In this document: positions 1 through 64,000 of the stretch, piece after piece
Position numbering within the stretch: position 1 is the stretch's first letter
Layout of the letters: every line of letters starts with the position of its first letter
Assembly: GCF_016106035.1 (NCBI RefSeq)
Contig: NZ_JADKPZ010000004.1
Span: 1 to 64,000 of the forward strand
Reading direction: 5' to 3'
Length of the DNA stretch: 64,000 nucleotides
Origin: Arcobacter vandammei
GTDB lineage: Bacteria > Campylobacterota > Campylobacteria > Campylobacterales > Arcobacteraceae
Translations under genes and position numbers: made by a program
The notes under the pieces: generated by a model
What the model was told of the DNA's origin: nothing
Databases searched by the model: none
What the model saw: the letters and a program-made list of their open reading frames with translations, nothing else

Positions 1-72
1 TAATTTAATAACTATCTTTCGTTTCTCTGATAATTCTCTTGGTGTTAATTTTCTAGCATCTATTTTTTCCAT
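1..72 (-). pseudogene. IS630-type transposase, N-terminal part (runs off window start)
   Basis: The minus strand reads MEKIDARKLTPRELSEKRKI and onward from an ATG at 72. This is nearly the same protein start as the IS630-type transposase beginning at 61679. Only the first 24 codons lie inside the window, so whether this copy is intact cannot be told. The flank at 73-116 also resembles the flank upstream of the other copy, consistent with related IS ends. The two copies differ at many third positions, so they are not a recent duplication. Confidence 0.75.
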
Positions 73-151
73 AAAACATTATACTATAATTAAGATTATT
101 TATCGGTGAAGCAATAAAGGTGGTTTACACAGTTTAATTTATGGTCCCATT

Positions 152-634
152 TTAAACACTTATATTCTCTCTTAAAGCATTTCTTGAAGCTTTATCTACA
201 AGATTAAAGATAGTATCTATTTCATCTTTTAAACTATTTTTCTTATGGCCTTTTACTTTTATAAAATCAATATTTAATTCATCTATTTTCTTAAAAAATA
301 ATTTATATAATTCATGATTTTTTATAATCTTTCCACTTGAAGTTTTGTACTCATTTATCTCAAATTTCTCTCTTCTATCTTGCAAACCTATAATATTTTG
401 GCAATCTGTGTAAAGTTCTATTTTGCTATTTGTTGTACAAATTTTATCTAAAGCCCAAAGTAGAGTTTGAAGTTCAAGTTTTGTAGAACTTGTATCATCA
501 AATCTTTTTATTTTTATATTTTTCTTTAAATCATCAATTTCTAAATTATCATCAGAAACTTCTAAAAAAGCTCCAAAACCTATCTTTTTTTGTGGATTTA
601 CACTTGAATCTGTAAATAATCTGATTATTTTCAT
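152..634 (-). CDS. RNase H-like domain protein
   Basis: A 160-residue protein with a ribonuclease H fold signature. FTDSS near the N-terminus supplies the first Asp, TKLELQTLLWAL the Glu, LYTDCQN the second Asp and NLVDKASR a candidate fourth acidic residue, with KVKGHKK before it as in RNase HI. Family members cleave RNA in RNA/DNA hybrids; the substrate of this diverged member is unknown. A longer reading begins at a TTG four codons upstream, but ATG 634 is the first normal start. It lies downstream of lipA and next to an IS relic. The window has a second, classical RNase HI at 44946. Confidence 0.7.
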   Translation of the reverse strand: MKIIRLFTDSSVNPQKKIGFGAFLEVSDDNLEIDDLKKNIKIKRFDDTSSTKLELQTLLWALDKICTTNSKIELYTDCQNIIGLQDRREKFEINEYKTSSGKIIKNHELYKLFFKKIDELNIDFIKVKGHKKNSLKDEIDTIFNLVDKASRNALRENISV

Positions 635-686
635 ATTATATATCAAATTTATATTTTAAATACCATAAGGTTCAAAATCTTCTTTT

Positions 687-1583
687 TTATAGTGCAGAAG
701 CCATATTAAGGTAGTGATGAGCCATATATGAGCTTCTTGCATAGGGACTTGCTTTTACAAATTCAAATCCCATAGAGTAAGCAATTTTTTCATACTCTTC
801 AAAAACTTCAGGCTTTACAAACTCCACAACTTTTTCATACTCTCCACTAGGTGCAAGATATTGTCCAATACTTAAAAACTTACAACCAACATCTAGCAAA
901 TCTTGGAAAACTGCTATCATCTCATCTTTTGTTTCACCTAAGCCAACCATCAAAGCACTTTTTGTTTTAACTTTTTCACCACCAAACTCTTTTAATTTTC
1001 GTAAAACTTCAATACTTCTTCCATAAGTTCCGTTTCTTCTAATACGATAAAGAGACGGAACTGTTTCAACATTGTGTCCAATAATTGTTGCACCTGAATC
1101 AATGACTCTTTTTAAGCTATCCTCATTTCCTTTAAAATCAGGAATTAAAATCTCCACTTTTGTTTGTGGAGATTTCTCCAAAATATCTCTTGTAACTTTG
1201 TAAAACTGCTCTGCTCCACCATCTTTTAAGTCATCTCTTGCTGGACTTGTAATTACCACAAATTTAAGCCCCAAAGTTAAAACAGAAGTTGTTACTTTTT
1301 TTATTTCACTCTCATCAACACCGTTTGGAAGCCCTGTTTTTACATTACAATATGTACATCTTCTAGTACAAATATTTCCCAAAATCAAAAAAGTGGCATT
1401 TTTATTTGAAAAACACTCACTAATATTTGGGCATTTTGCCTCTTGACAAATTGTGTGAAGTCCACCTACATCTTTTAATAAAGTCTCCATCTCAACTTGT
1501 GTATGTGGAGTTAATTTTTTTCTAAGCCACTCTGGTTTTTTATAATTTATTGTAGTTATTTCACTATTTAATGCTTGTGTCAT
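687..1583 (-). CDS. lipA: Lipoyl synthase
   Basis: Radical-SAM enzyme that inserts two sulfurs into octanoyl groups on lipoyl domains, in the cytoplasm. Both cluster motifs are visible: Cys46, Cys51 and Cys57 (CQEAKCPNISEC) for the auxiliary cluster, and Cys72, Cys76 and Cys79 (CTRRCTYC) for the SAM cluster. The C-terminal RSSY motif (283-286) that ligates the auxiliary cluster is present. Length (298 aa) is normal. It starts 1 nt after the stop of the ligase gene, so the two are co-transcribed. Its targets, the AceF lipoyl domains, are encoded divergently next door. Confidence 0.96.
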   Translation of the reverse strand: MTQALNSEITTINYKKPEWLRKKLTPHTQVEMETLLKDVGGLHTICQEAKCPNISECFSNKNATFLILGNICTRRCTYCNVKTGLPNGVDESEIKKVTTSVLTLGLKFVVITSPARDDLKDGGAEQFYKVTRDILEKSPQTKVEILIPDFKGNEDSLKRVIDSGATIIGHNVETVPSLYRIRRNGTYGRSIEVLRKLKEFGGEKVKTKSALMVGLGETKDEMIAVFQDLLDVGCKFLSIGQYLAPSGEYEKVVEFVKPEVFEEYEKIAYSMGFEFVKASPYARSSYMAHHYLNMASAL

Positions 1584-1584
1584 A

Positions 1585-2301
1585 TTAATTTTCCTCTTCT
1601 AAGTTTTTTAAAATATTTTTCTCATTTTCATCTAAATCATCATTTATAAATTCTACTTCAAAAGTCTCTTTAAAGGCTTTAATTAAACTATCTTTTGCCT
1701 CAATAAAGCCTATATTTATTCCAAAATCTTGCAAAGAACTTCCTAAAAAATCATTTGAACTTTTAGAAAAAAGTGGAATAGAGCCATGTTGTAAAATACA
1801 AAATTTTGCCCTTTTTTGTGCATTTCCACCTATTTTTTTACCGTCTATTATAATATCATAAGCTTCAAAACCAATTTGGCAAAATGGACTTTTACTTAAA
1901 ATTATATTCTCATCATCTTTTGCAAAATGGGCTTTTAATCCTAAATTTTCATAAAATTTTATTAAAAACTGACAAATCAAAAAATATGTCTCTTTTACAT
2001 CTTTGTTTTCTATTTGATTTGGACTCAATAAAATAGTATATGAAATATCATGCCCGTGAAAAAGTACCCCACCACCTGTTAATCTTTTTGATACATTGTT
2101 TTGATACCTATTTTTAAGCTCAGAAAAATCTTCAATATTCTGCCCTGCCCCAAAAGTAAGACTATCTTCCCAAGAGTAAATTCTTAAAATAGGGTTTTGA
2201 CTATTTACAAAATTTTTAAATAGTGCTTTATCTATATTTGAATTAACTTTAGAGCTAAGGTTTTGTGATATAATCAATCTAAATTTATTGTTAAAGTTCA
2301 T
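1585..2301 (-). CDS. lplA: Lipoate-protein ligase A family (BPL/LPL fold)
   Basis: Attaches lipoate or octanoate to lipoyl-domain lysines. The protein has the BPL/LplA catalytic core: KRLTGGGVLFH at residues 72-82 (the RRxGGG-type loop) and DGKKIGGNAQKR at 153-164, carrying the conserved lysine. At 238 residues it lacks the full C-terminal accessory domain of E. coli LplA, so it may work as an octanoyl/lipoyl transferase of the LipM type rather than a complete ligase; sequence alone does not settle this. First gene of an lplA-lipA pair, divergent from the PDH operon across a 105-bp gap. Confidence 0.85.
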   Translation of the reverse strand: MNFNNKFRLIISQNLSSKVNSNIDKALFKNFVNSQNPILRIYSWEDSLTFGAGQNIEDFSELKNRYQNNVSKRLTGGGVLFHGHDISYTILLSPNQIENKDVKETYFLICQFLIKFYENLGLKAHFAKDDENIILSKSPFCQIGFEAYDIIIDGKKIGGNAQKRAKFCILQHGSIPLFSKSSNDFLGSSLQDFGINIGFIEAKDSLIKAFKETFEVEFINDDLDENEKNILKNLEEEN

Positions 2302-2406
2302 CTATTTTTATCCTAAAAATATTTTTATAAGTGAATTATAATTTATTTTATATTAAAATTGCAAATTAATTTTAAAAATTAAGAAAACTTTTATAAAGGG
2401 AGATTT

Positions 2407-5079
2407 ATGCCAAAGTTAAATTTAGAAGATATTAACCCTCTTGAAACAAAAGAGTGGATGGAAGCTTTAGAAGCTGTAATCGAAGAAGAAGGAGTAGAGA
2501 GAGCTCATTTTTTACTTGAAAAACTAATAGATAAATCAAGAAGAAGTGGAGCCCACTTACCATATAGTGCAACAACTGCATATATAAATACAATTTCTCC
2601 TGAAGAAGAGCCAAAAATGCCAGCAAATATGGATTTGGAGAGAAAAATAAGATCAATTATTAGATGGAATGCACAAATTATGGTTCAAAGAGCTTCAAAC
2701 AAAAAGTTAGAGCTTGGTGGTCATATTGCATCATTTCAATCATCTGCAACTTTATATGATGTTTGTTTTAATCACTTTTTTAGAGCACCAAATGATAAAG
2801 ATGGTGGAGATTTAATATTTTTTCAAGGACATATAAGCCCTGGTATTTATGCTAGAAGTTTTCTTGAAGGAAGATTTACACAAGAGCAAATGGATAACTT
2901 CAGACAAGAAGCATTTAATGATGGACTTTCATCATATCCACACCCAAAATTAATGCCAAATTATTGGCAATTTCCAACAGTTTCTATGGGATTAGGACCT
3001 CTACAAGCTATTTATCAAGCAAGATTTTTAAAATATCTTACAAATAGAGGAATAAAAGATTGTTCTGCACAAAAAGTGTACTGCTTTATGGGAGATGGTG
3101 AAACAGATGAGCCAGAATCTCTAGGAGCTATTGGAATGGCAGCAAGAGAAGGCTTAGATAATCTTATATTTGTAATAAATTGTAACTTACAAAGACTTGA
3201 TGGTCCAGTAAGAGGAAATGGAAAAATCATTCAAGAGCTTGAAGGTGAATTTAGAGGTGCTGGATGGGAAGTTCTAAAAGTAATCTGGGGTGGATTATGG
3301 GATTCTTTACTTGAAAAAGATACATCTGGAAAACTTCTTGAATTAATGGAACAAACAGTTGATGGAGAGTACCAAAACTTTAAACAAAAAGGTGGAGCAT
3401 ATACAAGAGAAAACTTCTTTAATAAATTTCCAGAAACTGCAAAACTAGTTGAAAATTTAAGTGATAATGATATTTGGAAATTAAATCGTGGTGGACATGA
3501 CCCTGTTAAAGTTTATGCAGCATTTAAAAGAGCAACTGAAACAGTAGGACGTCCTACAGTTATTTTAGCAAAAACTGTAAAAGGTTATGGAATGGGAAGT
3601 GCAGCAGAAGGAATGAATATTGCACACCAAGTAAAAAAAGTAGATGTAAATCAACTAAAAGCATTTAGAGATAGATTTGATTTACCAATAAGTGATGAAG
3701 AAGTTGAATCTTACTCATATTATAGACCAGATGAAAACTCTCCTGAAATTCAATATTTAAAATCAAGAAGAGAAGCTTTAGGTGGATTTGTACCTCAAAG
3801 ATTAGAAAAGTTTACAAACAAACTTGAAATTCCAGCTTTAAGTGAATTTGAAGCAATTTTAAATGGAAGTGGTGATAGAGAAATATCTACAACTATGGCA
3901 TTTGTAAGAGCTTTAAATGTTTTACTAAAAGATAAAAATATTGGAAAAAGTATCGTTCCAATAGTTCCTGATGAAGCTAGAACATTTGGAATGGAAGGAA
4001 TGTTTAGACAATATGGAATTTACTCAAGTGCTGGACAAAAATATATCCCACAAGATAAAGACCAAGTAGCATTCTATAAAGAGGACATTAAAGGTCAAGT
4101 TTTACAAGAGGGAATTAATGAGTTAGGAGCTATGAGTTCATGGATTGCAGCTGCTACATCATATTCAGTTAATAATTATCCAATGATTCCATTTTATATT
4201 TTCTATTCAATGTTTGGATTTCAACGAACTGGAGATTTATGTTGGGCAGCTGGAGATCAAAAAGCAAGAGGTTTCTTAGTTGGAGGAACAAGTGGAAGAA
4301 CTACACTAAATGGTGAAGGATTACAACACGAAGATGGACACTCTCATATTTTAGCAAATACTGTTCCAAATTGTGTAACTTATGACCCAACTTATGGATA
4401 TGAAGTTGCTGTTATTGTGCAAGATGGAATTAATAGAATGTATGGAGAGAAACAAGAAGATATTTTCTACTATATTACAACTTTAAATGAGAACTATGTA
4501 CAACCAGCAATACCACAAGGTGTTGAAGAAGGAATTATAAAAGGAATTTACAAAGTAAAAACTTTTGAAGCAAAAAATGATTATAAAGTTAAACTTTTAG
4601 GTTCAGGTTCTATTTTCCAAGAAGCACTAAAAGCTGCCCAAATACTAGCAAGTGAATATGATATAAAAGTGGATATTTACTCAGTTACTTCATACAATGA
4701 ATTAACAAGAGAAGCACAAGAAATAGAAAGATATAACCTTTTAAATCTTGATAAAGAGCCAAAAACTCCTTATGTTGAGCAAGTTTTAGGAAGCAATGAA
4801 GATAATATTATTGTAAGTGCAACTGATTATGTAAAAGCTTATTCAGATCAAATAAGACCTTATGTAAAAGGTAGCTTCAAAGCACTAGGAACTGATGGTT
4901 TTGGAAGAAGTGATAGTAGAGCAAATTTAAGAAAATTCTTTGAAGTTGATACAGATTTTATCGTTTATACAACACTTGCTGAACTTGCAATTAATGGAAA
5001 AATAGATAAAAAAGTGGCAATTGATGCTATGAAAAAATATGAGATTGATTCAACAAGAATTAATCCACTAAAAGCATAA
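2407..5079 (+). CDS. aceE: Pyruvate dehydrogenase E1 component, homodimeric type
   Basis: Thiamine-diphosphate enzyme that decarboxylates pyruvate and acetylates the lipoyl groups of AceF. At 890 residues it matches E. coli AceE length, not the two-subunit E1. The ThDP motif begins GDGETDEPESLG at about residue 229 and ends NCNLQRLDG near 267. Highly conserved blocks such as FFQGHISPGIYARSFLEG and GLQHEDGHSH are present. An RBS (AAGGGAG) precedes ATG 2407, and a possible -10 (TATAAT) lies at 2337-2342. First gene of aceE-aceF-lpdA, with a 10-nt gap to aceF. Confidence 0.98.
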   Translation: MPKLNLEDINPLETKEWMEALEAVIEEEGVERAHFLLEKLIDKSRRSGAHLPYSATTAYINTISPEEEPKMPANMDLERKIRSIIRWNAQIMVQRASNKKLELGGHIASFQSSATLYDVCFNHFFRAPNDKDGGDLIFFQGHISPGIYARSFLEGRFTQEQMDNFRQEAFNDGLSSYPHPKLMPNYWQFPTVSMGLGPLQAIYQARFLKYLTNRGIKDCSAQKVYCFMGDGETDEPESLGAIGMAAREGLDNLIFVINCNLQRLDGPVRGNGKIIQELEGEFRGAGWEVLKVIWGGLWDSLLEKDTSGKLLELMEQTVDGEYQNFKQKGGAYTRENFFNKFPETAKLVENLSDNDIWKLNRGGHDPVKVYAAFKRATETVGRPTVILAKTVKGYGMGSAAEGMNIAHQVKKVDVNQLKAFRDRFDLPISDEEVESYSYYRPDENSPEIQYLKSRREALGGFVPQRLEKFTNKLEIPALSEFEAILNGSGDREISTTMAFVRALNVLLKDKNIGKSIVPIVPDEARTFGMEGMFRQYGIYSSAGQKYIPQDKDQVAFYKEDIKGQVLQEGINELGAMSSWIAAATSYSVNNYPMIPFYIFYSMFGFQRTGDLCWAAGDQKARGFLVGGTSGRTTLNGEGLQHEDGHSHILANTVPNCVTYDPTYGYEVAVIVQDGINRMYGEKQEDIFYYITTLNENYVQPAIPQGVEEGIIKGIYKVKTFEAKNDYKVKLLGSGSIFQEALKAAQILASEYDIKVDIYSVTSYNELTREAQEIERYNLLNLDKEPKTPYVEQVLGSNEDNIIVSATDYVKAYSDQIRPYVKGSFKALGTDGFGRSDSRANLRKFFEVDTDFIVYTTLAELAINGKIDKKVAIDAMKKYEIDSTRINPLKA

Positions 5080-5089
5080 GGGGTAAAAA

Positions 5090-6745
5090 ATGGCAAATAT
5101 TAAAGATGTTTTTATTCCTGATTTAGGAGCTGATAAAGATGTTGATTTAATCGACATAATGGTAAAAGTTGGAGATATGGTTGAAGTTGAAGATGGTTTA
5201 ATCACACTTGAAACTGAAAAAGCATCTATGGATGTACCAACTCCATTTAAAGGGAAAATTGTTGAGATTTTAGTAAAAGTTGGCGACAAGGTAAATAGTG
5301 GAGATTTAATAGCAAGAGTGGAAGAGGAAAGTTCTTCATCTGAAGCCGTAAAAGAAGAAGTAGCTCCAATTAAAGAAGAAACTATAAAAGAAGCACCTGC
5401 AACAAATGTAAATTTTGAAACAACAACACCAACACAGTTTGTAAAACAACAATCAGTTAAATCTGTACTTGAAGAGGTAAGAGTTCCTGATTTAGGAGCT
5501 GAAAAAGATGTTGATTTAATAGATGTTATGATTCATACTGGTGATGTAATAGTAAAAGATTACAGCATCATCACTCTTGAAACTGAAAAAGCTTCAATGG
5601 ATGTTCCAGCACCTTTTGGTGGAGAAGTTATTGAAGTTTGTGTTGAAAAAGGTCAAAAACTAAATAGTGGTGATTTAATTGCAAAAGTTATAAAAACAGT
5701 TGTAATTGAAGATAAAGTTCCAACTCCAGCACCACAGACAACGGCTAAAGAAGAGAAAGTTGAACAAAAACAGACTCCAACTCTGCAAGAAGTTGCTGCT
5801 AGAAGTGTTGAACTTGAAGAGAGCAAAGTATTATCTAAAAAAGCAGCAAAAGTTTATGCAAGTCCAAGTGTGCGAAGAGTTGCAAGAGAGTTTGGTGTTG
5901 ATTTAGGTTTTGTAAAAGGAAGCGGACACAAAAACAGAATTTTAGTTGAAGATATAAAAGCTTATGTAAAAGAGCAACTAAACAAACCAGCAAGTGCAAC
6001 TGGTGTTGGTTTTGGATTTAACTTACCAGAAAGCAAAGAGATTGACTTCTCACAATTTGGGGAGATTGAAAAAATTGAACTAAGCCGTATTCAAAAAGTT
6101 TCTGGACCATTTTTACATAGAAACTATCTAGCTAGTCCGCATGTTACTCAGTTTGATGAAGCTGATATTACAGAGATGGAGAACTTTAGAAAAGAGCAAA
6201 ATAGTGTAAATGAGTTTAAACTGTCACCTCTTGTATTTATAATAAAAGCTGTTGTAAAAGCTCTACAAACTCACCCTAAATTCAATGCAAGTTTAAGTGC
6301 TGATGGGCAAGAGCTAATTATGAAAAAATATTATAATATTGGAATAGCTGTTGATACTCCAAATGGCTTAGTTGTACCTGTAATTAAAGATGCAGATAAA
6401 AAAGGCTTCAAAGATATTGCTATTGAGTTAGCAGAGCTTTCAAAAAAAGCAAGAGATGGAAAACTAACAAACTCTGATATGAGTGGTGGATGCTTTACAA
6501 TTTCAAGTCTAGGTGGAATTGGTGGAACATATTTTACACCAATTATTAACTCTCCAGAAGTTGCAATTTTAGGTGTTTCAAAATCATCAATTAAACCAAT
6601 TTTTGATGGCTCTGAGTTTAAACCAAGACTTATTTTGCCACTAAGTTTATCTTATGACCACAAAGTAATTGATGGTGCAGATGGTGCTAGATTTACGACA
6701 ACTTTATCTAAAATCTTAAGTGATTTAAGATTACTAAGTTTATAA
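5090..6745 (+). CDS. aceF: Dihydrolipoamide acetyltransferase (PDH E2), two lipoyl domains
   Basis: Core subunit of the PDH complex, transferring acetyl from lipoyl groups to CoA. It has two lipoyl domains with ETEKASMDV motifs (lipoylated Lys44 and Lys167), each followed by a charged or Pro/Ala-rich linker. The peripheral subunit-binding domain lies at about 256-294 and the catalytic acyltransferase domain from about 330. The active site SYDHKVIDGADGARF has His524 and Asp528. E. coli AceF has three lipoyl domains, so two is a natural variant. It lies 10 nt after aceE and 12 nt before lpdA. Confidence 0.97.
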   Translation: MANIKDVFIPDLGADKDVDLIDIMVKVGDMVEVEDGLITLETEKASMDVPTPFKGKIVEILVKVGDKVNSGDLIARVEEESSSSEAVKEEVAPIKEETIKEAPATNVNFETTTPTQFVKQQSVKSVLEEVRVPDLGAEKDVDLIDVMIHTGDVIVKDYSIITLETEKASMDVPAPFGGEVIEVCVEKGQKLNSGDLIAKVIKTVVIEDKVPTPAPQTTAKEEKVEQKQTPTLQEVAARSVELEESKVLSKKAAKVYASPSVRRVAREFGVDLGFVKGSGHKNRILVEDIKAYVKEQLNKPASATGVGFGFNLPESKEIDFSQFGEIEKIELSRIQKVSGPFLHRNYLASPHVTQFDEADITEMENFRKEQNSVNEFKLSPLVFIIKAVVKALQTHPKFNASLSADGQELIMKKYYNIGIAVDTPNGLVVPVIKDADKKGFKDIAIELAELSKKARDGKLTNSDMSGGCFTISSLGGIGGTYFTPIINSPEVAILGVSKSSIKPIFDGSEFKPRLILPLSLSYDHKVIDGADGARFTTTLSKILSDLRLLSL

Positions 6746-6757
6746 GGAGTTTAAAAG

Positions 6758-8188
6758 ATGTCAGAAATTAAAACTCAAGTTTTAGTAATTGGTGCAGGTC
6801 CTGGTGGATATTCAGCTGCTTTTAGAAGTGCTGATTTAGGACTTGATACAATAATAGTTGAACGACACCCAACTTTGGGTGGAGTTTGCTTAAATGTTGG
6901 TTGTATTCCATCAAAAGCCCTACTTCATGTAGCAAAAGTAATAGATGAAGCAAAACATATCAAAAATGCTGGAATTTTTTATGAAGAGCCAAAAATTGAT
7001 ATAGAAAAAGTTGCATCTTATAAAAGTGGAGTTATTAAAAAACTAACAGATGGTTTGGGTGCTATGGCAAAAATGAGAAACGTGCAACATATTCAAGGTC
7101 TTGCAAAGTTTTTAGATGAAAATAGTGTTGAAGTTGCTTTAACAAATGGCGAAACTACAAAAATAAGTTTTGAGTATTGTATTATTGCAGCTGGAAGCCA
7201 AAGCTCTAAAATGTCATTTATTCCACATGAAGACCCACGAATTTGGGACTCTACAAATGCACTTGAAGTAAAAGAAGTTCCAAAAAAACTTCTAGTTCTT
7301 GGTGGTGGAATTATTGCACTTGAAATGGCAACAGTTTATTCAAATCTTGGAAGTGAAGTTGAAATTGCAATTAGAGGTGAGCAATTAATGACGGGAACTG
7401 ATAAAGATTTAATAAAAATCTACACAAAAGCAAATGAAGATAGATTTAATATTATGTACAAAACTCAAACAAAAAGCATAATCCCAAAATCTGAAGGAAT
7501 TTATGTAGAGTTTAGTGGAGAAAATGCACCAGCAAGTGGAACTACTTATGATGCTGTTTTAGTTGCCCTTGGAAGAAGTGCAAATGGAAATAAACTGGGA
7601 CTTGAAAATACAAGTGTAGAAGTAGATGAGCAAGGAATTATCAAAGTTGATAATCAAATGCGAACAAAAGCAAAAAATATTTTTGCTATTGGAGATATTG
7701 TAGGACAACCAATGCTTGCACACAAAGCTGTACATGAAGGGCATGTGGCCGCTGAAGTAATTGCTGGGCATAAAGTGTTTTTTGAACCAAAACAAATTCC
7801 ATCTATTGCATATACTTTCCCTGAAATTGCATGGGCTGGAATGACTGAAAATGAAGCAAAAAAAGCTGGAATTAACTATGAAGTAGCATCATTTCCTTGG
7901 AGTGCAAGTGGAAGAGCATTAGCAAGTGATGTAGCAAGTAGTGGACTTACAAAACTTCTATTCAATAAAGACACAAACCAAATAATTGGTGGAGCAATTG
8001 TAGGAGAAAATGCTGGTGAACTTCTAGGAGAAATATCTCTTGCTCTTGAAATGGATTGCGATGCTGAGGATTTGGGACTTACAATTCATGCACACCCAAC
8101 ACTTCATGAGTCAATTGGTATGGCCGCAGAAATCTATGATGGAACAATCACAGATTTACCAAATAAAAAAGCTGTAAAGAGAAATTAA
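6758..8188 (+). CDS. lpdA: Dihydrolipoyl dehydrogenase (E3)
   Basis: FAD flavoprotein that reoxidises dihydrolipoamide of the PDH complex with NAD+. The N-terminal FAD motif is VIGAGPGGYSAAF. The redox-active disulfide is GGVCLNVGCIPSKA (Cys44 and Cys49), a second dinucleotide motif LGGGIIALEMA sits mid-protein, and the catalytic His446/Glu451 pair appears in HPTLHESIG. At 476 residues it is standard, without an N-terminal lipoyl domain. Last gene of the operon; its stop codon lies inside a perfect hairpin shared with the convergent hipB gene. Confidence 0.97.
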   Translation: MSEIKTQVLVIGAGPGGYSAAFRSADLGLDTIIVERHPTLGGVCLNVGCIPSKALLHVAKVIDEAKHIKNAGIFYEEPKIDIEKVASYKSGVIKKLTDGLGAMAKMRNVQHIQGLAKFLDENSVEVALTNGETTKISFEYCIIAAGSQSSKMSFIPHEDPRIWDSTNALEVKEVPKKLLVLGGGIIALEMATVYSNLGSEVEIAIRGEQLMTGTDKDLIKIYTKANEDRFNIMYKTQTKSIIPKSEGIYVEFSGENAPASGTTYDAVLVALGRSANGNKLGLENTSVEVDEQGIIKVDNQMRTKAKNIFAIGDIVGQPMLAHKAVHEGHVAAEVIAGHKVFFEPKQIPSIAYTFPEIAWAGMTENEAKKAGINYEVASFPWSASGRALASDVASSGLTKLLFNKDTNQIIGGAIVGENAGELLGEISLALEMDCDAEDLGLTIHAHPTLHESIGMAAEIYDGTITDLPNKKAVKRN

Positions 8189-8200
8189 ATTCTCTTTACA
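8173..8200. terminator. Shared hairpin terminator between lpdA and hipB
   Basis: A perfect 11-bp stem (TGTAAAGAGAA, loop ATTAAA, TTCTCTTTACA) covers both converging stop codons. On the minus strand it is followed by GCTTTTTT, giving a good Rho-independent terminator for hipAB. On the plus strand there is no U-tract. Confidence 0.75.
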
Positions 8201-8432
8201 ACTCATCTAAACTAGGTAATCCAAAGCCTTGTTTGGTTTTAAACTCTATTTCAAAACCTAATCTATCCAAAATCAAATCAAGAGTTTTTACACTTGTATT
8301 GCCCATTTCTCCTTTTTCAACTTTGCCTAAAGTTACACGACTAATTCCACAAGTTTTTGCTAACTCTTCTTGAGTTAGTTTTTTTTCTTCCCTTAAGATT
8401 CTAATTTTCTGCCCTATTTCATATAGTTTCAA
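8196..8432 (-). CDS. hipB: HipB-like XRE-family antitoxin/repressor
   Basis: A 78-residue one-domain helix-turn-helix protein of the Cro/C1 (XRE) family, with GQKIRILREEKKLTQEELA followed by GISRVTLGKVEKGE as the recognition region. The C-terminal tail LDRLGFEIEF is typical of HipB-like antitoxins. It overlaps the end of hipA by 14 nt and is transcribed after it, the reverse of the E. coli hipB-hipA order. It presumably neutralises HipA and represses the operon through the inverted repeat at 9625-9650; the latter is inference. Confidence 0.85.
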   Translation of the reverse strand: MKLYEIGQKIRILREEKKLTQEELAKTCGISRVTLGKVEKGEMGNTSVKTLDLILDRLGFEIEFKTKQGFGLPSLDEL

Positions 8433-9615
8433 TTTTTATCTCCTTATATGATTTTTCATCCAAAGAAACTTTCCAAATTTCTAATATTTTTCTTCCAATA
8501 TTTTCAAACTCTTCATTTGTTTTTAAATAATTTTCAAGTTCTAAAATACTATTTTTTAAAGTTTTAATACAAATTTCATATATTTCATTTGCTTCACTTT
8601 CTTTTAGGTAGCAATTTTGTATGCCAAAACGAACTAACTCTTTTTTACCAAACCAAATTTTTTTGCCAAACATAGTAAGTGCTGGTCTATCTTTTGGAAA
8701 ATATACTAAAGTATTTACAACATCATAAGCTGGTGCAAAATGTATTTGTGAAAAATCATCATTATAAAGAACTCCAAAATTCTTTAGATGTGCATCTCCA
8801 TTTTTAAGCAAGTAGTTCATAACTATTACTTTATAAAAACTCATCATATCATCTTGTTTTTGTGTACTTACACTATAAATTACTTTTGCAATTTGTTCAT
8901 AACTTCCACTATATTTTTCATCTTTATTTTTTCCAAGTAAACATAAAATCTCTTCAAATCCTAAAAAACTGTCCGAAATTTTGTCATAATTAAATCTCTC
9001 TACCAATAAAAATTTATTGTTTTTTGATAGCTTTATATTTGGGATTTTAACTCCACTTTTTTCTATTGCTTTTAAGCAAAAATATTCATTGAATGCAAGT
9101 TGTGGATACTCATCTGCCCAAGTTTTTATAATATACTCTTTTGAAACCAAGCTTTCTTTGTCTTTTAAAATAGCAAGTGATTTTGGTTGAACTCCACTTA
9201 TTGCATTTTTATTTAGAAAACTTGTAACAATTTTAAAAAATGTATCTTGTGTATCATTTTGTAAAACTTCATCTAAATCAAAAGAGAAAAACTCATCTTT
9301 TTTTAGCTCATTTTCAAAAGTTAATCTACTTTGAATATTTGAACAAATATGAGAAAAAACCAAAAAATCATCTATATATCCATACTCTTTTGTAAGAAAG
9401 TTTTTAAAAAGTTCAAAAAGATAGCCCTCTGGCATATTCATATCAAAGATTGGATGAAGCTTATACTTCCAAATATAAGTAGAGTTTTTATAAGGCATAA
9501 TCAAAGATATTGGCTTGTAGTTTTCTAAATAGTTAAATCCATACTGATTTTTATCTTTTTCAAAAAATAGTTCACCAATATTTTTTTCATCAATTTTTAC
9601 AGATATTTTTTTCAT
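8419..9615 (-). CDS. hipA: HipA-family Ser/Thr kinase toxin
   Basis: HipA kinases phosphorylate targets such as glutamyl-tRNA synthetase and can cause persistence. This 398-residue protein starts with the HipA N-terminal region (about 1-100), then the kinase core: SGVQPKS at 140-146 (the loop whose serine is autophosphorylated in E. coli HipA), the catalytic loop KNGDAHLKNFG (Asp274) and PAYDVV with the metal-binding Asp298. All key residues appear intact. It is slightly shorter than E. coli HipA. It is first in the operon, so the toxin is translated before its antitoxin. Confidence 0.9.
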   Translation of the reverse strand: MKKISVKIDEKNIGELFFEKDKNQYGFNYLENYKPISLIMPYKNSTYIWKYKLHPIFDMNMPEGYLFELFKNFLTKEYGYIDDFLVFSHICSNIQSRLTFENELKKDEFFSFDLDEVLQNDTQDTFFKIVTSFLNKNAISGVQPKSLAILKDKESLVSKEYIIKTWADEYPQLAFNEYFCLKAIEKSGVKIPNIKLSKNNKFLLVERFNYDKISDSFLGFEEILCLLGKNKDEKYSGSYEQIAKVIYSVSTQKQDDMMSFYKVIVMNYLLKNGDAHLKNFGVLYNDDFSQIHFAPAYDVVNTLVYFPKDRPALTMFGKKIWFGKKELVRFGIQNCYLKESEANEIYEICIKTLKNSILELENYLKTNEEFENIGRKILEIWKVSLDEKSYKEIKIETI

Positions 9616-9624
9616 TTTTTACTC

Positions 9625-9650
9625 ATAATGATAAATTTACTTATCATTAT
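9625..9650. promoter_or_regulatory. Perfect inverted repeat upstream of hipAB (candidate operator)
   Basis: ATAATGATAA, a 6-nt spacer, then TTATCATTAT: two perfect 10-bp arms ending about 10 bp before the hipA start codon. Its position and symmetry suit autoregulation by a dimeric HTH antitoxin such as HipB. Confidence 0.7.
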
Positions 9651-9683
9651 AAGATATTTAAGAATAAATGTAAAGCAATTTTA

Positions 9684-10532
9684 TCATTTAACTTTAATCC
9701 TATAGCTACAAGAGAACTCTTCATCCTCTTTTAAAAGTAAAATACCTTTTTTATCTTCTATTTTTTGATTTGAATTTTTTTCATCTGCTATTCCAAACCA
9801 AGGTTCAATACAAACAAATGGTGTATTATTTGGCTTTGACCAAATACCCAAATATGGAAAATTATCAAACTCTACTTTTAATATTGTATTTTTTTCATCT
9901 CTTAAAATAACAGAATTTATATTTTTATCACAAAAAATCAAAGCATCATCTTTAAAAATATTTTTATCTAAAATAAGCCTATTTTCTAAAAATTCTAAAT
10001 CTTCATTTTTATATATCAAGCCATTTTCATCTAAAAAATATCTTTTAGATCTTGTAATATTTTCAAATTCTAAAAAATCACCATTTGAAATATTAAAAGC
10101 TGGATGAGCTCCAATAGAAAAATATATATCTTTTGTATCTCTATTTTTTACTTTATAAGATATTTTTAGACTATTTTTCTCCAATTTATAAGAGATAATA
10201 AATTCAAAAGAAAATGGATATATTTTTATACTCTCTTCATCATTTTTTAAAATAAACTCTATAAAATCTTCTTCTTTTCTTAAAGCTTCAAACTCTTTAT
10301 CTCTTGCAAAACCGTGTTGAGTTAGAGAATATTTTTGATTTTTATAAATGTAGCTATCATCTTTTAATCTACCAACAATTGGAAAAAGCACAGGAGAGTG
10401 TCTAGCCCAATATTTACTATCTCCTTGCCAAATATACTCAAAATCTTCATCGCACCTTTTTAAGCTATTTAGTTCTGCTCCAAAAGATTTTATTTTTGCT
10501 TTTATAGAGCTATTTTTTATCTCATAATTCAA
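9684..10532 (-). CDS. Aldose 1-epimerase family protein (LacX/YeaD-like)
   Basis: A 282-residue galactose-mutarotase-fold protein. Visible family features are AELNSLKR near the N-terminus, YWARHSPVLFPIVGRLKDD, QHGFARDKEF with a conserved His, FSIGAHPAFN with the second active-site His, and the C-terminal CIEPWFG motif. The LacX-like branch includes hexose-phosphate mutarotases, but the physiological sugar here is unknown. It lies 27 nt downstream of the seven-MCE-domain gene on the same strand and may share its transcript, without an obvious functional link. Confidence 0.85.
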   Translation of the reverse strand: MNYEIKNSSIKAKIKSFGAELNSLKRCDEDFEYIWQGDSKYWARHSPVLFPIVGRLKDDSYIYKNQKYSLTQHGFARDKEFEALRKEEDFIEFILKNDEESIKIYPFSFEFIISYKLEKNSLKISYKVKNRDTKDIYFSIGAHPAFNISNGDFLEFENITRSKRYFLDENGLIYKNEDLEFLENRLILDKNIFKDDALIFCDKNINSVILRDEKNTILKVEFDNFPYLGIWSKPNNTPFVCIEPWFGIADEKNSNQKIEDKKGILLLKEDEEFSCSYRIKVK

Positions 10533-10559
10533 TTTTTTAACCTTAGTTTTTTATAAAAT

Positions 10560-13217
10560 TTATTTAATACTTGGGCTTATACTCTTCCAATCTTCTCTTA
10601 ATGTTTTATTCAAATTAAATCTATCATTTGATGTTGCTATTTCATTGTATTCATAAGGAGTAACCACAACAAGCCCACCTTTAAGTAAACTAGTAAAAGT
10701 ATTTGACTCTATTTTTGAACCAGAAAAAATAGAAAATTCCATCTCAAAACCGCTAATATCATAAAATTCAGAGTTTTTTCGTACAAATTTTTTATATTTA
10801 TCAAAAATCAAACAATCAACTATAACTCTTGAAGCATCAGTACTTAAATCAACTCTTAATACTTTTCCAATTTGTACATTTTTATAATAAATAGGTGAAT
10901 CAACATTTACACTAGATGCTGTTTTATCTTCTACTTTTATAATAGTTCCAATATCTGAACTCACACTTGGTTCTTTATCACTTCCTATAAATCTTGTTTG
11001 GTATTCGCTTCTATCATTTTTAATTACACCAATATTTACAGCCATCAAAGTTGAACCTACATTTGCAACTTCTTGAAGAGAAATTCTAGGTTTCTTAAGA
11101 TAAAAAATTGTTCCTTCTTTTGCAAAATCACCAAAATCTCTATCTATTATCACTTTTACTTCAACTTTTTGATTTTTATTTAGAGATATTTTTTTAACTT
11201 TTCCTATATTTGCACCTTTATAAACTATTTTTGAGAAATCTTCTTGTAAACCTTCAACATCATCAAAAATAATAGTTATCATATTTGTAGCCATTTGCAT
11301 ATCATCAAAACTTGAATAAATCTCGTGGTTACCTAAAGGAGTTTTTGAACTATTATCTAGCTCTATTGAGCCTTCTAAAAGACTTGTAAAATTATCAACT
11401 TCAAATAAAACTCCACTCAAACTTGCCTTAAAATCTATTTTTGGTTTTTTATAAAATCTACTTGTATTTTTTATATAGTTTCTAAACTCTTCATATACAA
11501 AAATCTCAACTTTTGAAACTCTATCATCAAATTTTATATTTTTTACAAAACCTATCTCTTGATTTTTATAAATAAGTGCCATATTTTCTTTGATTACAAA
11601 ACTATTATCAAACTCAGTATATACAATAAAACCACTACTTTTATCTCTATTAATTTTTTCTATATCTTTATATGAAGAGTATAAAGTAAACTCTTTTTTA
11701 CTTAATTTTCCATCATTTTTATTTGAAATAAGCCCAATAGAACCATTTAAAACTGATTCTAAACCACTATAATTTAGATTTAAATCAAAGTTTTTTATCT
11801 CTAATATTTTTGAACTCATATCATAAAATTTGCTATTATCGTTTATCAAATCTTTATATTTTTCATCTATTAATATAGATATTCTTACACTTTTATAATC
11901 TTTACTTAGTTCATAGCTATCAACTCTTCCAACTTCAATATTTTTATAATATATTTTCGTTCTTTCATTAATAGAGTTCAAACTATTTGAAGTTAAATCA
12001 ATTTTTATAGTATGTAAACTCTTTTTTAAATCTTTCTTTGATACTCCAGAGAATTTATCACTAAAATCACCTTCTTTAAAATCTAGAGAGATAAAATTCC
12101 CTTTTACAATATTTCCTAAATTTTTTATTCCACCAAAAGATATAGTTGGTTCTTCCACAAAAAATCTAGTATTTTTTGTAAGTAGATATTTGTACTCTTC
12201 GTAAACATAAGCCTTTGTACTTAAAATATATTCATGTAATTTAATATTTGTAACCTTCCCTATTTCGATTCCTTTAAATAAAATAGGTGTATTTTCTTCT
12301 ATTCTTGCATCAGTAAAATCTATTGAAAAATATATCTTTTTTTTCAAATCATCTTTTGAAGCATATAAAATTTGAATATCTTCCTTAGATATTTTTTCAT
12401 CATCTTTTGAAGTGGTAACCACTGTAATTCCACCTATAATTGCTGAGTAAAGTGAACCAACTTCAATATTTAATCCACTTGCTCCATAACTTACTTTTAA
12501 GGCTTCATTCATAATAAATTTTGAGCTTTTATTTACTAAATAGTTATATTTATCATAAATATAAACTGTTGCATAAAGCTCCTCTTCTTTAAACTCTTTT
12601 GAAACAACCTCACCTATTTGGTATTTGTTATAAAAAATTGGTGTTCCAACATCAATATTATCTTTGTCATTTGCTAGAAGTGTAACATAGTATCCATTCT
12701 CTTCAAACTCTTCATCTGGTTGAGAATCAAGCCCATTAAAATACCACTTTGGCTTTATATTTTTAATATCATCTCTATTTTTAAAATCTGATGATAGTTC
12801 TATTTTATAACCACTTATTAATGTGCTAAGTCCAGATATTTTTGTCAAAGATACTGTTGGTTTTTTTATCCAAAATTGAGAGTCTTCATTTGCTACATAA
12901 GAAGCTACATCACTATTTACTAAAATATTAACAGCAACACTTTTTAAATCTTCGTGCATAGATATTTTTGTAACTTTTCCTAAAGTAAGCCCCTTGTACT
13001 CCAAAGTTGTAACATTCTCTTTTAATCCTTCTGCACTTTTGAAATATACTACAATATTTGTCCCTTGTTTTGAATACGAATCATAAGCAATATAGCCCAA
13101 AATTCCAAGTATTACCAAAGGAAGTAACCACACAAAAGAGAATTTTCTTTTACTCTCTTTTTCTGCTTTATAAACTACTGTTTCATTTAAATTACTATTA
13201 ATCATCTCTTTTTTCAT
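10560..13217 (-). CDS. letB: LetB/YebT-like protein with seven MCE domains
   Basis: An inner-membrane-anchored periplasmic protein with one N-terminal TM segment (about 27-47), followed by seven MCE (MlaD-like) repeats starting near residues 54, 175, 294, 402, 529, 646 and 757. Each has the pattern of a beta-strand, then xYKxxxIGKVxxI. Seven domains and 885 residues match E. coli LetB (seven MCE rings, about 877 aa) better than PqiB (three). LetB stacks into a tunnel that moves lipids between the membranes. It starts 20 nt inside the upstream PqiA/LetA-type gene, so the set is translationally coupled. Confidence 0.9.
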   Translation of the reverse strand: MKKEMINSNLNETVVYKAEKESKRKFSFVWLLPLVILGILGYIAYDSYSKQGTNIVVYFKSAEGLKENVTTLEYKGLTLGKVTKISMHEDLKSVAVNILVNSDVASYVANEDSQFWIKKPTVSLTKISGLSTLISGYKIELSSDFKNRDDIKNIKPKWYFNGLDSQPDEEFEENGYYVTLLANDKDNIDVGTPIFYNKYQIGEVVSKEFKEEELYATVYIYDKYNYLVNKSSKFIMNEALKVSYGASGLNIEVGSLYSAIIGGITVVTTSKDDEKISKEDIQILYASKDDLKKKIYFSIDFTDARIEENTPILFKGIEIGKVTNIKLHEYILSTKAYVYEEYKYLLTKNTRFFVEEPTISFGGIKNLGNIVKGNFISLDFKEGDFSDKFSGVSKKDLKKSLHTIKIDLTSNSLNSINERTKIYYKNIEVGRVDSYELSKDYKSVRISILIDEKYKDLINDNSKFYDMSSKILEIKNFDLNLNYSGLESVLNGSIGLISNKNDGKLSKKEFTLYSSYKDIEKINRDKSSGFIVYTEFDNSFVIKENMALIYKNQEIGFVKNIKFDDRVSKVEIFVYEEFRNYIKNTSRFYKKPKIDFKASLSGVLFEVDNFTSLLEGSIELDNSSKTPLGNHEIYSSFDDMQMATNMITIIFDDVEGLQEDFSKIVYKGANIGKVKKISLNKNQKVEVKVIIDRDFGDFAKEGTIFYLKKPRISLQEVANVGSTLMAVNIGVIKNDRSEYQTRFIGSDKEPSVSSDIGTIIKVEDKTASSVNVDSPIYYKNVQIGKVLRVDLSTDASRVIVDCLIFDKYKKFVRKNSEFYDISGFEMEFSIFSGSKIESNTFTSLLKGGLVVVTPYEYNEIATSNDRFNLNKTLREDWKSISPSIK

Positions 13218-13791
13218 CCCAAATTATCCTCGTATCAAATCTATTTGCTGCAAAAATTGTAATTATTACCATTAAAGCAAAAGATGTAGCAGCAACTCCA
13301 CCTTTTATATTAAATAACTCATCAAGCTGAACAATTGAAGCTAATAAAGCCACAACATAAATATCAATCATCGACCATTTTCCAATAGCTTCAATATATT
13401 TATAAAGTAAAATCTTTGTTTTATTTTCCATTTGTATATTTATTTTTAGAGTCAAAAAAATAAAAAAGAGAGCAAAAAGCTTTACTATTGGAATAGCAAC
13501 ACTTGCTACAAAAATAACACTTGCTACAAAATAACTTTTCATCTCTAAAAAGCTAATAATTCCTTCAACTATAGTGCTTTCAAGATTTACTCCAAATTGA
13601 GTAACTACCATCATAGGATAAATCATAGCTGGAATATACAAAAGCATAGCACAAATGGTAAGTGCCAATGATATTTGTAAAGAGTTTTCAACCCTTTTTC
13701 TCACTTTATGATTACATCTTTCGCATTTAAAAGGTGTATAATCATCTTTTTCATACACTTTTTTACAATTTTTACAAGATATTAAAACCAT
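13198..13791 (-). CDS. PqiA/LetA-type membrane protein, second half-size subunit
   Basis: A 197-residue protein with an N-terminal rubredoxin-like zinc motif (CKNCKKVYEKDDYTPFKCERC) followed by four hydrophobic segments, i.e. one PqiA domain. E. coli PqiA and LetA carry two such domains in one chain of about 420 residues; here the domains are on separate genes. The family partners MCE proteins in lipid transport across the envelope. The gene abuts the preceding PqiA-type gene and overlaps the letB-like gene by 20 nt. Confidence 0.85.
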   Translation of the reverse strand: MVLISCKNCKKVYEKDDYTPFKCERCNHKVRKRVENSLQISLALTICAMLLYIPAMIYPMMVVTQFGVNLESTIVEGIISFLEMKSYFVASVIFVASVAIPIVKLFALFFIFLTLKINIQMENKTKILLYKYIEAIGKWSMIDIYVVALLASIVQLDELFNIKGGVAATSFALMVIITIFAANRFDTRIIWDEKRDD

Positions 13792-14385
13792 TTAATCATC
13801 CAAAATAGCACTTGCATCAAATTTTATATTTGACATAATAAAACAAAAAACATAAGCTAAAATAACAAAAAATCCTATATCAAATTTTGTATCACTTACC
13901 ATTCCAACAAGCTTAATATAAGTTACAATCAAACTAATAACAAATACTTCTATAAATCCCCACTCTTTAAAAAAATGGTAAGAGTCATATAAAAATGGCT
14001 TTTTAAAAATCTGTACTTTAAATTTTGTTTGAAAAAATACTAAGATTACAACTATTGAGTTTAAAACTGGTGCTAAAATTATTGTAAATAGAACCAAAAA
14101 AGAGACGATATAAAAATCTTGCTCATATAAAATATATACTGTTTTTAAAATATTTGCATCTAATTCCTGACCATTTATATTTAAACTAATAATTGGATAC
14201 AAAGATAAAATAAAAAATAACATTAAACTAGAAATTGCATAAAACAAAGAATCAATAGAAAAATTGTGTTTTTTTGCCAATTTACTCTCACATCTAGGGC
14301 AAATTTGTGAAATAGTTTCATCTTCACTTTTTTCTACAAAAAGTCCACAACTATAACACTCTACTACTTTGTTTAAATCTATCAT
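13792..14385 (-). CDS. PqiA/LetA-type membrane protein, first half-size subunit
   Basis: A 197-residue protein with a zinc-ribbon start (CYSCGLF ... CPRCESKL) and four predicted TM segments (for example SLFYAISSLMLFFILSLYPI), again a single PqiA domain. It is the first gene of a three-gene operon: PqiA-type, PqiA-type, seven-MCE protein. Its stop codon is directly followed by the ATG of the next subunit. The two half-size proteins probably form the equivalent of full-length LetA as a heterodimer, which is inference. Confidence 0.83.
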   Translation of the reverse strand: MIDLNKVVECYSCGLFVEKSEDETISQICPRCESKLAKKHNFSIDSLFYAISSLMLFFILSLYPIISLNINGQELDANILKTVYILYEQDFYIVSFLVLFTIILAPVLNSIVVILVFFQTKFKVQIFKKPFLYDSYHFFKEWGFIEVFVISLIVTYIKLVGMVSDTKFDIGFFVILAYVFCFIMSNIKFDASAILDD

Positions 14386-14493
14386 TATTTACCTATTTTA
14401 AAATTAAAAGATATTATAACAATATTTAAGTAAAGCTATTAAAATATAAACTATTGTACAATAAAATAGAATTTATAATTAAAAAGGTTTAAA

Positions 14494-14928
14494 ATGCAAT
14501 TTAATATATCTTATGCACGGTTTGGTACAAGACCTCAGGTAAAAACTCCAAATAGAAGATTTTTAGAAGTTATGGGTGAAGATGGAATTAGAAAATTAAT
14601 TAGTGACCACTATGACTTAATAAAACAAAGCTCAATATATGATATTTTTCCACAAGATGATGCTGAATATGAACAAGCTAAATTAAACTCTAGCGATTTT
14701 TTCATACAAATTTGTGGTGGAAGAAAATATTTCAATGAGAATCGTGGAGCTCCTATGATGTTTGTTAGACATCAACCATTTAAAATAACTCAAAGTGCAA
14801 GAAAAGTTTGGCTTGAATGTTATATTCCTCTTTTAGAAAAACTAGAAATAGAAGAAGAACTTATAAAATCTTTTTGGGATTATTTAGATATTTTCTCAAT
14901 TTGGATGATAAACACACCTGAAGATTAA
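14494..14928 (+). CDS. Group 2 truncated haemoglobin (trHbO-like)
   Basis: A 144-residue globin of the 2-on-2 fold. The stretch CGGRKYFNENRGAPMMF followed by RHQPFKI matches the group 2 signature, with proximal His93 (F8) and Trp106 in ARKVWLECY (the G8 Trp typical of group 2). It is thus distinct from the group 3 globin Ctb of Campylobacter jejuni. Roles in the family include O2/NO/H2O2 chemistry; the role here is unknown. It stands alone, divergent from the LetA-type genes, and its stop overlaps the convergent urea-channel gene. Confidence 0.85.
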   Translation: MQFNISYARFGTRPQVKTPNRRFLEVMGEDGIRKLISDHYDLIKQSSIYDIFPQDDAEYEQAKLNSSDFFIQICGGRKYFNENRGAPMMFVRHQPFKITQSARKVWLECYIPLLEKLEIEEELIKSFWDYLDIFSIWMINTPED

Positions 14929-15746
14929 ACTTCAGATGTTTTTTTATATAAAAATATCCACGAAACTAAAACAAAAGGGAAAGTCAAAGCTACTAAATTT
15001 AGAGCAAAAAATATCTTTACTACAAAAATAGATAAGATTATTGCCAAGGTTATAGTAAATAGATTTTTCCCAGCATAAACCAAAGATAGTGCTATTAATA
15101 CGGCATTATATCCATATAAACCAACCTCTATATCATTTGTTGCAAAGGAAAATAAATTTGCAAAAATCAAAGCTATAAATGAAGCATAAATTATATAAAA
15201 GAAATCTCTTTTTGAATTTAAAAATACTCCTATAGCTATTAATATTCCACTTAAATAGTAATCTTGAAAAAATACTTGAGAGATATTTAAAAAGATAGTT
15301 TCAAATATATTGTATGAAGTGATATTTTTATTGAGTATTTGTAAATCTAATAAAAAAGTATTTGAAAAATATAAAACTATCCAAACAGTTAAGATAAAAG
15401 GAAAAGTAAATGCTTGAAAATTAATTAAACTATTTTTTAAATAATAAAATACATAAGTAGCAAAAAAACTTGCGAAAATCAAAACTATATATAACCAAAT
15501 AGTGTGTTTAAAAAAGAGTAATAATGCAATTCCTACCAAAGCTCCATTAAAACCATACAATCCATCTTCTATATCATTTTTATTAGATACCAATATTTTT
15601 GCAAAATAGTTTGAAGCAACGACTCCTAAAAGCATACCAAAAGCAAGATTTATAGAGTTTATAAAAATAGCTATAAAGAAAAATAGTCCACTTATTTGAC
15701 TATTTTGAAACATTACTTGGGCAAAACTTTTAAGTGTGCTATTCAT
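14925..15746 (-). CDS. Urea transporter family (UT) channel
   Basis: A 273-residue, highly hydrophobic protein with an internal duplication. Each half carries GLYGFNGALVG or GLYGYNAVLIA and a later FPFILTVW or FPFVLVSW motif, matching the LP-box arrangement of urea channels. The family gives passive urea permeation through the inner membrane. No urease genes lie nearby, so the physiological solute is open. The stop overlaps the globin gene by 4 nt on the opposite strand. It probably shares a transcript with the outer-membrane protein gene upstream. Confidence 0.82.
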   Translation of the reverse strand: MNSTLKSFAQVMFQNSQISGLFFFIAIFINSINLAFGMLLGVVASNYFAKILVSNKNDIEDGLYGFNGALVGIALLLFFKHTIWLYIVLIFASFFATYVFYYLKNSLINFQAFTFPFILTVWIVLYFSNTFLLDLQILNKNITSYNIFETIFLNISQVFFQDYYLSGILIAIGVFLNSKRDFFYIIYASFIALIFANLFSFATNDIEVGLYGYNAVLIALSLVYAGKNLFTITLAIILSIFVVKIFFALNLVALTFPFVLVSWIFLYKKTSEV

Positions 15747-15749
15747 TTT

Positions 15750-16229
15750 CTAAAAACCAAATCTAATCCCTAAACTAGCGGTATCGTAATCATAAGAGTA
15801 GTTACTTTTACTCATATTCATAGTTTTATATGAACCCTCAACTGAAACTAAAGAGCTAATTCTATACTCTAAAGCTCCACCATAACCTAAACCTGTATAT
15901 GTACTATTATCAAAAAATTGTACTGCACCACTTCCTATTGCATAGGCTCTTAAATTAGGAATAAACTCATATCCTAATTTTAAATCCAAATCCAAAGTTG
16001 TAGCACTAAGTCCTGTTTTAACTCTTCCATAACTAAGACTATTTGAAAAACCAGCTAAAATTCCATTATCAAATTTTGTACTAGTATCTTGAGCAATTGT
16101 ATATTGTGTATAACTATTCTTATCAACCTTAGCTGCACTAAGACCTGCATAAAATTTTGTGTCCATTGCAAATAAAGAGCTTAAAAACCCAAAAAATATC
16201 CCAAAAAACAATATTTTATCTATTTTCAT
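15750..16229 (-). CDS. Small outer-membrane beta-barrel protein
   Basis: A 159-residue protein with a signal peptide (MKIDKILFFGIFFGFLSSLFA, cut near residue 21), alternating beta-strand residues, and a terminal aromatic ending SLGIRFGF, as in eight-stranded OmpA/OmpX-like barrels. The specific function is not recognisable. It lies 3 nt upstream of the urea-channel gene on the same strand, so it could help urea cross the outer membrane; this is only a guess from context. Confidence 0.7.
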   Translation of the reverse strand: MKIDKILFFGIFFGFLSSLFAMDTKFYAGLSAAKVDKNSYTQYTIAQDTSTKFDNGILAGFSNSLSYGRVKTGLSATTLDLDLKLGYEFIPNLRAYAIGSGAVQFFDNSTYTGLGYGGALEYRISSLVSVEGSYKTMNMSKSNYSYDYDTASLGIRFGF

Positions 16230-16331
16230 ACTATGACTCCTAATTTAAAATCAGATTATATTAAACTAGCTCTTAAAAGCCAAAATAAGCCTCTTTTGAG
16301 TACAATCGCTGAAAAATTATGGAAATTTAAA

Positions 16332-17228
16332 ATGAGTATTCAAATTCAAGGTATTATTTTTGCTGTTGTTTCAGCTGTTGCTTACGGGATGAACCCTTTT
16401 GGGGCTCTATTTTTATATCAAGAAGGACTAAATGTAAGCTCTGTTGTATTTTACAGATTTTTATTTGCTGTTATTCTCTTAGCTTTGTTAATGAGTTTTC
16501 AAAAAAAATCATTTTATGTTACAAAAAAAGAGTTGTCATTTTTAGCACTAATTGGCTCTTTATTTGGATTTTCTGCTTTATGTCTATTTGGAAGCTTTTT
16601 ATATATGGATGCTGGACTTGCTTCAACTATTTTATTTATTTACCCTATTTTTGTAGCTGTTATTATGAGTGTTGTTTTTAAAGAAAAAGTATCAATCATA
16701 ACTGTTTTATCAATACTTATAGCATTTACAGGAGTTATCTTACTATTTGAAATTGGTGGAGAGAGTATCGATTTCATTGGTATTGTTTTAGTTATTATTT
16801 CATCTTTATTTTATGCAATTTATATAGTAATTGTAAATAAAGCTTTAAAAATTCCAGCAATAAAACTTACATTTTACTCTATGTTTTTTTGTACATTGAC
16901 TATTTTAATCTACTCATTTTTTGATGAGAAATATGCTATTCAGAGCTTAATAACTTTTAATATGTGGTTTTTCTCAATATTTTTAGCCATTGTTCCAACT
17001 GTTATATCATTGATTTTTTTAATTAAAGCTATAAATATGATAGGTGCAACACCTACATCTATTTTAGGAGCATTAGAGCCATTAACCGCTGTTATGATAG
17101 GTGTTTTAGTATTTAATGAAAAACTAACAATTTCTTTGGGTATAGGAATAGTTCTAATTTTATTTGGTGTTACTTTAATTGTAGCAAAAGATATAATCGA
17201 GAAAAAATTTAAGATTGAAAAAGTTTAA
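16332..17228 (+). CDS. EamA/DMT-superfamily permease
   Basis: About 298 residues with ten predicted TM helices in two EamA repeats (first VVSAVAYGMNPFGALF, second ending IGATPTSILGALEPLTAVMIGVLVFNEKL). The PLTAVMIGVLVFNE stretch is the typical EamA end-of-repeat motif. The frame is open from an ATG at 16233, but that start has no RBS and gives a charged 33-residue leader. ATG 16332 sits behind GGAAA and begins directly before TM1. DMT exporters move amino acids or metabolites; substrate unknown. Confidence 0.8.
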   Translation: MSIQIQGIIFAVVSAVAYGMNPFGALFLYQEGLNVSSVVFYRFLFAVILLALLMSFQKKSFYVTKKELSFLALIGSLFGFSALCLFGSFLYMDAGLASTILFIYPIFVAVIMSVVFKEKVSIITVLSILIAFTGVILLFEIGGESIDFIGIVLVIISSLFYAIYIVIVNKALKIPAIKLTFYSMFFCTLTILIYSFFDEKYAIQSLITFNMWFFSIFLAIVPTVISLIFLIKAINMIGATPTSILGALEPLTAVMIGVLVFNEKLTISLGIGIVLILFGVTLIVAKDIIEKKFKIEKV

Positions 17229-17236
17229 TAAATATG

Positions 17237-17266
17237 AGATAAAAAGCTATTTCTAGCTTTTTATCT
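17237..17266. terminator. Bidirectional terminator
   Basis: A perfect 13-bp stem (AGATAAAAAGCTA, loop TTTC, TAGCTTTTTATCT) followed by a T-rich stretch. It lies between the convergent EamA permease and the small TM-protein gene. Confidence 0.8.
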
Positions 17267-17269
17267 ATT

Positions 17270-17467
17270 TTATTTTGCTGGAATTTGTGTTTTTTCTTGA
17301 ATTTGTATAGCTTCTTCTTGAATTGGTTGTTTTAAATATGCAAAAATTGCACCAATTATTAAAAGTACAATAACTATTAATCTTACAGTATTTCTTTTCT
17401 GTTTTGACTCGTTTCCATTATAATCATCTATTTTTGTTAAAGTTGGTTCACCACTATTTTTTGACAT
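17270..17467 (-). CDS. Small single-TM hypothetical protein
   Basis: 65 residues: a polar N-terminal half (1-27), one TM segment (LIVIVLLIIGAIFAYL, about 30-45) and a short Gln/Glu-rich C-terminal tail. No family recognised. A strong RBS (AAAAAGGAG) precedes the ATG, and it follows the ybaK-like gene by 18 nt on the same strand, so it is probably expressed. Confidence 0.6.
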   Translation of the reverse strand: MSKNSGEPTLTKIDDYNGNESKQKRNTVRLIVIVLLIIGAIFAYLKQPIQEEAIQIQEKTQIPAK

Positions 17468-17485
17468 ACAAAACTCCTTTTTATT

Positions 17486-17953
17486 TTATGCAGTAATTTT
17501 ACCTATTTTTGCATTTAAAAGAACTTCTAAATCTTTTGGATTCAGTTCTATATCCAATCCTCTTTTTCCACCACTAATAAAAATTGTTTTAAAATCTTTT
17601 ACTGTTTCATCTAAAATTGTTCGCAAAAGTCTTTTTTGCCCTAAAGGAGAAATGCCACCAAGTAAATACCCAGTAACCTTTTGAGCCTCATCTTTTGAAG
17701 CCATTTGTGCCTTTTTTGAATCAAAAATATCAGCTACATTTTTTAAACTTAACTGCTTTGAAACAGGAACAACACAAACAACCAACTCTTTTGGACTTAA
17801 TTCCACAAGCAATGTTTTATATACTTGGTTTGCATCAAGTCCTAATTTTTCAACTGCTTCATCTCCAAAATTTACACAAGCTGGATCATGGTCATATTTA
17901 TGAATTTGAAAATTACATTTATGTTTTTTTAGCAAATTAATAGCAGGAGTCAT
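17486..17953 (-). CDS. ybaK: Cys-tRNA(Pro)/Cys-tRNA(Cys) deacylase YbaK
   Basis: A 155-residue YbaK/ProX-type editing domain that hydrolyses misacylated Cys-tRNA(Pro) in trans. Features are the N-terminal TPAINLLKKHKCNFQIHKYDHD, the conserved QVYKTLLVEL with the catalytic-type lysine, and the C-terminal GYLLGGISPLGQKR and FISGGKRGLDIELNPKDL motifs. Length is standard. Upstream of the small TM protein on the same strand. Confidence 0.93.
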   Translation of the reverse strand: MTPAINLLKKHKCNFQIHKYDHDPACVNFGDEAVEKLGLDANQVYKTLLVELSPKELVVCVVPVSKQLSLKNVADIFDSKKAQMASKDEAQKVTGYLLGGISPLGQKRLLRTILDETVKDFKTIFISGGKRGLDIELNPKDLEVLLNAKIGKITA

Positions 17954-18059
17954 TTTACCTCTATATTTAGATATTTTAAAATATACTTTTAAATTTTACT
18001 ATACTATTTCCTTATTTATCATATAATAAAACAAAATTATAAAATATCGGGATAAAAAA

Positions 18060-19121
18060 ATGAATTATAGAAATTTAGAAGAAGAGATAAAAGCTTTAGA
18101 ACTTGGACTTCCTCCACTAGAAAATGATGGATTTATAGGAGGTAGATTAAGCCCAGAAGATGCTACTTTGGTTTTACTACCAGTTCCTTGGGAAGCTACT
18201 GTTTCTTTTGGAGAGGGAACAGCTAGTGCACCTGAGGCTATAAAGTTAGCAAGTCATCAACTAGATGTTGAAAACTATCACTATATTAAGCCTTATAGTG
18301 CAGGAATTTCTATGCTTGAATCAGATAAAAATATAAAAAAATTGAGTTCTAAAGCTAGAAAAAAAGCGATAAAAGTTATTGAAGCTTTAGAAAATGAGAA
18401 AAATGATAAAAAAGCTTTAAAATTTGTAAATGAAGCTTCAAAAACTTTAAATAGTTTTGTTTATGAAAAATCACTAGAGCAAATAAAAAATGGAAAATTT
18501 GTAGCTGTTGTAGGTGGTGACCACTCTTGCCCACTTGGACTTATAAAAGCTTTAAATGATACTTTAGATGAAGAGTTTGGAATACTTCATGTAGATGCTC
18601 ATCACGATTTAAGAGAGGCTTATGAAGGCTTTATTTACTCTCATGCTTCGATTTTTTATAATGTTTTAAATGAGTGTGATAAAGTTTCACGACTTGTACA
18701 AGTTGGAATAAGAGATTATAGTAAAGAAGAGTCTCAAAGAATGCAAAATTTGGGTGAAAAAGGTGCATGTTTGTATGATACAGCTATGCAAAGCCAATTA
18801 GCAAGTGGAAAATCTTTGGAAGAACTTTTCTCTTTTTATATTGAAAAATTACCACAAAATGTATATTTATCTATTGATATAGACGGACTTGAACCTCTAA
18901 ACTGTCCAAACACAGGAACTCCAGTACCTAGTGGACTAAGATATGGAGAACTTGAACATCTTATTTTTATGATTGTAAAAAGTGGAAGAAATATAATAGG
19001 TTTTGATTTATGTGAAGTTGGAACAAGTAATGATGGCTTTGATGAAAATGTAGGAGCTAGGGTTTTATACAATCTTTGTGGAGCATTGTTAGCAAGTCAA
19101 GGGAAAATTGAGTTTAGGTAA
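18060..19121 (+). CDS. speB: Agmatinase (arginase/ureohydrolase family)
   Basis: A binuclear-metal hydrolase of the ureohydrolase family. Ligand motifs are GGDHSCPLG, VDAHHDLREAYEG (a DAHxDLR variant) and SIDIDGLEPLNCPNTGTP. At 353 residues it is about 50 longer than E. coli SpeB because of an insert rich in Lys and Glu (about residues 95-140). Agmatinase makes putrescine and urea, which fits the nearby urea channel and the polyamine importer at 35-38 kb, but arginase or guanidinobutyrase activity cannot be excluded. The stop codon lies in a shared terminator. Confidence 0.82.
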   Translation: MNYRNLEEEIKALELGLPPLENDGFIGGRLSPEDATLVLLPVPWEATVSFGEGTASAPEAIKLASHQLDVENYHYIKPYSAGISMLESDKNIKKLSSKARKKAIKVIEALENEKNDKKALKFVNEASKTLNSFVYEKSLEQIKNGKFVAVVGGDHSCPLGLIKALNDTLDEEFGILHVDAHHDLREAYEGFIYSHASIFYNVLNECDKVSRLVQVGIRDYSKEESQRMQNLGEKGACLYDTAMQSQLASGKSLEELFSFYIEKLPQNVYLSIDIDGLEPLNCPNTGTPVPSGLRYGELEHLIFMIVKSGRNIIGFDLCEVGTSNDGFDENVGARVLYNLCGALLASQGKIEFR

Positions 19122-19143
19122 AAAGTGAGTTTTCTCACTTTTT
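19120..19143. terminator. Bidirectional terminator
   Basis: AAAAAGTGAG, loop TTTT, CTCACTTTTT: a perfect 10-bp stem with A/T tracts on both sides. It overlaps the stop codon of speB and the last codons of convergent leuA. Confidence 0.85.
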
Positions 19144-20436
19144 AAAATTTTTATAAAGCTCTATAATCTCATACTTTTCTAACTCTCTTTTTAGCTTATC
19201 TGACTCATCTTTTATAATTTGTCCAAATTTTATAGCTTCATCTTTACTTATATTTACACCAAAAAACTCACTTATTATAAAGCTAATTCCACCTTTTCCT
19301 GATTGTGAATTTACTCTTATAACATTTTCATAACCTCTTTTTATATCTTTTGGGTCTATTGGCAAATATGGTACATTCCAAATCTTACTTTCATTTTCTC
19401 TATAAAAATCTATACCTTTTTTTATAGCATCTTGATGTCCTCCACTAAAAGCTGTAAATATCATATCCCCAACATATGGGTGTCTTGGGTGTACTTTTAA
19501 ATTTGTATTTTTTTCATACATAGCTTTTATCTCATCAATAATTGATAAATCTAATTTTGGGTCAATTCCTTGTGAATAAATATTAAAAGCAAAGTTTACA
19601 ATATCCAAATTTCCAGCTCTCTCCCCATTTCCAAATAAAGTTCCTTCAACTTTATCAGCACCAGCAAGAACTGCTAATTCAGCACTAGCAACCGATGTTC
19701 CTCTATCGTTATGTGGATGAACACTCATAATCAAAGCTTCGCGATAGTTTAGATTTTTACACATATACTCAATTCTATCTGCATAAATATTTGGAGTACA
19801 AGCTTCAAGTGTATTTGGCAAGTTTATTATCATCTTATTTTGCTTTGTTGGTTTTACTACATTTATCACTTCATTGCATATTTTTATAGCAAAATCTAAG
19901 TTTGTTTGAGAAAAGCTTTCAGGCGAGTATTGATAAGTTACATCTCCTTTAAAATCTTTTGTAAGTTCGACTAAATATTTCATTCCATCAACTGCCATTT
20001 GAACTATCTCATCATCACTTTTTTGAAAAACAACTCTTCTTTGAAACTCATTTGTAGGATTGTAAAGATGAAAAATTCCATTTTTTACATCTTTCATAGC
20101 TTCAACACTTTTTTTAATCAACTCTTTTTTTGCAGGGATTAAAACTTGAATTGCAACATCATCTGGCACTAAATTTTCATCTATTAATTTTCTAGTAAAT
20201 GAAAAATCTGTATCACTAGCACTAGGAAAACTAACCTCTATTTGTTTAAATCCCATTTTTAATAAAGCTTGGAAATATTCCAATTTTTGCTCAACTGTTA
20301 AAGGGTTTATCAAAGCTTGATTTCCATCTCTTAAATCCACACTACAATAAATTGGTGCTTTTTCTATACTTTTATCTGCCCACTCTCTTTTGAAGTTTTC
20401 AACTCTTGGGTATTTTTCATATTTTGTAAAACTCAT
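19135..20436 (-). CDS. leuA: 2-isopropylmalate synthase (LeuA-type, no regulatory domain)
   Basis: A DRE-TIM-metallolyase condensing acetyl-CoA with 2-oxoisovalerate, the first leucine-specific step. The barrel has YCSVDLRDGNQALINPL (the R-D pair and a metal Asp) and SVHPHNDRGTSVASAELAV (metal His residues), resembling the long fungal/actinobacterial LeuA subfamily. At 433 residues it stops shortly after the accessory subdomain and lacks the C-terminal allosteric domain that binds leucine. It may thus be leucine-insensitive, or a paralogue with another 2-oxoacid substrate. Confidence 0.8.
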   Translation of the reverse strand: MSFTKYEKYPRVENFKREWADKSIEKAPIYCSVDLRDGNQALINPLTVEQKLEYFQALLKMGFKQIEVSFPSASDTDFSFTRKLIDENLVPDDVAIQVLIPAKKELIKKSVEAMKDVKNGIFHLYNPTNEFQRRVVFQKSDDEIVQMAVDGMKYLVELTKDFKGDVTYQYSPESFSQTNLDFAIKICNEVINVVKPTKQNKMIINLPNTLEACTPNIYADRIEYMCKNLNYREALIMSVHPHNDRGTSVASAELAVLAGADKVEGTLFGNGERAGNLDIVNFAFNIYSQGIDPKLDLSIIDEIKAMYEKNTNLKVHPRHPYVGDMIFTAFSGGHQDAIKKGIDFYRENESKIWNVPYLPIDPKDIKRGYENVIRVNSQSGKGGISFIISEFFGVNISKDEAIKFGQIIKDESDKLKRELEKYEIIELYKNFKK

Positions 20437-20499
20437 AATTATTTCCAGTCTAATTTTTCAAAATATTAGCCTTTTAATATATTTAAATCTTGTACAAAA

Positions 20500-21282
20500 T
20501 TAACATTTGAAAATATTGTTTTGATACTCTTTTGGTGTAAGCTGAAAAATTCTTTTAAAACTTCTATTTAAATGGCTTTGGTCAAAAAATCCACTACTTT
20601 GTGCAACTTCAATTATTGGCAAATTTGAAGCCAAAAGCTCTTTTGCTAAATGCACTTTTTTGTTTATTATATATGAGTGAATAGGAAGCCCAAACTCTTT
20701 TTTAAAAATTCGTATCAAGTGAACTATACTTAAATCAAATTTTAAAGATAAATCTTCTAGTAAAAGCTCCTCCAAAAAATTCTCATCTAAATATTTTTTC
20801 AAATTTAAAGCTAAAATAGACTCCTCTTTATAGGCAATTTTATCTTGTTTAAAAGAGAAAAAATCTAAACAAAATTGATAAAATCTCTCCTCTTTTTCAA
20901 GCAGAGATATTTTATTATCAAGTAAACAATCACAAAGATTTATAAAGTTTTTATAGATATTTTTATTTTTTATCAGTTCAAAATTTGAGTTAAATTCAAA
21001 ATCAATTTTTTGTAGATAGTTCTTATCTAAATACAAAACATAACCATCTTTTGAAACTTCATTTAAAGTCGCACAATGTGGAATTTGGCTATTTATAATA
21101 GCTATTTCATTTACTTTTATATCACAAGAGATGTTTTCAAAAATTAGTTTTAAAGAACCTTTTTTAATAGCTGTAATAGTAAGCTCTTCATGAAGATGCA
21201 TTTTTATACAATCTTGAATATCTTTTATATATCGTAGCTCTAGGAAGTTTAATTTTGAGTTTTTAAAAATTGCAGATTTCAT
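20500..21282 (-). CDS. AraC-family transcriptional regulator
   Basis: 260 residues: an N-terminal cupin-like sensor (HLHEELTITAIKKGSLKLIF, about 30-110) and a C-terminal double helix-turn-helix (about 165-258). The latter has the family pattern LAKELLASNLPIIEVAQSSGF followed by DQSHLNRSFKRIFQLTPKEY. The ligand and targets are unknown. It lies downstream of sodB, but a strong terminator separates them. Confidence 0.88.
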   Translation of the reverse strand: MKSAIFKNSKLNFLELRYIKDIQDCIKMHLHEELTITAIKKGSLKLIFENISCDIKVNEIAIINSQIPHCATLNEVSKDGYVLYLDKNYLQKIDFEFNSNFELIKNKNIYKNFINLCDCLLDNKISLLEKEERFYQFCLDFFSFKQDKIAYKEESILALNLKKYLDENFLEELLLEDLSLKFDLSIVHLIRIFKKEFGLPIHSYIINKKVHLAKELLASNLPIIEVAQSSGFFDQSHLNRSFKRIFQLTPKEYQNNIFKC

Positions 21283-21285
21283 ATA

Positions 21286-21314
21286 AAAAAGTATGGAAAA
21301 GCTCCATACTTTTT
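21286..21314 (-). terminator. Rho-independent terminator of sodB
   Basis: A 12-bp perfect stem (AAAAAGTATGGA / TCCATACTTTTT) with a 5-nt loop, ending in a T run in the sodB direction. It ends just before the regulator's start codon. Confidence 0.85.
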
Positions 21315-21330
21315 CCTTGAACTTAAAAGA

Positions 21331-21897
21331 TTAAGCTAAATTTTTAGCTACAAAATCCCAGTTTACAAGTTGCCAGAAGTTCTCTAAGAATTTTGGTCTA
21401 GCATTTCTTGTATCAATATAGTATGCATGTTCCCAAACATCACATGTTAATACTGGTTTTAAACCATCAGTTAAAGGACAGCCAGCATTTGAAGTTGTAA
21501 CGATTTTTAACTCACTTCCATCAAGAACTAACCAAGCCCAACCTGAACCAAATTGTCCAATAGCTTTAGCTGTAAACTCCTCTTTAAATTTTTCAACACT
21601 TCCAAAAGTTTTTGTTAAAGCAGCTTCAACATTTGAAGGAATTGCACCTTGAGTTGGAGTTAATCCATTCCAGAAGAAATCGTGGTTAAATACTTGAGCA
21701 GCATTATTAAAAATTGCTCCACTTGATTTTTTGATAATATCTTCTAAACTTAGGTTTTCAAACTCTGTTCCTGGGATTAGGTTATTTAAGTTTGTTACAT
21801 AAGTGTTGTGGTGTTTTCCGTGGTGATACTCTAATGTCTCATCTGACATTAAAGGTGCTAAACTTGTAAATGGTAATTTCATTAATTCGTGTTTCAT
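21331..21897 (-). CDS. sodB: Superoxide dismutase (Fe type)
   Basis: A 188-residue cytoplasmic dismutase converting superoxide to H2O2 and O2. Metal ligands are in [12 protein letters not shown] (N-terminal His), [12 protein letters not shown] and [17 protein letters not shown] (Asp and His). GSGWAWLVL is the usual core. Length and sequence fit iron SodB, although Fe and Mn enzymes are hard to separate by eye. Monocistronic, with its own terminator. Confidence 0.95.
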
Positions 21898-21970
21898 ATT
21901 ATTATCCTTTTTAAAAAATTAAACTTTAGAATACTATCTTTTTACTTTGTATATAGTTAAAAACTATTTT

Positions 21971-23176
21971 TTAACTATATTGATAAGATTTTATTCCAAA
22001 TTCACCCAAAACAGAGAATATATGATCAAAAATATCTGATTGTATATTCTCATAATCAGCCCAAATTGTTGTTGATGTAAAACAGTAAATCTCTAGTGGA
22101 ATACCATATTCTGTTGGTGCTAGTTGTCTTACCATTATTGTCATATCTTTATTTATATTTGGATGATTTCTTAGATATGTAAGCAAATAAGCTCTTAAAG
22201 TACCAATATTTGTAAGCCTTCTTCCATTCATAGCAACAGTTAAATCAAAATGATTTTTCTCATTATAATCTCTTATTTCACACTGTTTTTCATGTAAATA
22301 TGGAGCTAAAAGATTTGCTTTTTCTAGTCTTCTTATATCCTCATCATCCAAAAATTTTATACTTTTTATATCGATTTTTATGGCTCTTTTTATTCTTCTC
22401 CCACCACTTTCTCTCATACCTCGCCAGTTTTTAAAAGAGTCCGATACAAGAGCATAAGTTGGAATTGTTGTAATAGTTTTATCAAAATTTCGCACCTTTA
22501 CAACATTTAATCCAATATCAATAATATCTCCATCAGCACCATATTTTGGCATCTCTATCCAATCTCCAACCTGAACCATCTTATTTGTGCTTAGTTGAAG
22601 TCCTGCAGTGAACCCTAAAATTGTATCCTTGAAAACCAACATTAAAACAGCAGACATAGCTCCAAGTCCACTTAAAATAGCAACTGGAGATTTACCTGCT
22701 AAAATAGAAACTATATAGATAAAACATACTATTCCAAATATTAATTTAATACTTTGAATAATTGTTCTTGTAGCAAAAAACTGCACTTCTGTTGCTGTAT
22801 GAAGGGTCTTAAATGTTTTATCAATAATAGAATAAATTGCTAAAAGCCCAAAAATACTTATCCAAACCAAAGATATTGTTAATAAAGTTTCATAAATTGA
22901 ACCTTTTTCAATCCAAATTGTAGTTTGCCAATAAACAACCAAACCTTGAAAAAGAAGAGCCAATCTTTGAAAAAGATTCTCTTCTAGTAAAGATGAAGTT
23001 ATTATATTTCTTCTTTTTTTATCAAGTTTTTGGATAGTTTTTAAAATTATTTTATGTAAAACGAAGTGAATTATTATAGAAGTAACTACAATAATAAGTA
23101 AAATTGATATACTTAAAACTAAAAATGTAGGATCAACTCCTAAATCTTTCAAAAATTCTATTAAATATTTTTTCAT
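21971..23176 (-). CDS. Mechanosensitive ion channel, MscS family (YbdG-like)
   Basis: 401 residues with about five N-terminal TM helices (residues 15-190), the pore-lining helix GLGAMSAVLMLVFKDTILGFTAGLQL, and the MscS beta domain (VQVGDWIEMPKYGADGDIIDIGLNVVKVRNFDKTITTIPTY, split here only by description). The long C-terminal cytoplasmic part with IKSIKFLDDEDI and TTIWADYENIQSDIFDHI matches YbdG/MscM rather than small MscS. Role: release of solutes on hypo-osmotic shock. Confidence 0.88.
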   Translation of the reverse strand: MKKYLIEFLKDLGVDPTFLVLSISILLIIVVTSIIIHFVLHKIILKTIQKLDKKRRNIITSSLLEENLFQRLALLFQGLVVYWQTTIWIEKGSIYETLLTISLVWISIFGLLAIYSIIDKTFKTLHTATEVQFFATRTIIQSIKLIFGIVCFIYIVSILAGKSPVAILSGLGAMSAVLMLVFKDTILGFTAGLQLSTNKMVQVGDWIEMPKYGADGDIIDIGLNVVKVRNFDKTITTIPTYALVSDSFKNWRGMRESGGRRIKRAIKIDIKSIKFLDDEDIRRLEKANLLAPYLHEKQCEIRDYNEKNHFDLTVAMNGRRLTNIGTLRAYLLTYLRNHPNINKDMTIMVRQLAPTEYGIPLEIYCFTSTTIWADYENIQSDIFDHIFSVLGEFGIKSYQYS

Positions 23177-23214
23177 TTTGTATCCTAAAGGAAGATAAGT
23201 TAATTTTTAAATAC

Positions 23215-23230
23215 AAAGCCAAAAGGCTTT
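23215..23230 (-). terminator. Possible terminator of ppaC
   Basis: AAAGCC, loop AAAA, GGCTTT: a 6-bp stem just past the ppaC stop, followed on the minus strand by an AT-rich, only partly T-rich stretch. Weak. Confidence 0.4.
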
Positions 23231-23235
23231 ATATT

Positions 23236-24156
23236 TTAAGCAAATGCAGGTTCTAAGAAAGGAATGATTTGTTTTTTTCTACTCAAACAACCATCAAGCC
23301 AAACTTTTTGGTTTTCAAGTTTACAAGAGAAAGCTTTTTCAAAAATAGAGTAATCATCACTTACAACTAAAACTTCACTTCCCTCTTTCATAATATCTGT
23401 TAAAAGTAGTGCTACAGTATGAAGTTTGCTCTCCTCTTTTACTTTTTGAATATCTGCTAGAAGCTCATCTTTTATAGAGTCAAAAACTGAACCATCTACA
23501 ACTTCAAGTTGTCCAACTCCTACTTTGTTTCCATGCATATCGAAGTTTTTGTAATCTCTCATTACAAGTTCTCTTATAGGAGTTCCTTCAACTTCCGATT
23601 TTACTTTAAACATCTCCATACCTAAAGCACCATAATCTTCAATATTTGCAATTTTTGCCAACTCTTTTACCACTTGAATATCAAGAGCTGTACAAGTTGG
23701 TGATTTAAAAATAACTGTATCAGATAAAATCGCACACATCATAATAGCAGCAATATTTGCAGGAATTTCAACTTTATGATAGTCATACATCTCTTTTACA
23801 ATTGTATTTGTACAGCCAACAGGTCTAATCCAGCACTCTAGTGGAGCTGATGTTGTAATATCTCCTAGTTTGTGATGATCAACTATTCCAACAACTGTTG
23901 TTTTATCAAGTTCTTGTGGAGCTTGTGCAATATCTGAATAATCAGTGATAAAAAGTTCATCACCAGCAAAAGAAGTTTTAAGTTCTGGAGCAACAAATCC
24001 AAATTTATCTAAAATAAATTTTGTTTCAGGATTTAATTCACCTTGTCTTGCAGGAGTTGCAGGACGACCAATTTTGTTTAAAAGATAAGCTAGTGAAATA
24101 GCTGAACAAACTGAATCTGAATCTGGAATAATGTGTCCACATGTATATAATGCCAT
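23236..24156 (-). CDS. ppaC: Manganese-dependent inorganic pyrophosphatase (family II)
   Basis: A DHH-family phosphoesterase that hydrolyses pyrophosphate to phosphate. Motifs are CGHIIPDSDSVCSA (metal His and two Asp), DYSD, the signature VDHHKLGD, and the C-terminal SRKKQIIPFLEPAF substrate-binding segment (SRKKQ). 306 residues is normal, without CBS insertions. Not in an obvious operon. Confidence 0.95.
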   Translation of the reverse strand: MALYTCGHIIPDSDSVCSAISLAYLLNKIGRPATPARQGELNPETKFILDKFGFVAPELKTSFAGDELFITDYSDIAQAPQELDKTTVVGIVDHHKLGDITTSAPLECWIRPVGCTNTIVKEMYDYHKVEIPANIAAIMMCAILSDTVIFKSPTCTALDIQVVKELAKIANIEDYGALGMEMFKVKSEVEGTPIRELVMRDYKNFDMHGNKVGVGQLEVVDGSVFDSIKDELLADIQKVKEESKLHTVALLLTDIMKEGSEVLVVSDDYSIFEKAFSCKLENQKVWLDGCLSRKKQIIPFLEPAFA

Positions 24157-24249
24157 TTTTATTGTCCTTTTTTCTATTTTTTTAATTTTAAGTATAGATT
24201 TTATCCAAAAGTTGATAATTTTTCTTTTAATTTAAAAACTATTTAAAAT

Positions 24250-24603
24250 CTACTCTTGCATACTTTTAATCAAAGCTTCTAATTCAGCAGGGCTAAGTGT
24301 ATCTTCACTTGCATCAATATTTTTTGCACTAGGAGCTAGATTATATTGAGTTTTATCGATATTATTGCTATCACAAACAAAGTTTACAACTCTCTCTATT
24401 TTTTGTCTATGTAAATCTTGATTTTGTAAAAGTCCATAAATATTTGAAATAAGATTTGAAAGCTTATTTTTTTGATGCAAAGGTAAAGATAACTCTTGTA
24501 AAAATTCATCTATACTTTCAATATTATTAAAAATCTCTTGGGCATTATGTTCTGATTCTTTTATCACTTCACAAAGCTCTAAAATAGTATTTTCATAGTT
24601 CAT
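24250..24603 (-). CDS. Small CheZ-like protein (candidate CheY-P phosphatase)
   Basis: A 117-residue, mostly helical acidic protein. QNQDLHRQKIERVV (residues 60-73) matches the catalytic helix of CheZ (QDLTGQxIxRVV in E. coli), keeping the Asp and Gln four residues apart (Asp63, Gln67) that attack CheY-P. The C-terminus LSPAELEALIKSM (103-115) resembles the LSQDEIDALL CheY-binding peptide of FliM. It is about half the length of E. coli CheZ. It follows truD by 15 nt on the same strand. The assignment is from motif similarity and is not certain. Confidence 0.62.
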   Translation of the reverse strand: MNYENTILELCEVIKESEHNAQEIFNNIESIDEFLQELSLPLHQKNKLSNLISNIYGLLQNQDLHRQKIERVVNFVCDSNNIDKTQYNLAPSAKNIDASEDTLSPAELEALIKSMQE

Positions 24604-24618
24604 TTTGTTTCCTTGTTT

Positions 24619-25698
24619 TTAGTTATTTGTTAAATCTATGTGTAAAATTTCACTTATTAACTCTGTTGCATAAGAGCCTTTTGGAAGATAAAAGCTTAAT
24701 TCCATATGGTTTTTATCCTCTTTATAATTACTTCCAATATTTTCAGGAAAAACAAAAGCAAATCTTCTTGCTCCATCTTCACTCATTTCTACTTCAAACT
24801 CTTTTTCTATTTCATGAGCAAAACCTTCAGATTTTTTTACTCTTTTTCCACATAAAAGACCTGTTGGAACTCTATCTTTATCAAAAAACTTTTGGCTTTC
24901 ACTTTCCAAATCATCTATTATAAAAATTCTTCCAAAAGGGTAATGACTTAGTAAATCTCCTGTTAAAATTTTAAAAGGATGTGGCTGTTTTTTGGCTCTT
25001 TTGACTTCATCTAGTGGTAAATTTAATTTTGTATAAATCTCTTTTGGTTCAAATGCCTCAATTAATTTTGAAATCTCTATTCTTTTTGAAAGCCAAGAGT
25101 TAAACAAATAGCTTTGATAAGCATTTATAAACATCTGTTTTAGGTTTCTATTTCGCTCTTTTAATGTTCCTTCAACTATTTGTTTTCCTTTTTTATAGTT
25201 TTCTCCATCTATTCCAAATCTTTGAAAACCAAAATAGTTTGGCATCCCAAAAGTGGCAATTTGTCCTAAAGCTTCCTCTATTTTTTGCTTTTCTACAAGC
25301 CCTACTCTTTTAAGTCGTATAAAAAAATTATTCCCTTTTAAATGCCCTATTTTTATCTTATTATTGTGGTAAGTTGTTTCAAGTATTTTTATATTATCGT
25401 GCGAAAACTCTTTTAAAGCCTCTTCGTATTTTCTATGAACTGAAATATGCTGAATTGTCATCGCATTTTTATCTTTAAGCCCTGCATAGCCAAACTCTCT
25501 AGGGCTACATTTTAGATAATTTGCCAAAATCTCTATTGCATCCCAAGTTGCTAAATCTTTTTTTCTAAGCTTAATTATAAGGTGTTCACCCTCATTTGTG
25601 AACTCATAAAGTGGTACTTCAGTAACCACAAAATCATCTTTACTTTGTTTAAAATAAACATCAATTGGTGAATGGTTTAAATATCTTTGAATTTTCAA
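24619..25698 (-). CDS. truD: tRNA pseudouridine(13) synthase TruD
   Basis: Makes pseudouridine 13 in tRNA(Glu). It carries the TruD catalytic segment FGYAGLKDKNAMTIQ (catalytic Asp), then KIGHLKGNNFFIRLK and PNYFGFQRFGIDGENYKKG, the family hallmark. 359 residues is normal. It lies 9 nt after thiL and just before the CheZ-like gene, so all three probably share a transcript. Confidence 0.95.
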   Translation of the reverse strand: MKIQRYLNHSPIDVYFKQSKDDFVVTEVPLYEFTNEGEHLIIKLRKKDLATWDAIEILANYLKCSPREFGYAGLKDKNAMTIQHISVHRKYEEALKEFSHDNIKILETTYHNNKIKIGHLKGNNFFIRLKRVGLVEKQKIEEALGQIATFGMPNYFGFQRFGIDGENYKKGKQIVEGTLKERNRNLKQMFINAYQSYLFNSWLSKRIEISKLIEAFEPKEIYTKLNLPLDEVKRAKKQPHPFKILTGDLLSHYPFGRIFIIDDLESESQKFFDKDRVPTGLLCGKRVKKSEGFAHEIEKEFEVEMSEDGARRFAFVFPENIGSNYKEDKNHMELSFYLPKGSYATELISEILHIDLTNN

Positions 25699-25707
25699 AT
25701 AATTTCC

Positions 25708-26550
25708 TTAATCTTTAAAATGGTGGTTTGAAAAGCTACTTTGGTAGCTTCCTTTTACAGCTTTTGCAAAAATATTTATTTTTGTATTATGTTTTTTTGC
25801 AATATCTTCTATCTTTTTTAGATTTTTTTGACTACAGGCAAAAAGTATCTCATACTCTTCTCCTGAAGTTCCTATATCATCTTTTATAGTTTTGAAAAAC
25901 TCAAAACCTATATTTGAAGCTTTTGAGAGCTTTTCCAAATCCAAAAAAAGTCCATCGCTTATATCCATAGCAGAATTTACATATTTTGAAGCTTCATAAA
26001 AAAACTCTGATTTTAACTCTGGTTTTATAAATTTTGAAGATTTTTTTATCTTTTTTCCTGCTAAAAGCTCATTTAAATCTTTTTTTGAGCTTCCAAGTTT
26101 TCCTGTATAGCAGATATAATCGCCCAATCCTACTCCACTTCTATATATAGGTTTTGTAGTTTTAGAGATAATCGTAATACTAATATCTAATTTTTTATTT
26201 TCAATAGTATCTCCACCAATAATCTCTAAATCAAAATCTTTACAGGCCTTTTTAAAACCACTTGAAAGCTCTTTTAAATCATCTTCTTTATAAGAATTTG
26301 GAATTGCAACAGTTATAAGAGCATATTTTGGTCTTGCATTCATAGCAACTGCATCTGAGATATTTACAAGCATAGATTTATAAGCTATCTGTTTTAAACT
26401 CATAAACCCTTTTTCTATCCACTCTTTTTTAAAATGCACATCTTCAAAAAAAGCATCCATAGAGTAAACATATCCATCTATAAATGCACCATCATCGCCG
26501 TTATACTTACTATTTGATATTTGTTTTATAAAAAAATCTTCTTTATTCAT
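25708..26550 (-). CDS. thiL: Thiamine-monophosphate kinase
   Basis: An AIR-synthase-fold kinase that phosphorylates thiamine phosphate to the diphosphate, the cofactor used by AceE in this window. Motifs are the N-terminal DDGAFIDGYVYSMDAFFEDVHF, NISDAVAMNARPKYALI, GGDT and SAMDISDGLFLDLEKL. At 280 residues it is slightly short for the family (about 320). It begins 47 nt after the last gene of the defence-like operon, with no convincing terminator between them. Confidence 0.9.
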   Translation of the reverse strand: MNKEDFFIKQISNSKYNGDDGAFIDGYVYSMDAFFEDVHFKKEWIEKGFMSLKQIAYKSMLVNISDAVAMNARPKYALITVAIPNSYKEDDLKELSSGFKKACKDFDLEIIGGDTIENKKLDISITIISKTTKPIYRSGVGLGDYICYTGKLGSSKKDLNELLAGKKIKKSSKFIKPELKSEFFYEASKYVNSAMDISDGLFLDLEKLSKASNIGFEFFKTIKDDIGTSGEEYEILFACSQKNLKKIEDIAKKHNTKINIFAKAVKGSYQSSFSNHHFKD

Positions 26551-26597
26551 AAAAGAAGTGTAGCAAAGTTTTGCAAAATATATTTAATTTTGCTATT

Positions 26598-27683
26598 TTA
26601 ATTTAGAAAATGCTTTCTAACATCTTCTAGGAACTCCTCTTTATCAAAATATTTTGTGTGATGAATTAAAATATCAGAAGCCTTTGCTCTTGCTTTTGTG
26701 CCATTTGTAAAAGATTTTTTTACATTTCCTTGATTTGTAACTCTTTTTTCTTCTGCTCCAACAAGCAAAATCATACCTTTGCCATCATCATCTAAATAAT
26801 CTATAATTGAATCTAGTTTATATACAAAATCTTCACCTTCGATAAATTTTCTAAGTTTACACTCTATTACATGAAGATGATTATCTTTTATCATCAAAAT
26901 ATCAAATTCGTTTTGAAATTGTGGTTCAAACTCTACTTTTACATTGAACATTACATGGTCAAAATCGAAATTATCTACTATTAACCAGTAGATATACTCT
27001 TCAAAAATTGTACCTTGGATAAACATTTTATCATTGATTTTATCCATCTTTTCAAGCTCTTTTTTTATCTCATTAAAACCAGCTATCTCATCGTATCTTT
27101 TATTTTGTATCAAAAAAGCAAACTCTTGATAGGAAGCTAAATTCTCACAAATTTTCATCACAATATCTTTTCTTTTATAGGCTTCAATTTTGCTTCCCAT
27201 AGATAAAACTTCATAACCTTTTAGCATAAAGTGAGTGTAAATATCTTTGTTTTTTGAGATGATTTTGTTTTGCATAGAGTGCTTTGTAAGGATATTGTAG
27301 CCATTGTCAAAAATATCATAAGCTATAAAACTTGCACCTTTTTCAAGTAATTTTGAAGACAAGATGATAGTTGAAGATACCATTCCACCTGTTGCATTGA
27401 AGTAGATATTTTCAAAATCACTGTTTGAAAGTTTTAAAATCTCTTCATAACAATTTAAAATCGAATCATAAGAGTCTTCATCTATTTTTATTGAGTGTGT
27501 TTCAAAACTCAAAGAGTAAAAATCTTTGAATTTCTCTTGCGAAGCTAAAACTTTTTTTATCATAGTTGTTTCATATTTTGAATCATCGTGGATGATTATA
27601 TGTTTTGTTATTTTCTCTTTAAATTCAAAAAGAATTGGGAAGATTGAAGAGTCGTGAATACCTAAAAGAGAGATTAAAATCAT
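26598..27683 (-). CDS. CARF-PD-(D/E)XK nuclease, Card1/Can2 (DUF1887) family
   Basis: 361 residues. The N-terminal half is a CARF-type Rossmann domain with the ligand-loop motif FNATGGM (95-101). A linker follows, then a PD-(D/E)XK nuclease with Glu228/Glu229 (GTIFEEY), Asp261 (NEFD) and Glu274-x-Lys276 (IECK). These are the core residues of Card1 and Can2, which cut nucleic acid when bound by cyclic tetra-adenylate from type III CRISPR. No Cas10 or array is in the window. It follows the SAVED gene by 12 nt as the last gene of a six-gene operon. A nuclease effector gated by a cyclic nucleotide is the inferred role. Confidence 0.85.
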   Translation of the reverse strand: MILISLLGIHDSSIFPILFEFKEKITKHIIIHDDSKYETTMIKKVLASQEKFKDFYSLSFETHSIKIDEDSYDSILNCYEEILKLSNSDFENIYFNATGGMVSSTIILSSKLLEKGASFIAYDIFDNGYNILTKHSMQNKIISKNKDIYTHFMLKGYEVLSMGSKIEAYKRKDIVMKICENLASYQEFAFLIQNKRYDEIAGFNEIKKELEKMDKINDKMFIQGTIFEEYIYWLIVDNFDFDHVMFNVKVEFEPQFQNEFDILMIKDNHLHVIECKLRKFIEGEDFVYKLDSIIDYLDDDGKGMILLVGAEEKRVTNQGNVKKSFTNGTKARAKASDILIHHTKYFDKEEFLEDVRKHFLN

Positions 27684-27695
27684 ATTTGTTTCCTA

Positions 27696-28682
27696 CTAAA
27701 AATAATATTTTATTTCATTCATTTTATATACTTTTGGATATGAACCTTTATTGTATTGAGTGATTGTAATATTCCAATAATCTCCAAAACCCATTCCTAA
27801 TAAAATTGCCAAAGCTTCTGGCATAGAGTGAGCAATTGTGATATTTTTGTATTGTGTTTGCAAAGAGTTAAATACATTGTAAATCTCTTGAGAATACTCT
27901 GTCCAGTCATTTTCATATGGTATAGTCCCAGGTTCTTTTAGCTTTATTTTTACAATATTTTTATAATTTTTTAAATCATCAGAATTTAAATTTACATTAT
28001 GACTAGCAGAATTTATTACAACAAGAATTTCATCAATATTGCTATCTTTTATATCTTTTTCTACAATATATTTTTTAAATTCACCAATTCTCTCTTTATA
28101 TCTTCTATCATCAATATTTGCAACCATATCTAAAGAGTTTTTATTGTTTGTCTGATATATCGCTACACTATTTGTTTTGAAAATTGTTCCTATCAAAAAG
28201 GCAACAGCAGGTCTTCTATAAAAAGCTATATGTATTTTTACAGGTTTGTTTAAAACTTCTTCTAATTGTGCGATATTGTATTTTATAACTCGTGCAAAAT
28301 TCATCAATCTATCAAAATTGTCCATATCACAAACCTCTTCAAAGATTAATCTATCTGTATTTACAGAATAGTATTTTTGCAATATTTTTTTATAATCTTT
28401 GTAGCCATACTGTTTTTCAATATTTCTAAGCAATTCATTCATAATATATTGTGTTTGAGAACCATCATCTACTTTTATCACAATTGGAATATGAACCACA
28501 CTCTTATTAAATTTTTTATCTTTTCTCCACTCAAAATAAACAGCACCTAAAACAGAAATACATAAAAATAGACTAACAGTACCAGTAAAAAATTTATTAT
28601 CAAAATAATCATAAGCTGGTCCTAAAAGAAAAGCTATTATACCTATAATTGCTATGAGTTTATTGTCTAAAATATATCTCAT
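27696..28682 (-). CDS. Two-TM protein with SAVED-like sensor domain
   Basis: 328 residues. Two TM helices (about 8-25 and 32-50) are followed by a cytoplasmic domain with two CARF-like pseudo-repeats: VKIHIAFYRRPAVAFLIG at 148-165 and ITIAHSMPEALAILLGMGF at 281-299. The His-x(5)-Pro-Ala-x-Ala-x-x-hydrophobic-Gly pattern is typical of SAVED domains, which bind cyclic oligonucleotides in CBASS and type III CRISPR effectors. The layout recalls 2TM-SAVED effectors (Cap14-like). Its start overlaps the MotB-like stop by 1 nt (TAATG). The assignment rests on motif reading only; the ligand is unknown. Confidence 0.68.
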   Translation of the reverse strand: MRYILDNKLIAIIGIIAFLLGPAYDYFDNKFFTGTVSLFLCISVLGAVYFEWRKDKKFNKSVVHIPIVIKVDDGSQTQYIMNELLRNIEKQYGYKDYKKILQKYYSVNTDRLIFEEVCDMDNFDRLMNFARVIKYNIAQLEEVLNKPVKIHIAFYRRPAVAFLIGTIFKTNSVAIYQTNNKNSLDMVANIDDRRYKERIGEFKKYIVEKDIKDSNIDEILVVINSASHNVNLNSDDLKNYKNIVKIKLKEPGTIPYENDWTEYSQEIYNVFNSLQTQYKNITIAHSMPEALAILLGMGFGDYWNITITQYNKGSYPKVYKMNEIKYYF

Positions 28683-29374
28683 TAATTTTCCTTATTAATT
28701 TTATTTTGTTCCAAATTATCAAATTTTGCTTCCCTAATAATTATACTAACTCTTCTATTTGCTTCTCTTGCTTCCTCATCTATTGAGCTTTTTATTTCTC
28801 CTTTATACTCTACTAAAGGTTGATTTTCTGCATTTGCTACTAATCTTACATTTTTATTATTTAGTCCTAATTCTTCTAAATATTTTTGTATTGCCAAAGC
28901 TCTTAAAGCAGATAGCTCCCAATTTGACACTTTAAAGCTAGGAACATTATCTGTATGCCCTTCAATATCTATATATCTATACTTGCTATGTGCAACAATC
29001 TCATCAAGAATAGGTTTCATTTTTGATATTTTCTCTTTATTTACAATATATGAACCACTCTCAAATTGTGCTGCAGATGAAAAACTAACAATTAAGCCAT
29101 TTTTATCTATTTTTATATTTACAAACTCTTCTAAATTATTGTTTTTTACAAGATTTTCTATAATAACTTGAATTTGAGCTAAAGTTTTAAACTCTTCATA
29201 CTCTTTCTTCTTTTTCTCAATCATAACTTTTTGAATCATATCATATTTTTCAATATCAATTTTCGAGAAAGATACAAACAAAACCATTACTGCAAAAATT
29301 GCAGAGATCAAATCAGCATAACTTGTAATCCATAAATCTTGATTTTTATTACTACTAAATCTTCGTTTCGTCAT
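28682..29374 (-). CDS. MotB/ZorB-like protein: TM segment plus OmpA peptidoglycan-binding domain
   Basis: 230 residues. A short basic N-terminus is followed by one TM helix, DLWITSYADLISAIFAVMVL, with Asp21 at the ion-conducting position of MotB (YAD motif). A helical linker (about 45-80) leads to an OmpA-like domain ending IDIEGHTDNVPSF ... ANRRVSIII, which binds peptidoglycan. This is the architecture of ZorB and MotB. It overlaps the channel gene by 20 nt. The surrounding genes are not motility genes, so a Zorya-like stator in a defence system is more likely than flagellar MotB. Confidence 0.82.
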   Translation of the reverse strand: MTKRRFSSNKNQDLWITSYADLISAIFAVMVLFVSFSKIDIEKYDMIQKVMIEKKKKEYEEFKTLAQIQVIIENLVKNNNLEEFVNIKIDKNGLIVSFSSAAQFESGSYIVNKEKISKMKPILDEIVAHSKYRYIDIEGHTDNVPSFKVSNWELSALRALAIQKYLEELGLNNKNVRLVANAENQPLVEYKGEIKSSIDEEAREANRRVSIIIREAKFDNLEQNKINKEN

Positions 29375-30155
29375 TACTATTTACTTCTTTTTCTTTAATA
29401 TCATAAACTTCTAAAAACTCTGCAAAATTTACCTTGTGATAAAATTTTCTAACTGCTATTTCTAAATCATTAAAATCATTTTCGAGCTTAATTTGCTGTT
29501 TCTCTTTGTATCTTGCAAGTGGCTTAAAAATAACAATAGTAACTAAAGATGCATATAAAGTTGTTGCTAAAGCCAAACTTAAACCAGCAAATTTTTTCTC
29601 AAAATCTTCAGCTTGTGATGGTTCTGCAAACATCATCAAAAGTCCTGCAACTGTACCAATCATACCGATAATTGGCATAAGAGTAGCAGCATATTCATAA
29701 TCATTTTTTAGTTTACTATAAGAATTATCTATTGTGTTATATATTTTTTGTATTCCTAGCAACAAATCATCTTCAATACCACCAAATCTTAGTATTTTCA
29801 ATACTTCATCTATACTTTCATTCTTTTTAGATTTTTCACTTAAATCAAAAATAGTGATTTTTTCTTCAAAATAATCTTCAAAAGATTTTTCAGCCTCTTT
29901 TATACTTTTGTTTTCGTATGCCCTTACAGTTTTATTACTATCTCTATCAACAGTGAACCAAAGTCCAACAGCAGAAAGTCCTATAAAAATAGCAGAATTT
30001 ATATGAATTATTCCCCAAATCATTTTTGAGTTATATTCACCTAAAATAGGTAGTTCAAATCCTAATTCATCAGGATTTATCGATGGCAACACTACACAAA
30101 CAATAAAAAGTGCCATTATCCACACAGCTTGTATTAAAATTCCTTTATTTATCAT
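29355..30155 (-). CDS. MotA/TolQ/ExbB-family proton channel (ZorA-like, short tail)
   Basis: 266 residues with four TM helices (about 5-24, 45-67, 157-177, 188-211). The last two carry the channel-family signature: MPIIGMIGTVAGLLMMF and LSLALATTLYASLVTIVIF, with Thr168 and Thr198/Thr199 lining the pore. It pairs with the MotB-like gene downstream (20-nt overlap), as ZorA pairs with ZorB. Classical ZorA has a cytoplasmic tail of several hundred residues; here only about 55 residues follow TM4. The 90-residue loop between TM2 and TM3 is charged and could contact partner proteins. Confidence 0.82.
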   Translation of the reverse strand: MINKGILIQAVWIMALFIVCVVLPSINPDELGFELPILGEYNSKMIWGIIHINSAIFIGLSAVGLWFTVDRDSNKTVRAYENKSIKEAEKSFEDYFEEKITIFDLSEKSKKNESIDEVLKILRFGGIEDDLLLGIQKIYNTIDNSYSKLKNDYEYAATLMPIIGMIGTVAGLLMMFAEPSQAEDFEKKFAGLSLALATTLYASLVTIVIFKPLARYKEKQQIKLENDFNDLEIAVRKFYHKVNFAEFLEVYDIKEKEVNSNDETKI

Positions 30156-30745
30156 TTTCTATTTTCCTTTATTAATTCTAAAATTTTTAATCTATCTTGT
30201 TTTATAAAATTTTTATCTATTTGAGGTATATAAAATATTTTTGTACCCCAAATAATCTCTCTAAAATCAACACTTTGTCCAATTTTTAAGCCACATTTTT
30301 CAAACAAACTATCTTTTTCTTCAAAAGTTAAATATGCACTTTCAAAAGAGTGAAATATAGCTTGATTATTTTTGCTACCTTTGTAAACAAAACTTTTATA
30401 TGAGCTGATTTTATCTATCTCGCCTTTGTTTGTTGCAAAGATTTTGGCTATATCTCCTTTGCTTCCATCTTCAGAAAATATAACAACAGTAGTATCAGGA
30501 AAAGGAAGATATTTTGAATAATAATCTTCCAAAGAGTAATATCTTGTATTGCCTTCAACTAAAATTTCTAAACTCTGATTTTCTTCATCAAAATCTATAT
30601 ATTTACCTTTTACAAAAAGCTTAACATCTATGCCATCTGTTGCATTTGAGGTTAAATGCTTTTTATGTTTTTGTAGCTCTTTTTCGATATTTTCTATCTT
30701 TTTTACAATATTTTCTATGGTATTTTTTAGTTTATTATCTTGCAT
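30152..30745 (-). CDS. Unknown coiled-coil plus beta-rich protein of the defence-like operon
   Basis: 197 residues, no family recognised. Residues about 5-32 form a Lys/Glu/Ile heptad-like helix. Residues 35-120 look beta-rich (DVKLFVKGKYIDF, LEILVEGNTRYYSL, TTVVIFSEDG). The C-terminal part is mixed and charged. There is no signal peptide or TM segment, so it is likely cytoplasmic. It overlaps the HEPN gene by 11 nt and the channel gene by 4 nt. It may be an adaptor or sensor feeding the channel; that is inference from position only. Confidence 0.7.
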   Translation of the reverse strand: MQDNKLKNTIENIVKKIENIEKELQKHKKHLTSNATDGIDVKLFVKGKYIDFDEENQSLEILVEGNTRYYSLEDYYSKYLPFPDTTVVIFSEDGSKGDIAKIFATNKGEIDKISSYKSFVYKGSKNNQAIFHSFESAYLTFEEKDSLFEKCGLKIGQSVDFREIIWGTKIFYIPQIDKNFIKQDRLKILELIKENRK

Positions 30746-32570
30746 TTAATTTATCCCTAAATTTTTTTAGTTCTTCAATTTCTAATGAAGTTAATTTATC
30801 TTCTTTATTCATCATTGCCATTTTAAAAAGCCATTTATTTACATTGGTTCGTACTTTGGAAGCTCTTTCTATCAATTCATCAAATTCCATATTAAAATAT
30901 GTTTTTGCAAATTTATCCTTAAAAAAATTATGATTAAATTCTTTATTGATTAAATAACTAACCTTATCTTCTTTTGATTTGATTATTCCACTAACAATAT
31001 TGGTATTCTCATCAATTAACTTTTGTACAGAAATTTCTTTTTCTTTAAGAATATTTGCAAAATCATACAATCGTGTTTTCATTCTTTGATTTTTTGTAAA
31101 ATCTATACCTATCTTATCAATAGTTGAGATTTTTAAATTTGTTTGATTTGTTATTTCTTTATAAACTTCTTCTTTTATTTCAGCTGGTGTTAAATTTCTA
31201 TCTTGTTTTTTTAATCTATATTCATCTAAATTTATATTTAAATCTTCGGATATAAATTTTATTCCGTCTTCGTAAGATTTTATATATTTTTCAAACTCTT
31301 CTGGATTCCATAATAATCCATTATGAGCTATATCATTTCTAAATCTAACTGCTTCGCTCAACTCTTTATACTTTAACCTTTGGTTTGGGTTTTCATTTGA
31401 ATAATTTATAAGAGCTTTTCCCAAAGTAGTGCTGTATTTCTTTTTCATCAAACTTTCTGCAACCCAATGTAAAATATATAATCTTTGTTGAGAATAGCCC
31501 AAGATTTCACAATTTTCAAGCAGACTTTTGGCATTTGGATTCTCATTTATCTCTTTTTGTATCTCTTTTAGATTTTTTGCCAATGGCACAAAACTTTTTC
31601 CACCACTTAATGCACAAATTTGGTCTTTATAATACTCGTCTAAAGCTGGTAAAAATTTTTTAAAATTTTCTTTATCATTTTGAGTTAAAACTGCTGGTAA
31701 ATCTTCTAGTTTATGGTTTAAAATACCTTTTAACTTTGCAACATCTTTTATTAGTTCACTTGTATCTGGAAAATCTGTTCTTTTTTCATCATTTAAAAGA
31801 GATTTATAAAACTCTTCTCGCTCTTTTATTACTTTTGAATTTTTAAAGTTTGAATTATTCATAAAGTTAAGCAAAAAATCAAGTTCAACTCTACTAATTC
31901 TTTCATCTTCAAAAGTCAAAGTTCTAAAATATCCTTTTTTCTGTAACTGATTTAAAACATATTTTTTTATATCAATTCCTAACTCTTCAAGCTCTTTTTT
32001 CTCTTCTATTACACTTTTCTTAAATTCTAAATCATTATTTGTTGCTAATTCTTCCAATAAAATTCCAAATTGTTTTAATCTTAGATTTAATTTTGTATCA
32101 ACTTCATAACTAAAAGCTACTGGATTTATCTGCTCTTTTTTTGATTTTCCAAGTGGATATTGATGTGTATTTAACCCTTTTTTACCCATCTCCTTTAGTA
32201 AATTTAGTTTAGCTCTTTCAGACTCATTTAATAATTTACTCAATTCTATTGATTCAACACTCATATTTTCTAAAGAACCACTAAGTTCAATCATTGACTC
32301 AATTATCTCTGCACTATCTTCTCTAATAGGAGAAGTTAAATATTCATGTAGTTTCCTGATTGGTGATTTATTCTCATTGTTATTAATTTCTATTTCAGTA
32401 TCATAATTTTCTTCAAAACTATTATCTTCAATATTATTTTCAACTATTTCAATAGCATTTTTATTTATTATTTCAGTATAAAATTGACTTATATTTGTAC
32501 TGGATAAGAGATTATTAAACTTTAAATTATCGTTTAGAATCCACTTAAATTCTCTGTTTTCTTGTGACAT
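30735..32570 (-). CDS. Large helical protein with HEPN-type RX4H motif
   Basis: 611 residues, almost all helical. An acidic, Asn-rich segment (about 35-70) follows a short N-terminal region. Residues about 350-445 resemble a HEPN domain: RLYILHWVAESLMKKK, then AVRFRNDIAHNG with Arg411 and His416, the RX4-6H active site of HEPN ribonucleases and nucleotide-modifying enzymes. No polymerase (GGDD, GS..D.D) or helicase motif is visible. RBS AAGGAG precedes ATG 32570. First gene of the six-gene operon. RNA cleavage or a toxin-like role is inferred from the motif. Confidence 0.7.
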   Translation of the reverse strand: MSQENREFKWILNDNLKFNNLLSSTNISQFYTEIINKNAIEIVENNIEDNSFEENYDTEIEINNNENKSPIRKLHEYLTSPIREDSAEIIESMIELSGSLENMSVESIELSKLLNESERAKLNLLKEMGKKGLNTHQYPLGKSKKEQINPVAFSYEVDTKLNLRLKQFGILLEELATNNDLEFKKSVIEEKKELEELGIDIKKYVLNQLQKKGYFRTLTFEDERISRVELDFLLNFMNNSNFKNSKVIKEREEFYKSLLNDEKRTDFPDTSELIKDVAKLKGILNHKLEDLPAVLTQNDKENFKKFLPALDEYYKDQICALSGGKSFVPLAKNLKEIQKEINENPNAKSLLENCEILGYSQQRLYILHWVAESLMKKKYSTTLGKALINYSNENPNQRLKYKELSEAVRFRNDIAHNGLLWNPEEFEKYIKSYEDGIKFISEDLNINLDEYRLKKQDRNLTPAEIKEEVYKEITNQTNLKISTIDKIGIDFTKNQRMKTRLYDFANILKEKEISVQKLIDENTNIVSGIIKSKEDKVSYLINKEFNHNFFKDKFAKTYFNMEFDELIERASKVRTNVNKWLFKMAMMNKEDKLTSLEIEELKKFRDKLNAR

Positions 32571-32594
32571 AAATTAAATAGCTCCTTATTATTT

Positions 32595-32609
32595 TGACAA
32601 TATTTGTCA
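32595..32609. promoter_or_regulatory. Inverted repeat in the leader of the defence-like operon
   Basis: TGACAA-TAT-TTGTCA, a perfect 6-bp-arm palindrome 25 bp upstream of the first start codon. It lies between a possible -10 (TATAAA on the minus strand, near 32614-32622) and the RBS. A repressor site is possible; no regulator gene is in the operon. Confidence 0.4.
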
Positions 32610-32678
32610 TTTTTATATTTAGTTATTTTTTAATAAATTGAGTTTTAATATTATCTTTATTCTACTTAAAATAATTTC

Positions 32679-33035
32679 CTAAAACAGTATTTGCACACCA
32701 TATTCTCTATGTAAAACAGCCATTTTATAGTAATCTTTCCTATCTTGATTTTTTACTCCCAATCTTTTTTGTGTTTTTAATTTTATCTCTACTTCATTTC
32801 CACTTAAAAGTTCTCTTACTTCACTATGTTTTAAATAGTGTCCATAACGGCTAAGTGCATTTTGCCAAATCTTAAAATCACATTTTGACTCAAGAGTTAG
32901 CTCAAAAAACTCTCCATCTTCAGTTTTCCAATTTGCATTACTACAAGCATAAAGTTCTACTTTTTTTCCTCTTACCTCTTTTTTTCTCACTTCAATTTGT
33001 CCATCTTCACAATAAGGACATTTTCCTAAAATCAT
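32679..33035 (-). CDS. Topoisomerase-type C-terminal repeat/zinc-ribbon protein
   Basis: 118 residues. The start GKCPYCEDGQIEVRKKEV, then YACSNANWKTE and CDFKIWQNALSRYGHYLKHSEVRELLSG, follows the pattern of the repeat found at the C-terminus of some type IA topoisomerases (GxCPxCG...C...CxFxIWK...Lx..E...LL). Here it is free-standing. Four cysteines could bind zinc and DNA. Function unknown. It is upstream of, and on the same strand as, the defence-like operon, with a 108-bp gap that contains the operon's own promoter region. Confidence 0.6.
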   Translation of the reverse strand: MILGKCPYCEDGQIEVRKKEVRGKKVELYACSNANWKTEDGEFFELTLESKCDFKIWQNALSRYGHYLKHSEVRELLSGNEVEIKLKTQKRLGVKNQDRKDYYKMAVLHREYGVQILF

Positions 33036-33125
33036 CTTTTGCCTTTTTTTCTGAAATTATATTGAGTTTAACAAAAACTTAACCTTTGTTTTATATACTT
33101 TTTGAAATTTAAAAAAAGGAAGATT

Positions 33126-33629
33126 ATGAAAAAATCGCTTTTAGTTTCTATGTTACTTTTAGGGACATCTTTATTTTCTATGGAGCATAAACATCACCAT
33201 GAAAATCATCAAAACCACCAAATAAACTCAAACAAAAATATCCCACAAGATGCAAAGTGCCAAGTTTGTGGTATGTTTGTTGCAAAATATGAAAACTGGA
33301 TAGCAAGTATAAAAGCAGAAAATGAAACTTTCTATTTTGATGGAGCAAAAGATATGTTTAAATTCTATTTTGAACCAGAAAAATATTCAAAAATAGAAAA
33401 TTTAAAAGATGCAAAAATTTTTGTAACAGAATATTACACTTTGGAGCAAATAGATGCAAAAAGTGCATTTTTTGTACTTGGTTCAAATGTTATGGGACCT
33501 ATGGGGAGTGAACTTATTCCATTTAAAGATGAAGATAGTGCAAAAGAGTTTAAAAAAGAGCATTTTGGGACAAAAATCTTAAAATTTGAAGAGATTAGCA
33601 AAAAAGATATTCCAGCAAAACATCACTAA
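33126..33629 (+). CDS. NosL-like copper-binding protein, exported
   Basis: 167 residues from ATG 33126, which has AGGAAG upstream; a reading eight codons longer lacks an RBS. A signal peptide (MKKSLLVSMLLLGTSLFS) is followed by a His-rich stretch (EHKHHHENHQNHQ). The NosL-type core has CQVCGMFVAKYENW with a conserved Cys and Met, FYFDGAKDMFKFYF, and FVLGSNVMGPMGSELIPF. NosL delivers Cu(I) to nitrous-oxide reductase; free-standing homologues occur in Campylobacterota. No nos genes are nearby. Confidence 0.8.
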   Translation: MKKSLLVSMLLLGTSLFSMEHKHHHENHQNHQINSNKNIPQDAKCQVCGMFVAKYENWIASIKAENETFYFDGAKDMFKFYFEPEKYSKIENLKDAKIFVTEYYTLEQIDAKSAFFVLGSNVMGPMGSELIPFKDEDSAKEFKKEHFGTKILKFEEISKKDIPAKHH

Positions 33630-33638
33630 AACATCTTT

Positions 33639-33660
33639 ACAATGCGATTCTTCGCATTGT
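33639..33660. terminator. Hairpin between convergent nosL-like and ppnP genes
   Basis: ACAATGCGA, loop TTCT, TCGCATTGT: a perfect 9-bp stem with a UUCU-type loop. The tails are not strongly T-rich. Confidence 0.6.
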
Positions 33661-33669
33661 CTAAGAAAA

Positions 33670-33984
33670 TTACTCTTTAATAAAAGAGCAACAATAATCA
33701 ACTAAAGAGTGAACTCTTAGTTTAAATTTTGTATTTGCAGGAATAGTAAAAGAAGCAGGTCCTTCAAACTCTTGCCACTCATTAGCAGGAAGTAATAAAT
33801 CTATTTTTCCTCTTTGAATATCAATTATCTCTTTATTTACAGTATTTAATTCATACTCACCAGCAAGCATAATTCCTAAAGTCTTTTTAGAACCATCTTC
33901 AAATGTAATTGCTCTACTTGTAATATTTCCATCGTATAAAATATTTGCAGCTTTTGCAATAGAAACACCTTTAAAATATGACAT
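33670..33984 (-). CDS. ppnP: Pyrimidine/purine nucleoside phosphorylase PpnP
   Basis: A 104-residue cupin (former DUF1255) that phosphorolyses several nucleosides. Features are the start SYFKGVSIAKAANILYDG, the middle KKTLGIMLAGEYEL, and PANEWQEFEGPASFTIPANTKF, the family signature. Normal length. Monocistronic and convergent with the NosL-like gene. Confidence 0.92.
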   Translation of the reverse strand: MSYFKGVSIAKAANILYDGNITSRAITFEDGSKKTLGIMLAGEYELNTVNKEIIDIQRGKIDLLLPANEWQEFEGPASFTIPANTKFKLRVHSLVDYCCSFIKE

Positions 33985-34100
33985 TATAGTCTCCTTAAAA
34001 TTTATCGCTAATATTGTATCAAATTAATTATATTATATTATTGAAGCAAAAGGCTAGATTTATTTTGTTATAATCGAAAAATTTAAAAAAAGGTGTAAAA

Positions 34101-34364
34101 ATGAGTATCCAAAAAGAACTTGAAGTTTTAATCAAAGAGGAAGTTTTAGCAGAAATAGAAGATTATATAGATGATATTTTTGAAATAATCGCTGCAAAAA
34201 AAGAAACCCTAGAGTTAAAAGAAGAGCTACAACATATGCAAGATATGAAGAAAGATTTTGAAGAGATTTTAAAAGATTTAGAAGCTGGTGAAATCGATGA
34301 TGAAGAGGCAAAAGAGATTTATGATGAGATTATAGAGATGCTTGAAGGTTTAGACGAAAAGTAA
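34101..34364 (+). CDS. Small acidic coiled-coil protein
   Basis: 87 residues, about 40% Glu/Asp and strongly helical with heptad patterns (ELEVLIKEEVLAEIEDYI, then KEELQHMQDMKKDFEEIL). No known domain. RBS AAAAAGGTG precedes the ATG. It ends 2 nt before recO, so the two are translationally linked. Similar small acidic proteins are annotated as hypothetical in relatives. Confidence 0.65.
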   Translation: MSIQKELEVLIKEEVLAEIEDYIDDIFEIIAAKKETLELKEELQHMQDMKKDFEEILKDLEAGEIDDEEAKEIYDEIIEMLEGLDEK

Positions 34365-34366
34365 AA

Positions 34367-34981
34367 ATGCAAGGCTATATTATTGATATAAAAGCAGTAA
34401 AAGATGATGATTTAATAGTTACTCTTTTGTGCGAAAATGAGCTTATTACAACATATAGATTTTATGGAGCAAGACACTCAAATATCAATATTGGCTACAA
34501 AATAGATTTTGAATTAGAAAAGACAAAATCATCTATTTCAAGATTAAAAGATGTAATTCAACTAGGTTTTCCTTGGATTTTAAATAGCCAAAAAATGTAT
34601 GCTTGGCAAAGATACCTAAAACTTTTTTATTCTCATTTTAAAGAACTTGAAGAACTAGATAGTTTCTACTTTTATCTACTTGATGATTTAGTTTCAAAAA
34701 TAGAAAAACAAAATGTTTATAGAGCCATTTTGGAGTCTTATTTACTTTTATTAGAACACGAAGGAAGACTTCATATAGATTTTGAGTGCCTGATTTGTGA
34801 AATAAAAATAGATAGTTTTGTATCAATTTTAAGAGGTTTTTTACCAGTTCATAAAGAGTGCATAAAAGGAAAAGTTTTTGATTATAAAAGAGTTGAAGAG
34901 CTTTTTTTAACAAAAAAAACTATAAATCTAAGCGACAATGAAGTAGAAAATCTTTTTGAAATTCTACTTCTAGGACTTTAA
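34367..34981 (+). CDS. recO: RecO recombination mediator, epsilon type
   Basis: 204 residues. It begins MQGYIIDIKAVKDDDLIVTLL, the OB-fold start of RecO, followed by YRFYGARHSNINIGYKIDFELE and a helical domain. ECLICEIKIDSF ... HKEC gives a remnant of the zinc-binding cluster. RecO loads RecA at gaps with RecR. Campylobacterota versions are short and diverged, which fits. Confidence 0.85.
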   Translation: MQGYIIDIKAVKDDDLIVTLLCENELITTYRFYGARHSNINIGYKIDFELEKTKSSISRLKDVIQLGFPWILNSQKMYAWQRYLKLFYSHFKELEELDSFYFYLLDDLVSKIEKQNVYRAILESYLLLLEHEGRLHIDFECLICEIKIDSFVSILRGFLPVHKECIKGKVFDYKRVEELFLTKKTINLSDNEVENLFEILLLGL

Positions 34982-34998
34982 AAACTATTTAGTTTTTA
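34979..34998. terminator. Bidirectional terminator
   Basis: TAAAAACTA-TT-TAGTTTTTA, a perfect 9-bp stem spanning the recO stop codon and the end of convergent potD. Confidence 0.65.
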
Positions 34999-36001
34999 GC
35001 ATTTCCCAATATTTCTCATATACTTTTAAAGCTTCACCAACATCATTTTGAAACTCACTATTTTTTAAATCTTCATCATTTGGATAAATAGTTCTATTGT
35101 TTTTTATCTCATCATCAAGAAGTTCTACAGTTTTAGCATTTGGAGATGCATAACCAATCTCTTCACTAATTAGTTTTGAAACTTCTGGTTTTAAAAGATA
35201 ATTAATAAAAGCATAAGCATTATCAATATTTTTTGCACCTTTTGGAATAACCAAAGAGTCAAGCCAAATTAAAGCACCCTCTTTTGGATAAACATATTTT
35301 ATTTTTGAATTCTCTAAAGAAGCCATATAGCTCTCTCCATTAAAATTCATACCCAATTTTACCTCTTCATTTAGATAAACCTGTTTTTGAGATTCCGAAT
35401 AAAACATCTTTACATTTGGCAAAAGTTCTCTTAATTTATTATAAGCTTCTTCTATTTGTTTTGCATCTTTTGTATTTGAAGAGTAACCTAAAACTCTTAA
35501 TGCAACACCAAAAACTTCTCTTAAATCATCATTTAACAAGATAGATTTTTTATACTCACTATCCCATAAATTTGACCAAGAATCAACATCTTTTTTAACT
35601 AAAGTTTCATTATAACTAACTCCAGAACTTCCCCATAAATAAGGAATTGAATAATCATTATTTTGGTCAAACTCTTTATTTAAAAGTTTTTTATCCAGAT
35701 TCTCATAATTTGGAAGTTTAGTTTTATCTAATTTTTCTAATAAATTCTCTTTACTCATTTTACTAACAAAATAAGTTGAAGGAACAATAATATCATAAGA
35801 TGTACCACCAGCTGTTTTAATCTTTGCATACATAGCCTCATTTGAATCATAAGTTGAATACTTAACTTTAATTCCTGTCTCTTTTGTGAAGTTCTTTAAA
35901 ACATCTTTTGGCATATATTCAGACCAATTATAAACATACAAAACTTGTTCTTTTGCAAATAGTGAAATTGCAAAAACTAAAGCTAAAATAATTTTTTTCA
36001 A
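34985..36001 (-). CDS. potD: Spermidine/putrescine-binding periplasmic protein
   Basis: About 339 residues from TTG 36001. This start has AAGGAG six nt upstream, and its TTGA overlaps the potC stop by 4 nt. The longer ATG reading (36070) would put 23 odd residues before the signal peptide. The signal peptide KKIILALVFAISLFAK is followed by the mature start EQVLYVYNWSEYMPKDVLKNF, typical of PotD/PotF (YNWxxY), and YDIIVPSTYFVSKM, then DSLVIPKGAKN. It captures polyamines for PotABC. Confidence 0.92.
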   Translation of the reverse strand: MKKIILALVFAISLFAKEQVLYVYNWSEYMPKDVLKNFTKETGIKVKYSTYDSNEAMYAKIKTAGGTSYDIIVPSTYFVSKMSKENLLEKLDKTKLPNYENLDKKLLNKEFDQNNDYSIPYLWGSSGVSYNETLVKKDVDSWSNLWDSEYKKSILLNDDLREVFGVALRVLGYSSNTKDAKQIEEAYNKLRELLPNVKMFYSESQKQVYLNEEVKLGMNFNGESYMASLENSKIKYVYPKEGALIWLDSLVIPKGAKNIDNAYAFINYLLKPEVSKLISEEIGYASPNAKTVELLDDEIKNNRTIYPNDEDLKNSEFQNDVGEALKVYEKYWEMLKTK

Positions 36002-36753
36002 TTTTTCTCCTTGATTATAAATTGTGCAAATAATACCATAATTAATGTGAATGAAAACATTATTGTACAAAGTGCATTTATCTCTGGTTTAACTCCTAAT
36101 CTCACCATTGAATAAATCTTCAAAGGAAGTATTTCATAATCAGCACCAGATACAAAAAAGCTAATAATTACATCATCAAAAGATAGAGTTAAGCTAAGTA
36201 AAAAACCAGCAATAATTGCAGGAAGAATATTTGGTAAAATAACAGATTTAAAAGTAGTAAACTCATCTGCACCCAAATCTTTTGCAGCTTCTATAATATT
36301 TTTATCAAAACCATTTAATCTAGCCATTACTGTAACAATTACAAAAGGAAGGCAAAAAGTAATATGTGCAATAAGTAATGATGTAAATCCTAAAGGTAAA
36401 GAGACTAAAATAAATATCATTAAAAGAGAAATTCCCATTACAATTTCAGGCGACATAATCAAAATATAAACCAAAGAGTTTATAAATTTCTTTCCAGAAA
36501 AATCATATCTAAAAAGTGCCATTGCCCCTAAAGTCCCCAAAATAGTAGCAAGAGTAGCTGAGAAAAATGCAACACTAACAGAATTTAGTGCAGCTTCAAG
36601 TAAAGAGTCTTGTTCTAGCAAACTCTCATACCATTCAAGTGTAAAACCTTTCCACTCAACACTATATTTTGAGCTATTAAATGAATAAATAATTAAAACT
36701 ACAATGGGTAAATAGAGTAAAAAATAGATAAAACTTGCATAAGATTTTCTCAT
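35998..36753 (-). CDS. potC: Polyamine ABC transporter permease PotC
   Basis: 251 residues with six TM helices. The EAA-type loop facing the ATPase is IIEAAKDLGADEFTTFKSVILPNILPAIIAG. The IYSFNSSKYSVEWKGFTLEWYESLL start is typical of PotC. Overlaps potB upstream and potD downstream by 4 nt each. Confidence 0.95.
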   Translation of the reverse strand: MRKSYASFIYFLLYLPIVVLIIYSFNSSKYSVEWKGFTLEWYESLLEQDSLLEAALNSVSVAFFSATLATILGTLGAMALFRYDFSGKKFINSLVYILIMSPEIVMGISLLMIFILVSLPLGFTSLLIAHITFCLPFVIVTVMARLNGFDKNIIEAAKDLGADEFTTFKSVILPNILPAIIAGFLLSLTLSFDDVIISFFVSGADYEILPLKIYSMVRLGVKPEINALCTIMFSFTLIMVLFAQFIIKEKN

Positions 36754-37604
36754 TTTTTATCTCCTAAATTAGATTTATTTTGTGCTTTTGCCAAAAAATA
36801 CAACATTATAAACATAATTAATAAAATTACAACAGAAGCAGCACTTCCAAATGGCCAATCTCTAAATTGTAAAAATTGATTTCTAATAAAACTTCCAATA
36901 ATAAGCTCTTTTGCACCACCCAAAATATCAGGAATAAAAAACATTCCAAGGCTAGGTAAGAATACCAAAATAGACCCAGCAATAATTCCAGCAGATGACA
37001 AAGGAATAATAATAGTTCTAAAAATAGCTATTTTTGAAGCTCCCAAATCTTTTGCAGCTTCAATCAATCTACTATCTATTTTCTCCAAAGATACATATAA
37101 AGGTAAAATCATAAAAGGCAAAAGAGTATAAACCATACCAATAAAAACAGCTGTTTGTGTGTACATAATTTCAAGTGGTGTTTCAATCAAACCAACACTA
37201 AGTAAAAGGGCATTTAAAAGACCTTTTGTTTTTAAAATAGCAATCAAAGCATAAGTTCTCACAAGTGAACTAGTCCAAAATGGAATAATAACCAATAAAA
37301 GAAGCAAAAATTTATACTTTTTTGGTGAACTAGCAATAATATAAGCAAAAGGAAATGCCAAAATTAGAGTTATTATTGTTGTAACTGTAGCTAAATAAAC
37401 TGAATCTAAAAAAATATTTAAATAAATTGGGTCAAAAAGTTTTATATAGCTTTCAAAAGAGAGAGTAAAATTTAAAAATTCATCTTCACCTTTTGTCAAA
37501 AAACTACTTATTACTACTAAAATATGTGGTAATAAAGCAAAAGCTAAAAGCCAAAAAACAACAACAAAAATTGATATTTTTGAAAAAGAGAAAATCTTAC
37601 TCAT
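36750..37604 (-). CDS. potB: Polyamine ABC transporter permease PotB
   Basis: About 284 residues from ATG 37604, which overlaps the potA stop by 8 nt; GGGAGG lies 12 nt upstream. A start at 37628 would add eight residues inside potA and lacks an RBS. It has six TM helices and the EAA loop LIEAAKDLGASKIAIFRTIIIPLSSAGIIAG. FWTSSLVRTYALIAIL is characteristic of PotB. Confidence 0.93.
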   Translation of the reverse strand: MSKIFSFSKISIFVVVFWLLAFALLPHILVVISSFLTKGEDEFLNFTLSFESYIKLFDPIYLNIFLDSVYLATVTTIITLILAFPFAYIIASSPKKYKFLLLLLVIIPFWTSSLVRTYALIAILKTKGLLNALLLSVGLIETPLEIMYTQTAVFIGMVYTLLPFMILPLYVSLEKIDSRLIEAAKDLGASKIAIFRTIIIPLSSAGIIAGSILVFLPSLGMFFIPDILGGAKELIIGSFIRNQFLQFRDWPFGSAASVVILLIMFIMLYFLAKAQNKSNLGDKK

Positions 37605-38682
37605 GAGGAAGTAAAACCTCCCAACCATCTACCCAATATAAATATAGTTTTGAGCCAATCTCATATGCCAAAGCATCACTATCTTCATTATAAAATTCAC
37701 TTACAATAAGCTCTTGATTATCTTCTAATTTTACAAGTAAATCAATAGTTGTACCTTTGTAAATAATATTTTCTAACTCTCCAATAAAATAGTTATTTGA
37801 CTTTACATCTTCAAACTTTTTCTCTACTCTAAAATCCTCAGGTCTTATTAAAATTGTACATTTTTTATTTAATTTTACTTTTGATTTTAACTGAAAAGTT
37901 TTATCTAAATATTTTAAAACAACAAAATCATCTTTTTGCTCAAGAACTTCACTTTCAAAACAGTTTGCTTCACCAATAAACTGCCCAACAAATAAGTTTT
38001 TTGGCTCTTCATAAATCTGTTTTGGAGTTCCAATTTGCTCAATATTTCCTTTATTCATAACAACAATTCTATCAGACATAGAAAGTGCCTCTTCTTGGTC
38101 GTGAGTTACGAATAAAAAAGTAATTCCTAACTTTCTTTGAAGCATTTTTAACTCAACTTGCATCTCTTTTCTAAGCTTATAATCCAAAGCACTTAAACTC
38201 TCATCCAAAAGCAAAATTTGAGGTTTATTTACAACAGCTCTAGCAATTGCTACTCTTTGCTGTTGTCCACCACTTAGCTCATTTGGTTTTTTATCTTTAT
38301 GTTCTAAAAGTTTCACCATACTAAGAGCTTTTTCAACTTCATCTTTTATCTCTTCTTTTGATTTTTTCTTCATTTTCAAACCAAAAGCAATATTATCAAA
38401 AACACTCATATGTGGAAAAAGTGCATAACTTTGAAAAACTGTATTAATCTCTCTTTTTTCTGGAGGAATTTTATTTATTAATACATCTTTTAGATACATT
38501 TCTCCAAAATTAGCCTCTTCAAATCCAGCAATTAGCCTTAAAATTGTTGTTTTTCCACAACCACTAGGTCCTAAAAGTGTGATAAATTCACTCTCATATA
38601 TATCAAGGTTTATATTTTTTAAAACTTCACTATTTTCATAAGATTTAGATAGATTTTTTAGTGTAAGAAGTGTTTTGTTCAT
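37597..38682 (-). CDS. potA: Polyamine ABC transporter ATPase PotA
   Basis: 361 residues: an ABC ATPase with Walker A GPSGCGKTT, signature LSGGQQQRVAIARA and Walker B ILLLDESLSALD, then a TOBE-type C-terminal domain (about 245-355, IRPEDFRVEKK). First gene of potABCD, importing putrescine or spermidine. Agmatinase at 18 kb could make putrescine internally. Confidence 0.96.
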   Translation of the reverse strand: MNKTLLTLKNLSKSYENSEVLKNINLDIYESEFITLLGPSGCGKTTILRLIAGFEEANFGEMYLKDVLINKIPPEKREINTVFQSYALFPHMSVFDNIAFGLKMKKKSKEEIKDEVEKALSMVKLLEHKDKKPNELSGGQQQRVAIARAVVNKPQILLLDESLSALDYKLRKEMQVELKMLQRKLGITFLFVTHDQEEALSMSDRIVVMNKGNIEQIGTPKQIYEEPKNLFVGQFIGEANCFESEVLEQKDDFVVLKYLDKTFQLKSKVKLNKKCTILIRPEDFRVEKKFEDVKSNNYFIGELENIIYKGTTIDLLVKLEDNQELIVSEFYNEDSDALAYEIGSKLYLYWVDGWEVLLPHE

Positions 38683-38724
38683 TAAAATTCCAAAAGGTGA
38701 TTTAAAAAGGTTATAAGATTTATC

Positions 38725-39549
38725 TTATAACTCTTCATTGTTTGCTAGTTTTGTTTTTACCTCTTCAATAGATGCTTTTAAAAGCTCTGTGTCAAATCCA
38801 TAAGCTTTTGCTTTTTCTAAAGCTTTTTGTATATTTTCATCACTTAAAGGATCAATTACACTTGCTGCTGTTTTTATAACATCTAAAATTTGAACTCTTT
38901 GTTTAAATCCAGCTTCAACATGTGCCATATCTTCCACAGATTCGATAGTTGTTATTAGATTATCGCTTAACTTCCAATGTCTAAAAATTTGTGCTGTTAC
39001 TTTTGCTGTTGTAGTTCCTAAAAACTCCATTTCCACATCTTTTTCACAAGAATCTTCAAGCCTTGCTAAAAACTCATCTTGTTTACCCTCAGATACAATA
39101 ACTGAAGCTAAAACAAATTTTCCAACTTCTTGTAAAAGAGAAGCCAAAATAATATCATCTTGATGTTCAACTTCAAAGCTAGATAGCCAAACATTTGCCA
39201 AAGAAGAAGCAATATTTGAACCCTGCATAAAATCATCACTCGTAATTCCATAAGGTTTTAAATTAGCTTTTAATAAATTTTGAATACTTCCACCAATAGC
39301 AATTGAAACTGTAAAATTTATTCCCAAAAGATTTAAAGCTCTACTAGGAGCTTCTACTTTTGTTCTAAATCCAAACATAGCTGAATTTGCGATTTTCAAC
39401 AAAGTTGAGATTATAAGAGCATCTTTTTCAACAATTTTTAAAAGTTCACTAAGTTCTTTATCTTGTTTTTTTCTAAACTCTTCAATTTCAATAATTGTCT
39501 TTGGTAAAGGTGGTAAAGACTCTATTTTTTGAACAATTTTATCATTCAT
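38725..39549 (-). CDS. HDOD-domain signalling protein
   Basis: About 274 residues from ATG 39549, just behind GGGGGAA; the frame opens at a TTG four codons earlier. The HDOD core covers residues about 10-200: LPPLPKTIIEI, VEKDALIISTLLKIANSAMFGF and RALNLLGINFTVSIAIG. HDOD proteins lack some HD metal residues and act as regulators in motility, biofilm or stress. It follows ychF by 21 nt. Confidence 0.87.
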   Translation of the reverse strand: MNDKIVQKIESLPPLPKTIIEIEEFRKKQDKELSELLKIVEKDALIISTLLKIANSAMFGFRTKVEAPSRALNLLGINFTVSIAIGGSIQNLLKANLKPYGITSDDFMQGSNIASSLANVWLSSFEVEHQDDIILASLLQEVGKFVLASVIVSEGKQDEFLARLEDSCEKDVEMEFLGTTTAKVTAQIFRHWKLSDNLITTIESVEDMAHVEAGFKQRVQILDVIKTAASVIDPLSDENIQKALEKAKAYGFDTELLKASIEEVKTKLANNEEL

Positions 39550-39569
39550 AATTTCCCCCAAATTAAACT

Positions 39570-40673
39570 TTATACATTAAATCTAAAGTGCATAATATCA
39601 CCATCTTGAACAACATAATCTTTTCCTTCAAGTCTTAGTTTTCCTGCATCTTTACATTTTGTTTCACCGCCAAATTTCACATAGTCCTCATAAGAGATAA
39701 CCTCAGCTTTAATAAACCCTTTTTCAAAATCATTGTGAATAACGGCTGCTGCTTGTGGTGCTTTTGTATTTTTTCTAATTGTCCAAGCTCTAACTTCAAC
39801 TTTTCCAGCTGTAAAGTAGCTTTGAAGTCCTAGTTTATCAAATGCTTTTTGAATAATTTGCTCCAAACCAGACTCTTGCACTCCCAAATCATCCAAAAAT
39901 GCTCTAGCTTCATCATCTTCAAGACCTACAAGCTCTTCTTCTATTTTTGCACATAAAACTATCACATCAGAGTTTACACTAGCTGCATACTCTTTTACCA
40001 TCTCTACATACTCATTTGTTCCACTTGAAAGTGTATCTTCATCAACATTTGCACCATAAATCACATCTTTGTTTGATAAAAATCTAAGCTCTTTGTCTAA
40101 AGAAATAAAAGCTTCATTATCAATATTCTCAAAAGTTTTTACAGGTTGAAGCTCCCCAATATGAGCATATAACTCTTCAGCAATTACAAGTTGAGCAGCC
40201 GCTTCTTTGCTCCCTTTTGCTTGTTTTTTTAGTCTTTCAATTTTTTTCTCTAATTGCGAAATATCTGCATAGATTAGCTCTGTTTCGATTATCTCTATAT
40301 CTCTTAGAGGATTTACATCACCTTCTACGTGAGTAATATTTCCATCTTCAAAACATCTAACCATATGTAAAATAACTTCTACTTCTCTAATATTTGATAA
40401 AAATTGATTTCCAAGTCCTTCGCCTTTAGATGCACCTCTTACTAGCCCTGCAATATCCACAAAATCAATAGTTGAATGCTGAATTTTATCTGGATTTACA
40501 ATTTTTGCTAACTCATCAAGTCTTTTATCTGGAACTGGAACTATTGCTTTATTTGGCTCTATTGTACAGAATGGATAGTTTTGTGCCTCTGCATTTTGTG
40601 CCTTTGTTAAAGCATTAAAAGTTGTACTTTTTCCTACATTTGGAAGTCCTACTATTCCTACACCTAATCCCAT
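39570..40673 (-). CDS. ychF: Redox/ribosome-binding ATPase YchF (OLA1 family)
   Basis: 367 residues. P-loop GLPNVGKSTTFNALT near the N-terminus, switch segment DIAGLVRGASKGEGLGNQFL, the coiled-coil insertion (about 150-185) and C-terminal TGS domain (TAGKVEVRAWTIRKNTKAPQAA ... VQDGDIMHFRF). YchF/OLA1 prefer ATP over GTP and bind ribosomes. Length standard. Confidence 0.97.
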   Translation of the reverse strand: MGLGVGIVGLPNVGKSTTFNALTKAQNAEAQNYPFCTIEPNKAIVPVPDKRLDELAKIVNPDKIQHSTIDFVDIAGLVRGASKGEGLGNQFLSNIREVEVILHMVRCFEDGNITHVEGDVNPLRDIEIIETELIYADISQLEKKIERLKKQAKGSKEAAAQLVIAEELYAHIGELQPVKTFENIDNEAFISLDKELRFLSNKDVIYGANVDEDTLSSGTNEYVEMVKEYAASVNSDVIVLCAKIEEELVGLEDDEARAFLDDLGVQESGLEQIIQKAFDKLGLQSYFTAGKVEVRAWTIRKNTKAPQAAAVIHNDFEKGFIKAEVISYEDYVKFGGETKCKDAGKLRLEGKDYVVQDGDIMHFRFNV

Positions 40674-40725
40674 ATTTTTCCTTTATTTTTTTATAACTAA
40701 GATTATAGACAAAAATGGCAAAAAA

Positions 40726-40769
40726 AAAGATAAAGAAGAGAAAGATACAGTCTTTTCTTCTTTATCTTT
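40726..40769 (-). terminator. Strong terminator downstream of flagellin
   Basis: A 19-20-bp stem of GA/TC-rich sequence (AAAGATAAAGAAGA... / ...TCTTCTTTATCTTT) with one bulged base and loop TACAG. A run of eight or more T follows in the flagellin direction. Confidence 0.88.
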
Positions 40770-40792
40770 ATACTTAATTGTAATTAGATTAA

Positions 40793-41620
40793 TTAAACAA
40801 GTAGCCTTGAAACTATTTGTTGATTTATATAACTTGCTTGTGCTTGTCCAAAAGCTCCCATTTTTGCCAAAAGATTCTCTTTTGAAAAGTTTGAAGACTC
40901 TTTTGCATAATCTGTGTCAAACATTGAAGCGGCATTTAAAGTATTTGTTCTTTGAGTCATCAAATTTCTTCCAGAACTCTCTAATTGATTTTGAGCAGCT
41001 CCTATTTCACCTCTAACACTACTTAGACTATCAATAGATTTATCAACTGTATCCAAAAAATCTCTTGCTGTTTGTGATGTAAATGTAGAAGCATCTTGAT
41101 TTACTAAGCCACTAAGTCCATATCCAGAACTATTTGAAGTAATTGAAGAAATTTCAATAATATTTTCACCTTTTAAACCAGATTGATACTGTTGCAATTC
41201 TGAAGCAGAATTATCACTTGAGCTTTTTTGAAGTAAAGTTTGACCATTATAATTTGTGTTACTTGCAATTTTATCAAACTGCTCTAGTTGAGATTTTATA
41301 TCTTTTAAAATATTATCTCTTCCCTCTTGACTTGTTGTATCACTAGAAGCTTGAAGTAGTTTCTCTTTTATATTATCTAGTATTTTTGATTGTTCATTTG
41401 TTGCACTTGAAGCTATCTGAGTAGCAGCAATTGCTGAATTTGTATTTTCAATTGCTTGAGAGTAACCATTTGACTGAGATAATAAATTATTTGCTATTGC
41501 TAAACTTGCAGCATTATCACTTGATTTATTTAGCTCTATACCTGTAGCTATTTTATTTAATGCTTGATTTGCATTTAAATATGGATTTTGATTTAAGGCT
41601 GAGTTATAATTTATCTGCAT
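40793..41620 (-). CDS. Flagellin
   Basis: 275 residues with only the conserved D0/D1 ends and a short middle. The N-terminal helix has NANQALNKIATGIELNKSSDNAASLAIANNL (described in parts: NQALNKIATG, then SSDNAASLAIA). The C-terminal has SSVRGEIGAAQNQLESS and the terminal helix ENLLAKMGAFGQAQASYINQQ. Small flagellins of this size are usual in Arcobacter. It has RBS AAGGAG, and TTTATAAT upstream gives a sigma-70-like -10. It has its own terminator. Confidence 0.92.
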   Translation of the reverse strand: MQINYNSALNQNPYLNANQALNKIATGIELNKSSDNAASLAIANNLLSQSNGYSQAIENTNSAIAATQIASSATNEQSKILDNIKEKLLQASSDTTSQEGRDNILKDIKSQLEQFDKIASNTNYNGQTLLQKSSSDNSASELQQYQSGLKGENIIEISSITSNSSGYGLSGLVNQDASTFTSQTARDFLDTVDKSIDSLSSVRGEIGAAQNQLESSGRNLMTQRTNTLNAASMFDTDYAKESSNFSKENLLAKMGAFGQAQASYINQQIVSRLLV

Positions 41621-41752
41621 TTGAAACTCCTTAATATTATTAACTTCATTCTATTACTTCTAAGATTAAAATATTATAAACTTTTAAGGCTTTTTTTCTC
41701 TATTTATAAAAATTATTTTGTTATAATCAAATAAAATCTTAAAGGAAGAAAA

Positions 41753-42130
41753 ATGCAATATATTGAAATTTCAAACAAAAGTGTTCAAGAAGTTGTAGAT
41801 AGTATAAAAGAGATAGCACCAAAATATAGCTTTGGGGTTCAACACATTCACAATATTAAAGAGACTTTAAAATCAAAAGGAAAAGAGATAAATGAAGATT
41901 GTCAAGTAATAGATATTTGCAATCCAAATGTAGCTGAAAGTTTTCTAAGTGAAGATATTAGCTTATCTTGTATTATGCCTTGCAAAATAGCTGTTTACAC
42001 TCAAGATGGTGAAACAAATATAGCTTTAAACTCTTTAGTTCAACTAGTTGATGATATAAATCCAGAACTTATGGATATTGCTCAAACTACTCAAGATGAG
42101 CTTTTAAAAATCATTGAAGAAGCGAAATAG
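41753..42130 (+). CDS. DUF302-family protein
   Basis: 125 residues. YSFGVQHIHNIKETLKSKG and CQVIDICNPNVAESFLSEDISLSCIMPCKIAVY are the DUF302 pattern (a conserved nucleophile-like Cys within CNP, then CxxPCxIAVY). The biochemical role is unknown. RBS AAAGGAAG. Its stop shares one base with the GTG start of the next gene. Confidence 0.85.
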   Translation: MQYIEISNKSVQEVVDSIKEIAPKYSFGVQHIHNIKETLKSKGKEINEDCQVIDICNPNVAESFLSEDISLSCIMPCKIAVYTQDGETNIALNSLVQLVDDINPELMDIAQTTQDELLKIIEEAK

Positions 42131-42594
42131 TGCTAACTCAAATCGAAACAAACACTATTTCATCTATGATACAGCTCTCTATTGCACCTGTATTTTTACT
42201 TGCAGGTGTAGGAGCTTTGTTAAATGTATTTACAGGAAGATTAGTAAGAATTATTGATAAAATTGATAAATTAGATAAATATGAGTATGAAAATTCAGCC
42301 CTTATGGAAGATAAAAATATTCAACAAATAGTAAAAAAAAGAAGAGAACATCTAGTATCAAGAATGAGAAATACAAATAGAGCAATACTTTTTGGCACAA
42401 TCACAGGGCTTTTAATATCTCTTGTAATTATTACAATTTTTTTAAGCTCATTATTTCACTTTGAACATAGTATTTTAATAGCAACTTTTTTTATTTTATC
42501 TATATCTAGTCTAATTGTATCTTTTATTCTGTTTGTAAGAGAGCTTTTTTATACAACAAAATTTATTAAAGACAAAGAGAGTTATATTCCTTAA
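42130..42594 (+). CDS. DUF2721-family membrane protein
   Basis: 154 residues from a GTG start overlapping the previous stop (TAGTG). Three TM segments: SMIQLSIAPVFLLAGVGALL, AILFGTITGLLISLVIITIF and TFFILSISSLIVSFILFV. Between TM1 and TM2 is the charged, conserved NVFTGRLVRIIDKIDKLDKYE stretch of DUF2721. Function unknown; co-transcribed with the DUF302 gene. Confidence 0.82.
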   Translation: MLTQIETNTISSMIQLSIAPVFLLAGVGALLNVFTGRLVRIIDKIDKLDKYEYENSALMEDKNIQQIVKKRREHLVSRMRNTNRAILFGTITGLLISLVIITIFLSSLFHFEHSILIATFFILSISSLIVSFILFVRELFYTTKFIKDKESYIP

Positions 42595-42601
42595 CTCTCT
42601 T
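42575..42601. terminator. Bidirectional terminator
   Basis: AAGAGAGTTA / TAACTCTCTT, a perfect 10-bp stem with a 7-nt loop, spanning the convergent stop codons of the DUF2721 gene and the chemoreceptor. Confidence 0.75.
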
Positions 42602-44822
42602 ATTTCCCTTCAAACTCTTTTTGTTCTACTTGAACTATAATTTCATTTGAAATTTTCAAAGTCTCTTGTGCTATATCATTTGCAACACCTGCATTTTGAG
42701 CATTTTTTTGTGTTATTTGGTCAAGATTATTAACAGCATCATTTATTTGAACCATTCCAGCGGATTGCTCTTTACTAGCTACTGTTACATTTTGGATTAG
42801 CTCTATTGTTGTAGATATATTCTCATTTAAAGTTGAATATCCTTCTATCATATCATTAGCAATTTGGCTTCCCTCTTTTGTTTTGCTTGTTGCTAATTCA
42901 ACTATTCTTTTTATCTCATTTGCTGCATCAGCACTTCTACTTGCTAAGTTTCGCACCTCTCCAGCAACAACAGCAAAACCTTTTCCAGCTTCTCCAGCTG
43001 TTGCTGCTTCAACTGCTGCATTTAAAGAAAGAATATTTGTTTGAAATGCAATTTGATCAATTACACCAATAGCCTCACTAATAGCTAAAGCTTGTTTATT
43101 TATCTCTTCCATAGCAACAACAGTTTTATTTGCTAAATCTTGCCCTACTTTGATTGACTCTTTTACTTTTTCACCATAATTTGCCATTTTTGATGTAGTT
43201 TGAGTATTGTTTGTAATATTACTTGTAATCTCTTCTAAAGAAGCTGCTGTCTCTTCTAAAGAGGCTGCTTGAGAGTTTGCAGCAGTTGAAATATTTTGCA
43301 TATTTTCACTCAAAGTTAAGGCATTTTTACTTAAAGTTAGTCCAATATTTTTGTTTTCAACAAGCATCTTAGTAATAACATCTCTTAAGACATTTATATC
43401 TTCTTCTAACTCTTTTACAATTCCCTCTAAATTATTATCTTTTAATTTTGGTCTAAAATCAAGTTTTGAGTAAGAGTTTAAAACTTTTAAAATATTAGAA
43501 ATATTAGTATTCAAAGTATTTAACATCTCGTTTATAATATCTTTCAACTCATTTAATGCAGGATTATTTGAATTTGCTTCAATTTTTACATTTAAATAAC
43601 CTTGATTTATCTGATTCGCAACTCTTATAGTATCAGCAATTAAAGCTCTATCTTTTTGTATATTTGCTTTTGTATTTTTGATATTTTTATTTATAGTTTC
43701 AGCCATTTTTCCTAATTCATCTTTTGAATTAATATTAATCAATTTAATATCATCTTTTTGGAAATTAATAAATGCAAAAAAGTCTTCAACTCCTGCTTTT
43801 ACACTAGCAACATCAATCAAAATTGTAAATGCAATAGTTCTTGATAAAATCATTGTAATTACTATACCAAAAATACTTAAAAGACCAAAAACTATCATAT
43901 CTCTATTTGCAACATTTAGCTCTTTTTCTATCTCTTGCATTAAATGACTTGAAACAAAATCTTCAACTTTTTTTAGTAAATCTATTTTTAAAGTTATCTC
44001 TTTAAACCACACAGTAGAATCTACATTGAAATTTTCTTCCAAATTTTGATAAAGTGCAATTTTTCTCATATCTTCAACAGCCTCTACACTTTTTCCAACA
44101 ACATTGTTATCATAAAACTCTGTTGATTCTTTTGTACTCACTTTAAAAAATTGATTTGTATATACATTTTGTTCAGCTACAACTGTATAAAACTTAGCTT
44201 TTAATCCTTCTGTAAATCTATTTTGTGCAAAAGTATTTGTTCCAACAGCTCTTTCAATTCCTGTTTGCTCTTTTGCAAGTAAAATACTCATATATGAGAT
44301 TAACTCTTTTGAGATATTTGCACTATTTGAGATTTTTACAACAGAGCTTAAGATATTTAATAAATAAGCATTTGTAATAGTATAGTAATCAATAGCAACA
44401 GGTGCTTTTATAGAAAAACTATTTACATTTTTTCTAATATCTTCTAACTTATCCAAATTTTTTAAACTATTTTCTAAGTTACTTATAAAATCACTTCTAT
44501 AATGGTCTTTTTCAAAAGTAGTTAAAAAATTATTTAAATCTTTTATTCTATCATCAACCAAAAGCCTTTGAGCTGGTAACTCTACTTTAAATCTCTCTCC
44601 TTTGCTTCCTATAAATCCTGCTGTCATACCTCTCTCTTTTTGAGTTTCATGCACTAAAGCACCAACTTTTGTAGATAAAACAACAACACTATCCAAATCT
44701 TTTAAGTTTTTAGAACTTAAATAAGAATCAAGAGATAATTTTGCAGCCAATAAAATAACCACAGTCAAAGGAATCATCATAATTAATATGAGCTTCTGCT
44801 TTATTGATAGTTTTGATAACAT
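42600..44822 (-). CDS. Methyl-accepting chemotaxis protein with NIT sensor domain
   Basis: 740 residues. TM1 at about 12-30, periplasmic NIT (nitrate/nitrite-sensing type) domain about 40-290 (VHETQKERGMTAGFIGSKG is its hallmark; KEQTGIERAVG follows), TM2 at about 307-335, HAMP-like region and cytoplasmic signalling domain. The hairpin tip is IGVIDQIAFQTNILSLNAAVEAA followed by GKGFAVVAGEVRNLA. It reports to CheA/CheW. The CheZ-like protein at 24.3 kb would act in the same pathway. Confidence 0.94.
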   Translation of the reverse strand: MLSKLSIKQKLILIMMIPLTVVILLAAKLSLDSYLSSKNLKDLDSVVVLSTKVGALVHETQKERGMTAGFIGSKGERFKVELPAQRLLVDDRIKDLNNFLTTFEKDHYRSDFISNLENSLKNLDKLEDIRKNVNSFSIKAPVAIDYYTITNAYLLNILSSVVKISNSANISKELISYMSILLAKEQTGIERAVGTNTFAQNRFTEGLKAKFYTVVAEQNVYTNQFFKVSTKESTEFYDNNVVGKSVEAVEDMRKIALYQNLEENFNVDSTVWFKEITLKIDLLKKVEDFVSSHLMQEIEKELNVANRDMIVFGLLSIFGIVITMILSRTIAFTILIDVASVKAGVEDFFAFINFQKDDIKLININSKDELGKMAETINKNIKNTKANIQKDRALIADTIRVANQINQGYLNVKIEANSNNPALNELKDIINEMLNTLNTNISNILKVLNSYSKLDFRPKLKDNNLEGIVKELEEDINVLRDVITKMLVENKNIGLTLSKNALTLSENMQNISTAANSQAASLEETAASLEEITSNITNNTQTTSKMANYGEKVKESIKVGQDLANKTVVAMEEINKQALAISEAIGVIDQIAFQTNILSLNAAVEAATAGEAGKGFAVVAGEVRNLASRSADAANEIKRIVELATSKTKEGSQIANDMIEGYSTLNENISTTIELIQNVTVASKEQSAGMVQINDAVNNLDQITQKNAQNAGVANDIAQETLKISNEIIVQVEQKEFEGK

Positions 44823-44945
44823 AATTTTTCCTAAATAAGATATTTAACTTTATATAATAACGAAATTCTAACAAATAAGAAAGCTTTTAATTTGCAAAAG
44901 TTTTGTAAAATAATTTTTAAAATTTATAAAAAAAGAAATATTATT

Positions 44946-45752
44946 ATGAAATTAGACAAAGATTTTTTAGAACTTATCGAAAACAACGGCACTTTAACAC
45001 AAAAACAGTTTGAAATTTTGGAAATACAAAAACAAGATGAAAAAAATTGGAAAAATATAGCTTTACAAAAAGATGTTACAAAAAATAACAAAAATCTATT
45101 AATGCTTTTAAAAAATATAGAAAATCCAGAGTTTGCCCAACAACTGGTGCTTAATTATCTTATGGTTTTAAATTACAATAATATAAATGCAAAAGTTTAT
45201 ACACCAAAAAACATTAATAATAATGAAATAGAAGAAGATAAAGAGTTTTTACATATATATTGCGATGGTGCTTGTAGTGGAAACCCTGGATTTGCAGGAA
45301 GTGGATTAGCAATCTACTCAAACAAAAAAAATCCTGTTTTACTTTATGGTGCTTTTGTAGAAAATGGTACAAACAATATTGCAGAATTAAATGCACTTTA
45401 TCAAGCACTATTAATTGCAAAGCAAAGTGGCTTTAAAGATACAATTTATATTTATAGCGATTCAAAATACTCAATAGATTGTATTAGCACTTGGGCATTT
45501 TCTTGGAAAAAAAATGGCTGGACAAAAAAAGGTGGAGAGATAAAAAATCTTGATTTAATAATAAAATCTCACGAACTATATTTAAGCCTTAAATCTAATT
45601 TGGTTTTAGAGTATGTAAAAGGTCATAGCGGTGTTGAAGGAAACGAATTAGCCGATAGAATGGCACTAACTGCTATAAAAGAGAAAAATGAAGAGTTCAA
45701 TTTTTATAGATATGAAAAAGTTGAAGAAGTATTAAAAATAAAATCTTCTTAA
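44946..45752 (+). CDS. rnhA: Ribonuclease HI with N-terminal extension
   Basis: About 268 residues from ATG 44946; an 18-codon longer reading has no RBS. The RNase H domain occupies about residues 95-240: IYCDGACSGNPGFAGSGLAIY (Asp), NNIAELNALYQAL (Glu), IYSDSKYSIDCI (Asp), WTKKGGEIKNLDL and VKGHSGVEGNELADRMAL (Asp). The N-terminal 90 residues (ELIENNGTLTQKQFEILEI) are helical and of unknown role. It degrades RNA/DNA hybrids. Confidence 0.93.
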   Translation: MKLDKDFLELIENNGTLTQKQFEILEIQKQDEKNWKNIALQKDVTKNNKNLLMLLKNIENPEFAQQLVLNYLMVLNYNNINAKVYTPKNINNNEIEEDKEFLHIYCDGACSGNPGFAGSGLAIYSNKKNPVLLYGAFVENGTNNIAELNALYQALLIAKQSGFKDTIYIYSDSKYSIDCISTWAFSWKKNGWTKKGGEIKNLDLIIKSHELYLSLKSNLVLEYVKGHSGVEGNELADRMALTAIKEKNEEFNFYRYEKVEEVLKIKSS

Positions 45753-45808
45753 TATTTTTTTTATTATTTTTAGATATTATAATTTACTTAAAATTAGAGG
45801 GATGACTT

Positions 45809-46780
45809 ATGTTAGAGAAAAAAGGAACTATTCTTTCTGTAAGAGAAGATTTAAAAGTTTTTGACTGTACCATTAGAGATGGTGGATTAGTAAATAATTT
45901 CCATTTTAGTGATGAATTTGTAAAAGCACACTATGAAATGTGTGTAAAATCTGGTGTTGATTATATGGAGATAGGGAAAAATGTATCTCCTACACTTATG
46001 AGTGAAGATGAATATGGAGCTTGGAATTTCTGTAAAGAGGAAGATATTAGAAGAATTGTAGGTGAAAATAACACAAATTTAAAAATTGCTGTTATGAGTG
46101 ATATTGGAAGAAGTTTAAAAGAAGAACTAAGACCAAAGAGCGAAAGTGTTGTAGATATGATAAGAATTGCAACATATATTCACCAAATCCCAGCAGCAAT
46201 TGAACTAATAGAAGATGCTCACAAAAAAGGTTATGAAACAACAGTAAATATTATGGCTATTTCAAAATCTTTTGATACAGAGCTAGATGAAGTTTTAGAA
46301 CAACTTGCAAAAACTCCAGTTGATGTAATATATATTGCTGATAGTTTTGGCTCTTTTTATCCAGAGCAAATAAGAAATTTAACAGAAAAATATCTAAGTT
46401 TTGCAGAAAAATCTGGTAAAAAAGTAGGAATTCATGCTCACAATAATCTTCAATTAGCTTATGCAAATACTTTAGAAGCTATGATTTATGGTGCTAGTTT
46501 TCTTGATGTTACAGTTAGTGGGCTTGGGCGTGGTGCTGGAAATTGTCCATTAGAACTTCTTTTAGGATTTTTAAAGAACCCAAAATATAAACAAATGCCA
46601 GTTTTTGAATTTATTGAAAACTATATTGTTGATTTAGAGAAAAAACTTGATTGGGGTTATAGTATTCCTTATATGATAACAGGGCAACTAAACGAACACC
46701 CACGAGCTGCTATGAAAGCAAGAGATGAGCAAGATACAAAATATAGAGAGTTTTTCAAAAATCTATCTAATATGGAATAA
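45809..46780 (+). CDS. HMGL-like aldolase/pyruvate carboxyltransferase-domain protein
   Basis: 323 residues with the DRE-TIM-metallolyase start VFDCTIRDGGLVNNFHFSD and the metal-binding HAHNNLQLAYANTLEAM. VSGLGRGAGNCPLELLLGF is typical of 4-hydroxy-2-oxovalerate aldolase relatives. The first 12 residues and the C-terminus differ from MhpE, and no meta-cleavage genes are near, so the substrate is unclear. Monocistronic with RBS AGAGGGATG and a downstream terminator. Confidence 0.8.
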   Translation: MLEKKGTILSVREDLKVFDCTIRDGGLVNNFHFSDEFVKAHYEMCVKSGVDYMEIGKNVSPTLMSEDEYGAWNFCKEEDIRRIVGENNTNLKIAVMSDIGRSLKEELRPKSESVVDMIRIATYIHQIPAAIELIEDAHKKGYETTVNIMAISKSFDTELDEVLEQLAKTPVDVIYIADSFGSFYPEQIRNLTEKYLSFAEKSGKKVGIHAHNNLQLAYANTLEAMIYGASFLDVTVSGLGRGAGNCPLELLLGFLKNPKYKQMPVFEFIENYIVDLEKKLDWGYSIPYMITGQLNEHPRAAMKARDEQDTKYREFFKNLSNME

Positions 46781-46814
46781 TATAAAGAGGTGGTTTTTAA
46801 CTACCTCTTTATAT
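46780..46814. terminator. Bidirectional terminator
   Basis: A 16-bp stem with a single G-U pair (ATATAAAGAGGTGGTT / AACTACCTCTTTATAT, loop TTT) between the aldolase-like gene and the convergent FlaG-like gene, followed by T-rich tails. Confidence 0.85.
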
Positions 46815-46815
46815 T

Positions 46816-47184
46816 TTAGCTATCAAAAGATGCCTCTTGCACACTTAATAAATATGCCTTTACTCTCATCATATCTTCTGTTGGATATTGATTTTCTACA
46901 TCACCTCTAGTTACTTTTACATAAAAATCTTTCGACTCTTTATTGTAACCAAAATTAATATTTGATATTAAAGTCTCATATTTAGCAGCAACTTTAGCTG
47001 GGTCAGGTTTTACACTTTCAATATCTTCACTTTTTTTAGACTTTGATAAAAGTGTTTGTTGAATCTGCTCTAAATCTGTTCTACTTTTAACAGATGCAGA
47101 ATCTGAAGTAGATTTTACTTGTTGCATCTCTATATTTTTATTATCTTTATATTGATCTATTCTTGGAATCATTCCTATTTCCAT
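46816..47184 (-). CDS. FlaG-like flagellar protein (tentative)
   Basis: 122 residues. A disordered polar N-terminal half (about 1-65) precedes a C-terminal segment LISNINFGYNKESKDFYVKVTRGDVENQYPTEDMMRVKAYL. This resembles the end of FlaG (LxFxxxxETGxxVVKVID..TGEVIRQIPPE). The similarity is short and weak. FlaG affects flagellar filament length in Campylobacter. Alone on its strand. Confidence 0.5.
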   Translation of the reverse strand: MEIGMIPRIDQYKDNKNIEMQQVKSTSDSASVKSRTDLEQIQQTLLSKSKKSEDIESVKPDPAKVAAKYETLISNINFGYNKESKDFYVKVTRGDVENQYPTEDMMRVKAYLLSVQEASFDS

Positions 47185-47295
47185 TTTAGCCTCCTTTTAA
47201 AGTTTTGTTACTCTTATTATACTAAAATTAAATAATTTTTGTATTCATCTTTATTTGGATATAATCGAAATTATTTTAAATTTAAGGGCTAAAAA

Positions 47296-49653
47296 ATGTC
47301 AAATACTTTTGATTATGAGAATTTAAAACTTTTTTATATAGGAAAACAGCAAGTAAATGGGGAAAAAATACCTCTTGTTTATCAAAATAAAGACTTATTA
47401 ACACACGCAGCAATTATAGGAATGACAGGAAGTGGAAAAACAGGGCTTGGTATATCTTTACTTGAAGAAGCTGCAATTGATAATATTCCTTCTATTATTA
47501 TTGACCCCAAAGGAGATATGACAAACTTACTTCTTACTTTTCCAAATTTAGAAGCTAGTGATTTTGAACCTTGGATAGAAGAACAAGAAGCAATAAATAG
47601 TGGAAAAACTATACAAGAGTTTGCACAAAGTCGTGCAAATCTATGGAGAAAAGGTTTAGAAGATGATTTTCAAGAGATTTCAAGAGTAGAAAAACTAAAA
47701 AATTCTGCTGATTTCACAATCTATACTCCTGGAAGTGATGCAGGTGTTCAAGTATCAATTCTTAGCTCTTTCAAAGCTCCTTCAAAAGAGGTTTTAGAAG
47801 ACAATGAACTTTTAGTATCTCTAATAAATTCAACTGTAAGTTCTATTTTAGCCATTATAGATGAAAAAAATGATTCAAACTCAAAAGAGTCAATTTTACT
47901 ATCTTCAATCTTTTTAAATCAATTTAAAGAGCAAAAAGATTTAAATATTGAAGATTTAATAAATCTAATAGTAACTCCGCCTTTTTCAAAAATTGGTGTT
48001 TTTGATTTGGAGACATTTTTCTCTCAAAGTGATAGATTAAAACTAGCCTTAAAATTAAATGGAATTATCGCAAATCCAGCATTTTCAACTTGGATAGAGG
48101 GAGAAACTCTTGATATTTCAAAACTTCTTTATGATGAACAAGGAAAAGCAAAAGTAAGTATTTTTTCAATTGCACATTTAAATGACACTCAAAGAATGTT
48201 TTTTGTAACTATTTTATTAAATCAAATGGTAGCTTGGATGAGAAGACAAGAGGGAACAACATCTCTAAAAGCCCTACTTTATATGGATGAAATTTTTGGA
48301 TATTTTCCACCTTTAGGAAACCCTCCATCAAAACAACCAATGCTAACTCTTTTAAAACAAGCAAGAAGTTTTGGAATTGGAATTATACTTTCAACTCAAA
48401 ACCCTGTTGATATAGATTACAAAGGTTTAGCAAATATTGGAACTTGGTTTTTAGGAAGACTTCAAACAAAACAAGATATTGATAGAGTAATAGACGGATT
48501 AACAAGCACAAATGGAACAATAAACAAAGCTCAAATAGCTTCTCTTTTATCAAATTTAGAAAAACGAAACTTTGTTTTAAACAATATAAATGAAGACGGA
48601 ATAAAAGTATTTGAGACAAGATGGGCATTATCTTATCTAAAAGGTCCTATTCCAAAAGATGGAATAAAAAAATTAATGAGCGAAAAAAAATCTTATAAAA
48701 GTAGTGAAAATATAAGTTCGACAGAACAAACAAAAAATAGTTCACAAACTTCAAAAGGTGAAGCAAAACCAGTTTTATTAAGCAATATAAATGAACTTTA
48801 TAACTATATTTCAAGAAACGATAGCTACTATATGCAACCTTATTTACTTTGCTCAAGTTCTGTTAGATTTATAAATACAAGCAAAGCTATTGATGTTGAA
48901 ACAAGTGTTAAATACAAATTTTATCTTGATAAAAATATGAAAACTTTGGACTTCAATGAAAAAGAGGAGTTAAGTGAATTTAGATATGAAACAGAACAAA
49001 AAAACAACTCATTTTTCTATGAAGTTCCTAGTTTTATACAAAACCAAAGAGAGTTAAAACAAGTAGAAAAAGAGTTTATTGACTACATTTATAGAACAGC
49101 AAAACTAACTTTATACAAAGTTGATTCTTTAAGATTATCTTCAAAACAAGATGAAAATTTAGAAGACTTTAAACTAAGAATTCAAGATAGATTAAATGAA
49201 AAAATAGATTTAGAACTAGAAAAAATCAAAACAAGATATGCAAAAGATAGTGAAGCTTTAGAGCTTAAAATATCAAAACTATATGATAAATTGGACAAAG
49301 AAAAAAGAGAAGCAAATGCTTCAACAACAGATACGATTTTAAATATAGGAACTTCTATTTTAGGGGCATTTTTTGGGAAAGGAAGTGCTGCTTCAAATTT
49401 AGGAAAAGTAGCAAGTGGAGCAAGAGGTGCAAACAAAATCTTAAAAGAGAGAAATGATGTAAAAATGGTAGAAAATGATATAGAACTTTTAATCTCTCAA
49501 AAAGAGTCATTACAAGCTACACTTGAAAATGAAGTTTCAAAAATAAAAGAGCAAAACTCTATCTCAAGTTGTCAAATTGATGAGATTTTTATAAATCCAA
49601 GAATGGTTGATATTTTTAATGTAAAATTAGAACTTCTTTGGCAAGAGCAGTAA
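47296..49653 (+). CDS. HerA/FtsK-like ATPase with C-terminal coiled coils
   Basis: 785 residues. The ATPase has Walker A GMTGSGKTG (42-50), DPKGDMTNLL at 70-80, Walker B ALLYMDEIFG (326-335) and the sensor-like GIILSTQNPVDIDYKG. This is a HerA/DUF87 or DUF853-type pump ATPase. After about residue 450 come a Ser/Lys-rich linker, two coiled coils (about 620-670 and 725-760) and between them a Gly/Ala-rich segment (ILNIGTSILGAFFGKG). No NurA or Sir2/DUF4297 partner lies next to it. Role (DNA translocation, repair or defence) is unknown. Confidence 0.8.
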   Translation: MSNTFDYENLKLFYIGKQQVNGEKIPLVYQNKDLLTHAAIIGMTGSGKTGLGISLLEEAAIDNIPSIIIDPKGDMTNLLLTFPNLEASDFEPWIEEQEAINSGKTIQEFAQSRANLWRKGLEDDFQEISRVEKLKNSADFTIYTPGSDAGVQVSILSSFKAPSKEVLEDNELLVSLINSTVSSILAIIDEKNDSNSKESILLSSIFLNQFKEQKDLNIEDLINLIVTPPFSKIGVFDLETFFSQSDRLKLALKLNGIIANPAFSTWIEGETLDISKLLYDEQGKAKVSIFSIAHLNDTQRMFFVTILLNQMVAWMRRQEGTTSLKALLYMDEIFGYFPPLGNPPSKQPMLTLLKQARSFGIGIILSTQNPVDIDYKGLANIGTWFLGRLQTKQDIDRVIDGLTSTNGTINKAQIASLLSNLEKRNFVLNNINEDGIKVFETRWALSYLKGPIPKDGIKKLMSEKKSYKSSENISSTEQTKNSSQTSKGEAKPVLLSNINELYNYISRNDSYYMQPYLLCSSSVRFINTSKAIDVETSVKYKFYLDKNMKTLDFNEKEELSEFRYETEQKNNSFFYEVPSFIQNQRELKQVEKEFIDYIYRTAKLTLYKVDSLRLSSKQDENLEDFKLRIQDRLNEKIDLELEKIKTRYAKDSEALELKISKLYDKLDKEKREANASTTDTILNIGTSILGAFFGKGSAASNLGKVASGARGANKILKERNDVKMVENDIELLISQKESLQATLENEVSKIKEQNSISSCQIDEIFINPRMVDIFNVKLELLWQEQ

Positions 49654-49675
49654 TTTAGAATATTGATTTAATAAA

Positions 49676-49711
49676 AAATATATATTATAATATGGATTAT
49701 AATATATATTT
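49676..49711. promoter_or_regulatory. Perfect inverted repeat upstream of the phd-relE pair (operator)
   Basis: Two perfect 16-bp arms around the 4-nt spacer ATGG (49692-49695), made mainly of TATATTATAAT units, ending 16 bp before the antitoxin ATG. TATAAT on the plus strand within the repeat can serve as -10, so bound antitoxin would block the promoter. Confidence 0.8.
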
Positions 49712-49727
49712 AAAATAGGAGAAAAAT

Positions 49728-50033
49728 ATGGTTTCTTATTCACAAAAAGAGATGGTAGGTATTACAGAACTTTCAAAATCACTAAGTGGCTTTATAGATA
49801 AAGTTTCATCAAAAGCCGTAGAAAAACTAGCAATTATAAAACACAATAAAGCAGAAGCAGTTATTATAAGTATAGATGAATACGAAAGAATGAAAGAGTT
49901 TCAAGACTATTTAGAAGATTTGGAAATTGCTAATATTATAAAAGAGAGAGTTCTTGATAAAAAAGAGCCTATAAAAACTATATCTTGGGAAGAGATGAAA
50001 CAAAGACTAAGAGCAAGAGGAAAAAATGTATAA
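49728..50033 (+). CDS. Phd/YefM-family antitoxin
   Basis: 101 residues. The Phd fold is clear: VGITELSKSLSGFIDKV, then KLAIIKHNKAEAVIISIDEYERMKEF. The C-terminal tail (about 65-101, with SWEEMKQRLRARGK) would bind the toxin. Phd proteins form dimers that repress their own promoter; the 36-bp inverted repeat directly upstream fits. RBS AGGAG. It overlaps the toxin gene by 8 nt. Confidence 0.92.
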   Translation: MVSYSQKEMVGITELSKSLSGFIDKVSSKAVEKLAIIKHNKAEAVIISIDEYERMKEFQDYLEDLEIANIIKERVLDKKEPIKTISWEEMKQRLRARGKNV

Positions 50034-50337
50034 ATTAGATTTATTAGATGAAGTTGAAAATGACTTAATGCAACTATCAGATGAAATTTTAAGTGAAGTT
50101 ATAGATTATTTTGAAAAATATGAAATTGACCCTCTAAAATATAGCCAAAAACTTTTCAATAAAGGTGGCTTAAATCTTGAAGGTTATAGAAAAACTTATC
50201 TTGCAAATGCTACATATAGAATAGTTATAAAAGTTGAAAATAATATTGCAAAAATTGTAGAAGTTGTTGCTGTTGGAAAAAGAGAAAAGAATGAAGTTTA
50301 TGAGGAAGCTTTCAAAAGAGTTTTAAAAAATATATAA
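50026..50337 (+). CDS. RelE/ParE-superfamily toxin
   Basis: 103 residues with the RelE/ParE fold pattern: an N-terminal helix region (LLDEVENDLMQLSDEIL), then YRKTYLANATYRIVIKVENNIAKIVEVVAVGKREKNEVYEEAFKRV. The GKREKNEVYEEAFKR ending is typical of the RelE-like partners of Phd antitoxins. It presumably cuts mRNA on ribosomes. Overlaps the antitoxin gene. Confidence 0.88.
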   Translation: MYKLDLLDEVENDLMQLSDEILSEVIDYFEKYEIDPLKYSQKLFNKGGLNLEGYRKTYLANATYRIVIKVENNIAKIVEVVAVGKREKNEVYEEAFKRVLKNI

Positions 50338-50364
50338 ATTTCAAAAACCCAATATTTCTTAAAT

Positions 50365-51429
50365 TTATCCCTCTTTTCTTACAATATTTCCATTTTCAGA
50401 TATTAAAATCGCTAAACTTTTTGTACTTTCAAATTGAGACAATATTATTAATAAAATCATCATTATAGGAATAGCCAAAAACATTCCAATCGTCCCCCAC
50501 ATAGCACCCCAAACAACCAAAGATAAAATTACAACAAATTGAGAAATATTCAAACTATTTCCCATAAGTCTTGGATAAATTACATTCCCTATTACAAATT
50601 GAATTACAACCAAAGCCATAAACAAAGAGAGAATTGAAGCAAAATCTGTCAATTGAATAATAGCAAATACTGTAGGAATTAAAACAGCAATAATAGTTCC
50701 AATTGTAGGTATAAAGTTTAAAATAAAAGCAATAAATCCCCATAAAACAGAGCCTTGTAATCCAAAATATTGACATATAACAAAAGTTAAAAAACCAGTT
50801 ACTAAACTTACAATTGTTGTAATTAAAATATAAGTTCTAATACTTTGTGAAATAGAAGTTAAAATATTTTCTGCTTTTGCTTTATTCTCTTTTTTTGGAA
50901 AAAGTGCATTTAATTTTAAATTAAAAAATCTTTGGTCAATCAATAAAAAAAGAACATATAAAAAAATCTGCATCATATTGCTTAAAATTGAGCTAAAAGC
51001 CATAAATATTTTATTTAATAAAGAAGCCATATTAAACTCTTGAAAAAACTTCTCTAAAGGCTCTTTTAAATCAATTGAAGTAAGTGTTGAAATTTTCTCT
51101 ATTACAATATTTATTTTTGAATCAAGTTGTGCAACAACAGAACCCAACTCCATCATACTTGAAGTTATAAAAGTCCCTATTTTTATCATTGAGTATATAA
51201 TTATTATTAAAGATAAAGGAGTTGCTATAAAATCTAGCACTTTTTTGTTTATAAATGGAATTTTTTTAATCTGATTTGCAAAAGCATTTATCAAAAACCA
51301 GATAAAAAGTGCTATTGCAATAGGAGTTAAAACAGAACTTAAACTATTAAAAGTAAAAACAACCAAAAACATAAAAGCTAGGAAATAAAATGCCCTAGCA
51401 AAATGTATATCTGTATTTAAATTCTGCAA
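50365..51429 (-). CDS. AI-2E family transporter (TqsA/PerM-like)
   Basis: 354 residues with about eight TM helices: two pairs near the N-terminus, then a large loop (about 85-150), then TM segments such as TYILITTIVSLVTGFLTFVI. GFIAFILNFIPTIGTIIAVLIP is the family signature, and VIYPRLMGNSLNISQFVVILSLVVWG comes near the end. Members export AI-2 or transport ions (Na+/Li+-H+); substrate undefined here. Confidence 0.9.
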   Translation of the reverse strand: MQNLNTDIHFARAFYFLAFMFLVVFTFNSLSSVLTPIAIALFIWFLINAFANQIKKIPFINKKVLDFIATPLSLIIIIYSMIKIGTFITSSMMELGSVVAQLDSKINIVIEKISTLTSIDLKEPLEKFFQEFNMASLLNKIFMAFSSILSNMMQIFLYVLFLLIDQRFFNLKLNALFPKKENKAKAENILTSISQSIRTYILITTIVSLVTGFLTFVICQYFGLQGSVLWGFIAFILNFIPTIGTIIAVLIPTVFAIIQLTDFASILSLFMALVVIQFVIGNVIYPRLMGNSLNISQFVVILSLVVWGAMWGTIGMFLAIPIMMILLIILSQFESTKSLAILISENGNIVRKEG

Positions 51430-51439
51430 AAATTCTCCC

Positions 51440-52486
51440 TTAAACTGTCAAGATTTTACTATATTTCTTACTTTTTATCTTTGCAAACTCCTGCATATCA
51501 GTAACCTCATCCATTTCATCAACTATTTCAACACCTAAAAGTGTCTCCAAAGCATCTTCTAGTGTTACAACTCCACTTGTTTGCCCATAGCTATCTTGAA
51601 CTATAAACAGATGAGTTTTTCTTCTTAAAAAAGAGTCTATTAAAACAGAAACAGATAAACCCTCAGAAACTTTATGGACAGGCACCATAATATCTTCTAA
51701 TTTCTTATTTTTCTTTTTTTTCAATCTCTGTTCCAAAATAGTTTGACTAAATACAACACCCACAATATCATCTATTGTCTCATTATAAACAGGAATTCTT
51801 GAATATACATAAAGCTTATCAATCTCAACAGCTTCTTTAATAGTTATTTGACTATTTAGAGCAAAAACAACACTTCTAGGAGTCATAATATCTTCTGTTT
51901 TTATACTTTTTAATTTAAATAAATTCTCTATAAAATCACTCTCTTTTGCTTGAATAGTCCCCTCTTTTTCACTCAAAGTTACAAGTGCCATAATCTCATC
52001 TTTTGAAAAATTAGCCTCATCTTTTTTATTTTTTTGAATATAGTTTGTAATCTTTGTTCCAACCCAAATAAATGGATAAGTTATCTTAATTAAAAAAGAG
52101 ATTATATAAGCTGTTGGCACTAAAAATCTTTTCCAGTAAAGTGCAGCATAAGTCTTTGGATAAATCTCAGTTATATATAAAACCAAAAGAGTCAAAATAA
52201 AAGCAACCAAACTTTGCCACTTTTCACCAAACACAATAGCAGCTTGAGCCCCAACTCCAGCAGCTCCCATTGTATGAGCGAATGTATTTAATGTCAATAT
52301 AGAAGCAATAGATTTATCAATATCACCTTTCATATTTTGTACCAATTCAATACTTTTTTGACTATAGTTATTTTTGTCCATACTTTGAATATATGAAGGT
52401 GTAGAAGATAAAACAGTAGCTTCCAAAATTGAGCAAAGAGTCGAGAAAAACAGAGCTAAAAACAGATATAAAAACAGTAATGTCAT
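51440..52486 (-). CDS. CNNM/CorC-type (DUF21-CBS) membrane protein
   Basis: 348 residues. DUF21 TM domain (about 1-180, with LFFSTLCSILEATVLSSTPSYIQ), followed by a CBS pair (about 195-320, with EDIMTPRSVVFALN, YSRIPVYNETIDDIVGVV and SGVVTLEDALETLLGVEIVDE). It lacks the C-terminal CorC_HlyC domain. Homologues affect Mg2+/Co2+ homeostasis. Confidence 0.9.
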   Translation of the reverse strand: MTLLFLYLFLALFFSTLCSILEATVLSSTPSYIQSMDKNNYSQKSIELVQNMKGDIDKSIASILTLNTFAHTMGAAGVGAQAAIVFGEKWQSLVAFILTLLVLYITEIYPKTYAALYWKRFLVPTAYIISFLIKITYPFIWVGTKITNYIQKNKKDEANFSKDEIMALVTLSEKEGTIQAKESDFIENLFKLKSIKTEDIMTPRSVVFALNSQITIKEAVEIDKLYVYSRIPVYNETIDDIVGVVFSQTILEQRLKKKKNKKLEDIMVPVHKVSEGLSVSVLIDSFLRRKTHLFIVQDSYGQTSGVVTLEDALETLLGVEIVDEMDEVTDMQEFAKIKSKKYSKILTV

Positions 52487-52541
52487 TTTGTATTAATTCC
52501 TTAAGTATTTTTGTTCTATATAATTATATTCTAAAAAAATT

Positions 52542-53138
52542 TTAAAACTCCAAAGCATATCTTTTCTCTAAATTTGTATTTTTTAAAATACTATTTATAG
52601 ATATGCCCTCAAGCCCATAAAAATCAAATAAATATGTATATAAATTTTCATTAAAAAGTTTGAAATATATCTCATTTACAAACTCTGTACAGTATAAAGT
52701 ATCATTATCTAGCATAAAAGAGTAATCAAATTTTATTTTAGATTTTTCATATTCATCTAAAATTTTCTTCAAATCCTCTTCAACAAAGCTATTTTTTGCC
52801 CTATAAACTGCTATTCTTTTTGCATTTTTTGTGAATTCTTGAACATTTTGTATCTTCAAGTCATCACTTTTTTCATCAGCTTCCATATGGTAAATCAAGG
52901 TTTTATCATCTTTTTGTAAAACAATTCCAATATGAGAATAAGAAGATTCATCAATTTTAGAAAACATATCACTTAAAATATTTGACTCTTTTCTAAAAAT
53001 AATATCTCCACTTTTCAATTCAACTAGATTTTTGATATTTTCACTACTCAAACTATCTCTATTTTTATCAAAAAACTTCTTAACTTCAAACGAAGCAAAA
53101 AATAGTAAAAATAAAAGAGCAATAAGCCTAATTTTCAT
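52542..53138 (-). CDS. YiiX/YebB-like NlpC/P60-type cysteine hydrolase, membrane-anchored
   Basis: 198 residues. An N-terminal hydrophobic segment (MKIRLIALLFLLFFASFEV) suggests export or a lipid-free anchor. The permuted papain-like core has LKSGDIIFR, the catalytic His in SSYSHIGIVLQ and the catalytic Cys in LYCTEFVNEIY. YiiX-like enzymes may cleave amide or ester bonds in lipids or peptidoglycan. Its start touches the stop of the upstream lipoprotein gene. Confidence 0.82.
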   Translation of the reverse strand: MKIRLIALLFLLFFASFEVKKFFDKNRDSLSSENIKNLVELKSGDIIFRKESNILSDMFSKIDESSYSHIGIVLQKDDKTLIYHMEADEKSDDLKIQNVQEFTKNAKRIAVYRAKNSFVEEDLKKILDEYEKSKIKFDYSFMLDNDTLYCTEFVNEIYFKLFNENLYTYLFDFYGLEGISINSILKNTNLEKRYALEF

Positions 53139-53545
53139 TATTTTTTAATACTAACTTTCCATTGTTCATCTAATTTTTCAAGCTCAATAGTATTATTTGT
53201 TACACCATCTTTTGTCTTCTCTTCCACAATTACAGTTGCACTAACTTTATTATTCTCTTTTACATCAAGAACTTTAAAACTAATCATATCTTTAAAAATA
53301 TCTTTCATACAAATAGACAATTCACTATCTTGTTTTAAATCTTTGCTAAAACATCCCATTGTAAAAGTAAGCCCCATTAATCTTTGTGTAGACTCTGTTG
53401 AATATTTTCTATATGTTGCAACATCTCCATTTTTTAAAGATTCATAAAATTTTGTAGTTGCTTCTTTTGGACTCTCTCCTCCACATCCTGCAAATAAAAC
53501 AGCACTTGCAACTGCTAATATAGAAAATTTTAAATTCATTCTCAT
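53138..53545 (-). CDS. DUF4878-like lipoprotein
   Basis: 135 residues. A lipoprotein signal peptide has a lipobox LFAGC (Cys at about 21). The mature part GGESPKEATTKFYESLKNGDVATYRKYST is the NTF2-like/DUF4878 start, and the C-terminus NTIELEKLDEQWKVSI closes the fold. RBS AAAGG suits ATG 53545. Function unknown; operon partner of the YiiX-like gene. Confidence 0.78.
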   Translation of the reverse strand: MRMNLKFSILAVASAVLFAGCGGESPKEATTKFYESLKNGDVATYRKYSTESTQRLMGLTFTMGCFSKDLKQDSELSICMKDIFKDMISFKVLDVKENNKVSATVIVEEKTKDGVTNNTIELEKLDEQWKVSIKK

Positions 53546-53675
53546 CTTTTACCTTTTTGTTTATTTATAGAACAATATCCAAAATTTACTTACAATAAAA
53601 ATTTATCATATAAATAAAAGTAAGTTTTAATTATTTTTTTGATATTTTAAGCATTTATTTTATACGGAGACATAA

Positions 53676-55415
53676 ATGTTAAACTACAAATTAGCAATTC
53701 CTATTTTATTATTAAATTCTTATCTTTTCTCTTCAAGCATAAACACAGAGCTAAAAAGCTCCTTGCAAAAAAGTGTAAATCCAGCTTTGATAAAAGCAGA
53801 CAAACTAAAAAGTTACTATACAAATGATATAAAAACTTATTGGATAGATGAAAATGGTTTAAAAAATATCTCTTTAGAGTTTATAAACCTAGTAAAAAAT
53901 GACCCAGTTTACAAACCAAATGTAAACAATCTATTCTCAATAAATGAATTAGAAACAAAAATAGAAAAACTAGACACTTCAAGCCAATCATACAAACAAG
54001 AGCTAATAAAAATCGAATTTATGCTCACAGAAATATATGATAAATATACAAATTTTCTATTAAAAGGCTCTATAAAATGGGATGAATTCCAAGAAAAACT
54101 AAAAGAGCTAAAACTAAAAGATATAAATGCCCATTGGGATAGAATTTATGTAAAAAAAGATAACAAAAAAGTTCTAAAAGAGGCAATAGAAAGCAATAAT
54201 ATCTCTCTTATCTCTGAAAACCTAGATACAAATTTTCCAAATAAAAAAGAGCTAGTAGATGCAATTTCTAGCTTAGAATCTATTATTGAAGCTGGTGATT
54301 ATATTAAACTTCCAAAATTCAAAACTTTAAGAGTTGGAGATTATGGAGAAAATGTAAAAATCCTAAGAGATAGGCTATTTCAAAGCAACGACTTACAAAA
54401 AACTTGCCAAAATAGTGTAAATGTAGAAAACATAATCACAAACAATACTCAAACAAATCAAAACACTCTTCAAGAAGAAGAGCAAAAAGAAGAGAAAATC
54501 ATAAAAGAGATTCCCTGTACAGAATACTTTGATGAAGATTTAAAAGAAGCTGTTATAAATTTCCAAAAACAACACGGACTTTTAGCAGATGGAATAGTTG
54601 GTGGCTCAACTCAAGCATTTTTAAACAAAAGTGCAAAAGAAAAAATCAAACAAATAAGATTAAATATAGAAAGAATGAGATGGTTACCAAGAGATTTTGG
54701 AGAAAAATATCTTCTTATAAATATTCCAGAATACAATCTTAAAATGATAGAAAACAAAGAGATAAAACTAGATATGTCCGTAATTGTAGGAGATGTAAAA
54801 TTTCCAACTCCTATTTTTTCAGACAATATGTCTTATGTAGTTTTAAATCCAACGTGGAATATACCCTCAAGCATAGCAAAAAAAGAGCTTATCCCAAAAC
54901 TTATGAAAGACCCAAATTATTTAATCTCTCAAGGAATAGATATATATGCAGGTTGGGATAGTGAAAATGCAAAAGTGGATACAAAAGATATTATAAACTC
55001 TATCATACTAGAAGACGGTGCATCTTTAGAATCATTTAGGATGGCACAAACTCCTGGAAGCAAAAACCCTCTAGGAAAAATGAAATTTATGTTCCCAAAT
55101 AAACATGCTGTGTATCTTCACGACACACCAAACAAATACCTTTTTGCAAATGCAAGAAGAGCTTATTCTCACGGTTGTGTAAGATTATCAAAACCAAATG
55201 AGCTTTTATCTATGCTTTCACAAGACAATCAAAACATAGACCAAAACAAAGTTACAGAAATTCTAAAAGATACAAAAGAGAAATCAATAAGTTTAAACCA
55301 AAAACTACCAATTCATATAATCTACCTTACAACTTGGGTTGATAAAAATGGAGTTTTACAATTTAGAGAAGATATTTACAACTACGACAAAATCCAAAGA
55401 GGCTTAATCTTTTAA
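53676..55415 (+). CDS. L,D-transpeptidase, YcbB/LdtD type
   Basis: 579 residues. Signal peptide (LAIPILLLNSYLFSSS), helical N-terminal domain, then a peptidoglycan-binding domain (about 206-315) split by a Glu/Thr-rich insertion. The YkuD catalytic domain (about 330-550) has VVLNPTWNIPSSIAKKEL, the His at about 482 (YLHDTP) and SHGCVRL with Cys501. It forms 3-3 peptidoglycan cross-links in the periplasm. Architecture equals E. coli LdtD. Confidence 0.92.
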   Translation: MLNYKLAIPILLLNSYLFSSSINTELKSSLQKSVNPALIKADKLKSYYTNDIKTYWIDENGLKNISLEFINLVKNDPVYKPNVNNLFSINELETKIEKLDTSSQSYKQELIKIEFMLTEIYDKYTNFLLKGSIKWDEFQEKLKELKLKDINAHWDRIYVKKDNKKVLKEAIESNNISLISENLDTNFPNKKELVDAISSLESIIEAGDYIKLPKFKTLRVGDYGENVKILRDRLFQSNDLQKTCQNSVNVENIITNNTQTNQNTLQEEEQKEEKIIKEIPCTEYFDEDLKEAVINFQKQHGLLADGIVGGSTQAFLNKSAKEKIKQIRLNIERMRWLPRDFGEKYLLINIPEYNLKMIENKEIKLDMSVIVGDVKFPTPIFSDNMSYVVLNPTWNIPSSIAKKELIPKLMKDPNYLISQGIDIYAGWDSENAKVDTKDIINSIILEDGASLESFRMAQTPGSKNPLGKMKFMFPNKHAVYLHDTPNKYLFANARRAYSHGCVRLSKPNELLSMLSQDNQNIDQNKVTEILKDTKEKSISLNQKLPIHIIYLTTWVDKNGVLQFREDIYNYDKIQRGLIF

Positions 55416-55420
55416 GCCTC
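55399..55420 (-). terminator. Hairpin between the convergent transpeptidase and nuclease-like genes
   Basis: GAGGCTTA / TAAGCCTC, an 8-bp stem with a 6-nt loop over the end of the transpeptidase gene. A partly T-rich tail lies on the minus strand. Confidence 0.55.
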
Positions 55421-55426
55421 AAAAAA

Positions 55427-56569
55427 CTACTTTTTAAACTCCACTATATTTAAATTTTTAATAATATGCTTTATATCATTTACATCTAATTTATGACTAT
55501 CTTCTAAAACTTTCATAAAAAATCTAACTTCAGCATTTGTAAAACCATCAGGCTCTTTCTCTTTTATAGATACTTCATCTTCACCACAAAGTCGAACTCT
55601 TTGAAGCTTCTCATTTGTCTCTTTTACATAATAAACTATATCTATTTCACTTTGATTTATCTTCTCCAAAGTTACAATCACCTTATCTTCTTTTACAATA
55701 TAACAAAAATCACTAAACAACTCTTTAAAATCACTACTACTTATATAACCTATATATAATTTTGTATAAATATCAAAATACAAAGACATTTTAGGACTAG
55801 AAAAAAATCTCAAATCAACCTTAAATTTTGGATGTTTCCTAGAAGTATTTAAAATCCACTCTAAAGTCGGAAAATATGGAAATTTTTTATATCTTATATT
55901 ATAAGCTTCAATAAATTTATCACTTTTTGGAGCTTCAAGTGTTTGAAGCTCATTTTTCACTCTTTTAGCAAAAATTATCTTCTCTATTAGCTCATTATCA
56001 AGCAAATCATCTGTTAGCCAAATACTTGCATATTCTGGGAAATTTTTAACTCCACTTGAACCTTTTGTCAAAACAATCAAAGCCTTAATCTCTAAGTTTG
56101 GAAAAATTATTTTTAAAAGTGCATATTTTTTTGCCAATCTTTTATTTAAACTAGCTGTTTTTTTAGATGTACTCATCTCCACAAAATACAAACTATCTTC
56201 TGTAAAAAATAGAGCATCAAACTCGCTAATATCTTTATATGCAGACTTATAAACTATTTGAGAACTTCTATCTATTAAAAGCCCACTTTTAATAAAATGA
56301 TTCTCTTTTGCCTGATATGGACCTTTTAAAACAAAACTCTTTATCAAATCATTTTCCAAAGCATATTTTAAAAGTAGCTCATAAATGATATTTTCATAAA
56401 TCTCTCCAACAAAACTGCTATAAGCAGTAATATAAGAAATCTCATCTTTTGAAATATTGTTTTTTACCAAAGCTCTTAAAGTCTTATTATCATAAGAGTA
56501 GTGAAGAAGATTCTCTTTAATATCTTCAATATCTAATTTTTTAATCTTATCTGTAATTTTAAACTGCAT
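55427..56569 (-). CDS. Hypothetical protein, possibly PD-(D/E)XK-fold
   Basis: 380 residues, no firm family. An N-terminal segment GEIYENIIYELLLKYA, then SEFDALFFTEDSLYFVEMSTSKKT, follows the order of PD-(D/E)XK nucleases (Glu helix, Asp, then Glu-x-Lys). The last motif here reads EMSTSKK, so the usual lysine is displaced and the site may be inactive or shifted. The C-terminal half is mixed alpha/beta. It is downstream of the methyltransferase gene on the same strand. Function unknown. Confidence 0.55.
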   Translation of the reverse strand: MQFKITDKIKKLDIEDIKENLLHYSYDNKTLRALVKNNISKDEISYITAYSSFVGEIYENIIYELLLKYALENDLIKSFVLKGPYQAKENHFIKSGLLIDRSSQIVYKSAYKDISEFDALFFTEDSLYFVEMSTSKKTASLNKRLAKKYALLKIIFPNLEIKALIVLTKGSSGVKNFPEYASIWLTDDLLDNELIEKIIFAKRVKNELQTLEAPKSDKFIEAYNIRYKKFPYFPTLEWILNTSRKHPKFKVDLRFFSSPKMSLYFDIYTKLYIGYISSSDFKELFSDFCYIVKEDKVIVTLEKINQSEIDIVYYVKETNEKLQRVRLCGEDEVSIKEKEPDGFTNAEVRFFMKVLEDSHKLDVNDIKHIIKNLNIVEFKK

Positions 56570-56604
56570 TTTCCAAATCTTTTTTCATAATTTCATTCAT
56601 TATA

Positions 56605-57510
56605 CTAAATCTTTTCAAAAATTAACACTTTTAAACCATTCTCATCGCTATTTGACACAAATTCCTTTGGATTTTCTACTCTTTTTACAAATCTAAACTC
56701 TTTTGCATATTCACTAAAAATCTCTTTTAAATACGAACTACTCAAAAAAGGATCATTCAAACAAGCCACAACCAAACTATTTTTTTGTGTAAATAAATCT
56801 AATCTCTTTACAATCTTAACATAATCATTTGTAGCAACAAAAGAGCCTTTTTGAAAAGAAGGAGGATCAATAATTACTATATCAAAAGGTGATAAACTTT
56901 TGATTTTTCCAAATGATTTCAAAATATTATGTGCAAGAAACTTCACATTTTTTGTATCCAAACCATTTATTTGATGATTTAACCTTCCAATACTTAGGCT
57001 ATTTTTACCCATATCAATATTTACAACCCTAGAAGCCTCTCCAAAAACACAAGCCACAGAAAAAGCACAAGTATATGAAAAAAGGTTTAAAACACTTTTG
57101 TCTTTTGATATATTTTTCAAATACTCTCTTGTATTTTTCATATCAAAAAAAAGTCCAATATTTCTATTTTTAAAATCTATTTTATACTTCAAACCATTTT
57201 CAACTACAAAAAAATCATCAAAAACTTCACCAAAAACAACTTCAAAAAAATCGCTACTCTTATACTTTCTTTGCACAACAAAGCTTTTAAAACCCCTATT
57301 TCTTGCCAACTCTTCCAAAGCTTTTAAAAGTTTATTCTCTATCTCATTTTCTTCATACAAAGTTGCAAATAAAACAAAATCCAAACTATCTATACATAAA
57401 TATGAGAAATTTTCATAAAAATTCCCCCTACCATGAAACACTCTTTTTGCTTCGCAACTCTTAGAAAGTAAAGCACTTTCTACTATATTTATTAATTTTT
57501 CTATATTCAT
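56605..57510 (-). CDS. Class I SAM-dependent rRNA methyltransferase, RlmI-like
   Basis: 301 residues. After an N-terminal RNA-binding-like region come the Rossmann motifs: VLNLFSYTCAFSVACVFG (motif I), VNIDMGKNSLSIGRLNHQING and the catalytic motif FDIVIIDPPSFQKG. RlmI forms m5C1962 in 23S rRNA; this protein lacks RlmI's N-terminal PUA domain (about 100 residues shorter), so the exact target is unsure. Confidence 0.82.
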   Translation of the reverse strand: MNIEKLINIVESALLSKSCEAKRVFHGRGNFYENFSYLCIDSLDFVLFATLYEENEIENKLLKALEELARNRGFKSFVVQRKYKSSDFFEVVFGEVFDDFFVVENGLKYKIDFKNRNIGLFFDMKNTREYLKNISKDKSVLNLFSYTCAFSVACVFGEASRVVNIDMGKNSLSIGRLNHQINGLDTKNVKFLAHNILKSFGKIKSLSPFDIVIIDPPSFQKGSFVATNDYVKIVKRLDLFTQKNSLVVACLNDPFLSSSYLKEIFSEYAKEFRFVKRVENPKEFVSNSDENGLKVLIFEKI

Positions 57511-57589
57511 AACTCCATTTTAACACATTTATAGTTTAATTAATACCCCAAAAAATAGCATTTATATAGCAATAATTAAATCTAGCCTT

Positions 57590-57622
57590 AAATTAACCAA
57601 AAATTAACCGAAAATAACCCAC
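57590..57622 (+). repeat. Three 11-bp tandem repeats upstream of the porin promoter
   Basis: AAATTAACCAA, AAATTAACCGA and AAATAACCCAC follow each other directly, one per helical turn, ending 26 bp before the porin -10. Such phased repeats often bind a response regulator or act as an UP-like element. Confidence 0.55.
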
Positions 57623-57648
57623 TTTAAGAAAACTTTAATTTTTTCTCA

Positions 57649-57654
57649 TATAAA
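57649..57654 (+). promoter_or_regulatory. Candidate -10 box of the porin gene
   Basis: TATAAA followed by AT, 77 bp upstream of the porin ATG, with T-rich sequence just upstream as is usual for Campylobacterota sigma-70 promoters. No clear -35. The 5' leader would be about 70 nt and contains the palindrome AAAATTTCGAAATTTT (57703-57718) touching the RBS AGGAG. Confidence 0.5.
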
Positions 57655-57730
57655 ATGCCTCCAACGGTGGACCAAACTATTATACATTTTGGTTAATCGA
57701 TTAAAATTTCGAAATTTTAGGAGAAAACAC

Positions 57731-59020
57731 ATGAGAAAAATCTCAAAATTAAGTTTAGTAGCAGCTGTTGCAGTTGCTGGTTTTAGTACTGCTAATGCTC
57801 AACCATTAGAAGAAGCAATCAAAAATGTAGAAGTATCTGGATCAGTAGTTTACAGATATGATAACTTTGATGATGAAAAAGGTTCAAGAACTGAAATGAA
57901 CAGATATAAAATCGGTTTAAATCTTTCTTCAAAAGTAAATGATTATGTTAAATTTAATTCAAGATTTATCGTAGGTGATAAACACAATATGGGATGGGCT
58001 TCAGCAAATGGTTCAGGTTCAGGTCTAAGTGCTAAAAAAGATGGTATCGGTGATGGTTCAGCAGATGTTAACTTATCACAAGCATACTTTGGTTTAACAG
58101 CTATTCCAAATACTGTTGTAAATATTGGTAAACAAGGTTTAGCTACTCCATATACAGTTGCAGTTGATATTAATGGAAATGAGCAATCAGGAACAGGTAT
58201 CTTAGCTCTTACAACTATTGATGCAATAACTTTAGGTGCTGGATACTTTAACTCAACAAATATAGATAAATCAGGGGAAGGTGCTTCTGTTGGAAATGGA
58301 ATATATACTACTAAAACTACAGTTATAGGTCAAGATAGACTTGGTTACGATGTTACTACTTCTACAACTACTGAAGGTAAAGTTATTAAAGGTGGTTCAG
58401 ATGTATATGTTGCTACTATCCAAGGTGATTTAGATTTTGTTAAATTAGAAGCTTGGTATTTAGGTATGCAAGATACATTTAATTCATACACTTTAGCAGC
58501 TACTGGAAAAGTTGATTTAGCTGAAAATGCAAAATTAGATTTAGAAGCTAGATATGTAAACCTTAAATTAGATTCTGATACAGGTATTACTGGTGATGAT
58601 AGAAAAAATGATATGTTTAGAGCAGCAGTTGCTGGTAAATTTGATATAGTTAATGCTAGAGTTGCATATACAAGAACAGGTAAACATGGTGGTTTAACTG
58701 CTGTTGATCAAGATGCAAAAAATGCTTCTCTTGGTTGGGCAATTAACTCTTTTGTTACAAAAGCTAACTATTGGCAACTTGCTTTAGGTGCTGATATTTT
58801 AGATAACTTAAACTTCACTTTAAATTATGGTGATTTAAGATCTAAAGAGAACTATGATAATACAAAAGAAAAAGAAATTTATGGACAATTAACATACAAA
58901 ATGTCTAAAAACTTAAATACTTATTTAAGATATGGTAACTATACTGAAAAAGATTATGGTTCTGGTAATAAAAATATTGACCAAAATATGGGAAGATTAC
59001 AAGTTGCTTATACATTCTAA
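57731..59020 (+). CDS. Major outer-membrane porin (Campylobacter/Arcobacter type)
   Basis: 429 residues from ATG 57731, which follows AGGAGAAAACAC; a 14-codon upstream extension in frame is leader sequence. Signal peptide MRKISKLSLVAAVAVAGFSTANA, then EVSGSVVYRYDNFDDEKGSRTEMNRYKIGLN as the first strands. The protein ends in a barrel strand with terminal Phe (GRLQVAYTF). The family forms trimeric 18-strand channels (MOMP-like). Codon use and strong RBS fit very high expression. Loop residues about 190-225, rich in Thr/Gly, are probably the variable exposed loop. Confidence 0.93.
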   Translation: MRKISKLSLVAAVAVAGFSTANAQPLEEAIKNVEVSGSVVYRYDNFDDEKGSRTEMNRYKIGLNLSSKVNDYVKFNSRFIVGDKHNMGWASANGSGSGLSAKKDGIGDGSADVNLSQAYFGLTAIPNTVVNIGKQGLATPYTVAVDINGNEQSGTGILALTTIDAITLGAGYFNSTNIDKSGEGASVGNGIYTTKTTVIGQDRLGYDVTTSTTTEGKVIKGGSDVYVATIQGDLDFVKLEAWYLGMQDTFNSYTLAATGKVDLAENAKLDLEARYVNLKLDSDTGITGDDRKNDMFRAAVAGKFDIVNARVAYTRTGKHGGLTAVDQDAKNASLGWAINSFVTKANYWQLALGADILDNLNFTLNYGDLRSKENYDNTKEKEIYGQLTYKMSKNLNTYLRYGNYTEKDYGSGNKNIDQNMGRLQVAYTF

Positions 59021-59026
59021 TTTGAC

Positions 59027-59172
59027 TTCGGAACAGGGACTTTAGTCCCTGCTTTCTTCGGAACTGGGACTTTAGTCCCTGCTCTTCAAATTTAGAAAAG
59101 CAATTTTTTCTTTCGACTGGACAGCTTAGAGCGAAACCTTGTAAAACAAGTGTTGAGAAAAGTCCAGTTTCC
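59027..59172. repeat. REP/REPIN-like palindromic repeat cluster, copy 1
   Basis: Two tandem units start at 59027 and 59057 (TTCGGAACWGGGACTTTAGTC then CCTGC). Each contains the hairpin GGGAC-TTTA-GTCCC. A 30-nt spacer leads to an inverted end, GACTGGAC ... GTCCAGTTTCC. The loop of this last palindrome is 39 nt (59123-59161) instead of the 4 nt seen in copy 2. The cluster lies between the porin stop codon and its terminator. Confidence 0.75.
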
Positions 59173-59200
59173 AAGGTTGGGTTTATCCCAACCTTTTTTT
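59173..59200 (+). terminator. Rho-independent terminator of the porin gene
   Basis: AAGGTTGGG, loop TTTAT, CCCAACCTT followed by a run of T: a 9-bp GC-containing stem, the strongest terminator in the window. It lies 150 bp after the porin stop, displaced by the REP-like repeats. Confidence 0.93.
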
Positions 59201-59214
59201 TTGCTTAAAAACTA

Positions 59215-59243
59215 TTGACACAGATAATTATCTGTGATATAAT
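59215..59243 (+). promoter_or_regulatory. Perfect consensus sigma-70 promoter with palindromic operator in its spacer
   Basis: TTGACA (59215-59220), 17-bp spacer, TATAAT (59238-59243). A perfect 18-bp palindrome CACAGATAATTATCTGTG (59219-59236) covers the spacer and overlaps the -35 box, so a dimeric repressor bound there would block RNA polymerase. It points away from the porin terminator toward 59250 and would make RNA antisense to the gene at 59304-59768. Confidence 0.8.
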
Positions 59244-59260
59244 CTCACTTGAAATTGAGA

Positions 59261-59302
59261 GTTGGTTAGCGTAACCGTTTGCGTTAGTTTACCCAACGGA
59301 GG
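59261..59302 (+). other. Structured leader with two competing hairpins and a GGAGG
   Basis: GTTGG (59261-59265) can pair with CCAAC (59293-59297), or CCGTT (59275-59279) with AACGG (59295-59299). The two helices share bases and exclude each other. GGAGG (59298-59302) follows and is partly inside the second helix. No ATG-started gene follows on this strand, so this may be the leader of a lost gene or a small RNA. Confidence 0.4.
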
Positions 59303-59303
59303 T

Positions 59304-59768
59304 TTAAAAACAGTCGCCCAGCTCCTTTTCTTCATTACTAAAAAAGCTTATAAACCAATATCCATTTTTGTCTTTACTAAGAATTACTATATATTTAATA
59401 TCGTTCTTTATTTGAACATATCCTGTTTTATTATTAAAATCGTTATCTTTGATTTCATATTCCTCTAATTTTCTACCATGTTTTATAACATTCGCAATAT
59501 TTAAAATGTCATTTGATGATACTCTTCCATCTTTTAAATTTATTTCATCATTTGGAACATAGTGCCTTTCAAGAATATGTTTAAAATCATTTTTTCTAAT
59601 AAAATATTGTTCTTCATTTACTTCTAATTGAACAATACTTTTTCTTCCTATTACAAAATCATATACTGCTTGTTGATTTTTATTGAATTTGTAGCCTTTT
59701 TTATGGTTATTCACTCTTCTATCTGAAAGCTCTTTTTGAAGTTTTGAAAATAGTATGTTATATTCCAA
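59304..59768 (-). CDS. Toxin-like protein, possible BECR-fold (PBECR) RNase
   Basis: 154 residues from TTG 59768, behind AAAGG and just after an in-frame stop. FIRKNDFKHILERHYVPND, then SSNDILNIANVIKHGRKLEE and KNDIKYIVILSKDKNGYWFISFFS, resembles the compact nuclease domain of phage- or toxin-borne Barnase/EndoU/ColicinE5/RelE-like (BECR) proteins: HI..RH, then a predicted strand pair. No immunity gene is obvious. It sits alone between two REP-like repeats and opposite a strong antisense promoter. The family call is tentative. Confidence 0.5.
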   Translation of the reverse strand: MEYNILFSKLQKELSDRRVNNHKKGYKFNKNQQAVYDFVIGRKSIVQLEVNEEQYFIRKNDFKHILERHYVPNDEINLKDGRVSSNDILNIANVIKHGRKLEEYEIKDNDFNNKTGYVQIKNDIKYIVILSKDKNGYWFISFFSNEEKELGDCF

Positions 59769-59900
59769 ACTGAACCTTTATAATTTATATTTTTTTGTAT
59801 TTTATCTAATTATCTTTTTTTCGCTATGAAATTTCTATTTATAACAAAAAATATTTTTTTACTAAAAACAAGCTATCCATTTATTATTTTTTATTATTGT

Positions 59901-59982
59901 TTCGGAACAGGGACTTCAGTCCCTGCTCTTCAAATTTAGAAAAGCAATTTTTTCTTTCGACTGGACTAAAGTCCAGTTTCCA
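59901..59982. repeat. REP/REPIN-like palindromic repeat, copy 2
   Basis: Compact version of the copy-1 unit: left hairpin GGGAC-TTCA-GTCCC, a spacer of about 30 nt, and right hairpin ACTGGAC-TAAA-GTCCAGT, ending GTTTCC. The first 66 nt match copy 1 (59057-59122) at 64 positions. Left and right ends are inverted relatives of each other (GGACTTTAGTCC versus GGACTAAAGTCC), so the whole can fold as one long hairpin. Confidence 0.78.
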
Positions 59983-59997
59983 AAATAACTTCTGCCC

Positions 59998-60027
59998 TTG
60001 CCAATGATAATCTATTTTGAGTATAAT
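59998..60027 (+). promoter_or_regulatory. Promoter of the YafQ-type toxin-antitoxin pair
   Basis: TTGCCA (59998-60003), 18 bp, TATAAT (60022-60027), 30 bp before the antitoxin ATG, which has RBS AAAGGA. Confidence 0.6.
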
Positions 60028-60056
60028 AAATTTAAAATATTTATAAAGGAATAAAA

Positions 60057-60254
60057 ATGGTTGTAACAATAGAAAATGTAGATAATAAGCTTTTAGATGT
60101 TATTAAAAGTATTATAAAACTTTCACCAAATGCAAATGTTACAATAGAAGATGAGCCCACAAAAGAGCTTTTGGAAGCTATAAAAGAAGTTGAAGATGGA
60201 AAGACAGAATCTTTTTATGATTTTGAAAGCTATAAAAAAGCTATGAATTCTTAA
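60057..60254 (+). CDS. Antitoxin of a YafQ-type pair
   Basis: 65 residues: a short N-terminal beta/helix part (VVTIENVDNKLLDVIKSIIKL) and an acidic C-terminal tail (DEPTKELLEAIKEVEDGKTESFYDFESYKKAM) that would wrap the toxin. The tail pattern (ELLEAIKEVEDG) is common in small RelB-like antitoxins. No clear DNA-binding motif. It ends 1 nt before the toxin gene. Confidence 0.78.
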   Translation: MVVTIENVDNKLLDVIKSIIKLSPNANVTIEDEPTKELLEAIKEVEDGKTESFYDFESYKKAMNS

Positions 60255-60255
60255 T

Positions 60256-60528
60256 ATGTTTGAAATAAGAACTTCTCTACAATTTAAAAAACAAAGGAAG
60301 AAACTAAATCAAAATGATAAAGATTTAGTAGATGAAGTTGTTTTTATTTTATCAAATAATCAAATTTTAGATAAAAAATATAAAGATCATCAATTAAAGG
60401 GTAACTTAAAAAAGTTTAGAGAGTGTCATATAAAACCTGATTTACTTTTAATATATTTAAAAGAAAATGATATTTTAGTTTTAACTTGTATTGGTATAGG
60501 TTCTCATAGTGATTTATTTAAAAAATAG
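60256..60528 (+). CDS. YafQ/RelE-family mRNA interferase toxin
   Basis: 90 residues. FEIRTSLQFKKQRKKLNQ begins the RelE fold. DHQLKGNLKKFRECHIKPDLLLIYLKEND and CIGIGSHSDLF are the YafQ hallmarks, with the active-site His residues in HQLKG, CHIKPD and GSHSDLF. YafQ cuts mRNA in the ribosomal A site. Cotranscribed with the antitoxin. Confidence 0.92.
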   Translation: MFEIRTSLQFKKQRKKLNQNDKDLVDEVVFILSNNQILDKKYKDHQLKGNLKKFRECHIKPDLLLIYLKENDILVLTCIGIGSHSDLFKK

Positions 60529-60578
60529 ATGAATTAAAACTTTCCTTTTAAAAGTACAAGAGACCGTTAAATATTCCG

Positions 60579-60813
60579 TGTCAAGCAAATTCTGATAGGA
60601 GAGAAATCCTATCACACCATAACTTAAAAATTTGATTAAATCTTAAGTTTATTATCTTTCGAAAAATATAGCAAATTGAGATAGAGTTAAACTCCAGTTT
60701 TGGGGAGTGTTAGAAATTCCACATCATAGTTTACTAATGAAAACTCCTGTAGAATATCTTATTGAAAATAACCCTTTGTGCCATATGTATTGGACGGATA
60801 AAATCTATTGACA
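60579..60813 (+). mobile_element. Internally deleted IS481/IS3-like element remnant
   Basis: The left boundary TGTCAAGCAAATTCTG (60579) and right boundary ATTGACA (60813) are inverted at TGTCAA/TTGACA. Between them lie a GATAGGA/TCCTATC hairpin (60594-60613) and the end of an integrase-type transposase. No target duplication is visible. The exact boundaries are uncertain. Confidence 0.45.
60680..60811 (+). pseudogene. C-terminal fragment of an integrase-core transposase
   Basis: Plus-strand codons give DRVKLQFWGVLEIPHHSLLM, then KTPVEYLIENNPLCHMYWTD and a stop. The HHSLxxKTPxEYL and CHMxWT features are the C-terminal end of IS481/IS3-type DDE transposases. Upstream the frame is closed by a stop and no more transposase is readable, so most of the gene has been lost. 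Confidence 0.7.
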
Positions 60814-60837
60814 AATGATTTATACTTTAGATATAAT
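60808..60837 (+). promoter_or_regulatory. Hybrid promoter formed at the IS end
   Basis: TTGACA (60808-60813) is the IS terminus itself, and TATAAT (60832-60837) lies 18 bp outside it in flanking DNA. Outward hybrid promoters of this kind are known for IS elements. Confidence 0.6.
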
Positions 60838-60851
60838 ACAAAGACATTCAC

Positions 60852-60871
60852 GGCGGAGCTTATTATCCGCC
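60852..60871 (+). terminator. GC-rich hairpin with T-rich tail
   Basis: GGCGGA, 8-nt loop, TCCGCC, then ACTTTTATTTT: a terminator-like hairpin only 15 bp after the hybrid promoter's -10. A transcript from that promoter would be about 40 nt. Confidence 0.6.
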
Positions 60872-60875
60872 ACTT

Positions 60876-61037
60876 TTATTTTATATAATCTTTCAAATCT
60901 TTATCAAAACAATCTAAAATATCATCTATAAAAATTTCAAATTTATCGGGGTCTATTCCTACAAGTGTTTTTCCTATTTTTGTAGATATTCTTGAAGTAG
61001 AGTTTGGATTTAGCTTATACAAATTTTCAAAGTATTG
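60876..61037 (-). pseudogene. C-terminal tail of an unidentified gene, cut by IS630
   Basis: The minus strand encodes QYFENLYKLNPNSTSRISTK, then IGKTLVGIDPDKFEIFID and DILDCFDKDLKDYIK with a stop at 60876-60878. There is no start codon; its upstream end joins the truncated IS630 transposase. Codon use is normal, so this is the remnant of a real gene. Family not recognised. Confidence 0.6.

Positions 61038-64000: not shown

Follow-up and report, generated by a model that had tools for sequence, protein, structure and literature searches.

A conserved gene module of Campylobacterota that joins a MotAB-like stator with HEPN and SAVED proteins

Introduction

To which class of bacterial gene system, if any, does an operon belong that encodes a MotA/MotB-like stator pair beside a HEPN protein, a SAVED protein and a CARF nuclease, and what might such an operon do? 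The question is raised by a locus in Arcobacter vandammei (assembly GCF_016106035.1, contig NZ_JADKPZ010000004.1), which lies in the 64,000-nt stretch of DNA analysed here (positions 1-64,000 of the contig, forward strand; hereafter the window). A preliminary description of the locus could name no described system that holds this combination, and the module indeed matches none of the systems with which we compared it. Five of its six parts fall into known families or folds; the novelty lies in how they are combined, in the conservation of this set and in the lack of a matching synthase. In appearance the module is a bacterial defence system that has not been described before.

A six-gene operon on a mobile island

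Six minus-strand open reading frames (ORFs) from the window's ORF list (611, 197, 266, 230, 328 and 361 aa) occupy positions 26598-32570, with overlaps of 11, 4, 20 and 1 nt and a single 12-nt gap. They are one operon, as first proposed, and the coordinates, lengths, overlaps and gap given earlier all match. The features are as follows:

26596..32664, no strand assigned: mobile island, ends approximate (empty site in G002 and flank alignment)
30735..32570, minus strand: g1, HEPN protein, 611 aa (ORF list, motif, model fold)
30152..30745, minus strand: g2, coiled coil plus beta domain, 197 aa (ORF list, model)
29355..30155, minus strand: g3, MotA/ExbB-like stator subunit, 266 aa (Pfam, structures, invariant residues)
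28682..29374, minus strand: g4, MotB/OmpA-like stator subunit with peptidoglycan-binding domain, 230 aa (Pfam, structures, D21)
27696..28682, minus strand: g5, 2TM-SAVED protein, 328 aa (Pfam, PADLOC, structures, site residues)
26598..27683, minus strand: g6, CARF-PD-(D/E)XK nuclease of the Card1/Can2 (DUF1887) kind, 361 aa, accessory (PADLOC, Pfam, structure)

An empty site is found in a relative (G002, locus L047), where genes for TruD, ThiL and proteins of 118, 175 and 104 aa follow one another in this order without the operon; the ThiL and 118-aa genes that flank the operon in the window are adjacent there. On the evidence of this alignment the operon is a mobile island, with its left break at about 26595/26596 and its right break in the stretch from about 32664 to 32676. 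The right end is uncertain because the intergenic DNA is AT-rich; a single empty site is available. Only two of the 31 genomes of the genus carry the operon, as judged by a strong g5 match. None of 10 chosen other ORFs of the window has a PADLOC match at 1e-3, so there is no sign of a defence island. As a separate observation, the ORFs flanking the five operon loci described below read to us as housekeeping genes.

Five genes form a conserved core

Whole-genome profile searches were conducted within the phylum, and were extended beyond it by a contig pattern scan and by viral and plasmid searches. The conserved unit consists of five genes, encoding the 2TM-SAVED protein, the HEPN protein, the coiled-coil/OB-like g2, MotA and MotB. 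The complete core is present at unrelated sites in five genomes, including that of the window, two of which are MAGs. In the four further genomes the core genes are adjacent, with overlaps or with gaps of ≤12 nt, and identities to the window proteins are 36-62% (SAVED), 27-54% (HEPN), 23-68% (g2), 32-69% (MotA) and 41-72% (MotB). All five g1 homologues retained after inspection sit in an operon of this type. The recurrence of five adjacent genes in four other genomes is beyond chance, and the core travels as a unit. In G350, a gene for a WYL regulator (2.4e-23) lies directly upstream of the operon.

Conservation of the gene set elsewhere had been named beforehand as a refuting test. It held for the five-gene core but not for the CARF nuclease, which is present in only two of the five core loci (the window and G009). 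Searches of viral contigs with g1, SAVED and MotA, and of plasmids with SAVED and g1, gave no match. All five examples of the core come from Campylobacterota, and this small number counts against the model proposed below. That the operon is an undescribed, conserved and mobile module is highly probable.

The stator subunits and g2

The MotAB-like pair proposed at the outset is well founded, since MotA_ExbB in g3 (38.6 bits against a cut-off of 22.9) and both OmpA (7.9e-16) and MotB_plug (3.5e-8) in g4 pass their Pfam cut-offs. Structure comparisons place g3 with MotA/PomA (E ~1e-7) and g4 with MotB (6ysl, E 9.8e-26) and with 8qyd (E 2.6e-6), which we take to be ZorB, although the structure table itself names only a membrane protein. 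Residues P161, T168, T198 and T199 of MotA are invariant in all five loci, as is D21 of MotB, the proton-path Asp.

The accompanying label ‘Zorya-like’ is justified for a generic stator, but not beyond this. The g3 protein matches no PADLOC family at E ≤ 1, ZorA included, and MotA lengths of 240-274 aa across the five loci allow no long ZorA-type tail. For g4, the best PADLOC ZorB model gives 8.3e-17 (59.3 bits), a membership that is unspecific because the flagellar MotD model scores higher (93.6 bits, NCBIfam). No ZorC-G model in PADLOC is matched by any of the six window proteins. The flagellar MotAB equivalog level in NCBIfam is likewise not reached (MotB-type 93.6 against a cut-off of 283; MotA-type 37.5 against 394).

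The g2 gene is found in all five core loci. Its product is modelled with an N-terminal coiled coil (helix 2-29) and a beta domain that is weakly OB/cold-shock-like at about residues 41-106. With VIA-align, the best match of the model is to EF-P (Z 6.5), followed by IF5A, cold-shock domains and the proteasomal-ATPase Arc; Foldseek alone returned nothing at E ≤ 0.001. A ZorA match to the g2 protein of L015 (5e-4) covers the coiled coil only and was rejected.

The HEPN protein

The early assignment of g1 as a HEPN protein, a putative RNase, is supported by fold matches at moderate scores and by an RNxxAH motif (R411, N412, A415, H416) that is invariant in an alignment of five of five g1 proteins. 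The HEPN domain spans residues ~331-450, and the N-terminal ~330 residues form a large helical region beyond it. The AF2 model is good only in part, with a drop in confidence at the motif and in the residues directly behind it. In a VIA-align comparison of this model, ranks 1-16 are Csm6, HEPN or HepT proteins with Z of 6.0-8.2, where values near 8 are moderate for helical domains and VIA-align warns of a common helical arrangement. The best match is 6tug (Z 8.2, 103 aligned, 3.0 Å). The titles of 12 of the 16 matches name Csm6, HEPN or MntA-HepT, and we take the other four (5yep, 7bxo, 2q00 and 1ylm) to be HEPN proteins. No match to g1 at E ≤ 1 was found in Pfam, PADLOC or NCBIfam, and Foldseek alone gave nothing for the model at E ≤ 0.001.

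Several other candidate assignments were rejected. A GGxS-like string that might mark a nucleotidyltransferase is lost in L018. A ‘C3a181 diadenylate cyclase’ match (0.0023) in one of the five g1 proteins was taken as chance because the other g1 proteins lack it. In G357, the 934-aa ORF that matches g1 (E 4.7e-4) reads as a helicase.

The SAVED protein and the accessory nuclease

That g5 is a 2TM-SAVED protein, another early call, agrees with the Pfam SAVED match (1.9e-12; 47.7 bits against a cut-off of 26.2), with PADLOC SAVED4 models (down to 1.4e-30), with hydrophobic segments inside residues 2-50, and with structure matches to CcaCalpL (9eyi, E 7.2e-14) and AcrIII-2 (9r8s, E 1.1e-7). The predicted ligand and ring-nuclease site residues R193, K196 and H228 are invariant in six of six SAVED proteins, and align with R401, K404 and H439 of CcaCalpL, a cA4 sensor. 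H228 also aligns with a His of AcrIII-2, which is H128 if a chain offset of 7 is assumed. In AcrIII-2, R96, K99 and H128 are essential (PMC12751052), and in SsCalpL R361, K364 and H392 form part of the site (PMC11417357); from the R-x2-K spacing we infer that the Arg and Lys residues of the two proteins are the same pair. By these comparisons g5 has the SAVED fold with the Arg, Lys and His of the cA4 site of the CalpL branch, and an oligoadenylate is its favoured, though by no means assured, ligand. The Ser aligned with g5 Ser286 should be S194 of AcrIII-2, the active-site Ser of the ring nuclease. This position is Ser in three of the six SAVED proteins, Asn in two and Ala in one, and therefore ligand cleavage may be lost in the latter three. 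A SAVED match in G007 (E 2.6e-4, 30% over residues 22-130) lies in an 810-aa frame and was dropped.

The call of a CARF-PD-(D/E)XK nuclease for g6 likewise stands, given a full-length match to the PADLOC model CARF4 CARF_PDDEXK (E 8.1e-108) and a Card1_endonuc score above the Pfam cut-off (1.5e-12; 47.7 bits against 26.4), although its CARF domain falls below the corresponding cut-off (10.5 against 24.6). Conserved D261, E274 and K276 lie inside the stretch aligned with Can2 (7bdv, E 7.4e-8), as predicted for a nuclease of this kind. By its distribution, g6 is an accessory add-on of the cyclic-oligoadenylate (cOA) type outside the core.

Search for a messenger synthase

Among the Cas10 models (Csm1/Cmr2), neither TIGR02578 nor TIGR02577 exceeds its cut-off in any of the five operon genomes. 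Each of the six genomes searched scores above the low cut-off of PF22335, a looser Cas10-palm model, with a best score of 32.7 bits in the five operon genomes versus 65.7 in G042. We treat the matches in the operon genomes as GGDEF proteins because they score low and because E. coli, which is not known to have a type III system, passes this model too; the one ORF inspected, in the window's own genome, is GGDEF-like and overlaps the match. A Cas10-like match in G000:C9 overlaps a 509-aa membrane ORF that we read as GGDEF-type, and was rejected. One CD-NTase model (SMODS, PF18144) was used and finds nothing in the five genomes, two of them MAGs, the operon included. The mCpol model (PF18182) is above cut-off in none of the five, a result of unproven sensitivity as none of 14 control genomes passed either; a single sub-cut-off match (20.8 bits) occurs in G423. 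Because Csm1, Cmr2, SMODS and mCpol are not above cut-off in the five genomes, there is no visible source for the SAVED ligand, and the proposed second-messenger link is tentative because no known synthase exceeds its cut-off there, GGDEF-like matches aside.

Comparison with described systems

Going by the genes that define each system, the module belongs to neither Zorya nor CBASS, Panoptes or type III CRISPR. With the cOA effectors of type III CRISPR (CalpL, Cam1, Csm6/Csx1, Can2/Card1) it shares a SAVED domain of the CalpL kind, a Csm6-like HEPN fold and the CARF-PD-(D/E)XK architecture. Moreover, type III loci contain or adjoin relatives of two operon parts: the SAVED homologue of G042 lies among type III cas genes, and a 77.8% relative of g6 adjoins a plasmid-borne type III-B CRISPR locus that includes Cmr2 and CorA. 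Unlike those systems, the operon has no Cas10, Csm1/Cmr2 stay below cut-off in the five genomes, and a stator is coupled. CBASS includes 2TM-SAVED effectors and so resembles the module in its 2TM plus SAVED architecture, whereas the window operon and the five genomes lack a SMODS match and have a stator and a HEPN protein in addition. HEPN toxins (HepT, MntA-HepT) and Csm6 resemble g1 in its moderate-score fold and RX4H motif, but g1 carries its long additional N-terminal region, is encoded in an operon that lacks an MntA partner, and has stator neighbours. Panoptes shares 2TM-SAVED and, less often, HEPN genes, which are reported from mCpol operons (PMC12657218); here, by contrast, mCpol is not above cut-off and a stator is present.

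Zorya, which combines ZorAB with ZorCD, ZorE or ZorFG, likewise encodes a MotAB-like stator with a peptidoglycan-binding B subunit together with a nuclease effector. ZorAB requires ion flow, peptidoglycan binding and its tail, and ZorE is brought to the membrane on infection (PMC11890865); the model of an envelope trigger with a local nuclease is borrowed from it for the window operon. The operon differs by the absence of a ZorA match, a long MotA tail and a ZorC-G match, by its putative HEPN effector and by a SAVED sensor in all five loci. Literature searches found no paper that names SAVED, MotA, CARF and Zorya together, nor one that names both MotB and a SAVED domain, although an earlier mention of the neighbourhood is possible. 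MotB is absent from the matches listed for related terms, and passages of PMC12669027 and PMC12505986 contain no MotA with SAVED.

A model and its alternatives

The module is horizontally mobile and probably antiphage, and a defence role is likely. In our best overall reading, to which we give a probability of about 0.45, the stator triggers a HEPN RNase whose membrane partner reads an oligoadenylate. MotA and MotB would form a 5:2 proton-driven, peptidoglycan-anchored stator, which would engage and turn when a phage disturbs the wall, as proposed for ZorAB. The turning stator, acting via g2 as a substitute for the tail of ZorA, would recruit or activate the HEPN protein at the membrane, and RNA cleavage would stop growth. 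These roles of the stator as trigger and the HEPN protein as effector are assigned tentatively, at slightly less than even odds. Several points count against the proposal: MotA has no long tail, the model behind g2 as its substitute is weak, most of g1 is without a confident model, and the SAVED ligand has no visible source. In the same membrane complex, the 2TM-SAVED protein, with its CalpL-type site residues, would bind a cA4-like or linear oligoadenylate, oligomerise and amplify the response by forming a pore or a scaffold; later, its ring-nuclease site would remove the ligand. In loci that encode it, the CARF nuclease would read the same ligand and cut nucleic acid. An improbable variant dispenses with a cyclase: the stator-activated HEPN RNase would cut A-rich RNA into short linear oligoadenylates that end in a 2',3'-cyclic phosphate. 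The 2TM-SAVED protein, joined by the CARF nuclease in loci that have one, would read these fragments, oligomerise and amplify the response, such that the messenger would be a product of the effector itself. CalpL is reported to bind linear A4 with surprisingly high affinity (PMC11417357).

The stator might instead be the effector. In this unlikely arrangement the operon would be a free-standing type III effector set, and cOA from another source, such as a type III CRISPR system on a plasmid, would bind SAVED and the CARF nuclease; SAVED would oligomerise and open the MotAB channel, the proton gradient would collapse and HEPN would degrade RNA. The intact SAVED site residues and the type III surroundings of the G042 homologue and of the g6 relative fit such a scheme, as do Cam1-type membrane effectors, which depolarise on cA4 (PMC11229360). 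However, three of the five loci lack the CARF nuclease, MotB keeps a peptidoglycan-binding domain that would be needless for a simple pore, and no Csm1 or Cmr2 match exceeds its cut-off in the five genomes, and therefore the operon persists without a type III partner. A guard or decoy as in Panoptes, in which a steady-state nucleotide silences SAVED-2TM until phage anti-defence proteins remove it and the stator and HEPN execute, is very improbable: the 2TM-SAVED and occasional HEPN genes of mCpol operons favour it, but the operon has no cyclase gene, mCpol is not above cut-off (with the sensitivity caveat given above), and the main text of PMC12657218 never names MotA.

The module might also serve the envelope or a stress response rather than defence, with the stator acting on the wall or surface and HEPN and SAVED regulating RNA turnover. 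MotAB-like pairs do power other envelope tasks, the flanking ORFs are housekeeping-like in the loci read, and the 10 chosen ORFs around the window copy gave no PADLOC match. Against this stand the patchy presence in the genus (2/31), the island with its empty site, the WYL regulator in G350 and the kinship of the parts with proteins of type III CRISPR or with HEPN toxins; a non-defence role is improbable. The least probable explanation is that the operon is a new type of Zorya, with HEPN and SAVED taking the place of ZorC-G; the stator logic is alike and ZorB models match MotB (at 8.3e-17), but MotA has neither a ZorA match nor a long tail, flagellar MotD/MotB models give MotB a higher score, and ZorC-G are not matched.

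Conclusions

The module makes it a testable question which ligands are read by SAVED and CARF sensors that stand alone, because no known synthase passed its cut-off in the genomes that carry it, beyond the GGDEF-like matches. It would join two otherwise distinct arms of immunity in bacteria, rotary stators, known from Zorya, and the oligonucleotide sensing of CBASS and type III CRISPR, in one short operon.

Domain content of the operon

The ORF listing contains six minus-strand open reading frames where the preliminary description had placed them, and the computed spacing agrees with its account of overlaps of 11, 4, 20 and 1 nt and a single 12-nt gap. The genes encode a HEPN protein, a coiled-coil/OB-like protein (hereafter the coiled-coil protein), MotA, MotB, a 2TM-SAVED protein and a CARF-PD-(D/E)XK nuclease. 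A hydropathy scan located N-terminal hydrophobic segments in the SAVED protein (within residues 2-50), a single segment in MotB (14-42) and four hydrophobic regions in MotA; it found none in the HEPN or coiled-coil proteins, and only residues 1-19 of the nuclease passed the threshold. Curated Pfam cut-offs were exceeded for SAVED, MotA_ExbB, MotB_plug, OmpA and Card1_endonuc, whereas the CARF domain of the nuclease scored 10.5 against a cut-off of 24.6. Pfam returned no match for the HEPN protein and none over cut-off for the coiled-coil protein.

Among PADLOC models, the nuclease matches CARF4 CARF_PDDEXK over its full length (8.1e-108), the SAVED protein matches CARF-membrane models (best 1.4e-37) and SAVED4 models (best 1.4e-30), and MotB matches ZorB models (8.3e-17); MotA and the HEPN and coiled-coil proteins have no match at E <= 1. 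MotA and MotB also resemble NCBIfam flagellar models, with scores far under the equivalog cut-offs. Sequence searches of solved structures paired MotA with MotA/PomA structures, MotB with MotB 6ysl (9.8e-26) and with 8qyd (2.6e-6), which we take to be ZorB, and the nuclease with Can2 (7bdv, 7.4e-8). They yielded no credible match for the HEPN or coiled-coil proteins, and they paired the SAVED protein with 9eyi (7.2e-14) and 9r8s (1.1e-7). Entry 9eyi is listed with the same sequence as 9EYJ, which one report gives as CcaCalpL with bound cA4, and 9R8S as AcrIII-2, a viral SAVED ring nuclease (PMC12751052).

Conservation of a five-gene core

When 60 relatives were searched with the SAVED protein, matches were obtained in the window's own genome, G009 (62%), G042 (34%) and, weakly, G007, which was dropped. 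Genome G009 carries all six genes in unchanged order and overlapping, at a site that differs from that in the window. A transposase-like ORF (409 aa, L006:4354-5583), presumably IS110-like from its appearance, lies close to this copy. A HEPN protein profile matched four of 397 genomes of the phylum: the window's own, G009, G350 and G357, the last of which was dropped after inspection of its locus. In G350 the SAVED, HEPN, coiled-coil, MotA and MotB genes are consecutive and the CARF nuclease is missing. A WYL regulator (L015:10911-11837) lies directly upstream on the same strand, and the ORF lists place none adjacent to the other four operon copies.

A pattern scan of genome contigs gave 123 candidate stretches and two relatives, in one Sulfurimonas and one Nautiliaceae MAG, each arranged SAVED-HEPN-coiled coil-MotA-MotB and lacking the CARF nuclease in the stretch read. 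Together with the window, G009 and G350 loci, these make five loci with the HEPN gene, all of which hold the complete five-gene core (5/5). The core occurs in two circularly permuted orders, with SAVED first in G350 and both MAG loci and last of the core in the window and G009. Identity to the window across the five operons is 27-54% for the HEPN protein and 23-68% for the coiled-coil protein, so their joint conservation is not a product of recent copying. The gene set is thus conserved in other genomes as a five-gene core; the nuclease accompanies it in the window and G009 and is absent from G350 and from both MAG stretches read.

A SAVED protein profile matched the window's genome, G009, G350 and G042 among the same 397. 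In G042 (C6:173001-189802), the 2TM-SAVED gene lies among type III cas genes, and by our reading of the ORFs its neighbours include PIN-like and Cas1/Cas2-like ones as well as a WYL-like regulator. The contig ends within the Cas10 gene, leaving a Csm1 C-terminus that scores 149.5 bits where the cut-off is 170.

Insertion site and mobility

ThiL is present in all 31 genomes of the genus, and 30 ThiL loci, including that of the window, were read with each flank limited to 1.5 kb. In G002 the ThiL, 118-aa, 175-aa and 104-aa genes are contiguous and the operon is absent; in the window, ThiL and the 118-aa gene are separated by the operon. Flank alignment places the island breaks at about 26595 on the left and between about 32664 and 32676 on the right. 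The G009 ThiL locus also lacks the operon. The 118-aa gene adjoining the island (window 32679-33035) is zinc-ribbon-like, and its homologue occurs in one (G002) of the 29 other ThiL loci, within 1.5-kb flanks. PADLOC at 1e-3 gave no match for ten window ORFs: eight of the 52 others that are 120 aa or longer, plus two shorter ORFs close to the island.

The CARF nuclease on plasmids

Three Arcobacter plasmid records, each 82,987 bp, carry a DUF1887 CARF nuclease 77.8% identical to that of the operon; the HEPN and SAVED proteins have no match in this collection.

CP134857.1, opposite strand: nuclease relative, some 2 kb past the WYL regulator and some 8.6 kb away from cas10/cmr2
CP134857.1 24114-55196: chicken-meat Arcobacter plasmid locus, type III-B CRISPR with Cmr2, CorA-family, NERD-domain and WYL genes, with the nuclease relative beside it

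The adjoining plasmid locus includes cas1, cmr4, cmr5, cmr6, a CorA-family gene and a NERD-domain gene. We take the nuclease to be an effector of the type III kind that was added to the core operon within one genus, and plasmids with a type III-B locus could supply ligand in trans.

Ligand site of the SAVED protein

Residues R193, K196 and H228 of the SAVED protein align with R401, K404 and H439 of CcaCalpL (numbers counted off the alignment) and are invariant in all six homologues. Cleavage of cA4 by AcrIII-2 requires R96, K99 and H128 (PMC12751052), and the SsCalpL site includes R361, K364 and H392 (PMC11417357). Equivalence of the histidine to that of AcrIII-2 would come from the 9r8s alignment if the chain is offset by 7, and that of Arg and Lys across the three proteins would follow only from their common R-x2-K spacing. 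Where AcrIII-2 has S194, three homologues have Ser, two Asn and one Ala. The comparison supports an oligoadenylate as the probable ligand, which may not be cleaved by every homologue.

HEPN and coiled-coil proteins

Three sequences went into the HEPN protein model, whose overall quality is poor (pLDDT 50.5). Residues 331-450 mostly reach 71-90 in ten-residue blocks, with 331-340 and 411-420 weaker and 417-421 below 50. Foldseek alone gave no match at E <= 0.001. VIA-align ranks 1-16 are Csm6 or HEPN proteins, twelve by title and four (5yep, 7bxo, 2q00 and 1ylm) that we take to be HEPN proteins. Csm6 6tug leads (Z 8.2, 103 aligned residues, 3.0 A), and other titled matches include AF_0298 (2hsb), MntA-HepT and T. 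thermophilus Csm6. Since helical folds with Z under about 13 may, by the caution that VIA-align gives, share no more than a common arrangement, the HEPN call rests on the company of matches together with the motif R411-N412-x-x-A415-H416, invariant in 5/5 homologues. The HEPN domain is placed at about residues 331-450, with the first ~330 residues outside the assignment. In one MAG copy (L018:4951-6531), residues 183-328 weakly match a PADLOC 'diadenylate cyclase' model (0.0023), a match absent from the other four HEPN proteins.

The coiled-coil protein begins with a coiled coil and continues into beta structure, the first modelled barrel of which resembles OB domains of EF-P, cold-shock proteins and proteasomal ATPases (VIA-align Z up to 6.5), a possible likeness that we treat as a weak lead.

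Search for a synthase

Five operon genomes were searched: the window's own, the single-contig genomes G009 and G350, and the MAG hosts G422 and G423. None exceeds the cut-off for Csm1 (sub-cut-off matches in the window's genome, G350 and G422), Cmr2, SMODS or mCpol (for mCpol one sub-cut-off match; control genomes also have none over). Against this, the Cas10-palm Pfam model has a low cut-off that is passed in all six genomes searched, as in E. coli; operon genomes score at most 32.7 bits versus 65.7 in G042, and the match in the window's genome was the one inspected. Absence of a known synthase thus covers the Csm1, Cmr2, SMODS and mCpol models in five genomes, not novel cyclases or other CD-NTase clades.

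Comparison with known systems

Zorya requires a flow of ions, binding to peptidoglycan and the tail of ZorA, and upon infection its ZorAB recruits ZorE to the membrane (PMC11890865). By analogy, our hypothetical mechanism has the MotAB pair as trigger and the HEPN protein as effector, with the coiled-coil protein as a candidate link between them; the SAVED protein would be an amplifier and later an off-switch. Operons with mCpol, 2TM-SAVED and HEPN genes have been reported (PMC12657218), which shows that such effectors mix. Such Panoptes-type operons share the effector types of the present operon but carry their own synthase. The open-access papers searched, which do not include the 2020 CARF/SAVED census, yielded no paper joining SAVED, MotA, CARF and Zorya, nor MotB with 'SAVED domain'. 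As far as could be checked, the operon is real, conserved, mobile and undescribed, and a role in defence is likely.
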